DNA from: Candidatus Aenigmatarchaeota archaeon
GTDB lineage: Archaea > Aenigmatarchaeota > Aenigmatarchaeia > JACPZZ01
Assembly: GCA_016195275.1 (NCBI GenBank)
Contig: JACPZZ010000002.1
Location: 1-38,116 of the forward strand
Length of the DNA stretch: 38,116 nucleotides
Direction of reading: 5' to 3'
The translations under genes were made by a program, and so were the position numbers. Shown one piece after another: positions 1-38,116 of this stretch. Numbering within the stretch: the first letter of the stretch is position 1; every line of letters begins with the position of its first letter. The notes beneath the pieces were generated by a model, which saw only the letters and a list, made by a program, of their open reading frames with translations, made no database searches and had not been told where the DNA came from.

Positions 1-1
1 A

Positions 2-76
2 GAACGAGAGCCCTATCAATAACTAAATGCATGAATGATAGGGCTGATTCGTTCCCTGTCAGTTTTTTATTTTTTC
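2..76 (+). terminator. long hairpin followed by T-rich tract
   Basis: Bases 2-7 pair with 49-54 and bases 9-18 pair perfectly with 36-45, leaving a 17-base loop. A T-rich run follows at 63-76. The order hairpin then T-run on the plus strand suggests a terminator for a plus-strand gene left of the window, or a small structured RNA. Only the fold is seen; the role is inferred. Confidence 0.45.
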
Positions 77-98
77 TCAGAATAAGCGTGAGCAATTC

Positions 99-122
99 AT
101 CTACTGATTGAAATCAGTAGAT
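99..122. repeat. perfect 10-bp inverted repeat, possible transcript end signal
   Basis: ATCTACTGAT (99-108) and ATCAGTAGAT (113-122) form a perfect stem with a TGAA loop. It lies just after the stop of the minus-strand gene at 129-440, so it may mark the 3' end of that operon. No long T-run follows on the minus strand, so an intrinsic terminator is not certain. Confidence 0.4.
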
Positions 123-128
123 TTCTTG

Positions 129-440
129 TCACCCGATTAAGTTTTCGCTTGCGATACTCCTGGCTATTCTTACATACTCTTCGCCCAATTTAACAAAAGT
201 GGATTGGAAATTGCCAAGATTCGCCAGTGTACTGGTATATCTGGAATGAATCGCAACCGTGAGCTTTGTCCAATCACTTGCCGAAATAAAACACGCCTCG
301 TTTTTGTTGTCGGGTGCGAACAACTGATTGTAGAATGTGTAAGGTACGAAATTTTTGACTTCATCGCTTAACGCGCGCAACGCTAATGAAGTGTATTGAA
401 CATCGTATTCGCGAGAATAGAATTTTGTCCAATCAAGCAT
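129..440 (-). CDS. hypothetical protein, 103 aa
   Basis: I do not recognise this family. The product is soluble-looking, with no membrane segment or cysteine motif, and contains the short repeat DWTK near its start (residues 3-6) and middle. It is the last gene of a minus-strand run: its ATG lies one base after the stop of the HD-hydrolase gene, so it is probably translationally coupled to it. The context (nucleotidyltransferase, epimerase, HD hydrolase) does not fix a role. It could be a partner of the HD protein. Confidence 0.6.
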   Translation of the reverse strand: MLDWTKFYSREYDVQYTSLALRALSDEVKNFVPYTFYNQLFAPDNKNEACFISASDWTKLTVAIHSRYTSTLANLGNFQSTFVKLGEEYVRIARSIASENLIG

Positions 441-441
441 C

Positions 442-1008
442 TCAATCTCTCCATATATTTTCAGTATCTAACCCCAGCTCTTCTCTGATCTTTTCTGTTC
501 TCTTAGCGTACTGCTTGAAAACTTGCTCTGGTTTATGAAGACGATAAAAACCTTCAGCTCCTTTATACAATGAACAATCGAGCACATCCGCATCCTTGGC
601 AATTTCTACGTATGGATCATCAGAATACACATCCTTCTCGCTATGATGCGCAACTGCCTGCGTTATTGTTTTTATTTCCTGTTCTGTAAAACCGCCAATC
701 TCTCTTAATAATTTATCTGCTATAGGCGCACCCAATTTGGCATGATCTTTGTACTCGCCTTCGACAATTACATAAATATCATGGAGTACGCATATTATTT
801 CAACTAACTCGACATCTAAGTTTCTTTTTTGTGCAAGTATTCTTCCGCATTGAATACAGCCGCTTGAATGCTTCAATTTCCAAACAACAGAACTTTCCCT
901 GACTTCGTCTGATATTCTATTTTCAAGAAGAAGTTTCACTACCTTGCGCTCGACTTTTTCTGATCTGGATAAATCATTTCCCTTATAATGGTGAAAATCT
1001 TTTAGCAT
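442..1008 (-). CDS. HD-domain phosphohydrolase
   Basis: Predicted metal-dependent HD superfamily hydrolase of 188 aa, acting on a nucleotide or other phosphate ester in the cytoplasm; the substrate is unknown. Visible motifs in order: His in KHSSGC (about residue 47), the HD pair in VLHDI (about 76-77), His in DHAKLG, the HH pair in AVAHHSE, and Asp in KDADVLD. This is the usual HD metal-ligand set. It follows the epimerase gene by 28 bases and touches the next gene, so all are likely one transcript. The N-terminal 40 residues are charged and precede the domain. The domain is clear, the function is not. Confidence 0.8.
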   Translation of the reverse strand: MLKDFHHYKGNDLSRSEKVERKVVKLLLENRISDEVRESSVVWKLKHSSGCIQCGRILAQKRNLDVELVEIICVLHDIYVIVEGEYKDHAKLGAPIADKLLREIGGFTEQEIKTITQAVAHHSEKDVYSDDPYVEIAKDADVLDCSLYKGAEGFYRLHKPEQVFKQYAKRTEKIREELGLDTENIWRD

Positions 1009-1036
1009 AACAAAAACTGTTTACATAGGCTTATAT

Positions 1037-1948
1037 TCACTCAACCGGATAATCCTTCACCAGCCTGTTGATCCCGTCAATTAGCATGATTTTGGCCTTG
1101 AAGCCAAGTATATTTTCAGATTTCCTTGTGTCCGCCTTCGTGCGTGCGACATAATTCTTGACCGCGTTTTCTTTGTGTTCTGCCTGTATATTTGTTCCCA
1201 AAACCCTGTTTAATGCGCCTACAACATCATTAAAAGAAGTCTCAATGCCTGTTCCTACATTGAAGATTTCACGCTGGAACTTGTTTTCCTTCAATCCGTT
1301 CATGGCCGTCATGCACGCATGTACGGCGTCTTTTACATGGGTAAAGTCACGGGTCTGTTTTCCGTCGCCGAATATTGCCGGTCGCTCGTTTTTTTGCATC
1401 AACCACAGAAACTGCGTAAGTATGTTCGCGAACTCGCCTTTCGCCCGTTCGTTTGGCCCGTAAACGCTAAAAAACCTCATCGCAGCCGATTTCACGCCGT
1501 ACAGTCTGTTGTATAATTCGGCCATCCGCTCCATTGATAGCCTAGCCTCGGTGTAATAATCTGTGACTTTGATTATCATATCCTCTTTGTGCGGCGGTTC
1601 CAGTTCGCTGTACAAAGACGAAGAAGACGCAAAAACTACAGGACAGTTCGATTGCCTTGCAATTTCCAGTATAGTAATCATCCCGTTTATTGCTGCGCCG
1701 CATAATTTAGGGTTGCGTTTGTATTGCGGCGACGACGAATAAACTCCAAGGTGGTAAATCTCGTCAAATTTATCTTTTGTTGTGAAATCCTCGCACGATT
1801 TATGTATCACTTCTACACCGGGCGGTATGTTGTTGCGGTCGCCCGTATAAAAATTGTCAAGAATTGTAACGTTCCTGCCCAGTGATAGAAGTTCCACTGC
1901 CATGTTGCTTCCAATAAACCCGGCTCCTCCTGTTAACAAAGTCCTCAT
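1037..1948 (-). CDS. NAD-dependent epimerase/dehydratase (extended SDR)
   Basis: Extended short-chain dehydrogenase/reductase of the UDP-glucose 4-epimerase type, predicted to convert a nucleotide sugar for surface glycans. The Rossmann signature TGGAGFIG is at residues 6-13, a Ser-rich catalytic loop ASSSSLY at 107-113, and the C-terminal FGDGKQTRDF substrate loop is present. The usual YxxxK catalytic pair appears as Y132-T-E-A-R136, so lysine is replaced by arginine. I chose ATG at 1948 because the Rossmann strand then begins where it does in the family; a GTG at 1957 is also possible. It lies directly after the nucleotidyltransferase gene, which suggests a shared pathway of sugar activation then epimerisation. 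Confidence 0.85.
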   Translation of the reverse strand: MRTLLTGGAGFIGSNMAVELLSLGRNVTILDNFYTGDRNNIPPGVEVIHKSCEDFTTKDKFDEIYHLGVYSSSPQYKRNPKLCGAAINGMITILEIARQSNCPVVFASSSSLYSELEPPHKEDMIIKVTDYYTEARLSMERMAELYNRLYGVKSAAMRFFSVYGPNERAKGEFANILTQFLWLMQKNERPAIFGDGKQTRDFTHVKDAVHACMTAMNGLKENKFQREIFNVGTGIETSFNDVVGALNRVLGTNIQAEHKENAVKNYVARTKADTRKSENILGFKAKIMLIDGINRLVKDYPVE

Positions 1949-1958
1949 AAAAACCACG

Positions 1959-2804
1959 TCAAAGCCAGTTTAGCCTTCCTTCTTGCAAATCCTTCTGCAC
2001 CTTTTCGTATGATTCAATCGATCCGATATCAACCCAATAGCCCGGATGTATGTAGCCGTTTAAAAGGTTTTCTTTCGCAATTTCCGGGAAAATGTTTTCG
2101 ATCATCTGGAAATCCGATTTTATGTAGTCAAGTATGCCTTTGCTCAGGACGTAAATGCCGGCGTTGACGAGCTTTGACATCCTGTCATCTTTAGTAGGTT
2201 TTGCCGTGAATCCTATGATCTTGCTGCCTTTCATCTCCGCAATCCCGAATTTCGTCGGATCGTCGACCTGGGCCAATACCATGGTAAATTTCGCCCCTGA
2301 AGAGCGGTGGGATTTTACAACGTCTTCGTAGTCTATGTTCGCAACAATGTCGCCGTTTAACATTAAGAACGTGTTGTCAAGGCGGTTTTTTGCGAGTATG
2401 ATAGGTCCGGCGGTTCCCAAAGGCTCGTTCTCGATGATGTAATCTATTTTTACTCCAAAGTTGGATCCGTCGCCGAAATAGCTGATTATCTTCTCGGCCT
2501 TGTAACTTACGGAAAGCAGAATGTTTTTCACGCCGATCGATTTTAGCCTGTTTATTATGTGCTCAAGGATCGGCTTTCCAGCAATCGGTATCATGGTTTT
2601 CGGTATTTCATACGTGAATGGTCTAAACTTGGTCCCCTTGCCGCCGGCCAGTATCAAAGCTTGCGTTATCATTCCCTGGTCCAGCGCTTTTTTTATCAAA
2701 ATCTCGACAGCATGCGAACGGTTCATTATCATGTTGCCGTCTACCATGCGGTCCACTTCTTTCAAAATGTCATCAGAAAGCGTGAGGGATATTTTTTGCT
2801 TCAT
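1959..2804 (-). CDS. RHH domain fused to sugar-phosphate nucleotidyltransferase
   Basis: Predicted enzyme joining NTP and a sugar 1-phosphate to make an NDP-sugar. Residues 1-43 look like a ribbon-helix-helix DNA-binding domain of the CopG/MetJ type (KISLTLSDDILKEVD, then a helix with NRSHAVE). From about residue 47 a nucleotidyltransferase follows, with the signature GGKGTKFRP at 54-62, EIPKTMIPIAGKPILEH, LNGDI and a C-terminal GYWVDIGSIESY loop. ATG at 2804 is preferred over TTG at 2816 because GGAG lies six bases upstream of it. No stop separates the two parts. This fusion is unusual: the enzyme may bind DNA, or the RHH part may only dimerise it. It heads the minus-strand operon. Confidence 0.85.
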   Translation of the reverse strand: MKQKISLTLSDDILKEVDRMVDGNMIMNRSHAVEILIKKALDQGMITQALILAGGKGTKFRPFTYEIPKTMIPIAGKPILEHIINRLKSIGVKNILLSVSYKAEKIISYFGDGSNFGVKIDYIIENEPLGTAGPIILAKNRLDNTFLMLNGDIVANIDYEDVVKSHRSSGAKFTMVLAQVDDPTKFGIAEMKGSKIIGFTAKPTKDDRMSKLVNAGIYVLSKGILDYIKSDFQMIENIFPEIAKENLLNGYIHPGYWVDIGSIESYEKVQKDLQEGRLNWL

Positions 2805-2898
2805 ACGGATCTCCAAAGGTAGTACGTTATACTACAAGATAATACAGGCGGATACTATAAATACGTTAATCCGCTTTTGTGCAGAAAAACGACAAAAG

Positions 2899-2906
2899 CA
2901 TAAATA
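2899..2906 (+). promoter_or_regulatory. TATA-like box for superoxide dismutase
   Basis: CATAAATA lies about 41-48 bases before the chosen ATG, which would put transcription start near 2930 and leave a short leader. A second TATA-like element, CTATAAATA near 2855-2863, may serve the divergent minus-strand nucleotidyltransferase. Confidence 0.5.
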
Positions 2907-2946
2907 CCAAGAAGCGCAATTAGTCTTGTTAAATTTTGTGGTTATC

Positions 2947-3570
2947 ATGGCCGGAAACAATCAGGGTAAACATGGCGTAAAGCCTCTGCCCTTTGCGTAT
3001 AACGCCACAAAAGGGATTTCCGAGCAGGTTAACAAATGGCACCATGACACGCACTACGCCGGTTACGTTAACAAGCGCAACGAGATTGAGCTTGAGCTCC
3101 AGAAAGTCGACCGCTCGAAAGCGAATGCCAACTGGTCGTTGTTCCGGGGTTTGAAAGAACGCGAGACCTTTAATGCCAACGGCCAAATACTCCATGAAAT
3201 TTACTGGGGAGTCTTGGGCGGCGACGGCAAGCCAAACATGGAACTGCCTGTTGTAAAAAAGATTATAGAGGATTTCGGCTCCTTCGAAGCCTGGAAAGAG
3301 GACTTCATCGCATCGGCTAAAGTAGCATTAGGCTGGGCTGTTTTGGTTTTCGACCCCACAGACGGAAGATTAAGGAATTTCATAGGCGACACGCAAAACC
3401 AGGGAGGCGTATGGGGCTCCATACCAATGGTCGCGCTCGATGTGTTCGAGCATTCATACTACTATGACTACGGCCCGGATCGGGCAAAGTACATACAGGC
3501 CTACCTAGACAACATAAACTGGGAAAAAGTGCAGGAAAGACTCGAGAAGCTGGTTAAAACAACGGAATAG
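2947..3570 (+). CDS. sod: superoxide dismutase (Fe/Mn family)
   Basis: Converts superoxide to oxygen and peroxide using Fe or Mn. The 207-residue length is normal for the family. Metal-ligand motifs are all present: His32 in KWHHDTHYAGY, His in GQILHEIYW, and Asp and His in LDVFEHSYYYDYG. The frame stays open upstream to 2521, but that part overlaps the antisense nucleotidyltransferase gene and shows no SOD sequence, so the ATG at 2947 is the start. It stands alone between divergent promoters. A hairpin follows the stop (TCCGCA 3571-3576 with TGCGGA 3592-3597). Confidence 0.93.
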   Translation: MAGNNQGKHGVKPLPFAYNATKGISEQVNKWHHDTHYAGYVNKRNEIELELQKVDRSKANANWSLFRGLKERETFNANGQILHEIYWGVLGGDGKPNMELPVVKKIIEDFGSFEAWKEDFIASAKVALGWAVLVFDPTDGRLRNFIGDTQNQGGVWGSIPMVALDVFEHSYYYDYGPDRAKYIQAYLDNINWEKVQERLEKLVKTTE

Positions 3571-3690
3571 TCCGCAAACCGGTTTAGTTAATGCGGAAAT
3601 TATTAACAACCAGCCGTGTAACTCAAGAAAACAAACGATTACGGGCTTAAAATTATTTAAGTAGCCGAACCGTATAATGATGTGTTAGTT

Positions 3691-3731
3691 GTAGTGTTTT
3701 GATAAAATCAAATAACACTACCCATAGTGTT
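3691..3731 (+). promoter_or_regulatory. NrdR-box-like palindromes upstream of nrdR
   Basis: ACACTACCCATAGTGT (3715-3730) has both arms of the known NrdR box consensus (acaCwAtATaTwGtgt); only the centre differs. Overlapping it is a second inverted repeat, GTAGTGTT (3691-3698) with AACACTAC (3714-3721), enclosing TTGAT/ATCAA. A TATA-like GTATAATG lies near 3672. The location immediately before the regulator gene suggests autoregulation. The match was made by eye. Confidence 0.55.
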
Positions 3732-3741
3732 TGTGACCTGT

Positions 3742-4188
3742 ATGAAGTGCCCTTACTGTCCCGCGCCGGAAACCGAGGTTGTTGAGACCAGGGACAGCGA
3801 TCTTGACTCAATTCGCAGGAGACGGGAATGCACTAGGTGTGGGAAAAGATTCACCACTTACGAGAAATTAGACATCGCAGACCTGTTCGTCGTGAAACGC
3901 GACGGACGACGCGAAAAGTTTGACCGTACCAAGCTTCGCATAGGTATTATGAAAGCGTGCGAAAAAAGACCCGTTTCTCATGAAAAAATAGAGGCTGCAA
4001 TAAACGGGATAGAGAAAAAGCTGCGCGAGGGCGGGAAGAACGAGGTAAAAACGCGGCGGATTGGCGAGTTGGTCATGGAAAAACTTCGTGAACTGGACGA
4101 GGTCGCTTACATACGATTCGCTTCTGTTTACAGGAACTTTTCAGACATAAAATCTTTTGAAAAGGAAATCAGGACTTTAAAAAAATAA
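3742..4188 (+). CDS. nrdR: transcriptional repressor NrdR
   Basis: NrdR is a zinc-ribbon plus ATP-cone repressor that senses dNTP/ATP levels and shuts off ribonucleotide reductase genes. The protein starts MKCPYC, with Zn ligands CPYC and CTRCGKRF, followed by an ATP-cone from about residue 45 (VVKRDGRREKFDRTKLRIGI) to the end. ATG at 3742 is chosen because family members begin MxCPxC; the open frame reaches back to a GTG at 3727. It lies 52 bases upstream of nrdJ, its expected target. Length (148 aa) is typical. Confidence 0.93.
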   Translation: MKCPYCPAPETEVVETRDSDLDSIRRRRECTRCGKRFTTYEKLDIADLFVVKRDGRREKFDRTKLRIGIMKACEKRPVSHEKIEAAINGIEKKLREGGKNEVKTRRIGELVMEKLRELDEVAYIRFASVYRNFSDIKSFEKEIRTLKK

Positions 4189-4198
4189 TGATTGACTG

Positions 4199-4217
4199 AC
4201 ATACACAATGTGTATGT
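4199..4217. promoter_or_regulatory. 19-bp palindrome before nrdJ, candidate operator
   Basis: ACATACACAATGTGTATGT is a perfect 9+1+9 palindrome. It sits between the nrdR stop and the nrdJ ribosome-binding site GGAGG (4227-4231). The ACAC/GTGT arms resemble a NrdR box but the centre is odd-numbered, so it may be a variant site or a hairpin in the nrdR-nrdJ message. Confidence 0.5.
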
Positions 4218-4240
4218 TCGTTTAACGGAGGTTGTTTTGT

Positions 4241-7200
4241 ATGGTAATTGAGCAGATAGTGAAGCGTGATGGTGGTATTGTAAATTTCAACAGGGAAAAA
4301 ATAACAAGCGCCATTTTCAGGGCGGCGCGTTCTGTAGGCGGAAACGACAAGACTATCGCCGAAAAATTAAGCAATGAGGTTGTGCGATTACTCGAAGAGC
4401 GCGGCAAATTAGTTCCTACTGTGGAAGAAATACAGGATGTTGTAGAAAAAGTTTTAATTGAATCCGGTCATGCCGCGACCGCCAAAGCTTACATATTATA
4501 CAGGCAGAAGCGCGCGGAGTTGAGAGAGGAGAAGAAAAAGATACTTGAAAAAACCAACGTTGATGAGGTTGACAAGGTGTTTGATGTCAATGCTCTGCGT
4601 GTTCTGAAGTCCCGGTATCTAAGGAAAAGCGAGGATGGAAAACTCATAGAAACCCCCAAGCAGCTTTTCACAAGAGTCGCAACGCACACGGGCCTGGCAA
4701 ATCTTTTTTATGACGAAAAGGTTTTCAGCAAAGACGCAGCTACGACCCCGCACCCATCCGAAAACTTTGATCCTGCAGCAAATGAAAACCGTTATAAGAT
4801 CGGCAAATACTCGCTGAATCGTTACCACCTTGAAGCGCTGAAACGCGTTTATGACCGCACAAACAGCGAAGGCCGCATGAAAGTCGGCTGGGGCAGGTTC
4901 CTTTCGTTGATCGAGAATGGAGAAATGGACAGCCACGAAAAGGACATAGATAATTTCTACAACGTGATGACAACGAAGAAGTTCATGCCCAACACGCCTG
5001 CCATTGCGAACTTCGGCAATGTGCTTGGAATGGGATCCGCATGTTTCCACCCGGACCAGCTGATATCCGCAAAAGAAGGGGCTAAAAAAATAAGCGAAAT
5101 CGCGGTTGGCGACGAGGTATTAACCCATCGTGGGAGGTTCAGGAAAGTCAAAGAAATATTTATCAGGGAATCTAAATCTCTTCTTTCCTTCGACTGTAAA
5201 AAACTGCCCAACCAGACTTTGTTAGTAACCGATGAGCACCCTGTCTTTGCCTTAAAAGACGGCGAAGCTGGCTGGTATCCTGCATACATGCTCAGAGAAG
5301 GCGACAATGTAGCATTATCATACCCTGTTGAAACAAATGACATGGACAGCATAAAAATCAGCGATCTTGTGGAAGGCGTAACAGTTGAAAACGGGATGTG
5401 CTATTACGAGTACAAGGGCGGTAAATTTGATGCGTTAATACACGCTACAAAACAAGTGAAAGATAAAATTGAACTGGATTATGACCTGATGAAAGTTTTT
5501 GGGTTCTATTTGTCCGAAGGCAACGTTTCTGAAGGCGACTGCGTAAGATTCACCCTGTCTTCGGACGAATCGGACTATTGTAAATATATTATCTCGGTAA
5601 TGGAAAAGAAGTTTGGAATAACCGCGCGCACAGAGACTAACAAGGATCCTGAAAGGAAATGGTTATCGTTGCGTTTCCATTCAACAATACTCGCAAAATT
5701 CTTTGAAAAGTTGTTCGGAACCGGCTACGATAAAAAGAAAGTACCTGCCTGGATTATGACATTGCCCGTAGAGAAACAGAAGGGCCTGATGTCGGGCATG
5801 ATCCGCGGAGACGGGACGGTATTCAGGAATTGGAATAAAATGAATGCGAGATTAGTGATGTCGAATACCAACCTTGTATACGCATTCTGGCAGATGTGCA
5901 TGCGCTGCGGTGTGTTTGCAGCGTTGGGGAAGGAAAGCATGCCAAAGCTTGCGCGTATCCAACCAACAAGATGCACGCTCGGAACCGCAAAAGGACAGTT
6001 GCTGATGAACGAATTGTTCGATAAAACTTTGCAGGAAACTGTAGAGGAAGAGAAAACAATCGTAGTCAATGGCATTGTTTTCACCGAGATAGAGAAAATA
6101 GAAAAAACGGATTACAGCGGTGTTGTTTTCAACCTCGAAGTTGAAGAAGACCATTCTTATGTTGCAAACATGGTTTCTGTGCACAACTGCTTTGTTTTAG
6201 GAATAGATGATTCGATAGAAAGTATAATGGAATCGCTCAAACAGGCCGCAGTGATATTCAAATCAGGCGGCGGTTTAGGTTACAACTTCTCCAGGTTAAG
6301 GCCGGAAGGCGACATTGTGAAATCCACAAGCGGGATAGCATCAGGCCCGTTGTCATTTATGCGCTTGTTCGACACCATGACAGAAGTCATCAAACAAGGC
6401 GGTTGCGTCGCGACCGACACGTTAATACGGACAGACAAAGGTACAGTTCCAATAAGCAGTTTGTTGAATTGTGGCGCTTTTGGCGAGAACCCGACGAAAT
6501 ATTTTGTCTATGACGGCAAGGATTACAACCACGCATTAATAGCAATGAACAACGGACATGCAGAAGTGTTTAAAATAACCACTGAACTGGGCACAGAACT
6601 GAAATCCACATACAACCACATGGTTACCGTAGTTGATGCAAACGGGAAGTTCTCATGGAAACAGGTAATAGACCTTAAAGAAGGCGACTGGTTGGTTACT
6701 GTCTTGGGCGGCCATTCAGGCAAGGACATAGAGCTGTCTGAACCGGGAAAAATGCACTGCAACTCAAATGCGTTGAAAATCCCCAAAACACTTAACACCC
6801 AGCTAGCGGAAATACTGGGGCTGTACATGGCCGACGGATGTATAAACAACGGAAGATTCATCTTCACACTGAATTCACAGGACAGCGAACTGAAAGAAAG
6901 GATAAAATACCTGATGAAAGAAGTCTTTGGCCTGAAAGTCGGTAGCACATGGGACAAAAAAACGTATCTGGAACTTGTTTTCTACTCCAAAGCGCTGGGA
7001 AAATATTTTGAAAAAATGCATTGGAAGAAAAATAAATCCCCAGAAAGCTTTGTGCCCGATGAAATATTCCTGTCAAAGGAAAACGTGGCTTATGCGTTCT
7101 TGAAAGGTTTGTTCGAAGGCGATGCTACTGTGCACCCGGGCGGGTATCCAATTTTATACACAACTTCCAAGAAAATGGCGTCACAAGCCCAACAGTTACT

Positions 7201-10200
7201 GCTGGGGCTGGGGATGGTTTGCAAACTTCACCGCAAATCAGCAGAAAATATCAAAGGACACATAGGAAAAAATGACATCTATACTGCCATTGTGCTTACA
7301 GAAAGGTCGCTAAAACAATTCAAAGAAAAAATCGGGTTTGTAAGCACGAAAAAAAACAGGAAAATGGAAAATGTGGAAAAGGAAATAGAATACTCTGATG
7401 TTATACCGTATTCTCCGGAAATATTCGCATCCTATTACAAATGGGTTGGCAGGGGCTCTTCCAAAGGCAGGTCTAAAAAAGGGGCGAACCTGGAATATTA
7501 CCGCGCCGTGCACCATTATATCAAAGGCGACAGGAACATTACGAGAAAAACCCTTGAAAAGCTGATGAACAGATTTGAATTCCTGAAGAATGATAAAAGG
7601 CTGAAAGAGCTTTCAGACGGAAAATATTTCTTCACGAAAATAATAGCGATGGAAAAAACATACTTTCCGACAATGGAAATAGAAGTCCCTGTATCAGGCT
7701 GTTATACAGCCAACGGTTTTTTAGTTCATAACATCCGCCGCGGCGCAAACATGGGAATCCTGAACTCAAACCATCCTGACGTAGAAAAATTCATCAAGGC
7801 CAAGGAAGGCAACAAGATGCTGAGAAATTTCAACATCTCCGTGCTGATAATGCCGGACTTCTGGGAATATTATGAAAAAAACGAGCCGTATCCGTTAATC
7901 AATCCCCGCAGCGGCGAAATTATGCGAACCGTCAGTCCGAGGCTGTTGTTCGACATGATCGTTTATCAGGCGTGGGAATCCGCCGAACCTGGCGTGATAT
8001 TCTTCGACCATGTGAACAAATACAACCCGTTCTATGAACATCTTGGCCCGATTGTTACGACAAACCCGTGCGTAGCAGCAGATACGTTGGTTTCAACGGA
8101 AAAAGGGCTGGAAAGGATAGACTCAATAACATCAGAGAATATAAACGTAGACGCAAGAACGATGCCGGCCGAATCTGGACAATCTACTATGCAGCTGGGC
8201 GCATTGAATGTAAAGCTAGGAAAGGCGTTCAAGACTGGGTACAAAAAAACCTATAAGCTTGTTACAAAATCCGGCTACGAACTGACAGCTACAGAAGATC
8301 ACAAAATAATGACGGAAAAAGGCTGGAAAATTTTAAAAAGTTTGACACAAGAGGACAGCGTGCTGATACAATCAGGAGCTGGCAAATTTAACGAAAATCC
8401 AAAATTACCCTTCGAAGTTAACAACGAAATAATAGGAGAAAATGGAAGAAATTATGAATTAAACCTTCCGGCCTTATGGAATCACGAACTCGGCTTGTTA
8501 ATTGGTTGGTTGGTTGGGGACGGCTTCCTTAGTAAAAAGGATAACATATTGGGTCTGGTTTTCTCCAAAGAGGACGAAGAAGCAAGGCAAGTGATACAAC
8601 CCATCTTAGAGAAATATTGCAATAGAAAAATCAATTTGCTGGAATATGATAACGGCTGCGTGCAAGCAAGATCTGCGAGCAGATTTGTCGTTGATTTCTT
8701 CTCGAGCTTGGGTGTAACCGGCAGCAAGAAAGACAGCCGCGTCCCGCATTCTCTATTTACAGCCACAGAAGAAGCTGTGGCCGGTTTCTTGAAAGGATTG
8801 TTTTCGTCAGACGGGACAATAGGGCTCGGCATCAAAAGCAGGAATTACGCAAGGCTTAATTCCAGCTCCTTAAAACTGCTTAAAGACGTCCAGCTGCTGC
8901 TGCTTAACCTGGGAATAAGAAGCTCAATTTATGACCGCTTTACAAACCCGAAGAGCAAGAATTATGAGTTAAATATAAGCAAAGAAAATCTGCCCAGATT
9001 CCTGAATAAGATAGGCTTCTTACAAAGAGAAAATGTAGAAAAGGCTGATGAACTGCAAAGCTTCGAATTCTACAGGGAGAACTTCATAGACAATGTTAAA
9101 TCTATCGAAGATGCTGGCGAACAAGAAGTGTGGGATATCAACGAGCCTGTAACGCACTCGTTCGTTGCGAATGGTATTGTAGTGCACAACTGCGGCGAGG
9201 TTCTTCTTTATCCCAATGAACCGTGTAATCTCGGCTCGATCAATGTATGGTCTTTTGTCAAGGAAAGGGACGGAACCGTGTATTACGACTGGGAAGATTT
9301 GAAGAACACAGTACGCACCACGACAAGATTTTTGGACAACGTCATCGACATAAATAAGTGGCCGACCCCTGAAATCGAGCAGATGGCTCTGGCAACAAGA
9401 AAAGTCGGCCTTGGCATAATGGGGCTGGCAGACCTGCTCTACGAGCTAAGGTTGCCTTACAACTCGGAAGAAGGCCGCAAGTTTATGGAGAAGTTAATGG
9501 AATTCGTGAACTATTACTCCAAAGTCGAATCCTTGGAACTTGCGAAAGCGCGGGGGCCGATGCCGTACCTGGACAAAAGCTTCTACCCCAACGGCCGGTT
9601 GCCGTTTGCCGGATTCGAAGACAAAAGCAATTTGAACTTCGATTGGGACGCCCTGGTTGATGAGATAAAAATACACGGCATACGCAACGGCTACACGACA
9701 ATAATCGCGCCCACCGGAAGCATCTCGATGATCGCCGGCTGTTCATCGGGGATAGAACCGGTGTACACGCTGGCGTTCGAGAAGAACGTTGCAATAGGAA
9801 GCTTCTATTACGTCGATCCTGCTTTCGAAAAAATAATGCGCGAGGAGCGTTTGTTCGACGACCAGCTGATCAAGGACGTCGCCGCAAGCGGAGGAACAAT
9901 CCAAGGCGTTCCGTACGTGCCCAGCGTTATGAAAAAGACTTTTGTAACAGCCATGGACATAAGGCCGGAAGACCACATACGGACTTTGGCAGCGTTCCAG
10001 AGATGGACAGACTCCTCGATATCGAAGACCAACAACTTCCCCGCCGACGCTACTGTCGAGGATATGCGCGAAAGCTATTTGCTTGCGTACAAATTGGGCT
10101 GCAAAGACGTAACAGTATATAGGGACTCGTCGATAAAGAACCAGGTGCTTGTAGCCGTGAAAAAAGAAGAACCAAAGCGCATCTCCGTTGAAACCCACGG

Positions 10201-10333
10201 CCATGCTATGGACAGCAATGACACACCCGCGCACGAACTGAAAAACTGTAAAGAGTGTGGCGCAAGCCTGCTGAAAAAAGAAGGTTGTTTATCATGTCCG
10301 TCATGCGGCTGGGGAGTTTGCACATCGGCTTAA
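4241..10333 (+). CDS. nrdJ: class II (adenosylcobalamin) ribonucleotide reductase with three inteins
   Basis: Reduces ribonucleotides to deoxyribonucleotides with a B12-derived radical. The 2030-residue precursor is an 831-residue enzyme plus inteins of 382, 443 and 374 residues. Order: ATP-cone (1-90); N-extein to 267; intein 1; extein 650-721 with CFVLGIDDS and KSGGGLGYNFS; intein 2; extein 1165-1276 with RRGANMGIL; intein 3; C-extein 1651-2030 with PCGEVLLY, CNLGSIN, IAPTGSISMIAG and a C-terminal Cys cluster (CKECG, CPSCGWGVC) typical of NrdJ. No radical-generating small subunit gene is adjacent, which fits class II. ATG at 4241 is placed by GGAGG at 4227-4231. NrdR upstream is the likely repressor. 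Confidence 0.93.
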   Translation: MVIEQIVKRDGGIVNFNREKITSAIFRAARSVGGNDKTIAEKLSNEVVRLLEERGKLVPTVEEIQDVVEKVLIESGHAATAKAYILYRQKRAELREEKKKILEKTNVDEVDKVFDVNALRVLKSRYLRKSEDGKLIETPKQLFTRVATHTGLANLFYDEKVFSKDAATTPHPSENFDPAANENRYKIGKYSLNRYHLEALKRVYDRTNSEGRMKVGWGRFLSLIENGEMDSHEKDIDNFYNVMTTKKFMPNTPAIANFGNVLGMGSACFHPDQLISAKEGAKKISEIAVGDEVLTHRGRFRKVKEIFIRESKSLLSFDCKKLPNQTLLVTDEHPVFALKDGEAGWYPAYMLREGDNVALSYPVETNDMDSIKISDLVEGVTVENGMCYYEYKGGKFDALIHATKQVKDKIELDYDLMKVFGFYLSEGNVSEGDCVRFTLSSDESDYCKYIISVMEKKFGITARTETNKDPERKWLSLRFHSTILAKFFEKLFGTGYDKKKVPAWIMTLPVEKQKGLMSGMIRGDGTVFRNWNKMNARLVMSNTNLVYAFWQMCMRCGVFAALGKESMPKLARIQPTRCTLGTAKGQLLMNELFDKTLQETVEEEKTIVVNGIVFTEIEKIEKTDYSGVVFNLEVEEDHSYVANMVSVHNCFVLGIDDSIESIMESLKQAAVIFKSGGGLGYNFSRLRPEGDIVKSTSGIASGPLSFMRLFDTMTEVIKQGGCVATDTLIRTDKGTVPISSLLNCGAFGENPTKYFVYDGKDYNHALIAMNNGHAEVFKITTELGTELKSTYNHMVTVVDANGKFSWKQVIDLKEGDWLVTVLGGHSGKDIELSEPGKMHCNSNALKIPKTLNTQLAEILGLYMADGCINNGRFIFTLNSQDSELKERIKYLMKEVFGLKVGSTWDKKTYLELVFYSKALGKYFEKMHWKKNKSPESFVPDEIFLSKENVAYAFLKGLFEGDATVHPGGYPILYTTSKKMASQAQQLLLGLGMVCKLHRKSAENIKGHIGKNDIYTAIVLTERSLKQFKEKIGFVSTKKNRKMENVEKEIEYSDVIPYSPEIFASYYKWVGRGSSKGRSKKGANLEYYRAVHHYIKGDRNITRKTLEKLMNRFEFLKNDKRLKELSDGKYFFTKIIAMEKTYFPTMEIEVPVSGCYTANGFLVHNIRRGANMGILNSNHPDVEKFIKAKEGNKMLRNFNISVLIMPDFWEYYEKNEPYPLINPRSGEIMRTVSPRLLFDMIVYQAWESAEPGVIFFDHVNKYNPFYEHLGPIVTTNPCVAADTLVSTEKGLERIDSITSENINVDARTMPAESGQSTMQLGALNVKLGKAFKTGYKKTYKLVTKSGYELTATEDHKIMTEKGWKILKSLTQEDSVLIQSGAGKFNENPKLPFEVNNEIIGENGRNYELNLPALWNHELGLLIGWLVGDGFLSKKDNILGLVFSKEDEEARQVIQPILEKYCNRKINLLEYDNGCVQARSASRFVVDFFSSLGVTGSKKDSRVPHSLFTATEEAVAGFLKGLFSSDGTIGLGIKSRNYARLNSSSLKLLKDVQLLLLNLGIRSSIYDRFTNPKSKNYELNISKENLPRFLNKIGFLQRENVEKADELQSFEFYRENFIDNVKSIEDAGEQEVWDINEPVTHSFVANGIVVHNCGEVLLYPNEPCNLGSINVWSFVKERDGTVYYDWEDLKNTVRTTTRFLDNVIDINKWPTPEIEQMALATRKVGLGIMGLADLLYELRLPYNSEEGRKFMEKLMEFVNYYSKVESLELAKARGPMPYLDKSFYPNGRLPFAGFEDKSNLNFDWDALVDEIKIHGIRNGYTTIIAPTGSISMIAGCSSGIEPVYTLAFEKNVAIGSFYYVDPAFEKIMREERLFDDQLIKDVAASGGTIQGVPYVPSVMKKTFVTAMDIRPEDHIRTLAAFQRWTDSSISKTNNFPADATVEDMRESYLLAYKLGCKDVTVYRDSSIKNQVLVAVKKEEPKRISVETHGHAMDSNDTPAHELKNCKECGASLLKKEGCLSCPSCGWGVCTSA
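5042..6187 (+). mobile_element. intein 1 of nrdJ, with LAGLIDADG endonuclease
   Basis: 382 codons. It starts at Cys (CFHPDQLIS, block A), has the block B Thr/His pair in VTDEHPVF, LAGLIDADG motifs VFGFYLSEGN and LMSGMIRGDGT with acidic residues kept, and ends VSVHN. The +1 residue is Cys of CFVLGI. Removing it restores GSACFVLGIDDS, the conserved active-site cysteine region of the reductase. Both splicing and endonuclease parts look functional. Confidence 0.92.
6404..7732 (+). mobile_element. intein 2 of nrdJ, with LAGLIDADG endonuclease; +1 residue is Ile
   Basis: 443 codons. It starts Cys-Val-Ala-Thr-Asp-Thr-Leu-Ile, keeps a block B-like STYNHMV, LAGLIDADG motifs ILGLYMADG and FLKGLFEGDA, and ends FLVHN. 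About 90 extra residues precede block F, perhaps a DNA-recognition insert. The residue after the terminal Asn is Ile (codon ATC at 7733-7735), not the Cys, Ser or Thr needed in ordinary splicing. Removal gives KQGG-IRRGANMG, which matches the family except that the variable position is often Thr. Confidence 0.88.
8069..9190 (+). mobile_element. intein 3 of nrdJ, with LAGLIDADG endonuclease
   Basis: 374 codons. It starts CVAADTLVS, has block B TATEDHKIM, LAGLIDADG motifs LLIGWLVGDG and FLKGLFSSDG, and ends ANGIVVHN. The +1 residue is Cys. Removal restores TTNPCGEVLLYPNEPCNLGSIN-type sequence, so the element sits immediately before the cysteine that in class II reductases forms the thiyl radical. 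All expected splicing residues are present. Confidence 0.92.
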
Positions 10334-10354
10334 CTACGAAAGGAGATTAAAAGT

Positions 10355-10423
10355 ATGGGGATTGTTAAATCGCATTATAGAAGAACTGGGCATGGTTTAA
10401 CTGTAGTTAGAACGCATGATTAA
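10355..10423 (+). CDS. possible 22-residue peptide after nrdJ
   Basis: A short frame begins at ATG 10355, nine bases after AGGAG (10341-10345), and ends at TAA 10421-10423. The peptide is basic and starts MGIVKSHYRRTG. I recognise no family. The good ribosome-binding site and position between nrdJ and the Cys-rich gene are the only support; it could be chance. Confidence 0.25.
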   Translation: MGIVKSHYRRTGHGLTVVRTHD

Positions 10424-10437
10424 TAGATGGTGTAATT

Positions 10438-10560
10438 GTGCAAACCGACCAGGTGATGAAAAACGGCGTTTGTGCTAATTGCGGCTGCCGTGCCGAAGGC
10501 CGCCATTGCAAAATAGTTTGTTCTGCGTGCGGGAAGTTTTCTGATTGCAGCGACGGATGA
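10438..10560 (+). CDS. small Cys-rich (zinc-ribbon-like) protein, 40 aa
   Basis: Starts at GTG 10438 with GGTG five bases upstream and ends at TGA 10558-10560. Seven cysteines are arranged as VCANCGC, HCK, VCSACG and DC, like a small zinc ribbon or rubredoxin-type knuckle, and it resembles in style the Cys-rich tail of the reductase just upstream. Spacing from nrdJ is about 100 bases on the same strand, so it may share its transcript. A role as a metal-binding or thiol partner of NrdJ is inference. Confidence 0.5.
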   Translation: MQTDQVMKNGVCANCGCRAEGRHCKIVCSACGKFSDCSDG

Positions 10561-10727
10561 AAATTGGATGCTCCCAACGGAGCTGGTTTGAATTATAAAT
10601 CTGTTTCGTTGTTGAAGACGTTGTTTATTATCGAATTTGGATGTTCAAATTCAAGTCTCCCCATCCGAAAGGTGGGCGAAAGGTGGGGTGTAGATATCTC
10701 CGAATTATTGAACAAAGGTAGTATATT

Positions 10728-11780
10728 GTGTTTTGTTTTTTGTTGCTAACACAAATGGGTATTTCCTCACCAATCTCAAATGAACAAAACTTTACAGAAG
10801 TACTTGGGGAATACGCTCAAGCTGAAACTAGAACATCTTATATGGATGTTACTCTGATTCTAAGAAAGGATGGAAGTATTGAGTATATCAGTAATATACT
10901 TAAAACAATTATCGGAAATGATTCCGCAGATGTCCCAATTCTAACTCATTATAGATTTGACGCAAATAGTAATTATGATAATATTGAAGTATTTGACTTA
11001 TCGGAAGGGGTAGAAAAGAAATTAACGGAATCTACAAAACTCTTGAATGATTGCAACGATCAATATATGGTAAGTCTGGATAGAAAGGAAGTAGTTATAT
11101 GTAAACAACCAATGAGTAACGAAATTCATTTTAGATTAAATGTTGTAATTGATGCTGATACGCTTTTGTACGCTTGTCGAGAATTGAACGAAGAAAAATT
11201 TAAAGGTATTGTTTTTAAAAACGTTACACTTGACATAGGAGCATCTGACTATCAATATAGATTCACACTAAAAGAATTTGGTGATGATGGGGTTAAGTTA
11301 TTGGAACCGACGGTTGGTGGGAATGCTTTATTGGATATGCGTTTTATACCAACGGTTGAAAATGGTTTGAATGGCTATAAAATAGAAACATTTGTACCGG
11401 CATCTAACACTAAATATTTTTTTCTTAATACACAAATGGTTGGAGAACTGAAGCCTTTTGTCGATGCACAACAAAGAAACAATCTTTTCATAGTGATTTC
11501 TATTCTACTTTCCACCGTTTCCATTGGCTTGGGTATGTTTTACAGAACTAGAAAACATGCATATGTAGATCGACAATCTATCGATAGAAACGTTGGACTA
11601 ATTAACACGGCTTTGGTATCCATCTTTATTGTGGGCTATGTTGCAATTTCTGCTAACGATCTCGAATCTATAGGCATAGTAAAATTACTAGTTCCCATTA
11701 TCATTGCATTAGGAGGGATCATGACCAGTACGATTATCATGAACTCATCTAAAAAAATAGTTACCTCTCCAGCTCTCTAG
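10728..11780 (+). CDS. hypothetical membrane protein with C-terminal three-helix anchor
   Basis: 350 residues, unrecognised. A short hydrophobic N-terminus (residues 1-9) may be part of a signal. Residues 15-250 are a mostly beta-looking polar region with few cysteines, probably outside the membrane. Three hydrophobic segments follow near 251-272, 289-308 and 317-338. GTG at 10728 is preceded by AAAGGTAG; ATG at 10755 is an alternative. Codon use is more AT-rich than the reductase gene, and the next intact genes are toxin-like, which suggests recent acquisition. The end overlaps a convergent wHTH pseudogene by about 20 bases. Confidence 0.65.
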   Translation: MFCFLLLTQMGISSPISNEQNFTEVLGEYAQAETRTSYMDVTLILRKDGSIEYISNILKTIIGNDSADVPILTHYRFDANSNYDNIEVFDLSEGVEKKLTESTKLLNDCNDQYMVSLDRKEVVICKQPMSNEIHFRLNVVIDADTLLYACRELNEEKFKGIVFKNVTLDIGASDYQYRFTLKEFGDDGVKLLEPTVGGNALLDMRFIPTVENGLNGYKIETFVPASNTKYFFLNTQMVGELKPFVDAQQRNNLFIVISILLSTVSIGLGMFYRTRKHAYVDRQSIDRNVGLINTALVSIFIVGYVAISANDLESIGIVKLLVPIIIALGGIMTSTIIMNSSKKIVTSPAL

Positions 11781-12003
11781 CCTTCTCCAAGACCTCTTTA
11801 CCTTTCTTCGTTATCTCGTAAAATCACCACTTCCGCACGTCCGGATTGATGCACCTGACCAGTCCACGTTTCGATAGCTGGCCTAACTTGGTGCTGATAT
11901 TGGAGCGTGCTATATCGGTGTTCTTTGATATCTGAAAAGGTATAAGTGGTTCTTTTGAGACGATTAATTGCTTATCGTCTAAGAATCGACCTTTCAACTC
12001 AAG
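11761..12003 (-). pseudogene. winged-helix regulator broken by a TGA stop
   Basis: Read on the minus strand the frame gives about 80 residues with a clear wHTH: ISKNTDIARSNISTKLGQL, KRGLVRCINPDVRKW, a TGA at 11824-11826, then FYEITKKGKEVLEKA. The stop occupies the place where related sequences have a residue of the RKGR(L/F)Y wing, so this looks like a single nonsense change. No good start codon or ribosome-binding site is visible; a TTG at 11995-11997 is possible. It follows the DUF2283-like gene by ten bases. Confidence 0.6.
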
Positions 12004-12012
12004 TTATAGTGA

Positions 12013-12411
12013 TTAACGTACAGAACAAACTACTTGAGAATTGGGCAAAGGTTCTTTTAATCTCTCTATGATTATAGGCTTTTGCTCCGTTATCTTGCTT
12101 CTAAAAACGGTTGCGAATATTACTCTTATTTCGATAACATTTTCACGAATACCCGCTTGAAGTTGCCATTTTTGGACGTTTCTCAATATATGTTTAGAGA
12201 GCTTAAAAAACTCAGACGCGTCAAATATCTGAATTCCTACAACAAAATTTTCTTCGTCTATATCAATTACAAATCTATCGGTTTCTATCGACCTATCATA
12301 ATTTCTATCCTTGACCTTGAAAAATAGTATATCATTTAGATAATCGTAGTCAAATTCTCCTTTTCCTTCCAGATGCCTAACTTTATTGATTTCCTCTACC
12401 ATAACCATCAT
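12013..12411 (-). CDS. DUF2283-like protein, putative antitoxin
   Basis: Residues 19-75 (FDYDYLNDILFF, then ETDRFVIDIDEENFVVGIQIFDAS) match the DUF2283 pattern, also seen at 20928-21137 in this window: a bent sheet ending in D-x-VGIEIL-A-S. A further 50 residues are unrecognised. The start ATG overlaps the stop of the upstream toxin-like gene by four bases (ATGA), the arrangement expected of a two-gene TA operon. TA function is inferred from pairing. Confidence 0.6.
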   Translation of the reverse strand: MMVMVEEINKVRHLEGKGEFDYDYLNDILFFKVKDRNYDRSIETDRFVIDIDEENFVVGIQIFDASEFFKLSKHILRNVQKWQLQAGIRENVIEIRVIFATVFRSKITEQKPIIIERLKEPLPNSQVVCSVR

Positions 12412-12737
12412 CTCGGTAACTGTCTACTATCTAAGATATAAAAGGTTACTATATTTATCTTATTTGGCATGAGCCTTATAACTACCTTTAATATCCTCCG
12501 CTCTTTGTAGTCATAAAATACAGCATAATTCTGATTATACTGTACGCCTACTTTTGCGGGCGTTTTATACAATAAAAACTCTGCAATCTTATAGCATGTG
12601 AATATCTTTCTTTGTTTTTCGCTTAACCTGAAAAAAGTATGACTTGTGCATTCTATATCTGTTTCATTGTAATATTTCACCCGTTCTTTAAAAGAAGCTA
12701 CATCTTCAAATTTTTCTATTCTATGTCTTCTTTCCAT
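12408..12737 (-). CDS. DUF4258-like protein, putative RNase toxin
   Basis: 109 residues. The core TSHTFFRLSEKQRKIF, then VQYNQNYAVFYDY and RRILKVVIRL ending in FYILD, resembles the small RelE-like DUF4258 fold, as does the clearer copy at 21142-21354. A GAGGT motif precedes the ATG by about ten bases. It pairs with the DUF2283-like gene immediately downstream. The similarity is weak by eye; a stand-alone hypothetical protein is possible. Confidence 0.5.
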   Translation of the reverse strand: MERRHRIEKFEDVASFKERVKYYNETDIECTSHTFFRLSEKQRKIFTCYKIAEFLLYKTPAKVGVQYNQNYAVFYDYKERRILKVVIRLMPNKINIVTFYILDSRQLPR

Positions 12738-12826
12738 TTCAACAAACCTCTAAATCCAATATATCCAACTTGCCGTGTATGCTCCCAACGGGCAGATAAA
12801 ACCAAGTGCAAAATAGCCGTTTTTGT

Positions 12827-13129
12827 TTATTTCCCGTTGCTGAAAACGTCCATAAACGTCGCGCAAAATCTTTGTTTTGCAATGCGTAACGCCTCTTTGC
12901 CTGACCGAGTTAAAGTGTAGCTTATAGTCTTTCCGATCTTTTTCTCCTTTACGAAACCGGCTTCTTTCAGCGCCTTAAGCGCGGGATATATCGTGCCCGG
13001 GCTTGGTTTCGTGCCTTTGCGTTTCTGTATATCCTCCGCAATTTCGACGCCGTTCATCGGTTTTTTCGAAAGCATGAATAATATCAAAAAAGACAGCATT
13101 CCCCGCATATCGCAACACCCATCACGCAT
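12827..13129 (-). CDS. PadR-family transcriptional regulator
   Basis: 100-residue winged-helix regulator: SFLILFMLSKKPMNGVEIAEDIQKR, KPSPGTIYPALKALKEAGFV, KTISYTLTRSGKEAL. These are the PadR helix-turn-helix and wing. PadR proteins usually repress a neighbouring gene and release DNA on binding a ligand. The promoter lies between this gene and a divergent small-protein gene at 13213, within an inverted repeat. Cysteines near the N-terminus (DGCCD) may sense redox state or metal; that is inference. Confidence 0.88.
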   Translation of the reverse strand: MRDGCCDMRGMLSFLILFMLSKKPMNGVEIAEDIQKRKGTKPSPGTIYPALKALKEAGFVKEKKIGKTISYTLTRSGKEALRIAKQRFCATFMDVFSNGK

Positions 13130-13139
13130 AAAACATATT

Positions 13140-13188
13140 GGATGACCGATATATTTATATAGTATCCGCTACATTATATCGTACATCC
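13140..13188. promoter_or_regulatory. inverted repeat spanning divergent promoters, candidate PadR operator
   Basis: GGATGACCGATATA (13140-13153) and TATATCGTACATCC (13175-13188) are inverted copies matching at 12 of 14 positions. They flank TATA-like sequence (ATATTTATATAG, about 13150-13161) shared by the divergent PadR and small-protein genes. This is the layout expected of an autoregulated divergent operator. Confidence 0.55.
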
Positions 13189-13212
13189 GATAGATTGGAC
13201 GGAGGTGTTTAG

Positions 13213-13356
13213 ATGGGTTGTGGTTGCTACGGAACGCAACAGAGAAGTTTCCTGACCAAGGAGGAAAAAATTGGGATGTTGAAAGAGTACAAAGAGTCTC
13301 TGGAGCAGGAAGCGGCTGGCGTGACGGAAAGGATAAAAGACCTTGAAAAAGGCTGA
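13213..13356 (+). CDS. small Cys-rich coiled-coil protein, 47 aa
   Basis: ATG at 13213 follows a strong GGAGGTG (13201-13207); TGA at 13354-13356. The peptide begins MGCGCYGTQQRSFLTKEEKI and continues as a charged helix (MLKEYKESLEQEAAGVTERIKDLEK) with heptad-like spacing. It resembles the small proteins with an N-terminal Cys/Gly knot and a C-terminal coiled coil found beside PadR-type regulators in archaea, though I cannot name a family with confidence. It is divergent from padR and followed by a strong terminator. Confidence 0.75.
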   Translation: MGCGCYGTQQRSFLTKEEKIGMLKEYKESLEQEAAGVTERIKDLEKG

Positions 13357-13367
13357 TTTTTTAAGTT

Positions 13368-13410
13368 CTCCGGCAACGAATTTGCCGGAGGGGTTTCTTT
13401 TTATTTTTCT
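13368..13410 (+). terminator. intrinsic-type terminator
   Basis: CTCCGGCAA (13368-13376) and TTGCCGGAG (13382-13390) form a perfect 9-bp stem with a CGAAT loop, followed by a T-rich tract at 394-410 of this kilobase. It ends the small-protein transcript. Confidence 0.8.
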
Positions 13411-13427
13411 TCTCCGTATAACTTCTG

Positions 13428-13883
13428 ATGATAGCCCAAAAACTTGCCGCACTCATAGAGGAAAAGCCGTTTCACATGTTCTTCCTTGTAATATTGATTC
13501 TTAACATATCCGGCATAGTTCCGAATTCCAATTACGCAACCGCTGTCGCCGTATTGGCGTCGTTAATATCGGTAATAAGCAGCGTCGCCGTCAAACTGAT
13601 GTTAAAAACAAAAAGGCCGGGGCGCAGCAAAAAAAGGATTTTGAAAGCCGAGAAGTATGGCTTTCCTTCAAGCCACACGCAAATAGCGTTCTCAATCGCG
13701 ACAACATACTCTTACTACGCGCCAAATTTGTCGCCGCATCTTTTCCTTATAGCCTGTTTTATTGCGGCAGCCAGGATGAACGTCAAAGCGCATTACATGA
13801 AAGACGTTGTCGGTGGAGCGATACTGGGCGTGGTTTCAGGCGCGATAGCTATCTGGACAATACCCACTGCACCGGTTTTTTAA
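13428..13883 (+). CDS. PAP2-family membrane phosphatase
   Basis: 151-residue integral membrane acid phosphatase of the PAP2 superfamily, which removes phosphate from lipid or polyprenyl (di)phosphates. The three motifs are visible: K-L-M-L-K-T-KRP, YGFPSSHTQ, and ARMNVKAHYMKDVVGG (Arg, His and Asp). Four to five hydrophobic segments surround them. The gene overlaps the 3' end of the convergent squalene/phytoene synthase gene by 35 bases and lies beside prenyl-lipid genes, suggesting polyprenyl phosphate turnover. Confidence 0.88.
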   Translation: MIAQKLAALIEEKPFHMFFLVILILNISGIVPNSNYATAVAVLASLISVISSVAVKLMLKTKRPGRSKKRILKAEKYGFPSSHTQIAFSIATTYSYYAPNLSPHLFLIACFIAAARMNVKAHYMKDVVGGAILGVVSGAIAIWTIPTAPVF

Positions 13884-14790
13884 CCGCTTCAAAGGCGCTG
13901 TTAGCCGTTAACACAAAAATTTCCTTCAAAAGCATCGCCGAAGAAACAAAATACTCCAAAGGCTTTGTTTTCTTGTAATCGGACATTAGATCGTAGTTCC
14001 TTAGCTGCACTTTCTTCAGCATGGACATGTACCTCCACCTGAATATGGAAAAGGAAAGTTTTAATTTGAACCCGTTCAACTTCATAATATGCTTTTTTCC
14101 GTCGTTAAGGAATCCTGAAGCCTCTTTCACGCGTTCTCTGGCAAACGCACGGAGCCCGTCGTTGTCCATCTTGGGCCCGAAAAGGTTGAACCTGTGTTTT
14201 TCGTCCGGCGTAACTTTTATGTCCTCAAGCTTCACATCCTTCTTGAAATCCCGCAGTATGTGCGTTAGGTTCATGCCAACTCCAAGTGTGCGCGCTATAT
14301 TTTCTTTCGTGTCCTCGCCCGCTCTTGGATCCAGCAAGGACAGCGTAATTGCAAAAGGTGAACCGCCCCCCAGATAACAATAGTGTATGAGCTCCTTGTA
14401 AGGTATGAGTTTGCTTTTGTTATTCGAATCTATCTCCATTGTGGTCAGCATGTTCTCCATATGCGGTTTAATCGCTCTTGCCGTGGCAGGGTTATGCGAT
14501 ATGAAGTTCTGCAAAGCCCTGTCCCTGTTTGTTATATTTGGGGGCGTTTTCCCGCTGTAAAGCATTTCCATGCGCTTCCTGTGTTCGCGCAGAACGTTTA
14601 TTCTATGGCTCTTGGTTATGCCCTTCTTGTCAACAATGTCGTCCAGAGTACGCATATAATAATATAGAAACAAGGCCGCATTTCGCTTGCTCTTCGGGAA
14701 TGTGTATGTAAGAAAGTAAAGTGTTTTGTTGGCTCGCTTGCAGGCTTCTCTCGCTTTTTTTAGGAGCTCTTTGTCTGTGAGCAGACGCAT
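13849..14790 (-). CDS. squalene/phytoene synthase family protein
   Basis: Head-to-head condensation of two prenyl diphosphates, giving squalene or phytoene. 313 residues, normal length. The first Asp-rich motif is LDDIVD in YYYMRTLDDIVDKK, and the second is LRDFKKDVK after GVGMNLTHI. The conserved YC-YLGGG segment is also present. Which product is made cannot be read from the sequence. It lies near GGPP synthase and IPP isomerase, which supply its substrate. The promoter contains a palindrome at 14794-14809. Confidence 0.85.
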   Translation of the reverse strand: MRLLTDKELLKKAREACKRANKTLYFLTYTFPKSKRNAALFLYYYMRTLDDIVDKKGITKSHRINVLREHRKRMEMLYSGKTPPNITNRDRALQNFISHNPATARAIKPHMENMLTTMEIDSNNKSKLIPYKELIHYCYLGGGSPFAITLSLLDPRAGEDTKENIARTLGVGMNLTHILRDFKKDVKLEDIKVTPDEKHRFNLFGPKMDNDGLRAFARERVKEASGFLNDGKKHIMKLNGFKLKLSFSIFRWRYMSMLKKVQLRNYDLMSDYKKTKPLEYFVSSAMLLKEIFVLTANSAFEAVKKPVQWVLSR

Positions 14791-14793
14791 AAT

Positions 14794-14809
14794 TGGTAAT
14801 AAGTTACCA
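14794..14809. promoter_or_regulatory. palindrome in the promoter of the squalene/phytoene synthase gene
   Basis: TGGTAATAAGTTACCA is a 6+4+6 inverted repeat between a TATA-like box (reverse complement of 14811-14820) and the ATG at 14790. It overlaps the expected transcription start and could bind a repressor. Confidence 0.4.
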
Positions 14810-14873
14810 TAGATATAAAACTTGCCGGTTTTAACCGTCTATTAACGGTGTGTTATACGTCAATAGCAGTATT

Positions 14874-15914
14874 TTATGTTAGTTTCAACCTCTCAATCAT
14901 TTCTGCCGTCCTGCCTGTGATAATAGTTTTTTTGCTTCTGAACTCTTTCAGGTTTTTCGACCCGGTCAGAAACATCGCGATCTTTAATTCCCGTATTATG
15001 CGTTCCATCTCTTCCTTTATTTTTTCATAACCCGTTACACCAGCGCGCAGGAACGGCCGCGCTATTGTGCATGCGTGTGCGCCCAAAGCGATCGCCTTTG
15101 CAGCATCAAGCCCGTTGTAAATGCCGCCGGATGCAAGCACAGGTATCTTTACGGATTTTTTGCACCATCTCAACGCAACGGCAGTAGGTATTCCCCAGTT
15201 GTTGAACGTATCGCCGACCGGTGAATTTCGGAAAGATTCCACAGCTGTCCACGAGGTTCCGCCGGAACCAGAAACATCGACGGCCTTTACGCCAGCCTCT
15301 TCCAGTTTTTTCGCAACTTCGCCGCTTATTCCCGCGCCGGTTTCCTTTGCAATAACCGGATAGCCCAGTTCTTTGACAATTCTATTAATCGCCTTCAGAA
15401 TTCCGGCCCAGTTCCTGTCTCCTTCCGGTTGCACTAACTCCTGCGCAGCGTTCAGGTGTATGGCCAGCGCGTCTGCTCCGATCATTTCGACCGCTTTCCG
15501 GCATTCTTCAACCCCATAACCTTTCGCGAATTGCGCCGCGCCTATGTTCCCAAGAAGCAGAATACCCGGGGCAACGTCCCTGACATTGTAGGTGCTCAGA
15601 AGCTTGCCGTTTTCAATCATCGCACGCTGCGACCCTACGCCCATGCCGATGCCAACTTCTTCAGCCGCACGGGCCAGATTTTTGTTTATCTTCTCCGCTT
15701 CGGGCGTCCCGCCGGTCATCCCGCTCACCATTATCGGCGCCGTTAATTTTTTACCCAAAAATTCCGTTTCAGTGTCTACATCGTCAAAATCTATTTCCGG
15801 AAGCGCGTTGTGCACGAGCAAAACGTCCTCAAAGCCCGCGGAATTTTTGTGCTGCACGTCCTTTTCAAGGACTATTTTTATATGGTCGGATTTTCTTGAT
15901 TCTGTTTCCGGCAT
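14874..15914 (-). CDS. fni: isopentenyl-diphosphate delta-isomerase, type 2
   Basis: FMN- and NADPH-dependent enzyme interconverting IPP and DMAPP. 346 residues. Visible landmarks: RKSDHIKI near the N-terminus, [67 protein letters not shown] and [22 protein letters not shown], in the order of known type 2 enzymes. Its ATG overlaps the stop of the upstream GGPP synthase gene (TGATG), so the two are translationally coupled and act in successive steps of archaeal lipid synthesis. Confidence 0.95.
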
Positions 15915-16981
15915 CAGAATTCCCTCTCAATTAAAAAGTTGGCAAACATCCTAAGCCTCTCCTTCGCTTCGGACTTCGCAAGCGTTTTGTCTATCCTGCC
16001 CCACGAATTTTCAACTATTTTTTTCGCATAATTTTTTGCGTATCCTATCGAATCATATTTTTTGATGATATTAATAGCCTCCTGCAGGAGTTTTTTGTCG
16101 TTTGTGTGCGTGTTTAAGATCCCCATTAACCGCTTTGCGTCTTTTTCGTCGGCCTTTTCAAACGTGTGTATGACTAGAAGCGTGCGCTTTCCCTCCTTTA
16201 TATCCTCGGCGAATTCTTTTCCCAAATTCTCTCCTGCGGCTATGTTGAGTATGTCGTCCTGTATCTGGAATGCGACGCCTATGCATTCCGCGAATTCTGC
16301 TATCTCTTCCACTTCGTTTTCATCCGCATCCGCAAGTATGGCGCCTATCTTGGCCGCCATCCTGGAAAGCGCGCCGGTCTTGTACGCGCACATCTGCAGG
16401 TATTTCTTTTCCGTAATAGTCTCCGGTGCGCCGCCCCTGTGCCATATTATGTCCAGGGCCTGCCCGAAGCTGACGCTTATCATTTCCTGCGCCACGGCGT
16501 CGTAAAGTTTTTTTGCTGTTTCTGCAGGTATCTTTCTATTTTTTCCTATTACCAGAAGCGGCAAAAAATACATCACATTGCTTGCATTGATAGCTATGTC
16601 TACGCCGAATATTTTGTGTAGTGCGGGTTTCCCGCGCCTCATATCACTGCTATCCTCTATGTCATCTGCTATCAGAGTGCCGTTGTGGATAACTTCAGGT
16701 ATTGCCACGAAATCAAGAACGTCCGATCTTTTTGCCCCGAAAGCCTCTGCAACCAGAAGCGTCAGCGCCGGCCGCCATCTCTTGCCGCCGCGGTCCAGAA
16801 AATCCCACACAGGCTCGGCAATGCTCTTCGTCGCAGACTTCGGGCTGTTTTCATATCCTGGTTCGCCGAGTGTAAAGGTCATGGACTTTTCGTCGTATTT
16901 TCGCGGTATCCATTCCTCTATCTTCTTGTCGATAACTGGCTTTAACCTCTCCAGATAGGTTTCTATCGACTCCTTTGCCAT
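15914..16981 (-). CDS. geranylgeranyl (polyprenyl) diphosphate synthase
   Basis: Trans-prenyltransferase chain-elongating DMAPP with IPP. First Asp-rich motif ADDIEDSSDMRRGKP near residue 100, and second motif FQIQDDILNIAAGE followed by LGKEFAEDIKEGKRT. 355 residues. Product length cannot be assigned by eye; GGPP for archaeol is the likely product. The gene is first in an operon with the IPP isomerase, and diverges from the KaiC-like gene with TATA-like sequences between them. Confidence 0.92.
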   Translation of the reverse strand: MAKESIETYLERLKPVIDKKIEEWIPRKYDEKSMTFTLGEPGYENSPKSATKSIAEPVWDFLDRGGKRWRPALTLLVAEAFGAKRSDVLDFVAIPEVIHNGTLIADDIEDSSDMRRGKPALHKIFGVDIAINASNVMYFLPLLVIGKNRKIPAETAKKLYDAVAQEMISVSFGQALDIIWHRGGAPETITEKKYLQMCAYKTGALSRMAAKIGAILADADENEVEEIAEFAECIGVAFQIQDDILNIAAGENLGKEFAEDIKEGKRTLLVIHTFEKADEKDAKRLMGILNTHTNDKKLLQEAINIIKKYDSIGYAKNYAKKIVENSWGRIDKTLAKSEAKERLRMFANFLIEREF

Positions 16982-17066
16982 ACCGAATATAATTGAAATT
17001 ACAAATTTAAAACCCTAAAACGTGAAAATTGCAAACTTTTATTAGCCGCAGGCCAATTAGATAGTA

Positions 17067-17753
17067 ATGCCTATAACACGAATCAAATCTGGGATACCTG
17101 GACTCGATGAACTTACCGAAGGCGGTCTGGTACCCGGCTCTGCGGTTTTGGTTGCCGGCCACACAGGCGCAGGAAAAACTCTTTTCTGCATGCAGTTCGT
17201 ATGGCACGGCCTCCAGAAAGGCGAGGCCGGCGTATACATCTCCTTTGAACAGACGCCTCAAGAGTTAAAAGACGACGCTGCGGTTTTCGGCTGGAATTTC
17301 GACGCTTATGAAAGAAAGGGCATGTGCAAGATAGCATTCTACAATCCCTTTGAAATAGCCGACGTCAACAAGATCGTCACCGACGAGATAAACAAAATAC
17401 GCGCCAAACGTGTAGTCATAGATTCCACGTCGATATTTGCCATGTACCTGAACGACGAGTTCAAGGTGCGCGAAAAGCTTTACAAGCTGGTTCAAAAATT
17501 AAAACAGACCGGCTGCACCGTGCTTATGACATCGGAGATAACGGAAGACTCGAAAGGGTTTTCCAGATTCGGCGTGGAGGAATTCGTTGCGGATGCTGTT
17601 GTTGTGCTATATTATTTAGGCATAGGTAGTACGAACTTCAGAAGCCTTCAAGTTATCAAAATGAGAAGAACTAAACACGAGCAGGATCATGTACCGTTTG
17701 AGATAGGAAAAAATGGGCTGGAAATTATGAAAAAGGAAAAAATTGAAATCTGA
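17067..17753 (+). CDS. KaiC-like RecA-superfamily ATPase
   Basis: Single-domain KaiC/GvpD-like ATPase of 228 residues. It starts with the family hallmark RIKSGIPGLDELTEGGLVPGS, then Walker A AGHTGAGKT, YISFEQTPQEL, Walker B RVVIDSTS and the GFSRFGVEEFVADAVVVL segment. Such proteins are signalling or assembly ATPases in archaea. Translation probably starts close to the transcription start (TATA-like CTTTTATTAG near 17036). A V4R gene follows 15 bases after its stop with a GGTGATG ribosome-binding site, suggesting a sensor-ATPase pair. Confidence 0.88.
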   Translation: MPITRIKSGIPGLDELTEGGLVPGSAVLVAGHTGAGKTLFCMQFVWHGLQKGEAGVYISFEQTPQELKDDAAVFGWNFDAYERKGMCKIAFYNPFEIADVNKIVTDEINKIRAKRVVIDSTSIFAMYLNDEFKVREKLYKLVQKLKQTGCTVLMTSEITEDSKGFSRFGVEEFVADAVVVLYYLGIGSTNFRSLQVIKMRRTKHEQDHVPFEIGKNGLEIMKKEKIEI

Positions 17754-17768
17754 TGGTGGTGATGATCA

Positions 17769-18311
17769 ATGTTTAAAATTGTCATGGATTTGTTAGCACA
17801 TAAACAACTCCAATTTGAAGAAGGTTCTATAAAGCTACTTGGTCAGAATGTCGTAATTTTTCCTTTTGACAACTTATTTTCAATACAGAAAATTATAGAG
17901 GATGGCAACAAAACACAAGAATTGTATCTTGCATCTAAAGAACTCGGGAAAAACTGGATTAAGAATTTATTTAAATTTTACAAAATGGATACCATACAGG
18001 AGCAGGCACATTGGGGAGAACGTGTATTTACGCTTGCTGGTATGGGTAAAATGAAAGTCGTCACGTGGAACACCAAAGATTCCACAACCATTTATAGGGC
18101 TTATGAAAGCACTACAGCAAAGTATTACGGGAACGTAGACCGGCCAGTATGCCACATACCACGCGGCTGGTTCGCCGGTGCTTCATCTACTTTTTTCAAT
18201 AAAGATTTGGACGGGATGGAAGTTAAATGTATGTCAAAAGGGGACAAGTATTGTGAATTTTTCATAGGGCCGAAGGAGCTAGTAGATTCGATGGCTGCGG
18301 CCAAACGTTAA
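17769..18311 (+). CDS. V4R-domain protein, putative ligand sensor
   Basis: 180 residues. The C-terminal part (about 100-170) matches the V4R (4-vinyl reductase-like) domain: CHIPRGWFAGASS, then GMEVKCMSKGDKYCEFFIGP with the paired cysteines. V4R domains bind small hydrophobic or tetrapyrrole ligands, and in archaea often accompany KaiC-like ATPases. GGTGATG at 17757-17763 precedes the ATG. The N-terminal 90 residues are unassigned. Function as the sensory partner of the upstream ATPase is inferred from adjacency. Confidence 0.75.
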   Translation: MFKIVMDLLAHKQLQFEEGSIKLLGQNVVIFPFDNLFSIQKIIEDGNKTQELYLASKELGKNWIKNLFKFYKMDTIQEQAHWGERVFTLAGMGKMKVVTWNTKDSTTIYRAYESTTAKYYGNVDRPVCHIPRGWFAGASSTFFNKDLDGMEVKCMSKGDKYCEFFIGPKELVDSMAAAKR

Positions 18312-18316
18312 CATAC

Positions 18317-19291
18317 TCAATTTTTCTCCCAGTATTTTTCACGCGCCTTAAATGCTTCTTTTACCTTAGAGTAGTTATTTACAAACTGCTGGGCATCGAA
18401 ACTCTGAATACCGACGGCTTCGGTATAAATTTTCATTTTAGATATCTCTTCATCCGCCATTTTTTCTATTTCCTGGGACAAAGGCAAAAGCTTTTTCTCA
18501 ATCTCTTTGATATTTCCTGTATTAAATTCCTCGAAGTTTATTATCCCGCGCTCCAAGCCCAATGCTAGCATAGGGCTGCTGAAATCTTTTTCGATAATTT
18601 CTCTGTACCACGTATTCAATGTATTGCCAAGCATGGACACCGTATCAGCCATGGAGAAAAGAGAAAACACTTTACCGTTTTCCTTTTTGTCAAAATTATT
18701 AGATACCATTAGGTCCAGAAGTGAATGTAGAAACACCATAGTGGATGGTGATCTATGCAGGATTATATGACTGATGGGATAAACAATTTTGTCTCTGTTT
18801 ACCAAATAACTAAACTCCATTGCTTTGCCGACTGACCTAAGGCCGTAAATAAAATGCTGTTTGAATTCCTCAAATCTTGGAAATTGCCTGACTGTTTGGA
18901 CAATCTCTTCCAAGATATGATAAGTTGTTTGATAATATATGCAGCCTTTATTGTTTTTATTGTCCAGTACTTGAGTTATATCTTTGAATCTGGTTTGGTA
19001 ATTACCATCAAGGATTGCACGCACATTGAATAACAGATCCAATAACGCATATGTGAATTCTTCTCCCCCGTTTCTTTTTATAAGTTCTGCATTATCGCAA
19101 GCATCGTCAACAGAAACGTCCACCATGCAAAGTGCTGTTTTCGCATCTGCCAATATTGGCACATAATCTTGAGGTACGGAAGATAGATACAAGTAATGAT
19201 AAGAATTATTCAGCCACTCAAACAATCTACGTGGCCTTAGACCACTCTCCAGTTTCTCAAATTCAATTAATGATTTTTCCCACAACTCCAT
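18317..19291 (-). CDS. putative terpenoid-synthase-fold protein
   Basis: 324 residues, all-alpha in appearance. Two places hint at the terpenoid synthase superfamily: an Asp-rich stretch VDVSVDDACD near residue 55, and a later segment ADTVSMLGNTLNTWYREIIEKDFSSP that has the layout of the second metal motif but lacks some of its usual residues. ATG at 19291 is chosen because GGTGA lies five bases upstream; an upstream start would add a hydrophobic stretch. It converges on the V4R gene and lies 1.3 kb from the GGPP synthase gene. It may act on prenyl chains or be a catalytically degenerate relative. Confidence 0.45.
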   Translation of the reverse strand: MELWEKSLIEFEKLESGLRPRRLFEWLNNSYHYLYLSSVPQDYVPILADAKTALCMVDVSVDDACDNAELIKRNGGEEFTYALLDLLFNVRAILDGNYQTRFKDITQVLDNKNNKGCIYYQTTYHILEEIVQTVRQFPRFEEFKQHFIYGLRSVGKAMEFSYLVNRDKIVYPISHIILHRSPSTMVFLHSLLDLMVSNNFDKKENGKVFSLFSMADTVSMLGNTLNTWYREIIEKDFSSPMLALGLERGIINFEEFNTGNIKEIEKKLLPLSQEIEKMADEEISKMKIYTEAVGIQSFDAQQFVNNYSKVKEAFKAREKYWEKN

Positions 19292-19494
19292 TTTATTCAC
19301 CAAAAATGCTGTAAACAGTATTAACCGGTGGCAAAGAAAAACGTATAGTAATATCAATGTTGATGATATAATTTTAGTATAATACGTATACTTTACATAT
19401 TATGTATTCTTAATTCTAAATCTAGTTAAAATATTGAAATATCATGCGTTTCTGTATACAAAATTATATACGAACAACATGGAAAGAATGCAGA
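19292..19494. other. AT-rich intergenic stretch with inverted repeat
   Basis: About 200 bases without a convincing gene, flanked on both sides by minus-strand genes. It holds AGTATA (19376-19381) and TATACT (19387-19392) as a short palindrome and several TATA-like sequences, probably the promoter of the gene starting at 19291. Confidence 0.4.
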
Positions 19495-20094
19495 CTATAA
19501 TCTGACACCCATCCCCTTCAAACTCTCTATGCACATAGTCGGTGATGTAAACAACACACCTTTGATGCCGACAGAGTTGGCAGCTTCTACATACTCAGGT
19601 TCGTTGTCGACAAAAACGATCTCGTTGGGATTGCATCTTGCTTTTTCCAGCAAAAGTGCATAAATTTCTCTCATCGGCTTTCTTACGCCTACTTCATGAG
19701 AATAAACGCCAAAATCGAAGAATTCATTGATTTTGTAAACCTGTTCGGCATAATGTGCAATTTCTTTCACGCTGTTAGACAAAAAACCTACTTTGTAGCC
19801 ATTCGATTTCAGCCGTATTGCAAGCTCTTTCACGGGTTCCTGTATCGTATAAAGCTCATGAAGCCTATTGCTCAGATATGCTACACTTACACCAACACCA
19901 AACTGCTGTTTGAATCTTTCCCAGAAAACGTGCTCGCTGAATTCGCCCACAAACATGCGCCTGAAATTTTCTATGAAAAATTTCTTCACACCTTCGTAAT
20001 CCAGTGAGAACTCTTTGATAACAGATTTCGACATCTCGTAAACGCCGTCTACAACAAATACACCACCGCAATCAAAAACCACAGCCCTGATCAT
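19495..20094 (-). CDS. HAD-superfamily hydrolase
   Basis: 199-residue haloacid-dehalogenase-type phosphatase. Motif I AVVFDCGGVF (nucleophile Asp8), motif II FLSNS, motif III GVRKPMREIY with the Lys, and motif IV IVFVDNEPEYVEAANSVG. The DxGGV form of motif I is common in subfamily I members. An alpha-helical cap lies between motifs I and II. It follows the TIM-barrel gene by 20 bases on the same strand, so the pair may act on the same sugar phosphate, though the substrate cannot be named. Confidence 0.87.
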   Translation of the reverse strand: MIRAVVFDCGGVFVVDGVYEMSKSVIKEFSLDYEGVKKFFIENFRRMFVGEFSEHVFWERFKQQFGVGVSVAYLSNRLHELYTIQEPVKELAIRLKSNGYKVGFLSNSVKEIAHYAEQVYKINEFFDFGVYSHEVGVRKPMREIYALLLEKARCNPNEIVFVDNEPEYVEAANSVGIKGVLFTSPTMCIESLKGMGVRL

Positions 20095-20114
20095 TTATTG
20101 TCGCCCAATTCAGC

Positions 20115-20882
20115 CTATGAACTGTCCTCCATAACCCTTTCCAGCATGCCCTTGGATATATACGCCTCATGGTGCGTGTAATTCCTATCCAAGTCCATGA
20201 TAAAAGGAAATTCGGTTTTGCTGGCCCTTTCCAGCGCTTTTATGGTCGCCAAAAATTTTTCCCACTTCACACCGCCTACCCCGATTATGAACCCGCCTTT
20301 GCCCAGTTTAACAACAAAATCCGAAGCGTGGAAGGATTTTACGTTTCTCTGGTACCTCTCAACGAATTTGTCCGCGCTGACACCCTGCGAATAAAGGAAC
20401 GAAGTTTCGACCTGTATTCCGAGCGGGGATTTCATGCTATCCAGGAAATCCTGCACCTCCGCTACGCTCCCAAGTATCTGCGACGGTGAGTCGGCGTGGA
20501 TCTCCAAAATAATCCGCAGATTTCTGGGCTTTAGCATCGCGATTTTCAGGTTGCTCTCCGCCCGCCTTTTATTCGAATTGAATGACGGCATTGAAATACT
20601 GAGCGATTTTATGCCGAATGCGTTCGCTATTTCAACATGCCTGTCGATGTACTTTTCAAACTCGCTGACTTCGTCGTAGGAATCCAGGTTGAAGTTCTTG
20701 GTTTTGTTGAGATGGATCGCAATGGGTTTAATCTTCAGCCCTTTCAATGCGCTCATGTTTTTCTCATTTATCACGCTGTCCGTCAATTCGACAAAATCAA
20801 ATCCCAGCGACTCGCACTCGCGCAACCATGCGGAAAAATCCGGGTGGCGCACCCAGTTGTTCGCGCTCACAGCGATTTTCAT
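20115..20882 (-). CDS. xylose-isomerase-like TIM-barrel protein
   Basis: 255 residues with the pattern of sugar phosphate isomerase/epimerase and endonuclease IV-type TIM barrels: CESLGFDFVELTD at the N-terminus, then IKPIAIHLN, KSLSISMPS, RIILEIHADS, GIQVETSF and FHASDF with conserved His, Glu and Asp at strand ends. Members act on sugars with divalent metals. It is the first gene of a two-gene minus-strand unit with the HAD phosphatase. Confidence 0.75.
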   Translation of the reverse strand: MKIAVSANNWVRHPDFSAWLRECESLGFDFVELTDSVINEKNMSALKGLKIKPIAIHLNKTKNFNLDSYDEVSEFEKYIDRHVEIANAFGIKSLSISMPSFNSNKRRAESNLKIAMLKPRNLRIILEIHADSPSQILGSVAEVQDFLDSMKSPLGIQVETSFLYSQGVSADKFVERYQRNVKSFHASDFVVKLGKGGFIIGVGGVKWEKFLATIKALERASKTEFPFIMDLDRNYTHHEAYISKGMLERVMEDSS

Positions 20883-20927
20883 ACTTACAGATGAACTGTT
20901 AAACTTAAGCGCTTTTCTTTCAGGTTG

Positions 20928-21137
20928 TCATGCCGCTTTGCCGGCGTCCCTGAGAACTTGCCTGTCCATCATCTTGCTGGCATTCAGTATTTCTACCCCT
21001 ATCAGTTTATCCTTTTTATCGAAATCTAGGATTATATTATCGCTTAACGTGACTGTTTTTTTTGCCTCGCCGGAGCGTATAGGATATTTTATATATATGT
21101 ACCCCGCATCAACTTCCTTGTCGTATCTAAACCTCAT
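20928..21137 (-). CDS. DUF2283-family protein, putative antitoxin
   Basis: 69 residues covering a whole DUF2283 domain: FRYDKEVDAGYIYIKYP, then NIILDFDKKDKLIGVEILNAS. It lies four bases after the DUF4258 gene. This small pair is widely seen and regarded as a probable TA module; which partner is toxic is inferred from the RelE-like look of DUF4258. A longer divergent relative is at 12013-12411. Confidence 0.75.
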   Translation of the reverse strand: MRFRYDKEVDAGYIYIKYPIRSGEAKKTVTLSDNIILDFDKKDKLIGVEILNASKMMDRQVLRDAGKAA

Positions 21138-21141
21138 AAGT

Positions 21142-21354
21142 CTAATACACCGTTATTACTATTAAATAACTTTCTTCTTCCGCAAAAACAACTGTTATTG
21201 ACCTTCCTCTGACGTCTTTCACGGCCACCTTCCTGCCAGTCTGGCCTGTCTTCAGATAATCAGGATAATTTATCGTTGCCTCGATTTCGGCAAATGAAAT
21301 GCCTCTCGCCTTCCTTCTGTCATTGGCATGTCCGGAAAAAATTATCCTCTTCAT
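21142..21354 (-). CDS. DUF4258-family protein, putative toxin
   Basis: 70 residues: IIFSGHANDRRKARGISFAEIEATI, then PDYLKTGQTGRKVAVKD and SYLIVITVY, the pattern of DUF4258 with its H-A-x-x-R-x-x-x-R-G-I-S motif. Probably a small ribonuclease-like toxin. First gene of the pair with the DUF2283 gene. Its promoter region faces that of the VapBC pair at 21490. Confidence 0.75.
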   Translation of the reverse strand: MKRIIFSGHANDRRKARGISFAEIEATINYPDYLKTGQTGRKVAVKDVRGRSITVVFAEEESYLIVITVY

Positions 21355-21470
21355 TCAAGTGTCTGTATAAGTTGGATAAACCCACATTATAAGCCAGCTG
21401 GTTCCGAGGTTCCGATAGTATTTATCGCAGCTTCTCCCACTTCAAAACATTAATACTCAGTTTAAGTATC

Positions 21471-21489
21471 AGTTATACAATGTATAACT
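21471..21489. promoter_or_regulatory. palindromic operator abutting the vapB start
   Basis: AGTTATACAATGTATAACT is a perfect 9+1+9 palindrome that ends one base before the ATG at 21490. AbrB-type VapB antitoxins repress their own operon by binding such sites, and this position would cover the start of the message. Confidence 0.6.
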
Positions 21490-21714
21490 ATGGCTTCCAT
21501 CGAAGTTAAAGCAAAAAGGTGGGGAAACTCTATAGGGTTGCTTATACCAAAAGACGTGGTTAGAAAAGAAAAGATACGCGAAAACCAAATATTGGACATA
21601 ATAATCATACCAAAAACAAGGACGCTGGAAAAAACTTTTGGCATGGTAAAGGGATGGGAAAAACCGGCACAGCAGATTAAGGACGAGATCAGGCGCGAAC
21701 TGCATGACGGATAA
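21490..21714 (+). CDS. vapB: AbrB-type antitoxin (VapB/MazE-like)
   Basis: 74 residues. The N-terminal swapped-hairpin motif is clear: VKAKRWGNSIGLLIPKDVVRKEKIRENQILDI. The C-terminal part (WEKPAQQIKDEIRREL) is a likely toxin-binding tail. Its last bases overlap the PIN toxin start (ATGACGGATAA), so the two are translationally coupled. A 19-bp palindrome immediately precedes the start. Confidence 0.87.
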   Translation: MASIEVKAKRWGNSIGLLIPKDVVRKEKIRENQILDIIIIPKTRTLEKTFGMVKGWEKPAQQIKDEIRRELHDG

Positions 21715-22075
21715 AACTTACTTTTTCGATTCTTATGCTGTGATAGAAACAATCAAAGGAAATCCTAATTACATTGTATATAAGAAATGCGGGGTAGTGT
21801 TGACAAAGCTGGTCTTGTTTGAGGTTTACTTTAAACTTATCAAAGAATTCACGGAGGCGGACGCCAACAAGTTCTTGGCAGAATCGTACAATTTAGCAGC
21901 AGACTTTGGTTCGGATGTCATAAAATACGCCGCGAAATTCAGGCTGGACAACATGAACAAAAACCTGTCGATGACCGATTGTGTAGGTTATGTGCTGTCA
22001 AAGAATTTGGGAATCAAATTTCTGACAGGCGACGAACAGTTCAAGAGCATGGAAAATGTGGAATTTGCGAAATAA
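21704..22075 (+). CDS. vapC: PIN-domain RNase toxin (VapC)
   Basis: 123-residue PIN nuclease. Acidic active-site residues: Asp9 in YFFDSYAVIE, Glu in LFEVYFKLI, Asp in SMTDCVGYVL and Asp in FLTGDEQF. VapC enzymes cut tRNA or rRNA when freed from VapB. The start overlaps the vapB gene by eleven bases. All catalytic residues are present, so it is probably active. Confidence 0.87.
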   Translation: MTDKTYFFDSYAVIETIKGNPNYIVYKKCGVVLTKLVLFEVYFKLIKEFTEADANKFLAESYNLAADFGSDVIKYAAKFRLDNMNKNLSMTDCVGYVLSKNLGIKFLTGDEQFKSMENVEFAK

Positions 22076-22078
22076 GTA

Positions 22079-22125
22079 AATAAAGAATTATTTGGCATTT
22101 CATTACTTGGTATATATTCTTTATT
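22079..22125. terminator. AT-rich inverted repeat between convergent TA genes
   Basis: AATAAAGAAT (22079-22088) and ATTCTTTATT (22116-22125) are perfect inverted copies between convergent vapC and the MqsA-like gene. It may act as a bidirectional terminator. The stem is weak (AT-rich), so the role is uncertain. Confidence 0.35.
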
Positions 22126-22143
22126 ATTGCTGCTTTGCCAAAC

Positions 22144-22482
22144 TTATTCAGGTTCTATGATAATTTTGTGCCCTATCTTACTTATAGATATATGAGAACC
22201 AGCTTTTAATTTCAAACCCTTCTCCAGGTCGCTGGGTATCCTCAGAACGAGCCCTCTCCCGCTTTTCGACAAGTTTCTGTGCAATTTTAAAGGTTCTGGC
22301 CAAACACCAAGCTTTCTGGCAATGGATATTGTCCTTTGTGCATCATTTTCACTGATAAATTCTTCGCCGCATGCGGTGCATCTTTCGCCCCTTTCAACAA
22401 ACACATAACCTTCTATTTCCGACACTATATCTTCGGCCTTAACTAATTCCCCTTTTTCGCATATAGGACATTTCTTTTTCAT
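22144..22482 (-). CDS. MqsA/YgiT-like antitoxin with zinc finger and AbrB-like tail
   Basis: 112 residues. N-terminal zinc finger with two CxxC pairs (CPICEKGEL and CTACGEEF), as in MqsA/YgiT antitoxins. The C-terminal third (GRGLVLRIPSDLEKGLKLKAGSHISI) looks like an AbrB swapped-hairpin DNA-binding domain instead of the helix-turn-helix found in bacterial MqsA. The start overlaps the stop of the toxin-like gene by four bases. Confidence 0.7.
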   Translation of the reverse strand: MKKKCPICEKGELVKAEDIVSEIEGYVFVERGERCTACGEEFISENDAQRTISIARKLGVWPEPLKLHRNLSKSGRGLVLRIPSDLEKGLKLKAGSHISISKIGHKIIIEPE

Positions 22483-22724
22483 GTTCCTTCAGCACCAGTT
22501 ATAACAAACATTTCAGCCGGATAAACCACAAAGATAATTTTCCTGCTCTTTCCGCTGGCTTTGTACCTTGTATACGCTTCGTATTTGGTCCTGCCAACTT
22601 TATCAATTTTATAGGCTTCTTTTAGTGCTGCTCGCAGATCGTACATATCATAATCCCATTTTCTCATCCATGTATCCCTGAAATGTTTACTCGGTTTAAT
22701 TTCAATGTCAAAATTTATCGACAC
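22479..22724 (-). CDS. DUF4258-like/MqsR-like toxin
   Basis: 81 residues, starting at GTG. The pattern IKPSKHFRDTWMRKWDYDMYDLRAALKEAY, then YEAYTRYK and RKIIFVVYPAEMFVIT suggests a small RelE/DUF4258-type fold with a conserved His and Lys/Arg residues. It precedes and overlaps the zinc-finger antitoxin gene, the toxin-first order known for MqsRA. Toxicity is inferred. Confidence 0.6.
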   Translation of the reverse strand: MSINFDIEIKPSKHFRDTWMRKWDYDMYDLRAALKEAYKIDKVGRTKYEAYTRYKASGKSRKIIFVVYPAEMFVITGAEGT

Positions 22725-22848
22725 TACTTTTTCACTACATTTTCATTTAATTTCGTAATATTTAAAGGTACCGGCAACGTTATTAATACTCCTTCGTCCC
22801 ACCTCGGAAGATTAATATACGCGACTATCAATATACCGAAGGTGAACT

Positions 22849-23046
22849 TTGTGGCAAACCAAAAATCAGGTGAATCACTTCACGCGTTTGACTAGTTCCA
22901 CCTACACGCTATCTTCTATAGACAAAAAAGGCAGGGTTTTTATCCCGGTTAAACTTAGGTTTAAACTTCGCTTTCTGGAAGGGACAAACGTCAGGCTGTC
23001 CGTGGATAACGGCAGGCTTATAGTGGAAAAGGAGGGTTCTGAATGA
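22849..23046 (+). CDS. AbrB/MazE-like DNA-binding protein
   Basis: About 65 residues. The C-terminal 45 residues form a SpoVT/AbrB domain (SSIDKKGRVFIPVKLRFKLRF, then TNVRLSVDNGRLIVEKE). The start is unsure: TTG at 22849 lies close behind GGTGA (22841-22845), while a GTG seven codons later is also possible. Its stop overlaps an ATG at 23043 (ATGA), which marks the true start of the next gene. Confidence 0.6.
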   Translation: MWQTKNQVNHFTRLTSSTYTLSSIDKKGRVFIPVKLRFKLRFLEGTNVRLSVDNGRLIVEKEGSE

Positions 23047-23936
23047 AAAGTGATATACTTCACGCCGCAGGACGCTATAGAACTGTTCGGTGGCAATGAA
23101 GGGCGGCAGGCGCTGGATTACATAACACGGCGGGGCTACGGTTCTCGTGAATATCTTGTAGACGGTCGCTGGGTGCCAAGCCCGGAGGGCAAGATTAGCA
23201 GCCGGCGGTACAGGGTTCCGCCTATTGATGATGTACGGATTATAGAGAAACTTGGAAATACATCAAAAGAAACGGCGTACAGTCGCCGGAGCGGCCGGAT
23301 AGAATCATAGAATCGTTGATAGAAGCAAAACTAAAGCCGGCTAAATTAAGGTTATTCTCCCCGTGGGGTCCTAGATACAATAAGAAAACGTCTGAAATAC
23401 GGGGATTTGATCCGGAAATAGGAACATTGCTAGAGATGCGGCTTACACTAGAACAACTGGAAGGCTTACGCTACCCGACAGAACTTTTTTTGATGCCTGC
23501 AGACGTTTACGGCACAGAGATAAACAACCTATCGCCCCAGTTTGTCAAGGAGTATTTCATGCAACTGTCATGCGCTGCAACATCCATACTAGGAGAAATG
23601 ACGGAATTAACAATCAAGCCTTGGTCCGAAATCAGGGACGAAAACTACGAACTTTATAGGGTGGGGTGTTCATTGGCAACCTCAGATTTCAGTAGCCTGG
23701 TAAAAGCCGGCGAACTGGAAAGGGCTGTGAGGATAACGCAAAACTTCGGCGCCAAAAATCCAGAAGAAAGCGCAAGAAAATATTGCGTGGAAAGACTTGT
23801 TGAAGCCGCGTTAATTGCGGATCTGTACGACCCGATAAAACTAAGTTTGGTTAGAAAGGAAAAAGATTCGTTAGACGGCCCGCTGAAAAGAATTTACATA
23901 ATTAAAAACCGCGCGCCATGGATGGGGGACGGATAG
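23043..23936 (+). CDS. unknown protein split by two apparent frameshifts
   Basis: Three facts suggest one gene of about 297 codons. ATG 23043 has GGAGG about ten bases upstream and overlaps the AbrB stop (ATGA). After a run of four A the coding-like sequence continues in the next frame (VIYFTPQDAIELFGG, from 23050). Near an A-run at 23256-23258 it returns to the first frame (YIKRNGVQSPERPDRIIES, then FSPWGPRYNKK). Taken separately, the pieces would be 23050-23310 (86 aa) and 23316-23936 (206 aa, TTG start without a ribosome-binding site). The family is unrecognised. It shares an operon with the DUF6282-like and HisRS genes. Sequencing error in homopolymers is possible. Confidence 0.5.
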
Positions 23937-23937
23937 A

Positions 23938-24810
23938 ATGGACGTTAGAAATTTCATAGACCTGCACGTGCACATCGGGCCTGAAATTATACCGAGAAAG
24001 TTTACGGTTCAGAAACTCATTGAGGAGGAAACGGGCAAAATAGCGGGCATGGCACTGAAAAATCACTTCTATCCCACCGTGCCGATGATAAAATCCGCAG
24101 GGGAAAGGAGCCCGACCTTAATAGGGTCCGTTACATTGAACAATTACATAGGCGGGTTGAACGCAGGCGCTATTGAAAGCTCTGCCAAAATTTCGGAAAA
24201 TCCGGTGATAGTCTGGTTCCCGACAATAAACGCCCGGAATTTCCTGGAAAAGACCATATACGAAATTCCTAAAGAATGGTGTGGGGGAAAGTTTGAATCT
24301 AGACCGTCCAAAAGTGTCAGGGGCATTGCCGTTTTGGATGGAAACGGCGGCTTGTCCAGGGCCGCAACAGGCGTGTTAAGGGTGGTTAAAGAGAACAACT
24401 GCATACTCGCAACCGGGCACATTTCCTGGCAGGAGTCAAAAAAACTGGTTGAAGAAGCCGTGCGAATCGGGATAAAAAAAATAATAGTAACGCACCCCAT
24501 CTACCAAAAAATAAACATGCCGGTCAGCGTTCAAAAAAAGCTGGCACGGAATACGGGCGTTTACATAGAGCAGTGCTACTCCATGTACTCGATAGACAAA
24601 ATATCGATAAAAAGTATAGCGGGCCAGATAAAACAAATAGGGGTGAATAAGTGCATAATCGCGTCGGATGTGGGCCAGATAAAAAGCCCGTCGCCCAGCG
24701 AAGCGCTGGAAAAGTTTGCCGTACTGCTAAAGAGGGAGGGGATAACCGAAGAAGAGCTCGGCCTGATGGGAGCCAAAAATCCGGGAAAGCTGATATCAAA
24801 TGTCCTGTAA
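23938..24810 (+). CDS. DUF6282-like, predicted metal-dependent hydrolase
   Basis: 290 residues resembling amidohydrolase/PHP-type barrels: NFIDLHVHIGPEIIPRKFT at the N-terminus (HxH motif), AGMALKNHFYPTVPM, ILATGHISW, KIIVTHPIYQK and CIIASDVGQIKSP near the end, giving the His and Asp ligand set. It looks like the DUF6282 family, whose substrate is unknown to me. It starts one base after the upstream unknown gene stops and lies just before HisRS. Confidence 0.65.
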   Translation: MDVRNFIDLHVHIGPEIIPRKFTVQKLIEEETGKIAGMALKNHFYPTVPMIKSAGERSPTLIGSVTLNNYIGGLNAGAIESSAKISENPVIVWFPTINARNFLEKTIYEIPKEWCGGKFESRPSKSVRGIAVLDGNGGLSRAATGVLRVVKENNCILATGHISWQESKKLVEEAVRIGIKKIIVTHPIYQKINMPVSVQKKLARNTGVYIEQCYSMYSIDKISIKSIAGQIKQIGVNKCIIASDVGQIKSPSPSEALEKFAVLLKREGITEEELGLMGAKNPGKLISNVL

Positions 24811-24849
24811 TGCTTAATAGTAAACGATTCATATTGAGATGTGATCAAA

Positions 24850-26109
24850 ATGAAATTCCAGCCTTTGAAAGGTATGCGCGATCTCGGGACATCCGAGGCG
24901 ATGAAAAAACAGGGAACGATAGCCGTAATCAGGTCCGTCTTTGAAAAATACGGCTTTAGCCCGGTTGAAACGCCTGCGCTGGAAAGCTTTGAAATGCTCT
25001 CGATGAAAGGCGGCGGCGACGCGATCCGCCGCGAAATTTATAATTTTAAGGACCAGGGCGGCCGTGAAATCGGATTAAGGTTTGATTTGACCGTTCCTTT
25101 GGCCCGTTTCGTTTCCAACAACCCGACCATGCCAAAACCGTTTAAACGCTATGCAATAGGCGACGTCTGGCGTTACGACAACCCGCAGGCCTCGCGCTGG
25201 CGCCAGTTCACGCAGGCTGATGTCGATACCATAGGATCTTCGTCAATAATGGCCGATGTAGAGTGTGTCGCAGCGATTATAGATGCGCTGGAATCCGTTG
25301 GTTTAAAGGATTTCAAAATACGAGTCAATAACAGGAAACTTCTGGAAAACATTCTTGCTGCGTGCGGCGTAAAGAAAGATAAAATTTCCGAAGTTTTCCG
25401 TACTATTGACAGAATGGACAAAATCGGCAAGGCCGGCGTCGGGGAAAAATTGAAAAAAATTGGCGTGGATGAGGAAAAAATATTTTCATACCTTGATAAA
25501 AAATTTGCCGAGTTGGGGAAGATACAGGGTTATGGAGAGCTTGAAGAATTCTTAGCTGCAATGGATAATTTCGGTATGGCTGGAAAAATTAAAACTGATC
25601 TGACGCTTGTGCGCGGGCTTGAATATTACACAGGAAACGTGTTCGAAGTCGTGTCTTCGTTGTCGGTCAGCATCGGCGGCGGCGGGCGGTACGACAAAAT
25701 GATGGCCGCCTACGGTGCGGGCTATATGCCTGCAGTGGGCATGTCCATAGGCGTAGACCGTTTGCTTGAATTGCTTCCGAACGACGATAAAAAAACTCCT
25801 TCCACGGTTTTCGTCGCTGTCATAGGAAATGTGGCAAAAGAAGCTTCGCAAATCGCAAACAACCTGCGCAAAAACGGCGTTGCAACAAGCATCGAGCTGG
25901 CCGGCCGCAACATCAAAAAACAGCTGGAATACGCCGATTCTTTGAAAATACCTTTCGTGGTTATATTGGGGCCGGAAGAGGTGGAATCCAAAACCGCAAA
26001 GGTGCGCAACATGGAAACAAGAAAAGAGGAAAATTTAAAACTAGAGGAATTGGATAGTTATTTGATTAAACTATTTGACACCTCGTCAAAAGCTGTTGAC
26101 AAGCGCTGA
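24850..26109 (+). CDS. hisS: histidyl-tRNA synthetase
   Basis: Class II aminoacyl-tRNA synthetase charging tRNA-His. Landmarks: KGMRDL at the N-terminus, RFDLTVPLARF, motif 2 RYAIGDVWRYDNPQASRWRQFTQ, the histidine-specific LVRGLEYYTG, motif 3 GGGRYDKM, and a C-terminal anticodon-binding domain. Start at ATG 24850 rather than GTG 24841, because the family begins close to KGMRD. 419 residues. Its last 22 codons after RKEENLK differ from a second copy of the HisRS tail at 27484-27560; the present tail may derive from an inserted element. Confidence 0.95.
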   Translation: MKFQPLKGMRDLGTSEAMKKQGTIAVIRSVFEKYGFSPVETPALESFEMLSMKGGGDAIRREIYNFKDQGGREIGLRFDLTVPLARFVSNNPTMPKPFKRYAIGDVWRYDNPQASRWRQFTQADVDTIGSSSIMADVECVAAIIDALESVGLKDFKIRVNNRKLLENILAACGVKKDKISEVFRTIDRMDKIGKAGVGEKLKKIGVDEEKIFSYLDKKFAELGKIQGYGELEEFLAAMDNFGMAGKIKTDLTLVRGLEYYTGNVFEVVSSLSVSIGGGGRYDKMMAAYGAGYMPAVGMSIGVDRLLELLPNDDKKTPSTVFVAVIGNVAKEASQIANNLRKNGVATSIELAGRNIKKQLEYADSLKIPFVVILGPEEVESKTAKVRNMETRKEENLKLEELDSYLIKLFDTSSKAVDKR

Positions 26110-26127
26110 TTCTGCAGTCCAAAATAG

Positions 26128-26613
26128 TTACATTACATTTAACAATTCTTTAGCGTATAAGGTGATTAAATTATCAGACCAACTTCTCAATTCAAAAATT
26201 TTATTAATGCTTTCCTGTGCGTCTGTTTTAGAAATTTCTTTGGCGTAAAAAAGAATAAAGATGACAAAAACACTGAAACGTATGTTATTAATTATTTTAG
26301 ATTTCTTTTTTACAAATCCTATATCATCTGAAATCACATAATCGCATTTGTATTTTTCCATTATTTCGACTGCTTCGTCTTCGCCTTTGCGTTCTTTTAT
26401 TATTTTTATGTGCTGTATCTGATTATTGCCGATTAATTCAAGAATTTTAACAGACGCTAACCCTAATATATCCTTTTCATATACAAATTGTTCAAGTTCC
26501 CGTTTGATACTGGAACCTACAATGAATGAGAAATATTTCAGACTATTTTCTAATAAACCTGAAAGTTGTAATGATATTAATGCACCTGTATCAATAGAAG
26601 CTTTAAATTTCAC
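26128..26613 (-). CDS. PIN-like nuclease, putative toxin
   Basis: 161 residues. The start KASIDTGALISLQLSGLL and the segments SSIKRELEQF, GEDEAVEIMEKY and YVISDDIGFVKK fit a PIN-like fold, with Asp8, Glu, Glu and Asp as candidate catalytic residues. A hydrophobic helix (FSVFVIFILFYA) follows. GTG start two bases after the stop of the HTH gene, so both form one operon. Proposed as the toxin of an HTH-PIN module; which RNA it cuts is unknown. Confidence 0.6.
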   Translation of the reverse strand: MKFKASIDTGALISLQLSGLLENSLKYFSFIVGSSIKRELEQFVYEKDILGLASVKILELIGNNQIQHIKIIKERKGEDEAVEIMEKYKCDYVISDDIGFVKKKSKIINNIRFSVFVIFILFYAKEISKTDAQESINKIFELRSWSDNLITLYAKELLNVM

Positions 26614-26615
26614 AA

Positions 26616-27017
26616 CTAAAAATTCCTCCTATATGTGCCCTTTCCAGGTTTTGTTAACAGATTTTTTTTGACAAGATTGTTGAGTGCCCTATGTATACCT
26701 GCGTCTCCTGACTTTACCTGAGCTTTAATCTCCTTTACCGCCAACGTATCATGCTCTCTGGTAAAAGTGTTAAGAACTTCGATCTCTACCATCCTTCTTG
26801 ATCTCGTAAACAGTCTCCACTGATGCAAAACTCTTTTTAATTCTGAAATATCTATAATAGCTTTAGTTACTTCGAACTCTGCATTCGTGGATTGAATTTT
26901 CATAATGGGGTGAAAATCCGAATTAAAATATTTCTCTTCGATCTCTTCTTCTTTCTCTATGTATATGACCGTATGTTGCTCTGATTTATCAGGAGGCTTA
27001 AATTTAAATTTTACCAT
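26616..27017 (-). CDS. winged-helix protein, putative antitoxin of the PIN gene
   Basis: 133 residues. The C-terminal half (EIEVLNTFTREHDTLAVKEIKAQV, then AGIHRALNNLVKKNLLTKPGKGTYRR) is a winged helix with an RxF end. The N-terminal half is beta-rich and unassigned. It precedes the PIN-like gene by two bases. Its promoter faces the RHH gene across an AT-rich region with inverted repeats. Confidence 0.6.
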   Translation of the reverse strand: MVKFKFKPPDKSEQHTVIYIEKEEEIEEKYFNSDFHPIMKIQSTNAEFEVTKAIIDISELKRVLHQWRLFTRSRRMVEIEVLNTFTREHDTLAVKEIKAQVKSGDAGIHRALNNLVKKNLLTKPGKGTYRRNF

Positions 27018-27097
27018 AAGATAAACTCTATTTTCATCTATTTAACCTTTAGTATTTGGTATCTAAAACTTAGTTATGATAATTAAAATAACTATGA

Positions 27098-27117
27098 TAA
27101 TACTTGAAATAGTATTA
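27098..27117. promoter_or_regulatory. inverted repeats in the divergent HTH/RHH promoter region
   Basis: TAATACT (27098-27104) and AGTATTA (27111-27117) form a perfect palindrome with a six-base spacer. Another, AGTTAT (27072-27077) with ATAACT (27088-27093), lies just upstream. Both are in the gap between divergent TA-type genes and are candidate operators. A TATA-like CTTATATTA near 27145 would give a leaderless start at 27178. Confidence 0.4.
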
Positions 27118-27177
27118 ATAATAAAATTAAGTTTATTACAAAGGCTTATATTAACCATTGTAAAACATATGTTATAC

Positions 27178-27477
27178 ATGAATAAAGAACTTTATACTTT
27201 AAGAATAGATCCGAGAATGAAGAAAGAAATAACACTAATATCAAAAGTCTTGCACACATCAGAATCGGAATGGATAAGAAGCAAACTTTCGTATGATATA
27301 AAGGAAACTCTGGATTTATTAAGAACTCAAATATCTATGGAATATGCAAAAGGAACGGTGACGAAAAAAGATTTAGAAGAAGTGTTCGGAAAAGAAATGG
27401 CAAAGACTATAGAATTTACTCTTTTAAAGGTTAAGAGTGATTTAGAAGAAGCTAAAAAAATCGCTAAAAATCTATAA
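27178..27477 (+). CDS. ribbon-helix-helix protein, orphan antitoxin-like
   Basis: 99 residues from ATG 27178. The N-terminus ELYTLRIDPRMKKEITLISKVLHTSESEWIRSKL has the strand-helix-helix pattern of RHH antitoxins; the rest is a long charged helix (residues 65-99). The open frame extends upstream to 27076, but that part is low-complexity AT-rich sequence overlapping promoter elements. No toxin gene follows on the same strand, so the module may be incomplete. Confidence 0.55.
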   Translation: MNKELYTLRIDPRMKKEITLISKVLHTSESEWIRSKLSYDIKETLDLLRTQISMEYAKGTVTKKDLEEVFGKEMAKTIEFTLLKVKSDLEEAKKIAKNL

Positions 27478-27483
27478 AAAATG

Positions 27484-27560
27484 GTTAACAGAGACCTAAC
27501 GGATGAAACCAGAAAAGAGGAAAATTTAAAATTTCTGAACTGGCCGATTATTTCCAATAG
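27484..27560 (+). pseudogene. duplicated 3' end of the HisRS gene
   Basis: Bases 27511-27531 are identical to 26020-26040 inside hisS (encoding RKEENLK), and the translated surroundings (RDLTDETRKEENLK) resemble the HisRS tail. With a one-base shift in the following A-run the frame continues KISELADYFQ and a stop, a plausible original HisRS C-terminus. It lies directly after the PIN/HTH/RHH island. Confidence 0.5.
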
Positions 27561-27566
27561 AGGACG

Positions 27567-27998
27567 TCAAATATCCAGAATTACCTGCGCCGTCCACTTT
27601 TTGCCGTCATTCTTGACCTCGAATAAATGGTACGTAACAGCCTTCACGTCGACTACAAGTTCATGTTTGCTCATGTCTAATTTTTCGCCGAAACCGATAC
27701 AGACAAGCGAATAAGTGTTGTTTCTTTCCCTGATTTTGATCTCGTATTTGCCAAGGATCAAAAGCTCCGCATCCTTAAGGTATATTATTTCCTGCAGGAA
27801 GTTGAACAGGAGTTTTTCAATTTCATTGCTGGATACGGTTATTTTCCTGCGCTTCTTCAGTTCGATTTTCTTAAGGTCCTTTACCATTACGTTCGTAGTC
27901 GCAAGAGCCGCGGATTCAAAAAGTTCTTCGAGTGTTTTTCCTTCTGCCGTAAAAGCGACGTCTGCGACTGATAAACCTTCCACGAATTTGTAAGGCAT
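27567..27998 (-). CDS. archease
   Basis: 143 residues. Archease activates the RNA ligase RtcB for repeated turnover. Features: ADVAFTAEGKTLEELFESAA near the N-terminus (the family has an H-T-A-D-V-like motif; here it is S-V-A-D-V, so the His is replaced), NEIEKLLFNFLQEIIYL, and the C-terminal HELVVDVKAVTYHLFEVKND followed by the DI end. The partner gene rtcB is 4.5 kb away in this window and looks disrupted. Convergent with the HisRS remnant. Confidence 0.88.
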   Translation of the reverse strand: MPYKFVEGLSVADVAFTAEGKTLEELFESAALATTNVMVKDLKKIELKKRRKITVSSNEIEKLLFNFLQEIIYLKDAELLILGKYEIKIRERNNTYSLVCIGFGEKLDMSKHELVVDVKAVTYHLFEVKNDGKKWTAQVILDI

Positions 27999-28049
27999 GA
28001 ATACTATGATGGTAGCAGGCTTAAATAAAACGCTCGCGAATTATGGTGC

Positions 28050-28757
28050 ATGACCGAAGCTCTATATCTGCACGACTCCTACATAAGGGAGTTCACCGCA
28101 AATGTAATTTCTGTAGACGGCCACGAAATAGTTCTGGATGTCACAGCCTTCTACCCTTCGTCAGGAGGCGTTCCCAACGACACCGGAAAAATATTTGTAA
28201 GCGACAACAAAGCGTCTTTCAACGTCATTGATGTAAAGAAGAAAGACGGGCAAATCTTGCACATTGTAGACACGGACGGTCTGACGCCGGGCGATAGGGT
28301 GGTTGGCGAAATAAATTGGGAACGCCGCCACGTTTTAATGCGCATGCACACGGCCGCACACATACTTAGCGCAGTGTTCAACAAGGATCGCATTCTCATC
28401 ACCGGCAACCAGTTAGGCGCCGACAAATCGCGCATGGATTTTGACATGGAAACCATAGACCGCGAAAAGATAAACGGTTACATCGAGGCTGCAAACAAAA
28501 TAATCTCCGAAAACGTGTCCGTAGAAACCAGTTCCATGAAGCGCGAAGACGCGATGAAAATACCGAATGTAGTGAAATTGGCAAATGCATTGCCGCCCAA
28601 CATACCTGAATTGAGGCTTGTTAAAATCGGCGCATACGACCTGCAGGCCGACGGCGGCTGCCACGTGAAAAACACTTCGGAGATCGGAAAAATAGAATTG
28701 TTAAGCGTCGAAAACAAGGGAAAATCAAACAGAAGGATTTATTACAAAGTTATTTAG
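28050..28757 (+). CDS. alaX: AlaX trans-editing alanyl-tRNA deacylase
   Basis: Hydrolyses mischarged Ser- or Gly-tRNA-Ala. 235 residues, AlaX-M type. N-terminal barrel with the conserved TAFYPSSGGVPNDTG (family DxTxFYPxGGGQxxDxG), then the editing-site HTAAHIL (His-x3-His) and C-terminal GGCHVKNTSEIG with the third and fourth zinc ligands. A TATA-like GCTTAAATAAA at 28019 suggests leaderless translation. Its end overlaps the convergent CobW gene by four bases. Confidence 0.92.
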   Translation: MTEALYLHDSYIREFTANVISVDGHEIVLDVTAFYPSSGGVPNDTGKIFVSDNKASFNVIDVKKKDGQILHIVDTDGLTPGDRVVGEINWERRHVLMRMHTAAHILSAVFNKDRILITGNQLGADKSRMDFDMETIDREKINGYIEAANKIISENVSVETSSMKREDAMKIPNVVKLANALPPNIPELRLVKIGAYDLQADGGCHVKNTSEIGKIELLSVENKGKSNRRIYYKVI

Positions 28758-29635
28758 CCGCCGCTTTTATTCAACGCATTTAACCTGTCACTAAATTCTT
28801 TTTTTATCTTGCCTAAATTTGCGCCTATGAAAACGATCTCAGTCTTGTGCGCATCGAACTTTTCCAAATCCCATTTTCCGGCCGTGTAATTGAATAAAAA
28901 GCCTGTGCCGTCCAAATTTACAAACCCTTTCGCCCTGTAAATATCCTTCGGCAGCGTATTGGCGAAACTTTCAAACGCTTTCCTGTTTATTTTATTTTTA
29001 GAAACGAATGCTATGAATTCCATTTCGTCGTGTGAATGGTCGCCGTTTTCAGTATTTTTTTCAGTGTGCAAACCAAGCAACGATTCCAGGCCAACGTCTG
29101 ATTTGACGGTCTTGATTATCCTTGCCTCGGGATTAAATTCCTTCAGCATTTTTTCCGCATCATTGATTTCCTGCCGATTTACCAGGTCTGTTTTGTTTAA
29201 TAAAATTATATCCGAATTTTCTATTTGTACCAGGCCTGTGTGGCCGACATTGGGATATTTTGTCATCGCATACGCGTCCGCAATGCAAACAACAGAATTT
29301 AATTCGACGTTTTCATTGTTTTCCAAATTGGTTATCATCGCATCGGGTTCTGCAACGCCCGTTGTCTCAACTACAATGTAATCGGGCTTGTATTTCCCTG
29401 TTATTTCACTTATCGCATTTTCCAATTCGCCTGTAAGTGAGCAGCACACACAACCGCCTGAAAGCTCGACCACGTCGGCGTTTTTCCCTTTCAGTATCTT
29501 CCCGTCGATCCCTATGTCGCCGAATTCGTTCATGATAATGGCTATTCTGCTTTTTGTGTTCGTTAGCATGTTGCGAAGCAGTGTCGTCTTCCCACTGCCC
29601 AAATAGCCTGTCAATATTACCAGCGGTATTGTCAT
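28754..29635 (-). CDS. CobW/COG0523-family metal-related GTPase
   Basis: 293-residue G3E-family P-loop GTPase, a probable metallochaperone. Walker A GYLGSGKTTLL, the metal-binding GGCVCCSLTGEL (CxCC), ETTGVAEPDAM, and the guanine-specificity NKTDLV; the CobW C-terminal domain from about 205 (FIAFVSKNKINRKAFESF). A His-rich stretch (GDHSHDEME) precedes that domain. Members deliver Zn, Fe or Co. Any link to cobalamin-dependent NrdJ is possible but unproven. Confidence 0.9.
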   Translation of the reverse strand: MTIPLVILTGYLGSGKTTLLRNMLTNTKSRIAIIMNEFGDIGIDGKILKGKNADVVELSGGCVCCSLTGELENAISEITGKYKPDYIVVETTGVAEPDAMITNLENNENVELNSVVCIADAYAMTKYPNVGHTGLVQIENSDIILLNKTDLVNRQEINDAEKMLKEFNPEARIIKTVKSDVGLESLLGLHTEKNTENGDHSHDEMEFIAFVSKNKINRKAFESFANTLPKDIYRAKGFVNLDGTGFLFNYTAGKWDLEKFDAHKTEIVFIGANLGKIKKEFSDRLNALNKSGG

Positions 29636-29688
29636 AGGAATTACATATGGCTGTATCTTTATTAAGGGATTTTATAGATATTTAGAAT

Positions 29689-30090
29689 ATGCATAGAAAG
29701 TTCGTAATTATCATAGAAAAGGCAGGAAATAACTATATAGCATCAGTTCCGGCATTATATGGCTGCCGCAGTCTTACAAAAAAATTTGACAAAGTAGCTG
29801 AAAGCGTTAGACGGGCTATAATAAATTACCTAAAAAAAGAGGAATATGAGGAGCCGGCAGATTTCTTTGGTATACAGGTGATAAAAGTAAGGGGTAAAGA
29901 ATTTACAGCTGCTATAGAAAAGTCAGGAAAATATTATATAGCGTGTGTCCCCACAGTAAGCGGCTGCTTTACACAGGCTGGGACGGTAAACATGGTTGTA
30001 AAGAACATCCGAGAATTATTGGAATTTTATTCAAAGGAAAAGAACTTGATAAATGCGAGATTTATAGGCATGCAAACGGTTGAGATATAA
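29689..30090 (+). CDS. hicB: tandem HicB-domain antitoxin (copy 1)
   Basis: 133 residues formed by two HicB-like partial RNase-H folds in a row: residues 1-65 (FVIIIEKAGNNYIASVPALYGC) and 68-133 (FTAAIEKSGKYYIACVPTVSGC, then TQAGTVNMVVKNIRELL). Ordinary HicB has one such domain plus a DNA-binding tail; here a second HicB unit takes the tail's place. The gene is followed, in the same frame after its stop, by a 5'-truncated hicA. A paralogue lies at 31013-31426. Confidence 0.75.
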   Translation: MHRKFVIIIEKAGNNYIASVPALYGCRSLTKKFDKVAESVRRAIINYLKKEEYEEPADFFGIQVIKVRGKEFTAAIEKSGKYYIACVPTVSGCFTQAGTVNMVVKNIRELLEFYSKEKNLINARFIGMQTVEI

Positions 30091-30282
30091 TTTGGTGGCC
30101 ATCTCATCCTACGGCATGCCGATGGAAGAAGTATACCAGTACCCGTACATGGTTTCAAGGAAATACCACCTCATTTGCTTGGTAGTATCCTTAAACAGGC
30201 AGGAATCAGTAGAAACGAATTTCTTAATAAAATGAAATTAACCGGACGCGATTGGCACAGAATTCAAGGTCACAAAGAGTAA
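30091..30282 (+). pseudogene. 5'-truncated hicA toxin remnant
   Basis: Immediately after the hicB stop and in the same frame, codons read GGHLILRHADGRSIPVPVHG, then KEIPPHLLGSILKQAGISR and the same C-terminus as the intact hicA at 31429-31695. The first 25 or so residues, including the start, are missing, so no toxin can be made from it alone. The last 90 bases (30195-30284) are identical to 31608-31697. Confidence 0.8.
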
Positions 30283-30326
30283 AATACGGCTTATTTTTAA
30301 GTGGGGCAGCAAACCTTAAATACATA

Positions 30327-30343
30327 TTTCATACAATATGAAA
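30327..30343. promoter_or_regulatory. palindromic operator upstream of the second vapB
   Basis: TTTCATACAATATGAAA (7+3+7) ends two bases before ATG 30346. CTTAAATA (30315-30322) upstream is a good TATA-like box, placing the transcription start on the palindrome. A likely VapB autoregulatory site. Confidence 0.5.
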
Positions 30344-30345
30344 AT

Positions 30346-30588
30346 ATGAAAATTGAAGAAAAATACGTGAAAGTGGGTGAAAGAGGGCAGGTAGTGATAC
30401 CGAAAGCACTAAGGGATGCCGAAGGCATAAAACCCAACCAATTGGTCAAAATAATTGGAGAGCCCGGCCAGATCGTAATAAGAAAGGTGTCCCATATCAA
30501 GGAGCCAGAAGATGTGATATTTGACATTCTTGGCAAAATGAAGCTTGCCGACAAAGACTGGGAAAGAATACACAGGCAAAGGGAATAA
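30346..30588 (+). CDS. vapB: AbrB-type antitoxin VapB
   Basis: 80 residues from ATG 30346, chosen from the TATA box and palindrome; the frame also opens at a GTG at 30301. N-terminal AbrB hairpin KYVKVGERGQVVIPKALRDAEGI. The C-terminal tail LGKMKLADKDWERIHRQRE closely resembles the tail of HicA in this window (LNKMKLTGRDWHRIQGHKE). It precedes the PIN gene by three bases and sits between two hicBA copies. Confidence 0.85.
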   Translation: MKIEEKYVKVGERGQVVIPKALRDAEGIKPNQLVKIIGEPGQIVIRKVSHIKEPEDVIFDILGKMKLADKDWERIHRQRE

Positions 30589-30591
30589 CCG

Positions 30592-30990
30592 ATGAAATAT
30601 TGTGCTGATACCTGGTTTTTTATTCAGCTTACAAATCGGCACCCAAAAGCCGTAGATATATGGAGCGAAATAAAATCAGGTAAAGGTAGGCTGGTTGTTT
30701 CGACTGTTGTTATAGCAGAGGCTGTAAAGGAAATTCTGAAAAACAATTTATTCAGGGATTTGGGTGATTTTCTGCACGCATTCTCGGTATCGGAAAATAT
30801 AACGGTTATTGATGTAACCAAGGAGATAGCTACCGATGGAGGGAAGTACTCGTTCTCCCAAAACATGACGACCATTGACGGCATCATACAAGCTACTGCC
30901 ATAAAAACGGATCATATAAATATCCTGTCGCGCGATGAACATTATAAAAAAGCCGAAAAACAGGGGCTAATAAAAAGGGTATTTTGGTAG
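30592..30990 (+). CDS. vapC: PIN-domain toxin VapC
   Basis: 132-residue PIN ribonuclease. Catalytic acids: Asp5 in KYCADTWFF, Glu in VIAEAVKEIL, Asp in TTIDGIIQATA and Asp in ILSRDEHYK. Co-transcribed with vapB. Inserted between the truncated and intact hicBA copies. It differs strongly from the VapC at 21704, so the two modules are not recent duplicates. Confidence 0.87.
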   Translation: MKYCADTWFFIQLTNRHPKAVDIWSEIKSGKGRLVVSTVVIAEAVKEILKNNLFRDLGDFLHAFSVSENITVIDVTKEIATDGGKYSFSQNMTTIDGIIQATAIKTDHINILSRDEHYKKAEKQGLIKRVFW

Positions 30991-31012
30991 GAAATTCAAT
31001 TACGGTGCTAAT

Positions 31013-31426
31013 TTGACAAAGAAGTTTGCGATAATTGTAGAAAAAGGAAGAGGGCATTACACGGCGTATGTTGCCGGTTTGGCGTGCTGCTACGCTAAAG
31101 GAAAAACCTTCAACGCATTGATTAAAAACGCTCAAAAATCGATTAAGCGTTATCTCAAAAACGAGGATGACGCCCCAGAAAGTGACTTTGTAGGTGTCCG
31201 TATATTAGAACTGCATGCACGCTCGCCAATGAAATTTACTGTTGTCATAGAAAAGGGAGAAAAATATTATATTGCATACGTTCCTTCGATGTCTGGATGC
31301 CATACCCAAGCCCCGACAATTAAAAAACTTATGGAGTATATCAAAGAGGCTGCAGTTCTTCACCTTTCATTGTACAAAAACAATAAAAAATCGGATTTTG
31401 TAGGCTTTAGATTACTAGAGGTTTAG
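31013..31426 (+). CDS. hicB: tandem HicB-domain antitoxin (copy 2)
   Basis: 137 residues, again two HicB-like units (FAIIVEKGRGHYTAYVAGLA and FTVVIEKGEKYYIAYVPSMSGC). TTG start preceded by GGTG at 31004-31007. Overall similarity to copy 1 is moderate, so the duplication is old in this part. The intact hicA follows, giving an antitoxin-first order. No separate DNA-binding domain is seen. Confidence 0.75.
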   Translation: MTKKFAIIVEKGRGHYTAYVAGLACCYAKGKTFNALIKNAQKSIKRYLKNEDDAPESDFVGVRILELHARSPMKFTVVIEKGEKYYIAYVPSMSGCHTQAPTIKKLMEYIKEAAVLHLSLYKNNKKSDFVGFRLLEV

Positions 31427-31428
31427 TC

Positions 31429-31695
31429 ATTAGATTATTTCCTATTGCCGCCAGCAAACTGATAAAGTTGCTTGAAAAGAAAGGTTTCAGGCCTGTAAGA
31501 CATGAAGGCAGCCACTTGAGATTAATACACCCAAACGGGAGATCAACGACCGTTCCTATACATGGTTCAAAAGAAATAGAACCAGACCTTCTAAATACGA
31601 TACTTAGACAGGCAGGAATCAGTAGAAACGAATTTCTTAATAAAATGAAATTAACCGGACGCGATTGGCACAGAATTCAAGGTCACAAAGAGTAA
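31429..31695 (+). CDS. hicA: HicA mRNA-interferase toxin, probable ATT start
   Basis: HicA is a small dsRBD-fold ribonuclease. The family N-terminus (xRLFPIAASKLIKLLEKKGF) is encoded from 31429, where the only start is ATT with GAGGT (418-422 of this kilobase) six bases upstream. A TTG at 31468 would remove the first helix. The catalytic His lies in HEGSHLRLIHPNG, then TTVPIHGSKEI and a C-terminus KMKLTGRDWHRIQGHKE beyond the usual HicA end. 88 residues. Paired with the upstream hicB. Confidence 0.75.
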   Translation: MRLFPIAASKLIKLLEKKGFRPVRHEGSHLRLIHPNGRSTTVPIHGSKEIEPDLLNTILRQAGISRNEFLNKMKLTGRDWHRIQGHKE

Positions 31696-31749
31696 AAAAG
31701 TGGGGCCTTCATAGAATCTACATTAATATAAATTAAGCTAATAAATTGT

Positions 31750-32037
31750 ATGGAAAAAGGCACGCGCTTCCTTGTCACATGCCTGTCTTTTCTTATTACA
31801 GTGCCTCTGGCGATCCTAGCCATCGGTTTTGTCAATGAACTGTTGGGCAGGCTCGCAACCGCTGTTGTCATGGTGCTCATTATGCTGTTAGTACGCAAAT
31901 TTCCCCTAAATATGACAGGCGATTTGTACGAGCTGGAAAGCAACCTGTCGTTCCAGAAAAAAATCATTATTTTATTCGTGATTTTGTTGGGCGCTCTAGC
32001 CGGCATAGTGTTGTCTTTGCAGTTCGGCTTCTTCTGA
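31750..32037 (+). CDS. small membrane protein, 95 aa
   Basis: Unrecognised. Three hydrophobic segments near residues 8-28, 34-50 and 71-92, with a polar loop (PLNMTGDLYELESNLSFQKK) between the second and third. A TATA-like TTAATATAAA near 31724-31733 precedes it. Convergent with the pterin dehydratase gene; stop codons are one base apart. No family can be given. Confidence 0.6.
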   Translation: MEKGTRFLVTCLSFLITVPLAILAIGFVNELLGRLATAVVMVLIMLLVRKFPLNMTGDLYELESNLSFQKKIIILFVILLGALAGIVLSLQFGFF

Positions 32038-32038
32038 A

Positions 32039-32365
32039 TCAGGCCTTAATACGGTCTATCTTTGCCGCAAGTATGAAATCGTTTTCCGTCAATCCGTTCA
32101 AAGCGTGAGTGAATGTTATAATCTTGACTTTATTCCATCCCCAAACATGGATATCGGGATGGTGGCCTTCCTCTTCGGCCAACGCAGCTACACTGTTTAC
32201 AAACTTCATCGCGGTTGCAAAATCCTTGAATTTGAAATTCTTCTCTATCCTGTTATTCACGATGCTCCAATTTCTGATTTTTCCAAGGTACTTAACGGCC
32301 TCGTCCTCGCTCATCGACGACCCGTAGCCTTCGCACGGGAGGCATTTCTTTTCCGTTAGTTCCAT
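32039..32365 (-). CDS. pterin-4a-carbinolamine dehydratase (PCD/DCoH)
   Basis: 108 residues. The signature is clear: VNSVAALAEEEGHHPDIHVWGWNKVKIITFTHALNGLTE compressed here as motifs GHHPDIHV and THALNGLT, which hold the catalytic histidines. The N-terminus has CLPCEG, common in archaeal and bacterial members. ATG 32365 is chosen; an upstream TTG would add a Cys-rich leader unlike the family. Without a visible aromatic hydroxylase the role in pterin recycling, perhaps linked to molybdopterin, is inferred. Confidence 0.9.
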   Translation of the reverse strand: MELTEKKCLPCEGYGSSMSEDEAVKYLGKIRNWSIVNNRIEKNFKFKDFATAMKFVNSVAALAEEEGHHPDIHVWGWNKVKIITFTHALNGLTENDFILAAKIDRIKA

Positions 32366-32456
32366 AATCTCAGCCCGTAAATTATTACAACATGAGCAAT
32401 TTAAGCATCCCAAAAAAGGGTTGTTAGAAGCAGAAGAACTTTATGGAGATCACATT

Positions 32457-33698
32457 CTATGGATAATGACCAATAGACGAAAGCCTTAACGCCAATGAGA
32501 ACAATGCTAATAACAATGAAAATGCCATGGGAAGCATAAAACCAGAAACGCCTTTTACATTGCCCAAAGGCAAAAGCTTGCAAACCTTTTTCGATATTCC
32601 CGCGTTATGCACGCTGTCAATAACCTCGTCTATATCTTTGTAACTTGCACCGCTTTCTTCGGCCAAGCCGGAAAAGGAAACGGACTTGACATATATTCCG
32701 CGCGCCTCCATGTCTTTTTGAAGTTTGTCGCCTCGCACCATATTCCTTGCCTGCGTTCGTGACATCGTGCGTCCGGATCCATGACACGTCGAACAAAATG
32801 TTTCTGACGCTTTTTCGCTGCCAACCAATAAGTACGAACCCGTTTCCATTGAGCCGCCGATAATTACAGGCGAACCGTCGCCGCGGAACTCTTTTGGTAT
32901 TTCTTCGCGGCCCGCCGGATACGAACCCGTGGCGCCTTTCCTGTGCACGACAACTTCCTTAATGGAGCCGTCAACTTTATGTTTTTCCAGTGACGCGCGA
33001 TTGTGAGCCACATCAAAAACCTGTCGCAGGCCCAGCGATTCGGCGTCTTGCTTGAACGTTTCGGAAAAAACTTCGCGTATTCTGTGCAATATCACTTGTC
33101 GGTTTGCAAAAGACATATTCACTCCGCATTTCATCGCTTTGAAATAGTCCTGGCCTTCCGGCGAGCTAAACGGCGCGCACGCAAGCTCGCGGTCGAGGAT
33201 TTTTATTTTGTATTTACTTTCCATCACGTCGAGAAATGTTTGCAGATAATCCGTGCCTATTTGATGGCCGAATCCGCGACTGCCACAATGGAACATCACC
33301 ACAATCTGGTTTTCAAACAATCCCCATTTCTTCGCAAGCGTTTCGTCTGCAATGTTTTCTTTCTTCACAACCTGTATTTCCAGGTAATGGTTGCCGGACC
33401 CCAAAGTTCCGATCTGGTTAAAACCGCGGTCAATCGCTTTCGAAGAAACTTTTGAGGTGTCGGCGCCTTCGGCGCATCCGTTTAGCTCTGTCCTTTCTAA
33501 ATCTTCGTCCCAGCCATAGCCGTTTTTAACAGCCCAATGCCCGCCTTCGACTATTAATTTCCTGAACTGGTCTTTCGTTAATTTGACAAATCCTGTAGAA
33601 CCGACGCCGGCTGGAACCTTTGCAAAAAGCTTGTCGACTAACTGTTTCATGTGCGGCTTGACGTCTTTCAGCGTTAAATTTGTCAAAACCAAGCGCAT
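32457..33698 (-). CDS. rtcB: RtcB RNA-splicing ligase, intact C-terminal 80 percent with hydrophobic extension
   Basis: RtcB joins RNA 3'-phosphate or cyclic phosphate ends to 5'-OH ends after tRNA splicing, using GTP and Mn. From RLVLTNLTLKDVKPHMKQLV to LGNVKG the frame is well conserved: TLGSGNHYLEIQ, MFHCGSRGFGHQ, VFDVAHN, and VVVHRKGATGSYP (guanylylated His), STCHGSGR. The upstream part of the gene is interrupted (see 33699-33981), including the NCG cysteine ligand. Normal RtcB stops after the final KG; here 30 codons follow (32460-32549) with a hydrophobic helix MAFSLLLALFSLALRL. ATG 33698 is only a formal start. Confidence 0.8.
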   Translation of the reverse strand: MRLVLTNLTLKDVKPHMKQLVDKLFAKVPAGVGSTGFVKLTKDQFRKLIVEGGHWAVKNGYGWDEDLERTELNGCAEGADTSKVSSKAIDRGFNQIGTLGSGNHYLEIQVVKKENIADETLAKKWGLFENQIVVMFHCGSRGFGHQIGTDYLQTFLDVMESKYKIKILDRELACAPFSSPEGQDYFKAMKCGVNMSFANRQVILHRIREVFSETFKQDAESLGLRQVFDVAHNRASLEKHKVDGSIKEVVVHRKGATGSYPAGREEIPKEFRGDGSPVIIGGSMETGSYLLVGSEKASETFCSTCHGSGRTMSRTQARNMVRGDKLQKDMEARGIYVKSVSFSGLAEESGASYKDIDEVIDSVHNAGISKKVCKLLPLGNVKGVSGFMLPMAFSLLLALFSLALRLSSIGHYP

Positions 33699-33981
33699 AC
33701 CGCAGTTTTGCGACTCGAATCAAGTTTTCGCTTGAAATCAGATGTCGAACCCGATACCGCCTGGCGAAATCACGCCTTCTGTCGCATCAAACGCTGCTAC
33801 GCCGCCAATCGGAAATCCGTACCCGGAATTGCCCCTTAATCATAAGGTATGGCCATCGGGCATGCAAAAAGCATGGTTGATGATTCCCGGCAACATCGCT
33901 ACGTTTGTGTTTCGGTATCTCCCAGACGTAATCATTTATCTTGTCTAATTTCGGTTTCTGTAAATTATCCCTGAATCCCAT
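33699..33981 (-). pseudogene. disrupted 5' part of rtcB
   Basis: On the minus strand, MGFRDNLQKP and NDYVWEIPK (start ATG 33981 behind GGTGA) are a normal RtcB N-terminus. Then about 40 residues are missing and the frame shifts near 33902-33915. RtcB sequence resumes as NVAMLPGIINHAFCMPDGH, is broken by 24 bases with a TGA (33825-33848), resumes as [17 protein letters not shown] and SPGGIGFDI, is broken by 33 bases with two TGAs (33708-33740), and resumes as NCGMRLVLTNL. Both insertions keep the frame and each holds a short hairpin. Confidence 0.75.
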
Positions 33982-34043
33982 CTCGATTTTCACCCCCCTT
34001 TCTAAGAGCCTATAAAGTCTATAATTATTAGGCGGGAAGAAAC

Positions 34044-34051
34044 CTTATATA
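34044..34051 (+). promoter_or_regulatory. TATA box of the S26e gene
   Basis: CTTATATA lies 29-36 bases upstream of ATG 34080, the spacing expected for a near-leaderless archaeal transcript. Confidence 0.6.
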
Positions 34052-34079
34052 CATAGCTGACAAAATTGGTTTGATCGTT

Positions 34080-34379
34080 ATGCCCATATCGTCCGCGCCG
34101 TACACAAGGAAATACGCGCACACAAAAACCAGAGGCGCGGAAACGAACGTGACCTGTGGTTTTTGCGGTAGGTTGGTTCCTCGTTACAAGACTTTCGTCA
34201 AATACAGGGGCTTCCGCATAACTGACCCCGGCATTCTCAAAGCCGTCGACCCGATGTATGTTTCCGTTTATTCGCAAAAAGTCTACGCCTGCCCGAGCTG
34301 CGCAAGGCACAGGGGCATAATCAAACCCGGCAAAACCGTGCGCAAGAAACACCATCATACCATGTCCAGGCCGATGTAG
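34080..34379 (+). CDS. rps26e: ribosomal protein S26e
   Basis: Small-subunit ribosomal protein with a zinc ribbon. Features: TCGFCGRLVPRYKTF (CxxCGRxVPR), ILKAVDPMYVSVYSQKVYACPSCARHRGI (second Cys pair). 99 residues from ATG 34080; the basic C-terminus is VRKKHHHTMSRPM. S26e is known in eukaryotes and TACK-type archaea and missing from many euryarchaea, so its presence is a lineage clue. It stands alone with its own strong TATA box. Confidence 0.88.
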   Translation: MPISSAPYTRKYAHTKTRGAETNVTCGFCGRLVPRYKTFVKYRGFRITDPGILKAVDPMYVSVYSQKVYACPSCARHRGIIKPGKTVRKKHHHTMSRPM

Positions 34380-34439
34380 TAGCTGGAAGCATACCGCCTC
34401 GGCGGATAAAGTAATTATAGGCCAAAAACACAATATACA

Positions 34440-36161
34440 ATGGGTAGCATGTTCAAAGTAACCGCTCTGCGCGGTGCGCTAAGAAAAAAGCTGTTCAAGA
34501 CTGAACAGAAAATACAATTATATAACAGCGTCTACCCTATATTTCTTCGGCGCCAGAAAACGCCGCTTCTCATAACCAGCCACCCTGAAAACATACACGA
34601 CATCAATATTCGCTATCCGCTGATAGACCCGTTTCTTTACGCGAACATAGCTTGGGACACCGAAAAAAGCGAACTCGTTTACAAGGTCGTGGAACCGGTG
34701 CTGACAGACGAGGACAAAAAGATAATCGCGGACATAACACAGGATTTGATGGAACTGCTGGAGGTAGAGCTGTCTTCTATCACGAAAAAAGCCGAGGCCA
34801 TAAAATACCTTGAAGAACACGTTAAGAGGATAATAAACGAAGCCGGGATAAACGTACCGAAGCACAAATACGGAAAAATCTTTTACTACATCTACCGCAA
34901 TTTCATTGGCCTGAACGAGATAGAACCTTTCATGAATGACCCGCGCATAGAAGACGTAGGCTGCGATGGCGTCGGCGTTCCGATTTACGTGGTGCACAGG
35001 GTTTTCGGGTCTATAAAAACCAATGTAAAATTCGACAGCGTTGATGTGTTGAGAAATCTTGTTGTAAAAATCGCGGAAAGGTGCGGCCGTTACATAAGCT
35101 ACGCCGAACCCATACTTGATGGAAGCCTGCCTGACGGCTCGCGTGCCCACGCATCGTTGTCTTCGGACGTTACGACGCACGGCCCGACTCTTTCCATAAG
35201 GAAGTTCAAGGAAGACCCGTTTTCGCCAACAGACATAGTAGGCGTAGGAACTGCCTCGACCGAACTTATGTCTTACCTGTGGACTGCTGTTGAGCATGGT
35301 TCAAGCATACTTATCTGCGGGGGTGTTGCAACAGGCAAAACTTCAATGCTAAACTGTTTGTCAATGTTCATAAAACCGGAAGAGAAAATCGTCACAATAG
35401 AGGACACGCGCGAACTTAGTCTGCCGCACGAAAACTGGATCCCAAGCGTTTCCCGCGCAGGTTTCGGCGTACCCACCGCAACAGGGGAAAAGTACGGGGA
35501 AGTAAGCCTGTTCGATTTGTTGAAAGGATCCTTCCGCCAGAATCCGGATTACGTGATTGTCGGCGAGGTCCGTGGAAAGGAAGCGTATGTCATGTTCCAA
35601 GGCATGGCTTCAGGCCACGCGTCAATGACAACAATGCACGCAGACTCGATTGAAGGCGTTATGCGCAGGCTGATAACGCCGCCGATAGAATTGCCGCCCT
35701 CTCTGATAGAAACATTGGATATGATCATAGTTCTGTCGCACGCGCGCGAAATAGGAAAATCCGCAAGGCGTATCATGGAAATAGACGAAATAGAATCGAT
35801 GGACGCTGCGACCGGCAGAGTGCATCACGTACGCGCCTACGCCTGGGATCCTATTACGGACACGCACCAAAAAAAAGAGGACAGCATACTTCTGCACAAG
35901 ATTGCGGCTAAAATGGGAATCACCCTCGAATCTTTGATAAAAGGCAAGGAAGAAAAGGAAAAAGTCCTGGACTGGATGCTGCAAAGGAAAGTCACCAAAT
36001 TCGAAGACGTGGCCAATATGGTTAACCTGTACTACAAAGACAGGCAGACGCTGATGGATTGGGTTGAAAAGAATATAGAACCGTATTCCACCATGAGCAA
36101 GGAGGATGTCAAAAGACTCGCCTCCACAGCAGCCGGGATAAAAATACTCGGAGAAAAATAG
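34440..36161 (+). CDS. type II/IV secretion-type ATPase (archaellum/pilus FlaI/VirB11 class)
   Basis: 573-residue hexameric motor ATPase of the GspE/FlaI/TadA superfamily. N-terminal helical region (1-165) precedes the ATPase core: NEIEPFMNDPRIEDVGCDG, Walker A CGGVATGKTS (about 292-301), Asp box TIEDTREL, Walker B PDYVIVGEVRG and His box SGHASMTTMHADS. It powers assembly of archaeal type IV filaments at the membrane. The usual next gene, a FlaJ/TadC-like membrane platform, is not seen; instead a rearranged KaiC-like gene and TnpB material follow. Confidence 0.92.
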   Translation: MGSMFKVTALRGALRKKLFKTEQKIQLYNSVYPIFLRRQKTPLLITSHPENIHDINIRYPLIDPFLYANIAWDTEKSELVYKVVEPVLTDEDKKIIADITQDLMELLEVELSSITKKAEAIKYLEEHVKRIINEAGINVPKHKYGKIFYYIYRNFIGLNEIEPFMNDPRIEDVGCDGVGVPIYVVHRVFGSIKTNVKFDSVDVLRNLVVKIAERCGRYISYAEPILDGSLPDGSRAHASLSSDVTTHGPTLSIRKFKEDPFSPTDIVGVGTASTELMSYLWTAVEHGSSILICGGVATGKTSMLNCLSMFIKPEEKIVTIEDTRELSLPHENWIPSVSRAGFGVPTATGEKYGEVSLFDLLKGSFRQNPDYVIVGEVRGKEAYVMFQGMASGHASMTTMHADSIEGVMRRLITPPIELPPSLIETLDMIIVLSHAREIGKSARRIMEIDEIESMDAATGRVHHVRAYAWDPITDTHQKKEDSILLHKIAAKMGITLESLIKGKEEKEKVLDWMLQRKVTKFEDVANMVNLYYKDRQTLMDWVEKNIEPYSTMSKEDVKRLASTAAGIKILGEK

Positions 36162-36195
36162 TATCTTTTTTTCAACTTTAACTTGTTAGCGGGAA

Positions 36196-36219
36196 ATCCC
36201 ACATGCTTACCGGTGGGAT
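36196..36219 (+). repeat. hairpin at probable left end of an IS605-type element
   Basis: ATCCCAC (36196-36202) and GTGGGAT (36213-36219) form a stem with a ten-base loop, 60 bases before the TnpB-like start at 36282. Subterminal hairpins are typical of IS200/IS605 ends. Nearby AGCGGGAAATC also resembles the folded right end at 37006-37076. Confidence 0.45.
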
Positions 36220-36281
36220 GAGAGCGGACATAAGAAATGATAGGCATATAATAAATACATAGACGAACAAAAGGGAATGTA

Positions 36282-37001
36282 ATGAGAACTTACAAATTCA
36301 GAATTTATCCATTAAAGAAACAAGAAGTACAAATGAAAGAACACCTTTGGATAGAAAAGAATTTATGGAACAAACTTCTTGAAGCTAACAAGAAAAGATA
36401 TGACGAAACAAAGAAATTCCTGACAAAAAGCGAAATGCAAATAATGGTAAAGAACAGGTTCGGTGAAAAGGGTGTTTACATATCCTTTGAGGAGAGCCCT
36501 GAAATAGTAAAAACCGACATGAAATTATTCGGCATGGACTTTGACACGCTGGAAGCCGAAAAAAAAGTTGTTTTCGTCAAATACGACCCTTACCACATAG
36601 AAGACATTTTTGATATCATAGAATCCAATGTCCGTTTAACCGGCGCAACCCGGGTTTGCATAGACTCGATATCGGCGCTGGGCCTTTATGTGCGTGATAT
36701 CCCGGAACTTAGGCGCATGATATTCAACCTTGGCATGACGCTTCGAAAGCTGAACTGCACATCGATCATCACTTCAGAAATCCCGCCAGGGGCTTCGGGC
36801 ATATCGAGGTTCGGTGTTGAAGAATTCATCAGCGACAGCGTTGTGGTTCTTTATTACTTTAAAACGGAAACAACATTCACCCGCGCCGTAACGATCTGGA
36901 AAATGCGCGCCACGAACCATTCAAAGAAGATACACCCGTATGAAATCGGCGAAAAAGGCGTTATTACATACCCGCAGGAAGAAGCTGTCATGAAAGGGTA
37001 A
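36282..37001 (+). CDS. chimeric ORF: TnpB N-terminus fused in frame to the C-terminal two thirds of a KaiC-like ATPase
   Basis: 239 residues. Residues 1-58 (MRTYKFRIYPLKKQEVQMKE, through FLTKSEMQIMVKN) are the helix-turn-helix start of IS605 OrfB/TnpB. From about 59 the sequence is KaiC-like: GEKGVYISFEESPEIVKTDM, Walker B RVCIDSISALGLYV, TSIITSEIPPGASG, ISRFGVEEFISDSVVVLYYF and the usual C-terminus. The KaiC N-terminus with Walker A is missing, so ATP binding is probably lost. The gene lies after the pilus-type ATPase, where a KaiC/FlaH-like gene would fit. Fusion is seen directly; whether it is expressed is unknown. Confidence 0.8.
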   Translation: MRTYKFRIYPLKKQEVQMKEHLWIEKNLWNKLLEANKKRYDETKKFLTKSEMQIMVKNRFGEKGVYISFEESPEIVKTDMKLFGMDFDTLEAEKKVVFVKYDPYHIEDIFDIIESNVRLTGATRVCIDSISALGLYVRDIPELRRMIFNLGMTLRKLNCTSIITSEIPPGASGISRFGVEEFISDSVVVLYYFKTETTFTRAVTIWKMRATNHSKKIHPYEIGEKGVITYPQEEAVMKG

Positions 37002-37005
37002 ACTA

Positions 37006-37076
37006 CCCACCGCTACACGGGAAATCATTGATTTCCTGTGCACGAAAACCTAATGGTTTTCGTTGAAGCGTGTGGG
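37006..37076 (-). ncRNA. reRNA/omega-RNA-like folded right end of the TnpB element
   Basis: CCCACCGCT (37006-37014) pairs with AGCG-T-GTGGG (37067-37076), enclosing two hairpins: CACGGGAAATCA (37016-37027) with TGATTTCCTGTG (37029-37040), and ACGAAAACC (37042-37050) with GGTTTTCGT (37055-37063). This closed three-stem fold overlaps the 3' end of tnpB and stops at the element border, as guide RNA scaffolds of TnpB do. The guide would then begin in the flanking kaiC-like gene. RNA function is inferred from the fold. Confidence 0.55.
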
Positions 37077-38036
37077 CATTCCATAGGTTGACAAAATATG
37101 GTTCACAGAACTCGATTCGCCAACCGCATCGGAACGCAGAAGTCCGTTTACTGGGACTCGTGTCTTGGAAATCTGGATAGAACTCAGATTGGTAAGACCG
37201 TGAGTTTTGTTCCGCTCCAAGACGGATTTGACAGCGATTGCCAACGAGGCTTTCCTGTCACTATTTACAATCATACCGCACTTACATTTGTAAAGGGCGT
37301 AATTCCCAGTCTGGTGTCCGTTGTTTACTGCACCGCAGTGCGGGCACCATTTGGAAGTGTGGTAAGCGTCAACTTCGTGAATAGGAATTTGGAACATCCC
37401 GCTGTTGGATTTAAGAAATTCCTTGAACTTACTGTAAGGTATTGTACTTATTTTTCGGTTGGTCTTCTTGTTAAAATTTCCTCTTTTGCCTCTGATATTT
37501 TTCAGGTTTTCAACCGCAATTCCGGCATTATAAAATTTGGCAAGATTCACAATTTCCTTAACAATTTGTCCGCTTCTTGTTTTTACAAAATCAGACTGTT
37601 TACGTTTCAATCTTTCAAGGTGCTGGCTTGCCCTGTGAGAGCCTTTATCGGCAAGGCTCTTGAGATGCGCCCTTCTTTCGCTGTATCTTCTTTGACGAAT
37701 CGCAACATCCCTGCCGAAGTAAAGCTGTCTGGCGACTTTGGAAGTTTGAGCATCAAAAACCGTAACAGCGGCGAGTGTGGAAGAACCTACATCGATGCCA
37801 ACAACGTATCTTTTATCGGTATCCGGCTTGGCAAAGCCTTTTTCGAGAATAACGGCAATTCTACCGTTTTTCAAAAGGGAAACGTTGTCAAAAATCCAGC
37901 CGTCATTAAGGAAAGAACCAAATCTTTGAAACTGCTTGTCGGTTCTTATCGGAATTACAAAACTCTTTTTAGGGGAATAGGTAATTTTGAAACAGGGTTT
38001 ATCTCTTTTGGTATGAACAAGTTTGAGCCTGTCAAC
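37050..38036 (-). pseudogene. tnpB: TnpB (IS605 OrfB) RuvC nuclease, N-terminus missing
   Basis: The open frame runs from 38036 to 37050 (328 codons; first ATG at 37874). RuvC residues are intact: Asp in YVVGIDVGSS, Glu in IAVENLKNIRG, Asp in NSDRKASLAIA; the zinc ribbon is CPHCG with KCKCG. Upstream coding sequence (SPKKSFVIPIRTDKQFQRFG) matches the middle of TnpB, but the first 90-110 residues are absent and a TAA stands at 38037-38039. A TnpB N-terminus lies on the opposite strand at 36282-36455. The nuclease half could still be made, but a full RNA-guided enzyme is unlikely from this locus. Confidence 0.8.
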
Positions 38037-38050
38037 TTAAGGCTTGTAGT

Positions 38051-38080
38051 AAGGATATGCCCTAACAAGGACATATCCTT
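38051..38080. repeat. 12-bp hairpin at the 5' edge of the TnpB fragment
   Basis: AAGGATATGCCC (38051-38062) pairs with GGACATATCCTT (38069-38080), one G-T pair aside, around a TAACAA loop. It is nested in a wider inverted repeat, GCTTGTAGT (38043-38051) with ACTACAAGC (38098-38106). It marks where TnpB-like coding sequence ends and may be an element boundary. Confidence 0.5.
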
Positions 38081-38116
38081 AAAAGGTGGTTAATGGAACT
38101 ACAAGCTATAATGAAT

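What the first reader, a model, noticed from the sequence alone, without database searches (positions are those of the whole stretch)
33699..33981. rtcB carries two in-frame, stop-containing mini-insertions exactly at catalytic motifs
The 24-base insertion interrupts [13 protein letters not shown], and the 33-base insertion falls between GFDI and NCG, next to the metal-binding Cys. Both preserve the frame, all in-frame stops are TGA, and each contains a small perfect hairpin (CCTTA/TAAGG; TCAAG/CTTGA). About 410 downstream codons stay highly conserved. RtcB is itself the tRNA-splicing ligase, so RNA-level removal of these segments would make an autoregulatory loop. Against this, about 40 residues are also missing with a frameshift at 33902-33915, and I could not draw a canonical bulge-helix-bulge, so decay is the main alternative.
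Basis: partly seen in the sequence, partly recalled or inferred. Interest (0 to 1): 0.75.

Follow-up and report, generated by a model that had tools for sequence, protein, structure and literature searches.

The report
Tiny introns inside an RNA-ligase gene
In a small-genome archaeon and 28 relatives, the gene for the RNA-joining enzyme RtcB is interrupted at its active-site codons by inserts of 13-34 bases shaped like tRNA introns, so the cell apparently needs RtcB to finish the message that makes RtcB.

Summary
They are not private decay. A survey found 35 such inserts (13-34 nt) in rtcB of 29 archaeal genomes, all in two catalytic motifs, MPDGH^(S/W)GYGFPIGG and GFDI^NCG; 21 of 35 would shift the frame. 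In all 35, a splice register that restores the invariant protein puts both cuts in bulge-helix-bulge (BHB) geometry, the substrate of archaeal tRNA-splicing endonuclease. Hairpin and exon-intron helix covary. EndA, Archease and intron-bearing tRNA genes are in the genome. A control gene (rpoB) shows no such inserts in 141 genomes.

Best explanation: minimal BHB pre-mRNA introns, cut by EndA and joined by RtcB itself; like crenarchaeal cbf5 introns, but in a new gene, a new lineage, and the gene of the ligase the reaction needs. Splicing is inferred; no RNA was available. The window copy also has an 89-nt frame-breaking N-terminal deletion and a lost stop, so this copy may be mis-assembled or recently broken; the sister genome has the same 21-nt insert without that deletion. 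Regulation by self-dependence is plausible but untested.

The parts
32457..33990 (-). rtcB (3'-phosphate/5'-OH RNA ligase), interrupted; PF01139 match 32550-33908
   Evidence: PF01139 E=9e-162 with 3 TGA inside, single copy in the genome; frames read
33828..33848 (-). intron 1, 21 nt (ACCUUAUGAUUAAGGGGCAAU), between the His and Ser codons of MPDGH^SGYGFPIGG
   Evidence: protein-restoring register with central GGCC/GGCA (3 pairs plus G.A) and a 5-bp inner helix, shuffle P 0.0013; shared with L002; located
33709..33741 (-). intron 2, 33 nt (CUGAUUUCAAGCG...GAGUCGCA), cutting the Ile codon of GFDI^NCG
   Evidence: central CGAC/GUCG 4/4, outer GGUU/AACU, cuts AU^C and CA^A restore GAC AUA AAC UGC = D-I-N-C; weak innermost pairing (P 0.035); located
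33849..33860 (-). 5' exon part of the intron-1 BHB (CCCGAUGGCCAU): outer CCCG, central GGCC, bulge AU
   Evidence: structure and covariation
33742..33752 (-). 5' exon part of the intron-2 BHB (GGGUUCGACAU): outer GGUU, central CGAC, bulge AU
33906..33912 (-). junction of the 89-nt N-terminal deletion (after VWEIPK, before TNVAML); breaks the frame
   Evidence: alignment with L002; missing piece not elsewhere in the assembly
32457..32549 (-). C-terminal 30-residue extension after ...GNVKG, due to loss of the stop codon that sisters keep
27567..27998 (-). Archease, the RtcB activator, intact
   Evidence: PF01951 E=3.1e-39 at 27570-27968

Best explanation
The two inserts are minimal archaeal BHB introns in the rtcB pre-mRNA. 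The transcript folds so that a short helix between the end of the upstream exon and the end of the intron is flanked by two bulges. The tRNA-splicing endonuclease EndA cuts after the second nucleotide of each bulge, and the exons, ending in 2',3'-cyclic phosphate and 5'-OH, are joined by RtcB with Archease as activator. This restores the catalytic motifs [14 protein letters not shown] and GFDINCG. RtcB synthesis therefore depends on pre-existing RtcB. Shown here: the inserts, their recurrence, the structure, the covariation, purifying selection and the genes of the pathway. Inferred: transcription, cleavage, ligation, and any regulatory use of the loop.
For: Recurrence: 35 inserts in rtcB of 29 genomes, all in two motifs; 21 genomes share the exact site-1 position. 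21 of 35 lengths are not multiples of three. In every case a register that restores the protein has at least 3 of 4 central exon-intron pairs; all 26 tested by shuffling have P<0.05, 22 of them <=0.005. Covariation at site 1: 29 cells changed on both sides against 8.7 in shuffles, score 0.579 against 0.230, collapsing when the partner is slid by one to three columns. Introns at other positions fit the same geometry: L136 restores EGYGFP, L093 restores GYDIN as in relatives L090/L094, L146/L147 restore GHWGY. Precise absence in sisters L003 and L004. Window rtcB is under purifying selection (dN 0.063, dS 1.74 against L002) with no excess of private changes. All 39 genomes at least 90% complete keep rtcB; in seven of them (G026, G083, G040, G047, G027, G015, G031) the interrupted gene is the only one listed. 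EndA with both domains, Archease and tRNA genes with introns are in the genome; EndA is in 18 of 22 genomes checked, including all 8 of high quality. rpoB control: no such inserts in 141 genomes.
Against: No RNA data. Site 1 usually has G.A as the outermost central pair and an irregular outer helix, a relaxed rather than canonical BHB (L125 has G-U and L152 G-C there). Window site 2 has a weak innermost helix, and its minimum-energy fold uses part of the 5' bulge. The window gene has two further lesions, so this copy may not make RtcB as assembled. Four intron-bearing genomes (G105, G107 and those of L010 and L067) showed no EndA; two are 70-77% complete, completeness of the other two is not told. 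Most genomes are metagenome-assembled.
Confidence: 0.88

Rival explanations
1. Pseudogene decay or assembly error: the inserts are meaningless lesions in a dying or mis-assembled rtcB.
For: The window copy has an 89-nt frame-breaking deletion and a lost stop; metagenome-assembled genomes of this phylum show small frame-breaking deletions or point stops even in rpoB (G003, G084, G100, G125).
Against: The same motifs are interrupted in 29 genomes, with BHB geometry and covariation; dN/dS about 0.04 and no private changes at positions invariant in six relatives; only rtcB copy, in a gene kept by all high-quality genomes; no such inserts in the control gene.
Confidence: 0.05
2. Translational bypassing: ribosomes hop over the inserts, as in T4 gene 60 or yeast mitochondrial byps.
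For: Short hairpin-containing inserts inside coding sequence with in-frame stops; precise restoration of the reading frame is needed either way.
Against: Matched take-off and landing codons, as in gene 60 (established knowledge), are absent: CAU/CAC against AAU, AAA, AAG, UAA. The conserved pairing joins exon and intron ends in endonuclease geometry, which bypassing does not predict. EndA and RtcB are present.
Confidence: 0.04
3. Stop-codon readthrough (all TGA): the inserts are translated as extra residues.
For: Both window inserts are multiples of three and all three stops are TGA.
Against: 21 of 35 homologous inserts shift the frame; the sister has TAA at the same place; the inserts would split catalytic motifs.
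Confidence: 0.01
4. A refinement rather than a rival of the splicing model: the introns are real, but the self-dependence on RtcB has no regulatory role; they are neutral or selfish elements tolerated because they are spliced efficiently.
For: Patchy distribution, 14 label changes on the RtcB tree, and clean absence in sisters; inteins sit at the same motif.
Against: Repeated occupation of the ligase gene but not of rpoB or EndA (no stops in any EndA hit) suggests something special about rtcB.
Confidence: 0.55

Closest known systems
cbf5 pre-mRNA introns of Crenarchaeota (Watanabe 2002; Yokobori 2009, PMC2738675)
   Same: BHB-type introns in a protein-coding gene, disrupting a catalytic codon, with lineage-specific gain and loss; the gene encodes an RNA-processing enzyme
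   Different: Different gene (rtcB), DPANN archaea instead of Crenarchaeota, several distinct positions, lengths down to 13-34 nt, and the host gene encodes the ligase that splicing itself needs; cbf5 splicing is experimentally shown, here it is inferred
Archaeal pre-tRNA BHB introns
   Same: Same cut geometry; the genome has tRNA introns, most about 15-55 nt
   Different: In an mRNA; site 1 is a relaxed variant with a G.A pair
XBP1 / HAC1 mRNA splicing in the unfolded protein response
   Same: Tiny mRNA intron (26 nt in XBP1) cut by an endonuclease and joined by RtcB (PMC10630183)
   Different: Cut by IRE1 at two stem-loops, not by EndA at a BHB; not in the ligase gene; a likeness of mechanism, not of descent
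Putative 12-bp introns in an archaeal virus (Peng et al., cited in PMC2738675)
   Same: Extremely short insertions in archaeal protein-coding genes
   Different: Splicing not demonstrated and insertion mechanism unknown; viral genes
RtcB inteins
   Same: Sit at the same GFDIN^CG motif in relatives (L007, L009, L012)
   Different: Protein-level, hundreds of residues, open reading frame; the mini-inserts carry stops or frameshifts

Membership tests
Archaeal BHB pre-mRNA introns (cbf5 type) | Splice sites in a bulge-helix-bulge: 4-bp central helix, two 3-nt bulges, cut after the second bulge nucleotide | tested here: met
   Window site 2 has 4/4 central pairs (inner helix weak); site 1 has 3 pairs plus G.A, a relaxed form; 35/35 inserts have at least 3/4 at a protein-restoring register
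Archaeal BHB pre-mRNA introns (cbf5 type) | Removal restores a conserved, selected open reading frame | tested here: met
   [14 protein letters not shown] and GFDINCGMR restored; dN 0.063 / dS 1.74. The window copy has a separate N-terminal frame break
Archaeal BHB pre-mRNA introns (cbf5 type) | tRNA-splicing endonuclease gene in the genome | tested here: met
   PF01974 and PF02778 on C15
Archaeal BHB pre-mRNA introns (cbf5 type) | Presence/absence variation with precise absence in relatives | tested here: met
   L001 and L002 with, L003 and L004 without the site-1 insert
Archaeal BHB pre-mRNA introns (cbf5 type) | Spliced mRNA detected | not testable with these tools
   no transcript data available
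Translational bypass element | Matched take-off and landing codons | tested here: not met
   CAU/CAC against AAU, AAA, AAG, UAA
Stop-codon readthrough | Insert in frame in all members | tested here: not met
   21 of 35 lengths not divisible by three
Intein | Open reading frame through the insert with splicing blocks | tested here: not met
   13-34 nt inserts, most with stops or frameshifts

The most novel reading that the evidence does not exclude
RtcB in these archaea is under obligate self-dependent control: its message stays untranslatable across the active site until RtcB itself ligates it, so the introns act as a sensor of ligase activity, a positive-feedback switch kept by selection rather than a relic.
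Probability: 0.3. Interest if true: 0.9.

Novelty: new variant of a known kind. Interest (0 to 1): 0.78.

Why it matters
Splicing of archaeal protein-coding messages had been confirmed for one gene, cbf5 of Crenarchaeota, as of 2009 (PMC2738675), and no report of rtcB introns turned up in the open-access library searched here. A recurrent catalytic-site intron in the ligase gene across at least two groups of small-genome archaea would add a second gene, include some of the shortest introns proposed, make a closed dependency loop directly testable, and explain why automated annotation would call these genes broken.

Tried and rejected
Second intact rtcB in the own genome: none. Missing N-terminal piece elsewhere in the assembly (a trans-spliced exon): none found. 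Gene decay as explanation of the inserts: rejected on selection and recurrence. Readthrough and bypassing: rejected on frame and codons. Phage or viral carriage of this rtcB: no DNA match in phages, only about 30%-identical relatives in viral contigs. General noisiness of conserved genes in this phylum: the rpoB control showed deletions and point stops but no insert of this kind. Candidates G011, G023 and G025, picked for their length, had no insert at these sites.

Full report
What is in the window. The window is contig C11 of a 1.07-Mb, 34-contig, 83%-complete archaeal genome; the closest named relatives of its RtcB are groundwater Aenigmatarchaeota assemblies. rtcB lies on the - strand with one PF01139 match (32550-33908, E 9e-162, three TGA inside) and no second copy. 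Two short inserts interrupt it. Against sisters L003 and L004, which read [14 protein letters not shown] and GFDINCG without interruption, they are 21 nt and 33 nt; best borders are 33828-33848 and 33709-33741. Two further departures were found: an 89-nt frame-breaking deletion between VWEIPK and TNVAML relative to L002, the missing piece not present elsewhere in the assembly, and loss of the C-terminal stop that the sisters keep. Gene order around rtcB matches sister L002 on both sides: an S26e-like gene upstream, a pterin dehydratase gene downstream.

Recurrence. Relatives were fetched by protein search, by whole-genome search over 60 relatives and 156 genomes of the phylum, and by a DNA-pattern search over 371 genomes of the phylum of L053, a Nanoarchaeota-labelled record. 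The exact site-1 position (after the His codon) is occupied in 21 genomes: window, L002, L005, L008, L010, L011, L053, L067, L124-L129, L137, L145, L148, L149, L150, L152, L153. Shifted positions in the same motif occur in L131, L136, L138, L139, L140, L146 and L147. The GFDI/NCG motif is interrupted in the window, L010, L128, L129, L131, L093 and L140. That makes 35 inserts in 29 genomes, 13-34 nt long; 21 of the 35 lengths are not multiples of three. In the phylum survey at least 17 of 136 genomes with rtcB carry one. These counts are lower bounds, because only stop-containing, split or pattern-matching hits were read in detail.

Structure. For each insert, registers that restore the conserved peptide were listed and scored for BHB geometry: four central pairs between exon and intron ends, cuts after the second nucleotide of each three-nucleotide bulge, then an inner intron helix. 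Every insert has a protein-restoring register with at least three of four central pairs; 15 have four. Neighbouring registers mostly have zero to two. With exons fixed and introns shuffled, all 26 tested have P below 0.05 and 22 are at or below 0.005. Window site 2 has CGAC/GUCG, outer GGUU/AACU and cuts AU^C and CA^A, giving GAC AUA AAC UGC (D-I-N-C); its inner helix is weak (P 0.035), and the minimum-energy fold borrows part of the 5' bulge. Window site 1 has GGCC/GGCA, three Watson-Crick pairs and a G.A, with a 5-bp inner helix (P 0.0013). The G.A is the rule at site 1 but is G-U in L125 and G-C in L152, which supports the register. On 14 site-1 introns the ten pairs are standard in 84% of cells against 67% in shuffles; 29 cells have changes on both sides against 8.7; the exon-intron middle pair varies C-G, U-A, U-G; sliding the partner by one to three columns destroys the signal. 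The shuffle control ignores relatedness, so its counts are not probabilities; the slide control keeps relatedness.

Different positions make separate predictions that hold. L136 cuts inside the Gly-Tyr pair and restores EGYGFP. L093 predicts GYDIN rather than GFDIN, as found in its relatives L090 and L094. L146 and L147 use CCAU/AUGG or CCAU/GUGG and restore GHWGY.

Function of the host gene. In Pyrococcus horikoshii RtcB, Asp95 and Cys98 bind manganese (PMC10630183). By motif, site 2 separates the GFD aspartate from the NCG cysteine, so an unspliced message should not give active ligase. All 39 genomes at least 90% complete in the survey have rtcB, and in G026, G083, G040, G047, G027, G015 and G031 the interrupted gene is the only one listed. 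G086 is an exception, with an interrupted copy on C80 and an uninterrupted one on C44, at 4% contamination. Window against L002: dN 0.063, dS 1.74 (near saturation, so the ratio is rough); no private change at positions invariant in six relatives; four lineage-specific changes against four, two and seven in the sisters. This is not the record of a long-dead gene.

Machinery. EndA with N and catalytic domains (214 aa) is on C15. Archease, the RtcB activator, is in the window itself at 27567-27998. Of 20 tRNA genes found, ARAGORN with introns allowed places introns, most of about 15-55 nt, in eight of ten long ones examined plus one 6-nt call (some isotype and border calls, such as tRNA-Pyl, look doubtful). 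EndA was found in 18 of 22 genomes checked, including all eight of high quality.

Control. The same survey with the RNA polymerase domain PF00562 over 151 genomes (141 with the gene) gave no insert of this type. It did give point stops (G100, G125) and small frame-breaking deletions (G003, G084). So deletions such as the window's N-terminal one can be assembly or strain noise in this phylum, whereas the inserts are not explained that way.

Evolution. On a 67-row RtcB tree, intron presence needs 14 changes. In the window's genus the window and L002 have the site-1 intron, and L003 and L004 lack it precisely. Clean loss is expected if spliced RNA can recombine back into the genome, but other routes are possible. 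Inteins occupy the same GFDIN^CG motif in L007, L009 and L012, so this motif hosts splicing elements of two kinds.

Comparison with the literature. Archaeal pre-mRNA splicing was established for cbf5 of Crenarchaeota, where the intron disrupts a catalytic codon; as of 2009 no other gene had been confirmed (PMC2738675). A 2019 review mentions BHB motifs in pre-mRNA only by citing that work (PMC6379350). Ten full-text searches of the open-access library found no report of introns in rtcB; subscription papers and preprints were not covered. The nearest functional likeness is XBP1, whose 26-nt intron is removed by IRE1 and sealed by RtcB (PMC10630183).

Verdict. The inserts are very probably BHB introns removed by EndA and RtcB (0.88). 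That RtcB is needed to make RtcB follows from the known pathway. Whether the loop is used for control is open (0.3). Whether the window's own copy is functional as assembled is doubtful and should be checked in reads; the conclusion does not rest on it.

Noticed in passing
33906-33912 (- strand): 89-nt frame-breaking deletion near the rtcB N-terminus, absent from sisters; could be assembly error, strain variation or real damage.
   Followed up: partly
32457-32549 (- strand): rtcB stop codon lost; 30-residue, partly hydrophobic tail not present in sisters.
   Followed up: partly
4232-10333 (+ strand): Ribonucleotide reductase large subunit of 2033 aa carrying several intein and LAGLIDADG domains.
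   Followed up: no
L007, L009, L012, L019, L050: RtcB inteins whose C-terminal end sits at GFDIN^CG, the same motif as the site-2 introns.
   Followed up: partly
L140 (G086:C80): Two inserts of only 16 and 13 nt in one rtcB, both with four central BHB pairs; the same genome bin has an uninterrupted rtcB on another contig.
   Followed up: partly
L146, L147 (G233, G179): Introns in the same motif but in another register (CCAU/AUGG or CCAU/GUGG), restoring GHWGY.
   Followed up: yes
L162 (G003) and L163 (G084): RNA polymerase subunit genes with small frame-breaking deletions in metagenome assemblies.
   Followed up: partly
L130 (G061): rtcB with a frame break in mid-gene (after GSKGKIRL) that is not an insert of the intron kind; not explained.
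   Followed up: no
31013-31426 (+ strand): HicB-like antitoxin domain protein downstream of rtcB.
   Followed up: no
27567-27998 (- strand): Archease, the RtcB activator, lies about 5 kb from rtcB on the same contig.
   Followed up: yes

Follow-up and report, generated by a model that had tools for sequence, protein, structure and literature searches.

Probable damage by three insertion sequences to an aenigmatarchaeal pilus operon, with a TnpB–KaiC fusion that is most likely a recent pseudogene

The window analysed here, a stretch of 38,116 bases from a Candidatus Aenigmatarchaeota archaeon, is one whole contig (C11), and its end coincides with the contig end. It belongs to an assembly of 1.07 Mb in 34 contigs, 83% complete, for which the closest named relatives are metagenome-assembled genomes of Candidatus Aenigmatarchaeota from groundwater. 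Close to the contig end (Table 1), an intact pilB-type ATPase gene is followed by the left end of a tnpB element (tnpB-A), by the first codons of tnpB-A reading in frame into a kaiC that lacks its beginning, by part of another tnpB (tnpB-B) on the opposite strand, and by the left end of a third insertion sequence (IS), in which the contig stops. Elsewhere in the window, a ribonucleotide reductase frame of 2033 aa (4232-10333, plus strand), by eye apparently carrying three inteins, is preceded by an nrdR-like gene (3727-4188). An RtcB-like gene (32457-33698, minus strand), again as judged by eye, seems to be without its first ~95 residues and to extend beyond the usual C-terminal end; it is possibly another disrupted gene.

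Table 1. Features at the pilB–kaiC locus, in window coordinates.
Feature	Position	Strand	Remarks
pilB-type secretion/pilus ATPase (T2SSE)	34440..36161	+	intact, 573 aa; PF00437, E 2e-32
Left end of tnpB-A element	36178..36281	+	hairpin GCGGGAAATCCCAC...GGTGGGAT; aligns with the corresponding ends of further genomic copies; left limit approximate
tnpB-A, first 58 codons	36282..36457	+	PF12323
kaiC remainder without N-terminus and P-loop	36458..37001	+	in frame with tnpB-A; PF06745 from position 45
Right end of tnpB-B element	37000..37082	-	structured repeat, starts at kaiC stop codon; limits approximate
tnpB-B 3' part (RuvC, TNB domains)	37050..38024	-	PF07282, PF01385; 5' part on contig C8
9-bp target duplication AACAAGTTT of third IS	38016..38024		second copy on C8 just after position 141
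Left end of third IS, terminal inverted repeat GAGCCTGTCAACTTAA	38025..38116	+	cut by contig end; right end is C8:1-141

The upstream gene, pilB, is 82-86% identical to its congeneric counterparts over the stretch compared, and its match to PilB3_C falls below the cut-off for that family. All four same-genus genomes have the intact order pilB-kaiC-pilC1, with kaiC an open frame of 228-239 aa in which the P-loop GTCGTGKTT is preserved; pilC2 follows pilC1 in both of the congeners that were read further, and the order pilB-kaiC-pilC also occurs in other families of the class. The pilC1 orthologue of the present genome (81%) is found at C8:605, close to the start of that contig. Because the four congeners keep the operon intact, the fusion of tnpB-A to kaiC is derived, and it is seen in one genome only. 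It was not found in 40 related genomes or in GTDB contigs: in searches with the fusion as query, every KaiC match starts at query residue 52 or later, and the sole TnpB match covers residues 1-58 only.

The fused open reading frame (36282-37001, plus strand) encodes 239 aa, of which residues 2-45 match the N-terminal TnpB domain HTH_OrfB_IS605 (PF12323) and residues 58-233 match KaiC (PF06745). The latter match begins only at profile position 45, and the P-loop part is thus absent; i.e., the first ~50 kaiC residues are missing, and the congeneric GTCGTGKTT (Walker A) has no counterpart in the alignment. The remainder of the RecA core is present in that alignment (EE after strand 2, Walker B, and the C-terminal strands), and this kept part is 91-94% identical to intact congeneric kaiC. 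The junction falls at 36457/36458, with the tnpB copies of the genome matching as far as 36457 and kaiC orthologues matching beyond it, kaiC picking up again at its 'RFGEKGVYISFEE' after the tnpB-A remnant. At the break, tnpB reads GAACAG/TGG, kaiC of the nearest congener reads ACCAG/GTTCGG, and the window reads GAACAGGTTCGG; tnpB has only CAG in common with this kaiC, and AG or less with that of the other congeners. The domain matches and the junction comparison bear out the original prediction of a 58-codon TnpB start fused in frame, behind the pilus ATPase, to a KaiC part devoid of Walker A.

The left end of tnpB-A starts ~20 bases 3' of the pilB stop codon. A TATA-like CATATAATAAATAC upstream of the tnpB-A ATG is a possible promoter, and the fused frame is perhaps transcribed from this promoter of the element itself. 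A RuvC domain is absent from tnpB-A in the window, where nothing of the gene follows codon 58; the sister on C27, which continues normally past that codon, has one. What stands at the fusion locus is therefore a remnant and not a working TnpB. Recurrent breakage of tnpB-A near codon 58 was also considered; an internal copy on C6 is truncated elsewhere (~49 codons), and most other short copies are contig ends. Two tnpB-A copies, on C6 (L018) and C9 (L022), bear an extra hairpin array (GGAAAAGCAAACTTTTCC, GGAAATTTAATAATTTCC, and others) before tnpB, and the other copies are without it. Across the 1.07-Mb genome there are 16 TnpB N-terminal matches, 19 TnpB TNB-domain matches, and one clear Y1 transposase, a TnpA at C8:16637. 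No tnpA was seen inside the tnpB elements, which the C8 enzyme could in principle move in trans.

The original prediction had placed the RuvC half of the same TnpB on the opposite strand past kaiC, with about 90 codons missing between the two parts. A RuvC/TNB part is indeed found there (37050-37874, minus strand; PF01385 and PF07282), in a frame that stays open upstream as far as about 38044, and the right end of its element recurs with 90% identity at C22:13952-14027 and C15:9768-9843. This part is continued on C8. The first 141 bases of C8 end in TTAAGTTGACAGGCTC, an inverted copy of the terminal repeat of the third IS. Directly after them stands AACAAGTTT, the nonamer that also lies just before the repeat in the window, so that this IS has GAGCCTGTCAACTTAA at both ends and a 9-bp target duplication. 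Next on C8 come the N-terminal part of tnpB-B (minus strand), a left end common to other copies of the element, and pilC1. Once the third IS and one copy of the duplication are omitted, tnpB-B across C8 and C11 is a single open frame of 429 codons in which the OrfB_IS605 and TNB domains accompany the N-terminal part. Its alignment to the C27 sister of tnpB-A spans 216 aa at 23% identity. Since tnpB-B is completed on C8 and the two lineages are this distant, the two TnpB pieces seen in the window do not derive from a single gene; tnpB-B belongs to another tnpB-only element, distantly related to the first, which has inserted between kaiC and pilC1. The supposed gap of ~90 codons thus dissolves: tnpB-B is complete, and tnpB-A lost everything after codon 58. 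Beyond the two sites in Table 1, the third IS recurs at the ends of C12 and C31 (where its left end is identical) and at C4:22591-22730, breaking several contigs; its middle is not present in the contigs read.

The reading that we favour, and hold to be very probable, is that the pilus operon pilB-kaiC-pilC1-pilC2 was damaged by these three separate insertion sequences and that the fusion is most likely a recent pseudogene. We infer the following order of events. As a tnpB-only element of IS200/IS605 type, tnpB-A would have inserted ~20 bp 3' of pilB; a later deletion at only 2-3 bp of microhomology would have taken out everything in tnpB-A beyond codon 58 together with the right end of the element, as well as the first ~50 kaiC codons, and by chance left a single open frame. 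Insertion of tnpB-B on the opposite strand, between the kaiC stop codon and pilC1, would have been followed by insertion of the third IS, with its inverted repeats, into tnpB-B; this would have generated the 9-bp duplication and, the third IS being repeated, would account for the assembly breaking at tnpB-B. Deletion by illegitimate joining after the tnpB-A insertion would be the simplest account because so little sequence is common to the two sides of the break. The loss from kaiC would be recent because the kept part is as conserved as in the congeners, with 4 private changes, all conservative; its dN is low, the same as among intact orthologues, although near-saturated synonymous sites allow only a coarse view of selection on the fusion. 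Such absence of decay would also be compatible with continued use of the protein. Of the RecA fold, the frame has lost strand 1, the P-loop, and helix 1; AlphaFold models have a mean pLDDT of 70 for the fusion (residues 1-40 below 50) versus 89 for the intact orthologue. With the P-loop gone and the TnpB part modelled at very low confidence, the fused frame is most likely a young pseudogene whose ATPase is broken, presumably with loss of function.

An artefact of assembly is the best of the alternatives, albeit an unlikely one: the true locus would hold the full tnpB-A element (as on C27) after pilB, together with an intact kaiC. Positions 36315-36455 of the window are identical to the end of C15 over exactly 141 bp, and positions 36326-36457 to the end of C27 over 132 bp; the ends of C12 and C31 likewise coincide over a stretch of the third IS that is exactly 141 bases long. 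Exact overlaps of 141 bases would point to an assembly graph built with k = 141, in which a branch point probably coincides with the fusion; the route taken from pilB into kaiC is then the choice of the assembler, with synteny as its sole backing. The repeat would have two ways in (the pilB side and C15) and two ways out (kaiC and C27), such that the ambiguity concerns the pairing of flanks. A wrong walk through the repeat swaps flanks; however, it cannot create the passage from repeat to mid-kaiC, which reads must have contained. Synteny supports the join as given, pilB and kaiC being expected neighbours. Moreover, the kaiC 5' end, which an intact gene would need and which the original prediction had suggested seeking in the genome, was not found in the assembly, where searches returned nothing but the fragment in the window itself and paralogues, 37-50% identical, whose P-loop is intact. 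A match at C24:660 was rejected as this 5' end, as it sits in an intact RecA/RadA-like gene.

Far less probable is that the fusion works as a new HTH-KaiC protein, as the original prediction proposed, with the TnpB N-terminal segment replacing that of KaiC in a regulator that does not bind ATP. Expressed from the promoter of the element, it would partner the pilus ATPase as a KaiC protein headed by TnpB sequence and free of nucleotide; we see equally little likelihood of this. The frame is open, its remainder is conserved, and in the model a helix from the TnpB segment takes the position of KaiC helix 1; however, that segment is of low confidence and its placement is biased by the alignment, the P-loop is lost, and the fusion occurs in one genome only. 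In the related archaellum system, filaments assemble only if ArlH, the KaiC-like partner of the ATPase ArlI, can bind ATP (PMC8978795). A working fusion would represent a motor regulator altered by a transposon and a case of TnpB N-terminus capture, though nothing beyond the open frame supports such capture.

That one TnpB was split, whether by an inversion with ends in TnpB and kaiC or by recombination between two copies, matches the opposite orientation of the TnpB parts flanking kaiC, but it can practically be set aside, as the parts come from tnpB genes about 23% identical, the minus-strand gene belongs to a different element with its own left end adjoining pilC1 on C8 and a target duplication within it, and no reciprocal product (the kaiC N-terminus joined to the TnpB end) was found in the 83% complete assembly. 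The layout can be explained with no inversion at all.

Several known systems come close to the present case. Both tnpB elements resemble tnpB-only (IS1341-type) IS200/IS605 elements in their HTH_OrfB, RuvC, and TNB domains, in having hairpin ends and numerous genomic copies, and in that no tnpA was seen inside them; they differ in that tnpB-A is cut after codon 58, apparently by deletion, and tnpB-B is interrupted by another IS. The arrangement of a KaiC-like gene, encoding a single KaiC domain, between genes for a T2SSE ATPase and the platform proteins recalls archaeal ArlH/FlaH with ArlI, although here the P-loop part is lost in the fusion; by sequence, FlaH (4YDS; E 6e-4) is a much more distant match to the intact kaiC orthologue than are KaiC and the archaeal KaiC-like proteins of one domain. 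IS-mediated disruption with a chance in-frame fusion has the same elements of insertion plus adjacent deletion, restriction to one genome, and a new N-terminus supplied by the element, and we find no essential difference between it and the present case.

Ultimately, the layout is ordinary transposon damage, and neither one split gene nor a new kind of protein. It also carries a caution, in that a contig end inside an IS, together with two pieces of distantly related tnpB genes in opposite orientation, can mimic a single split gene. For the organism itself, the locus represents the pilus operon of an aenigmatarchaeon caught in the course of being eroded by several IS elements.
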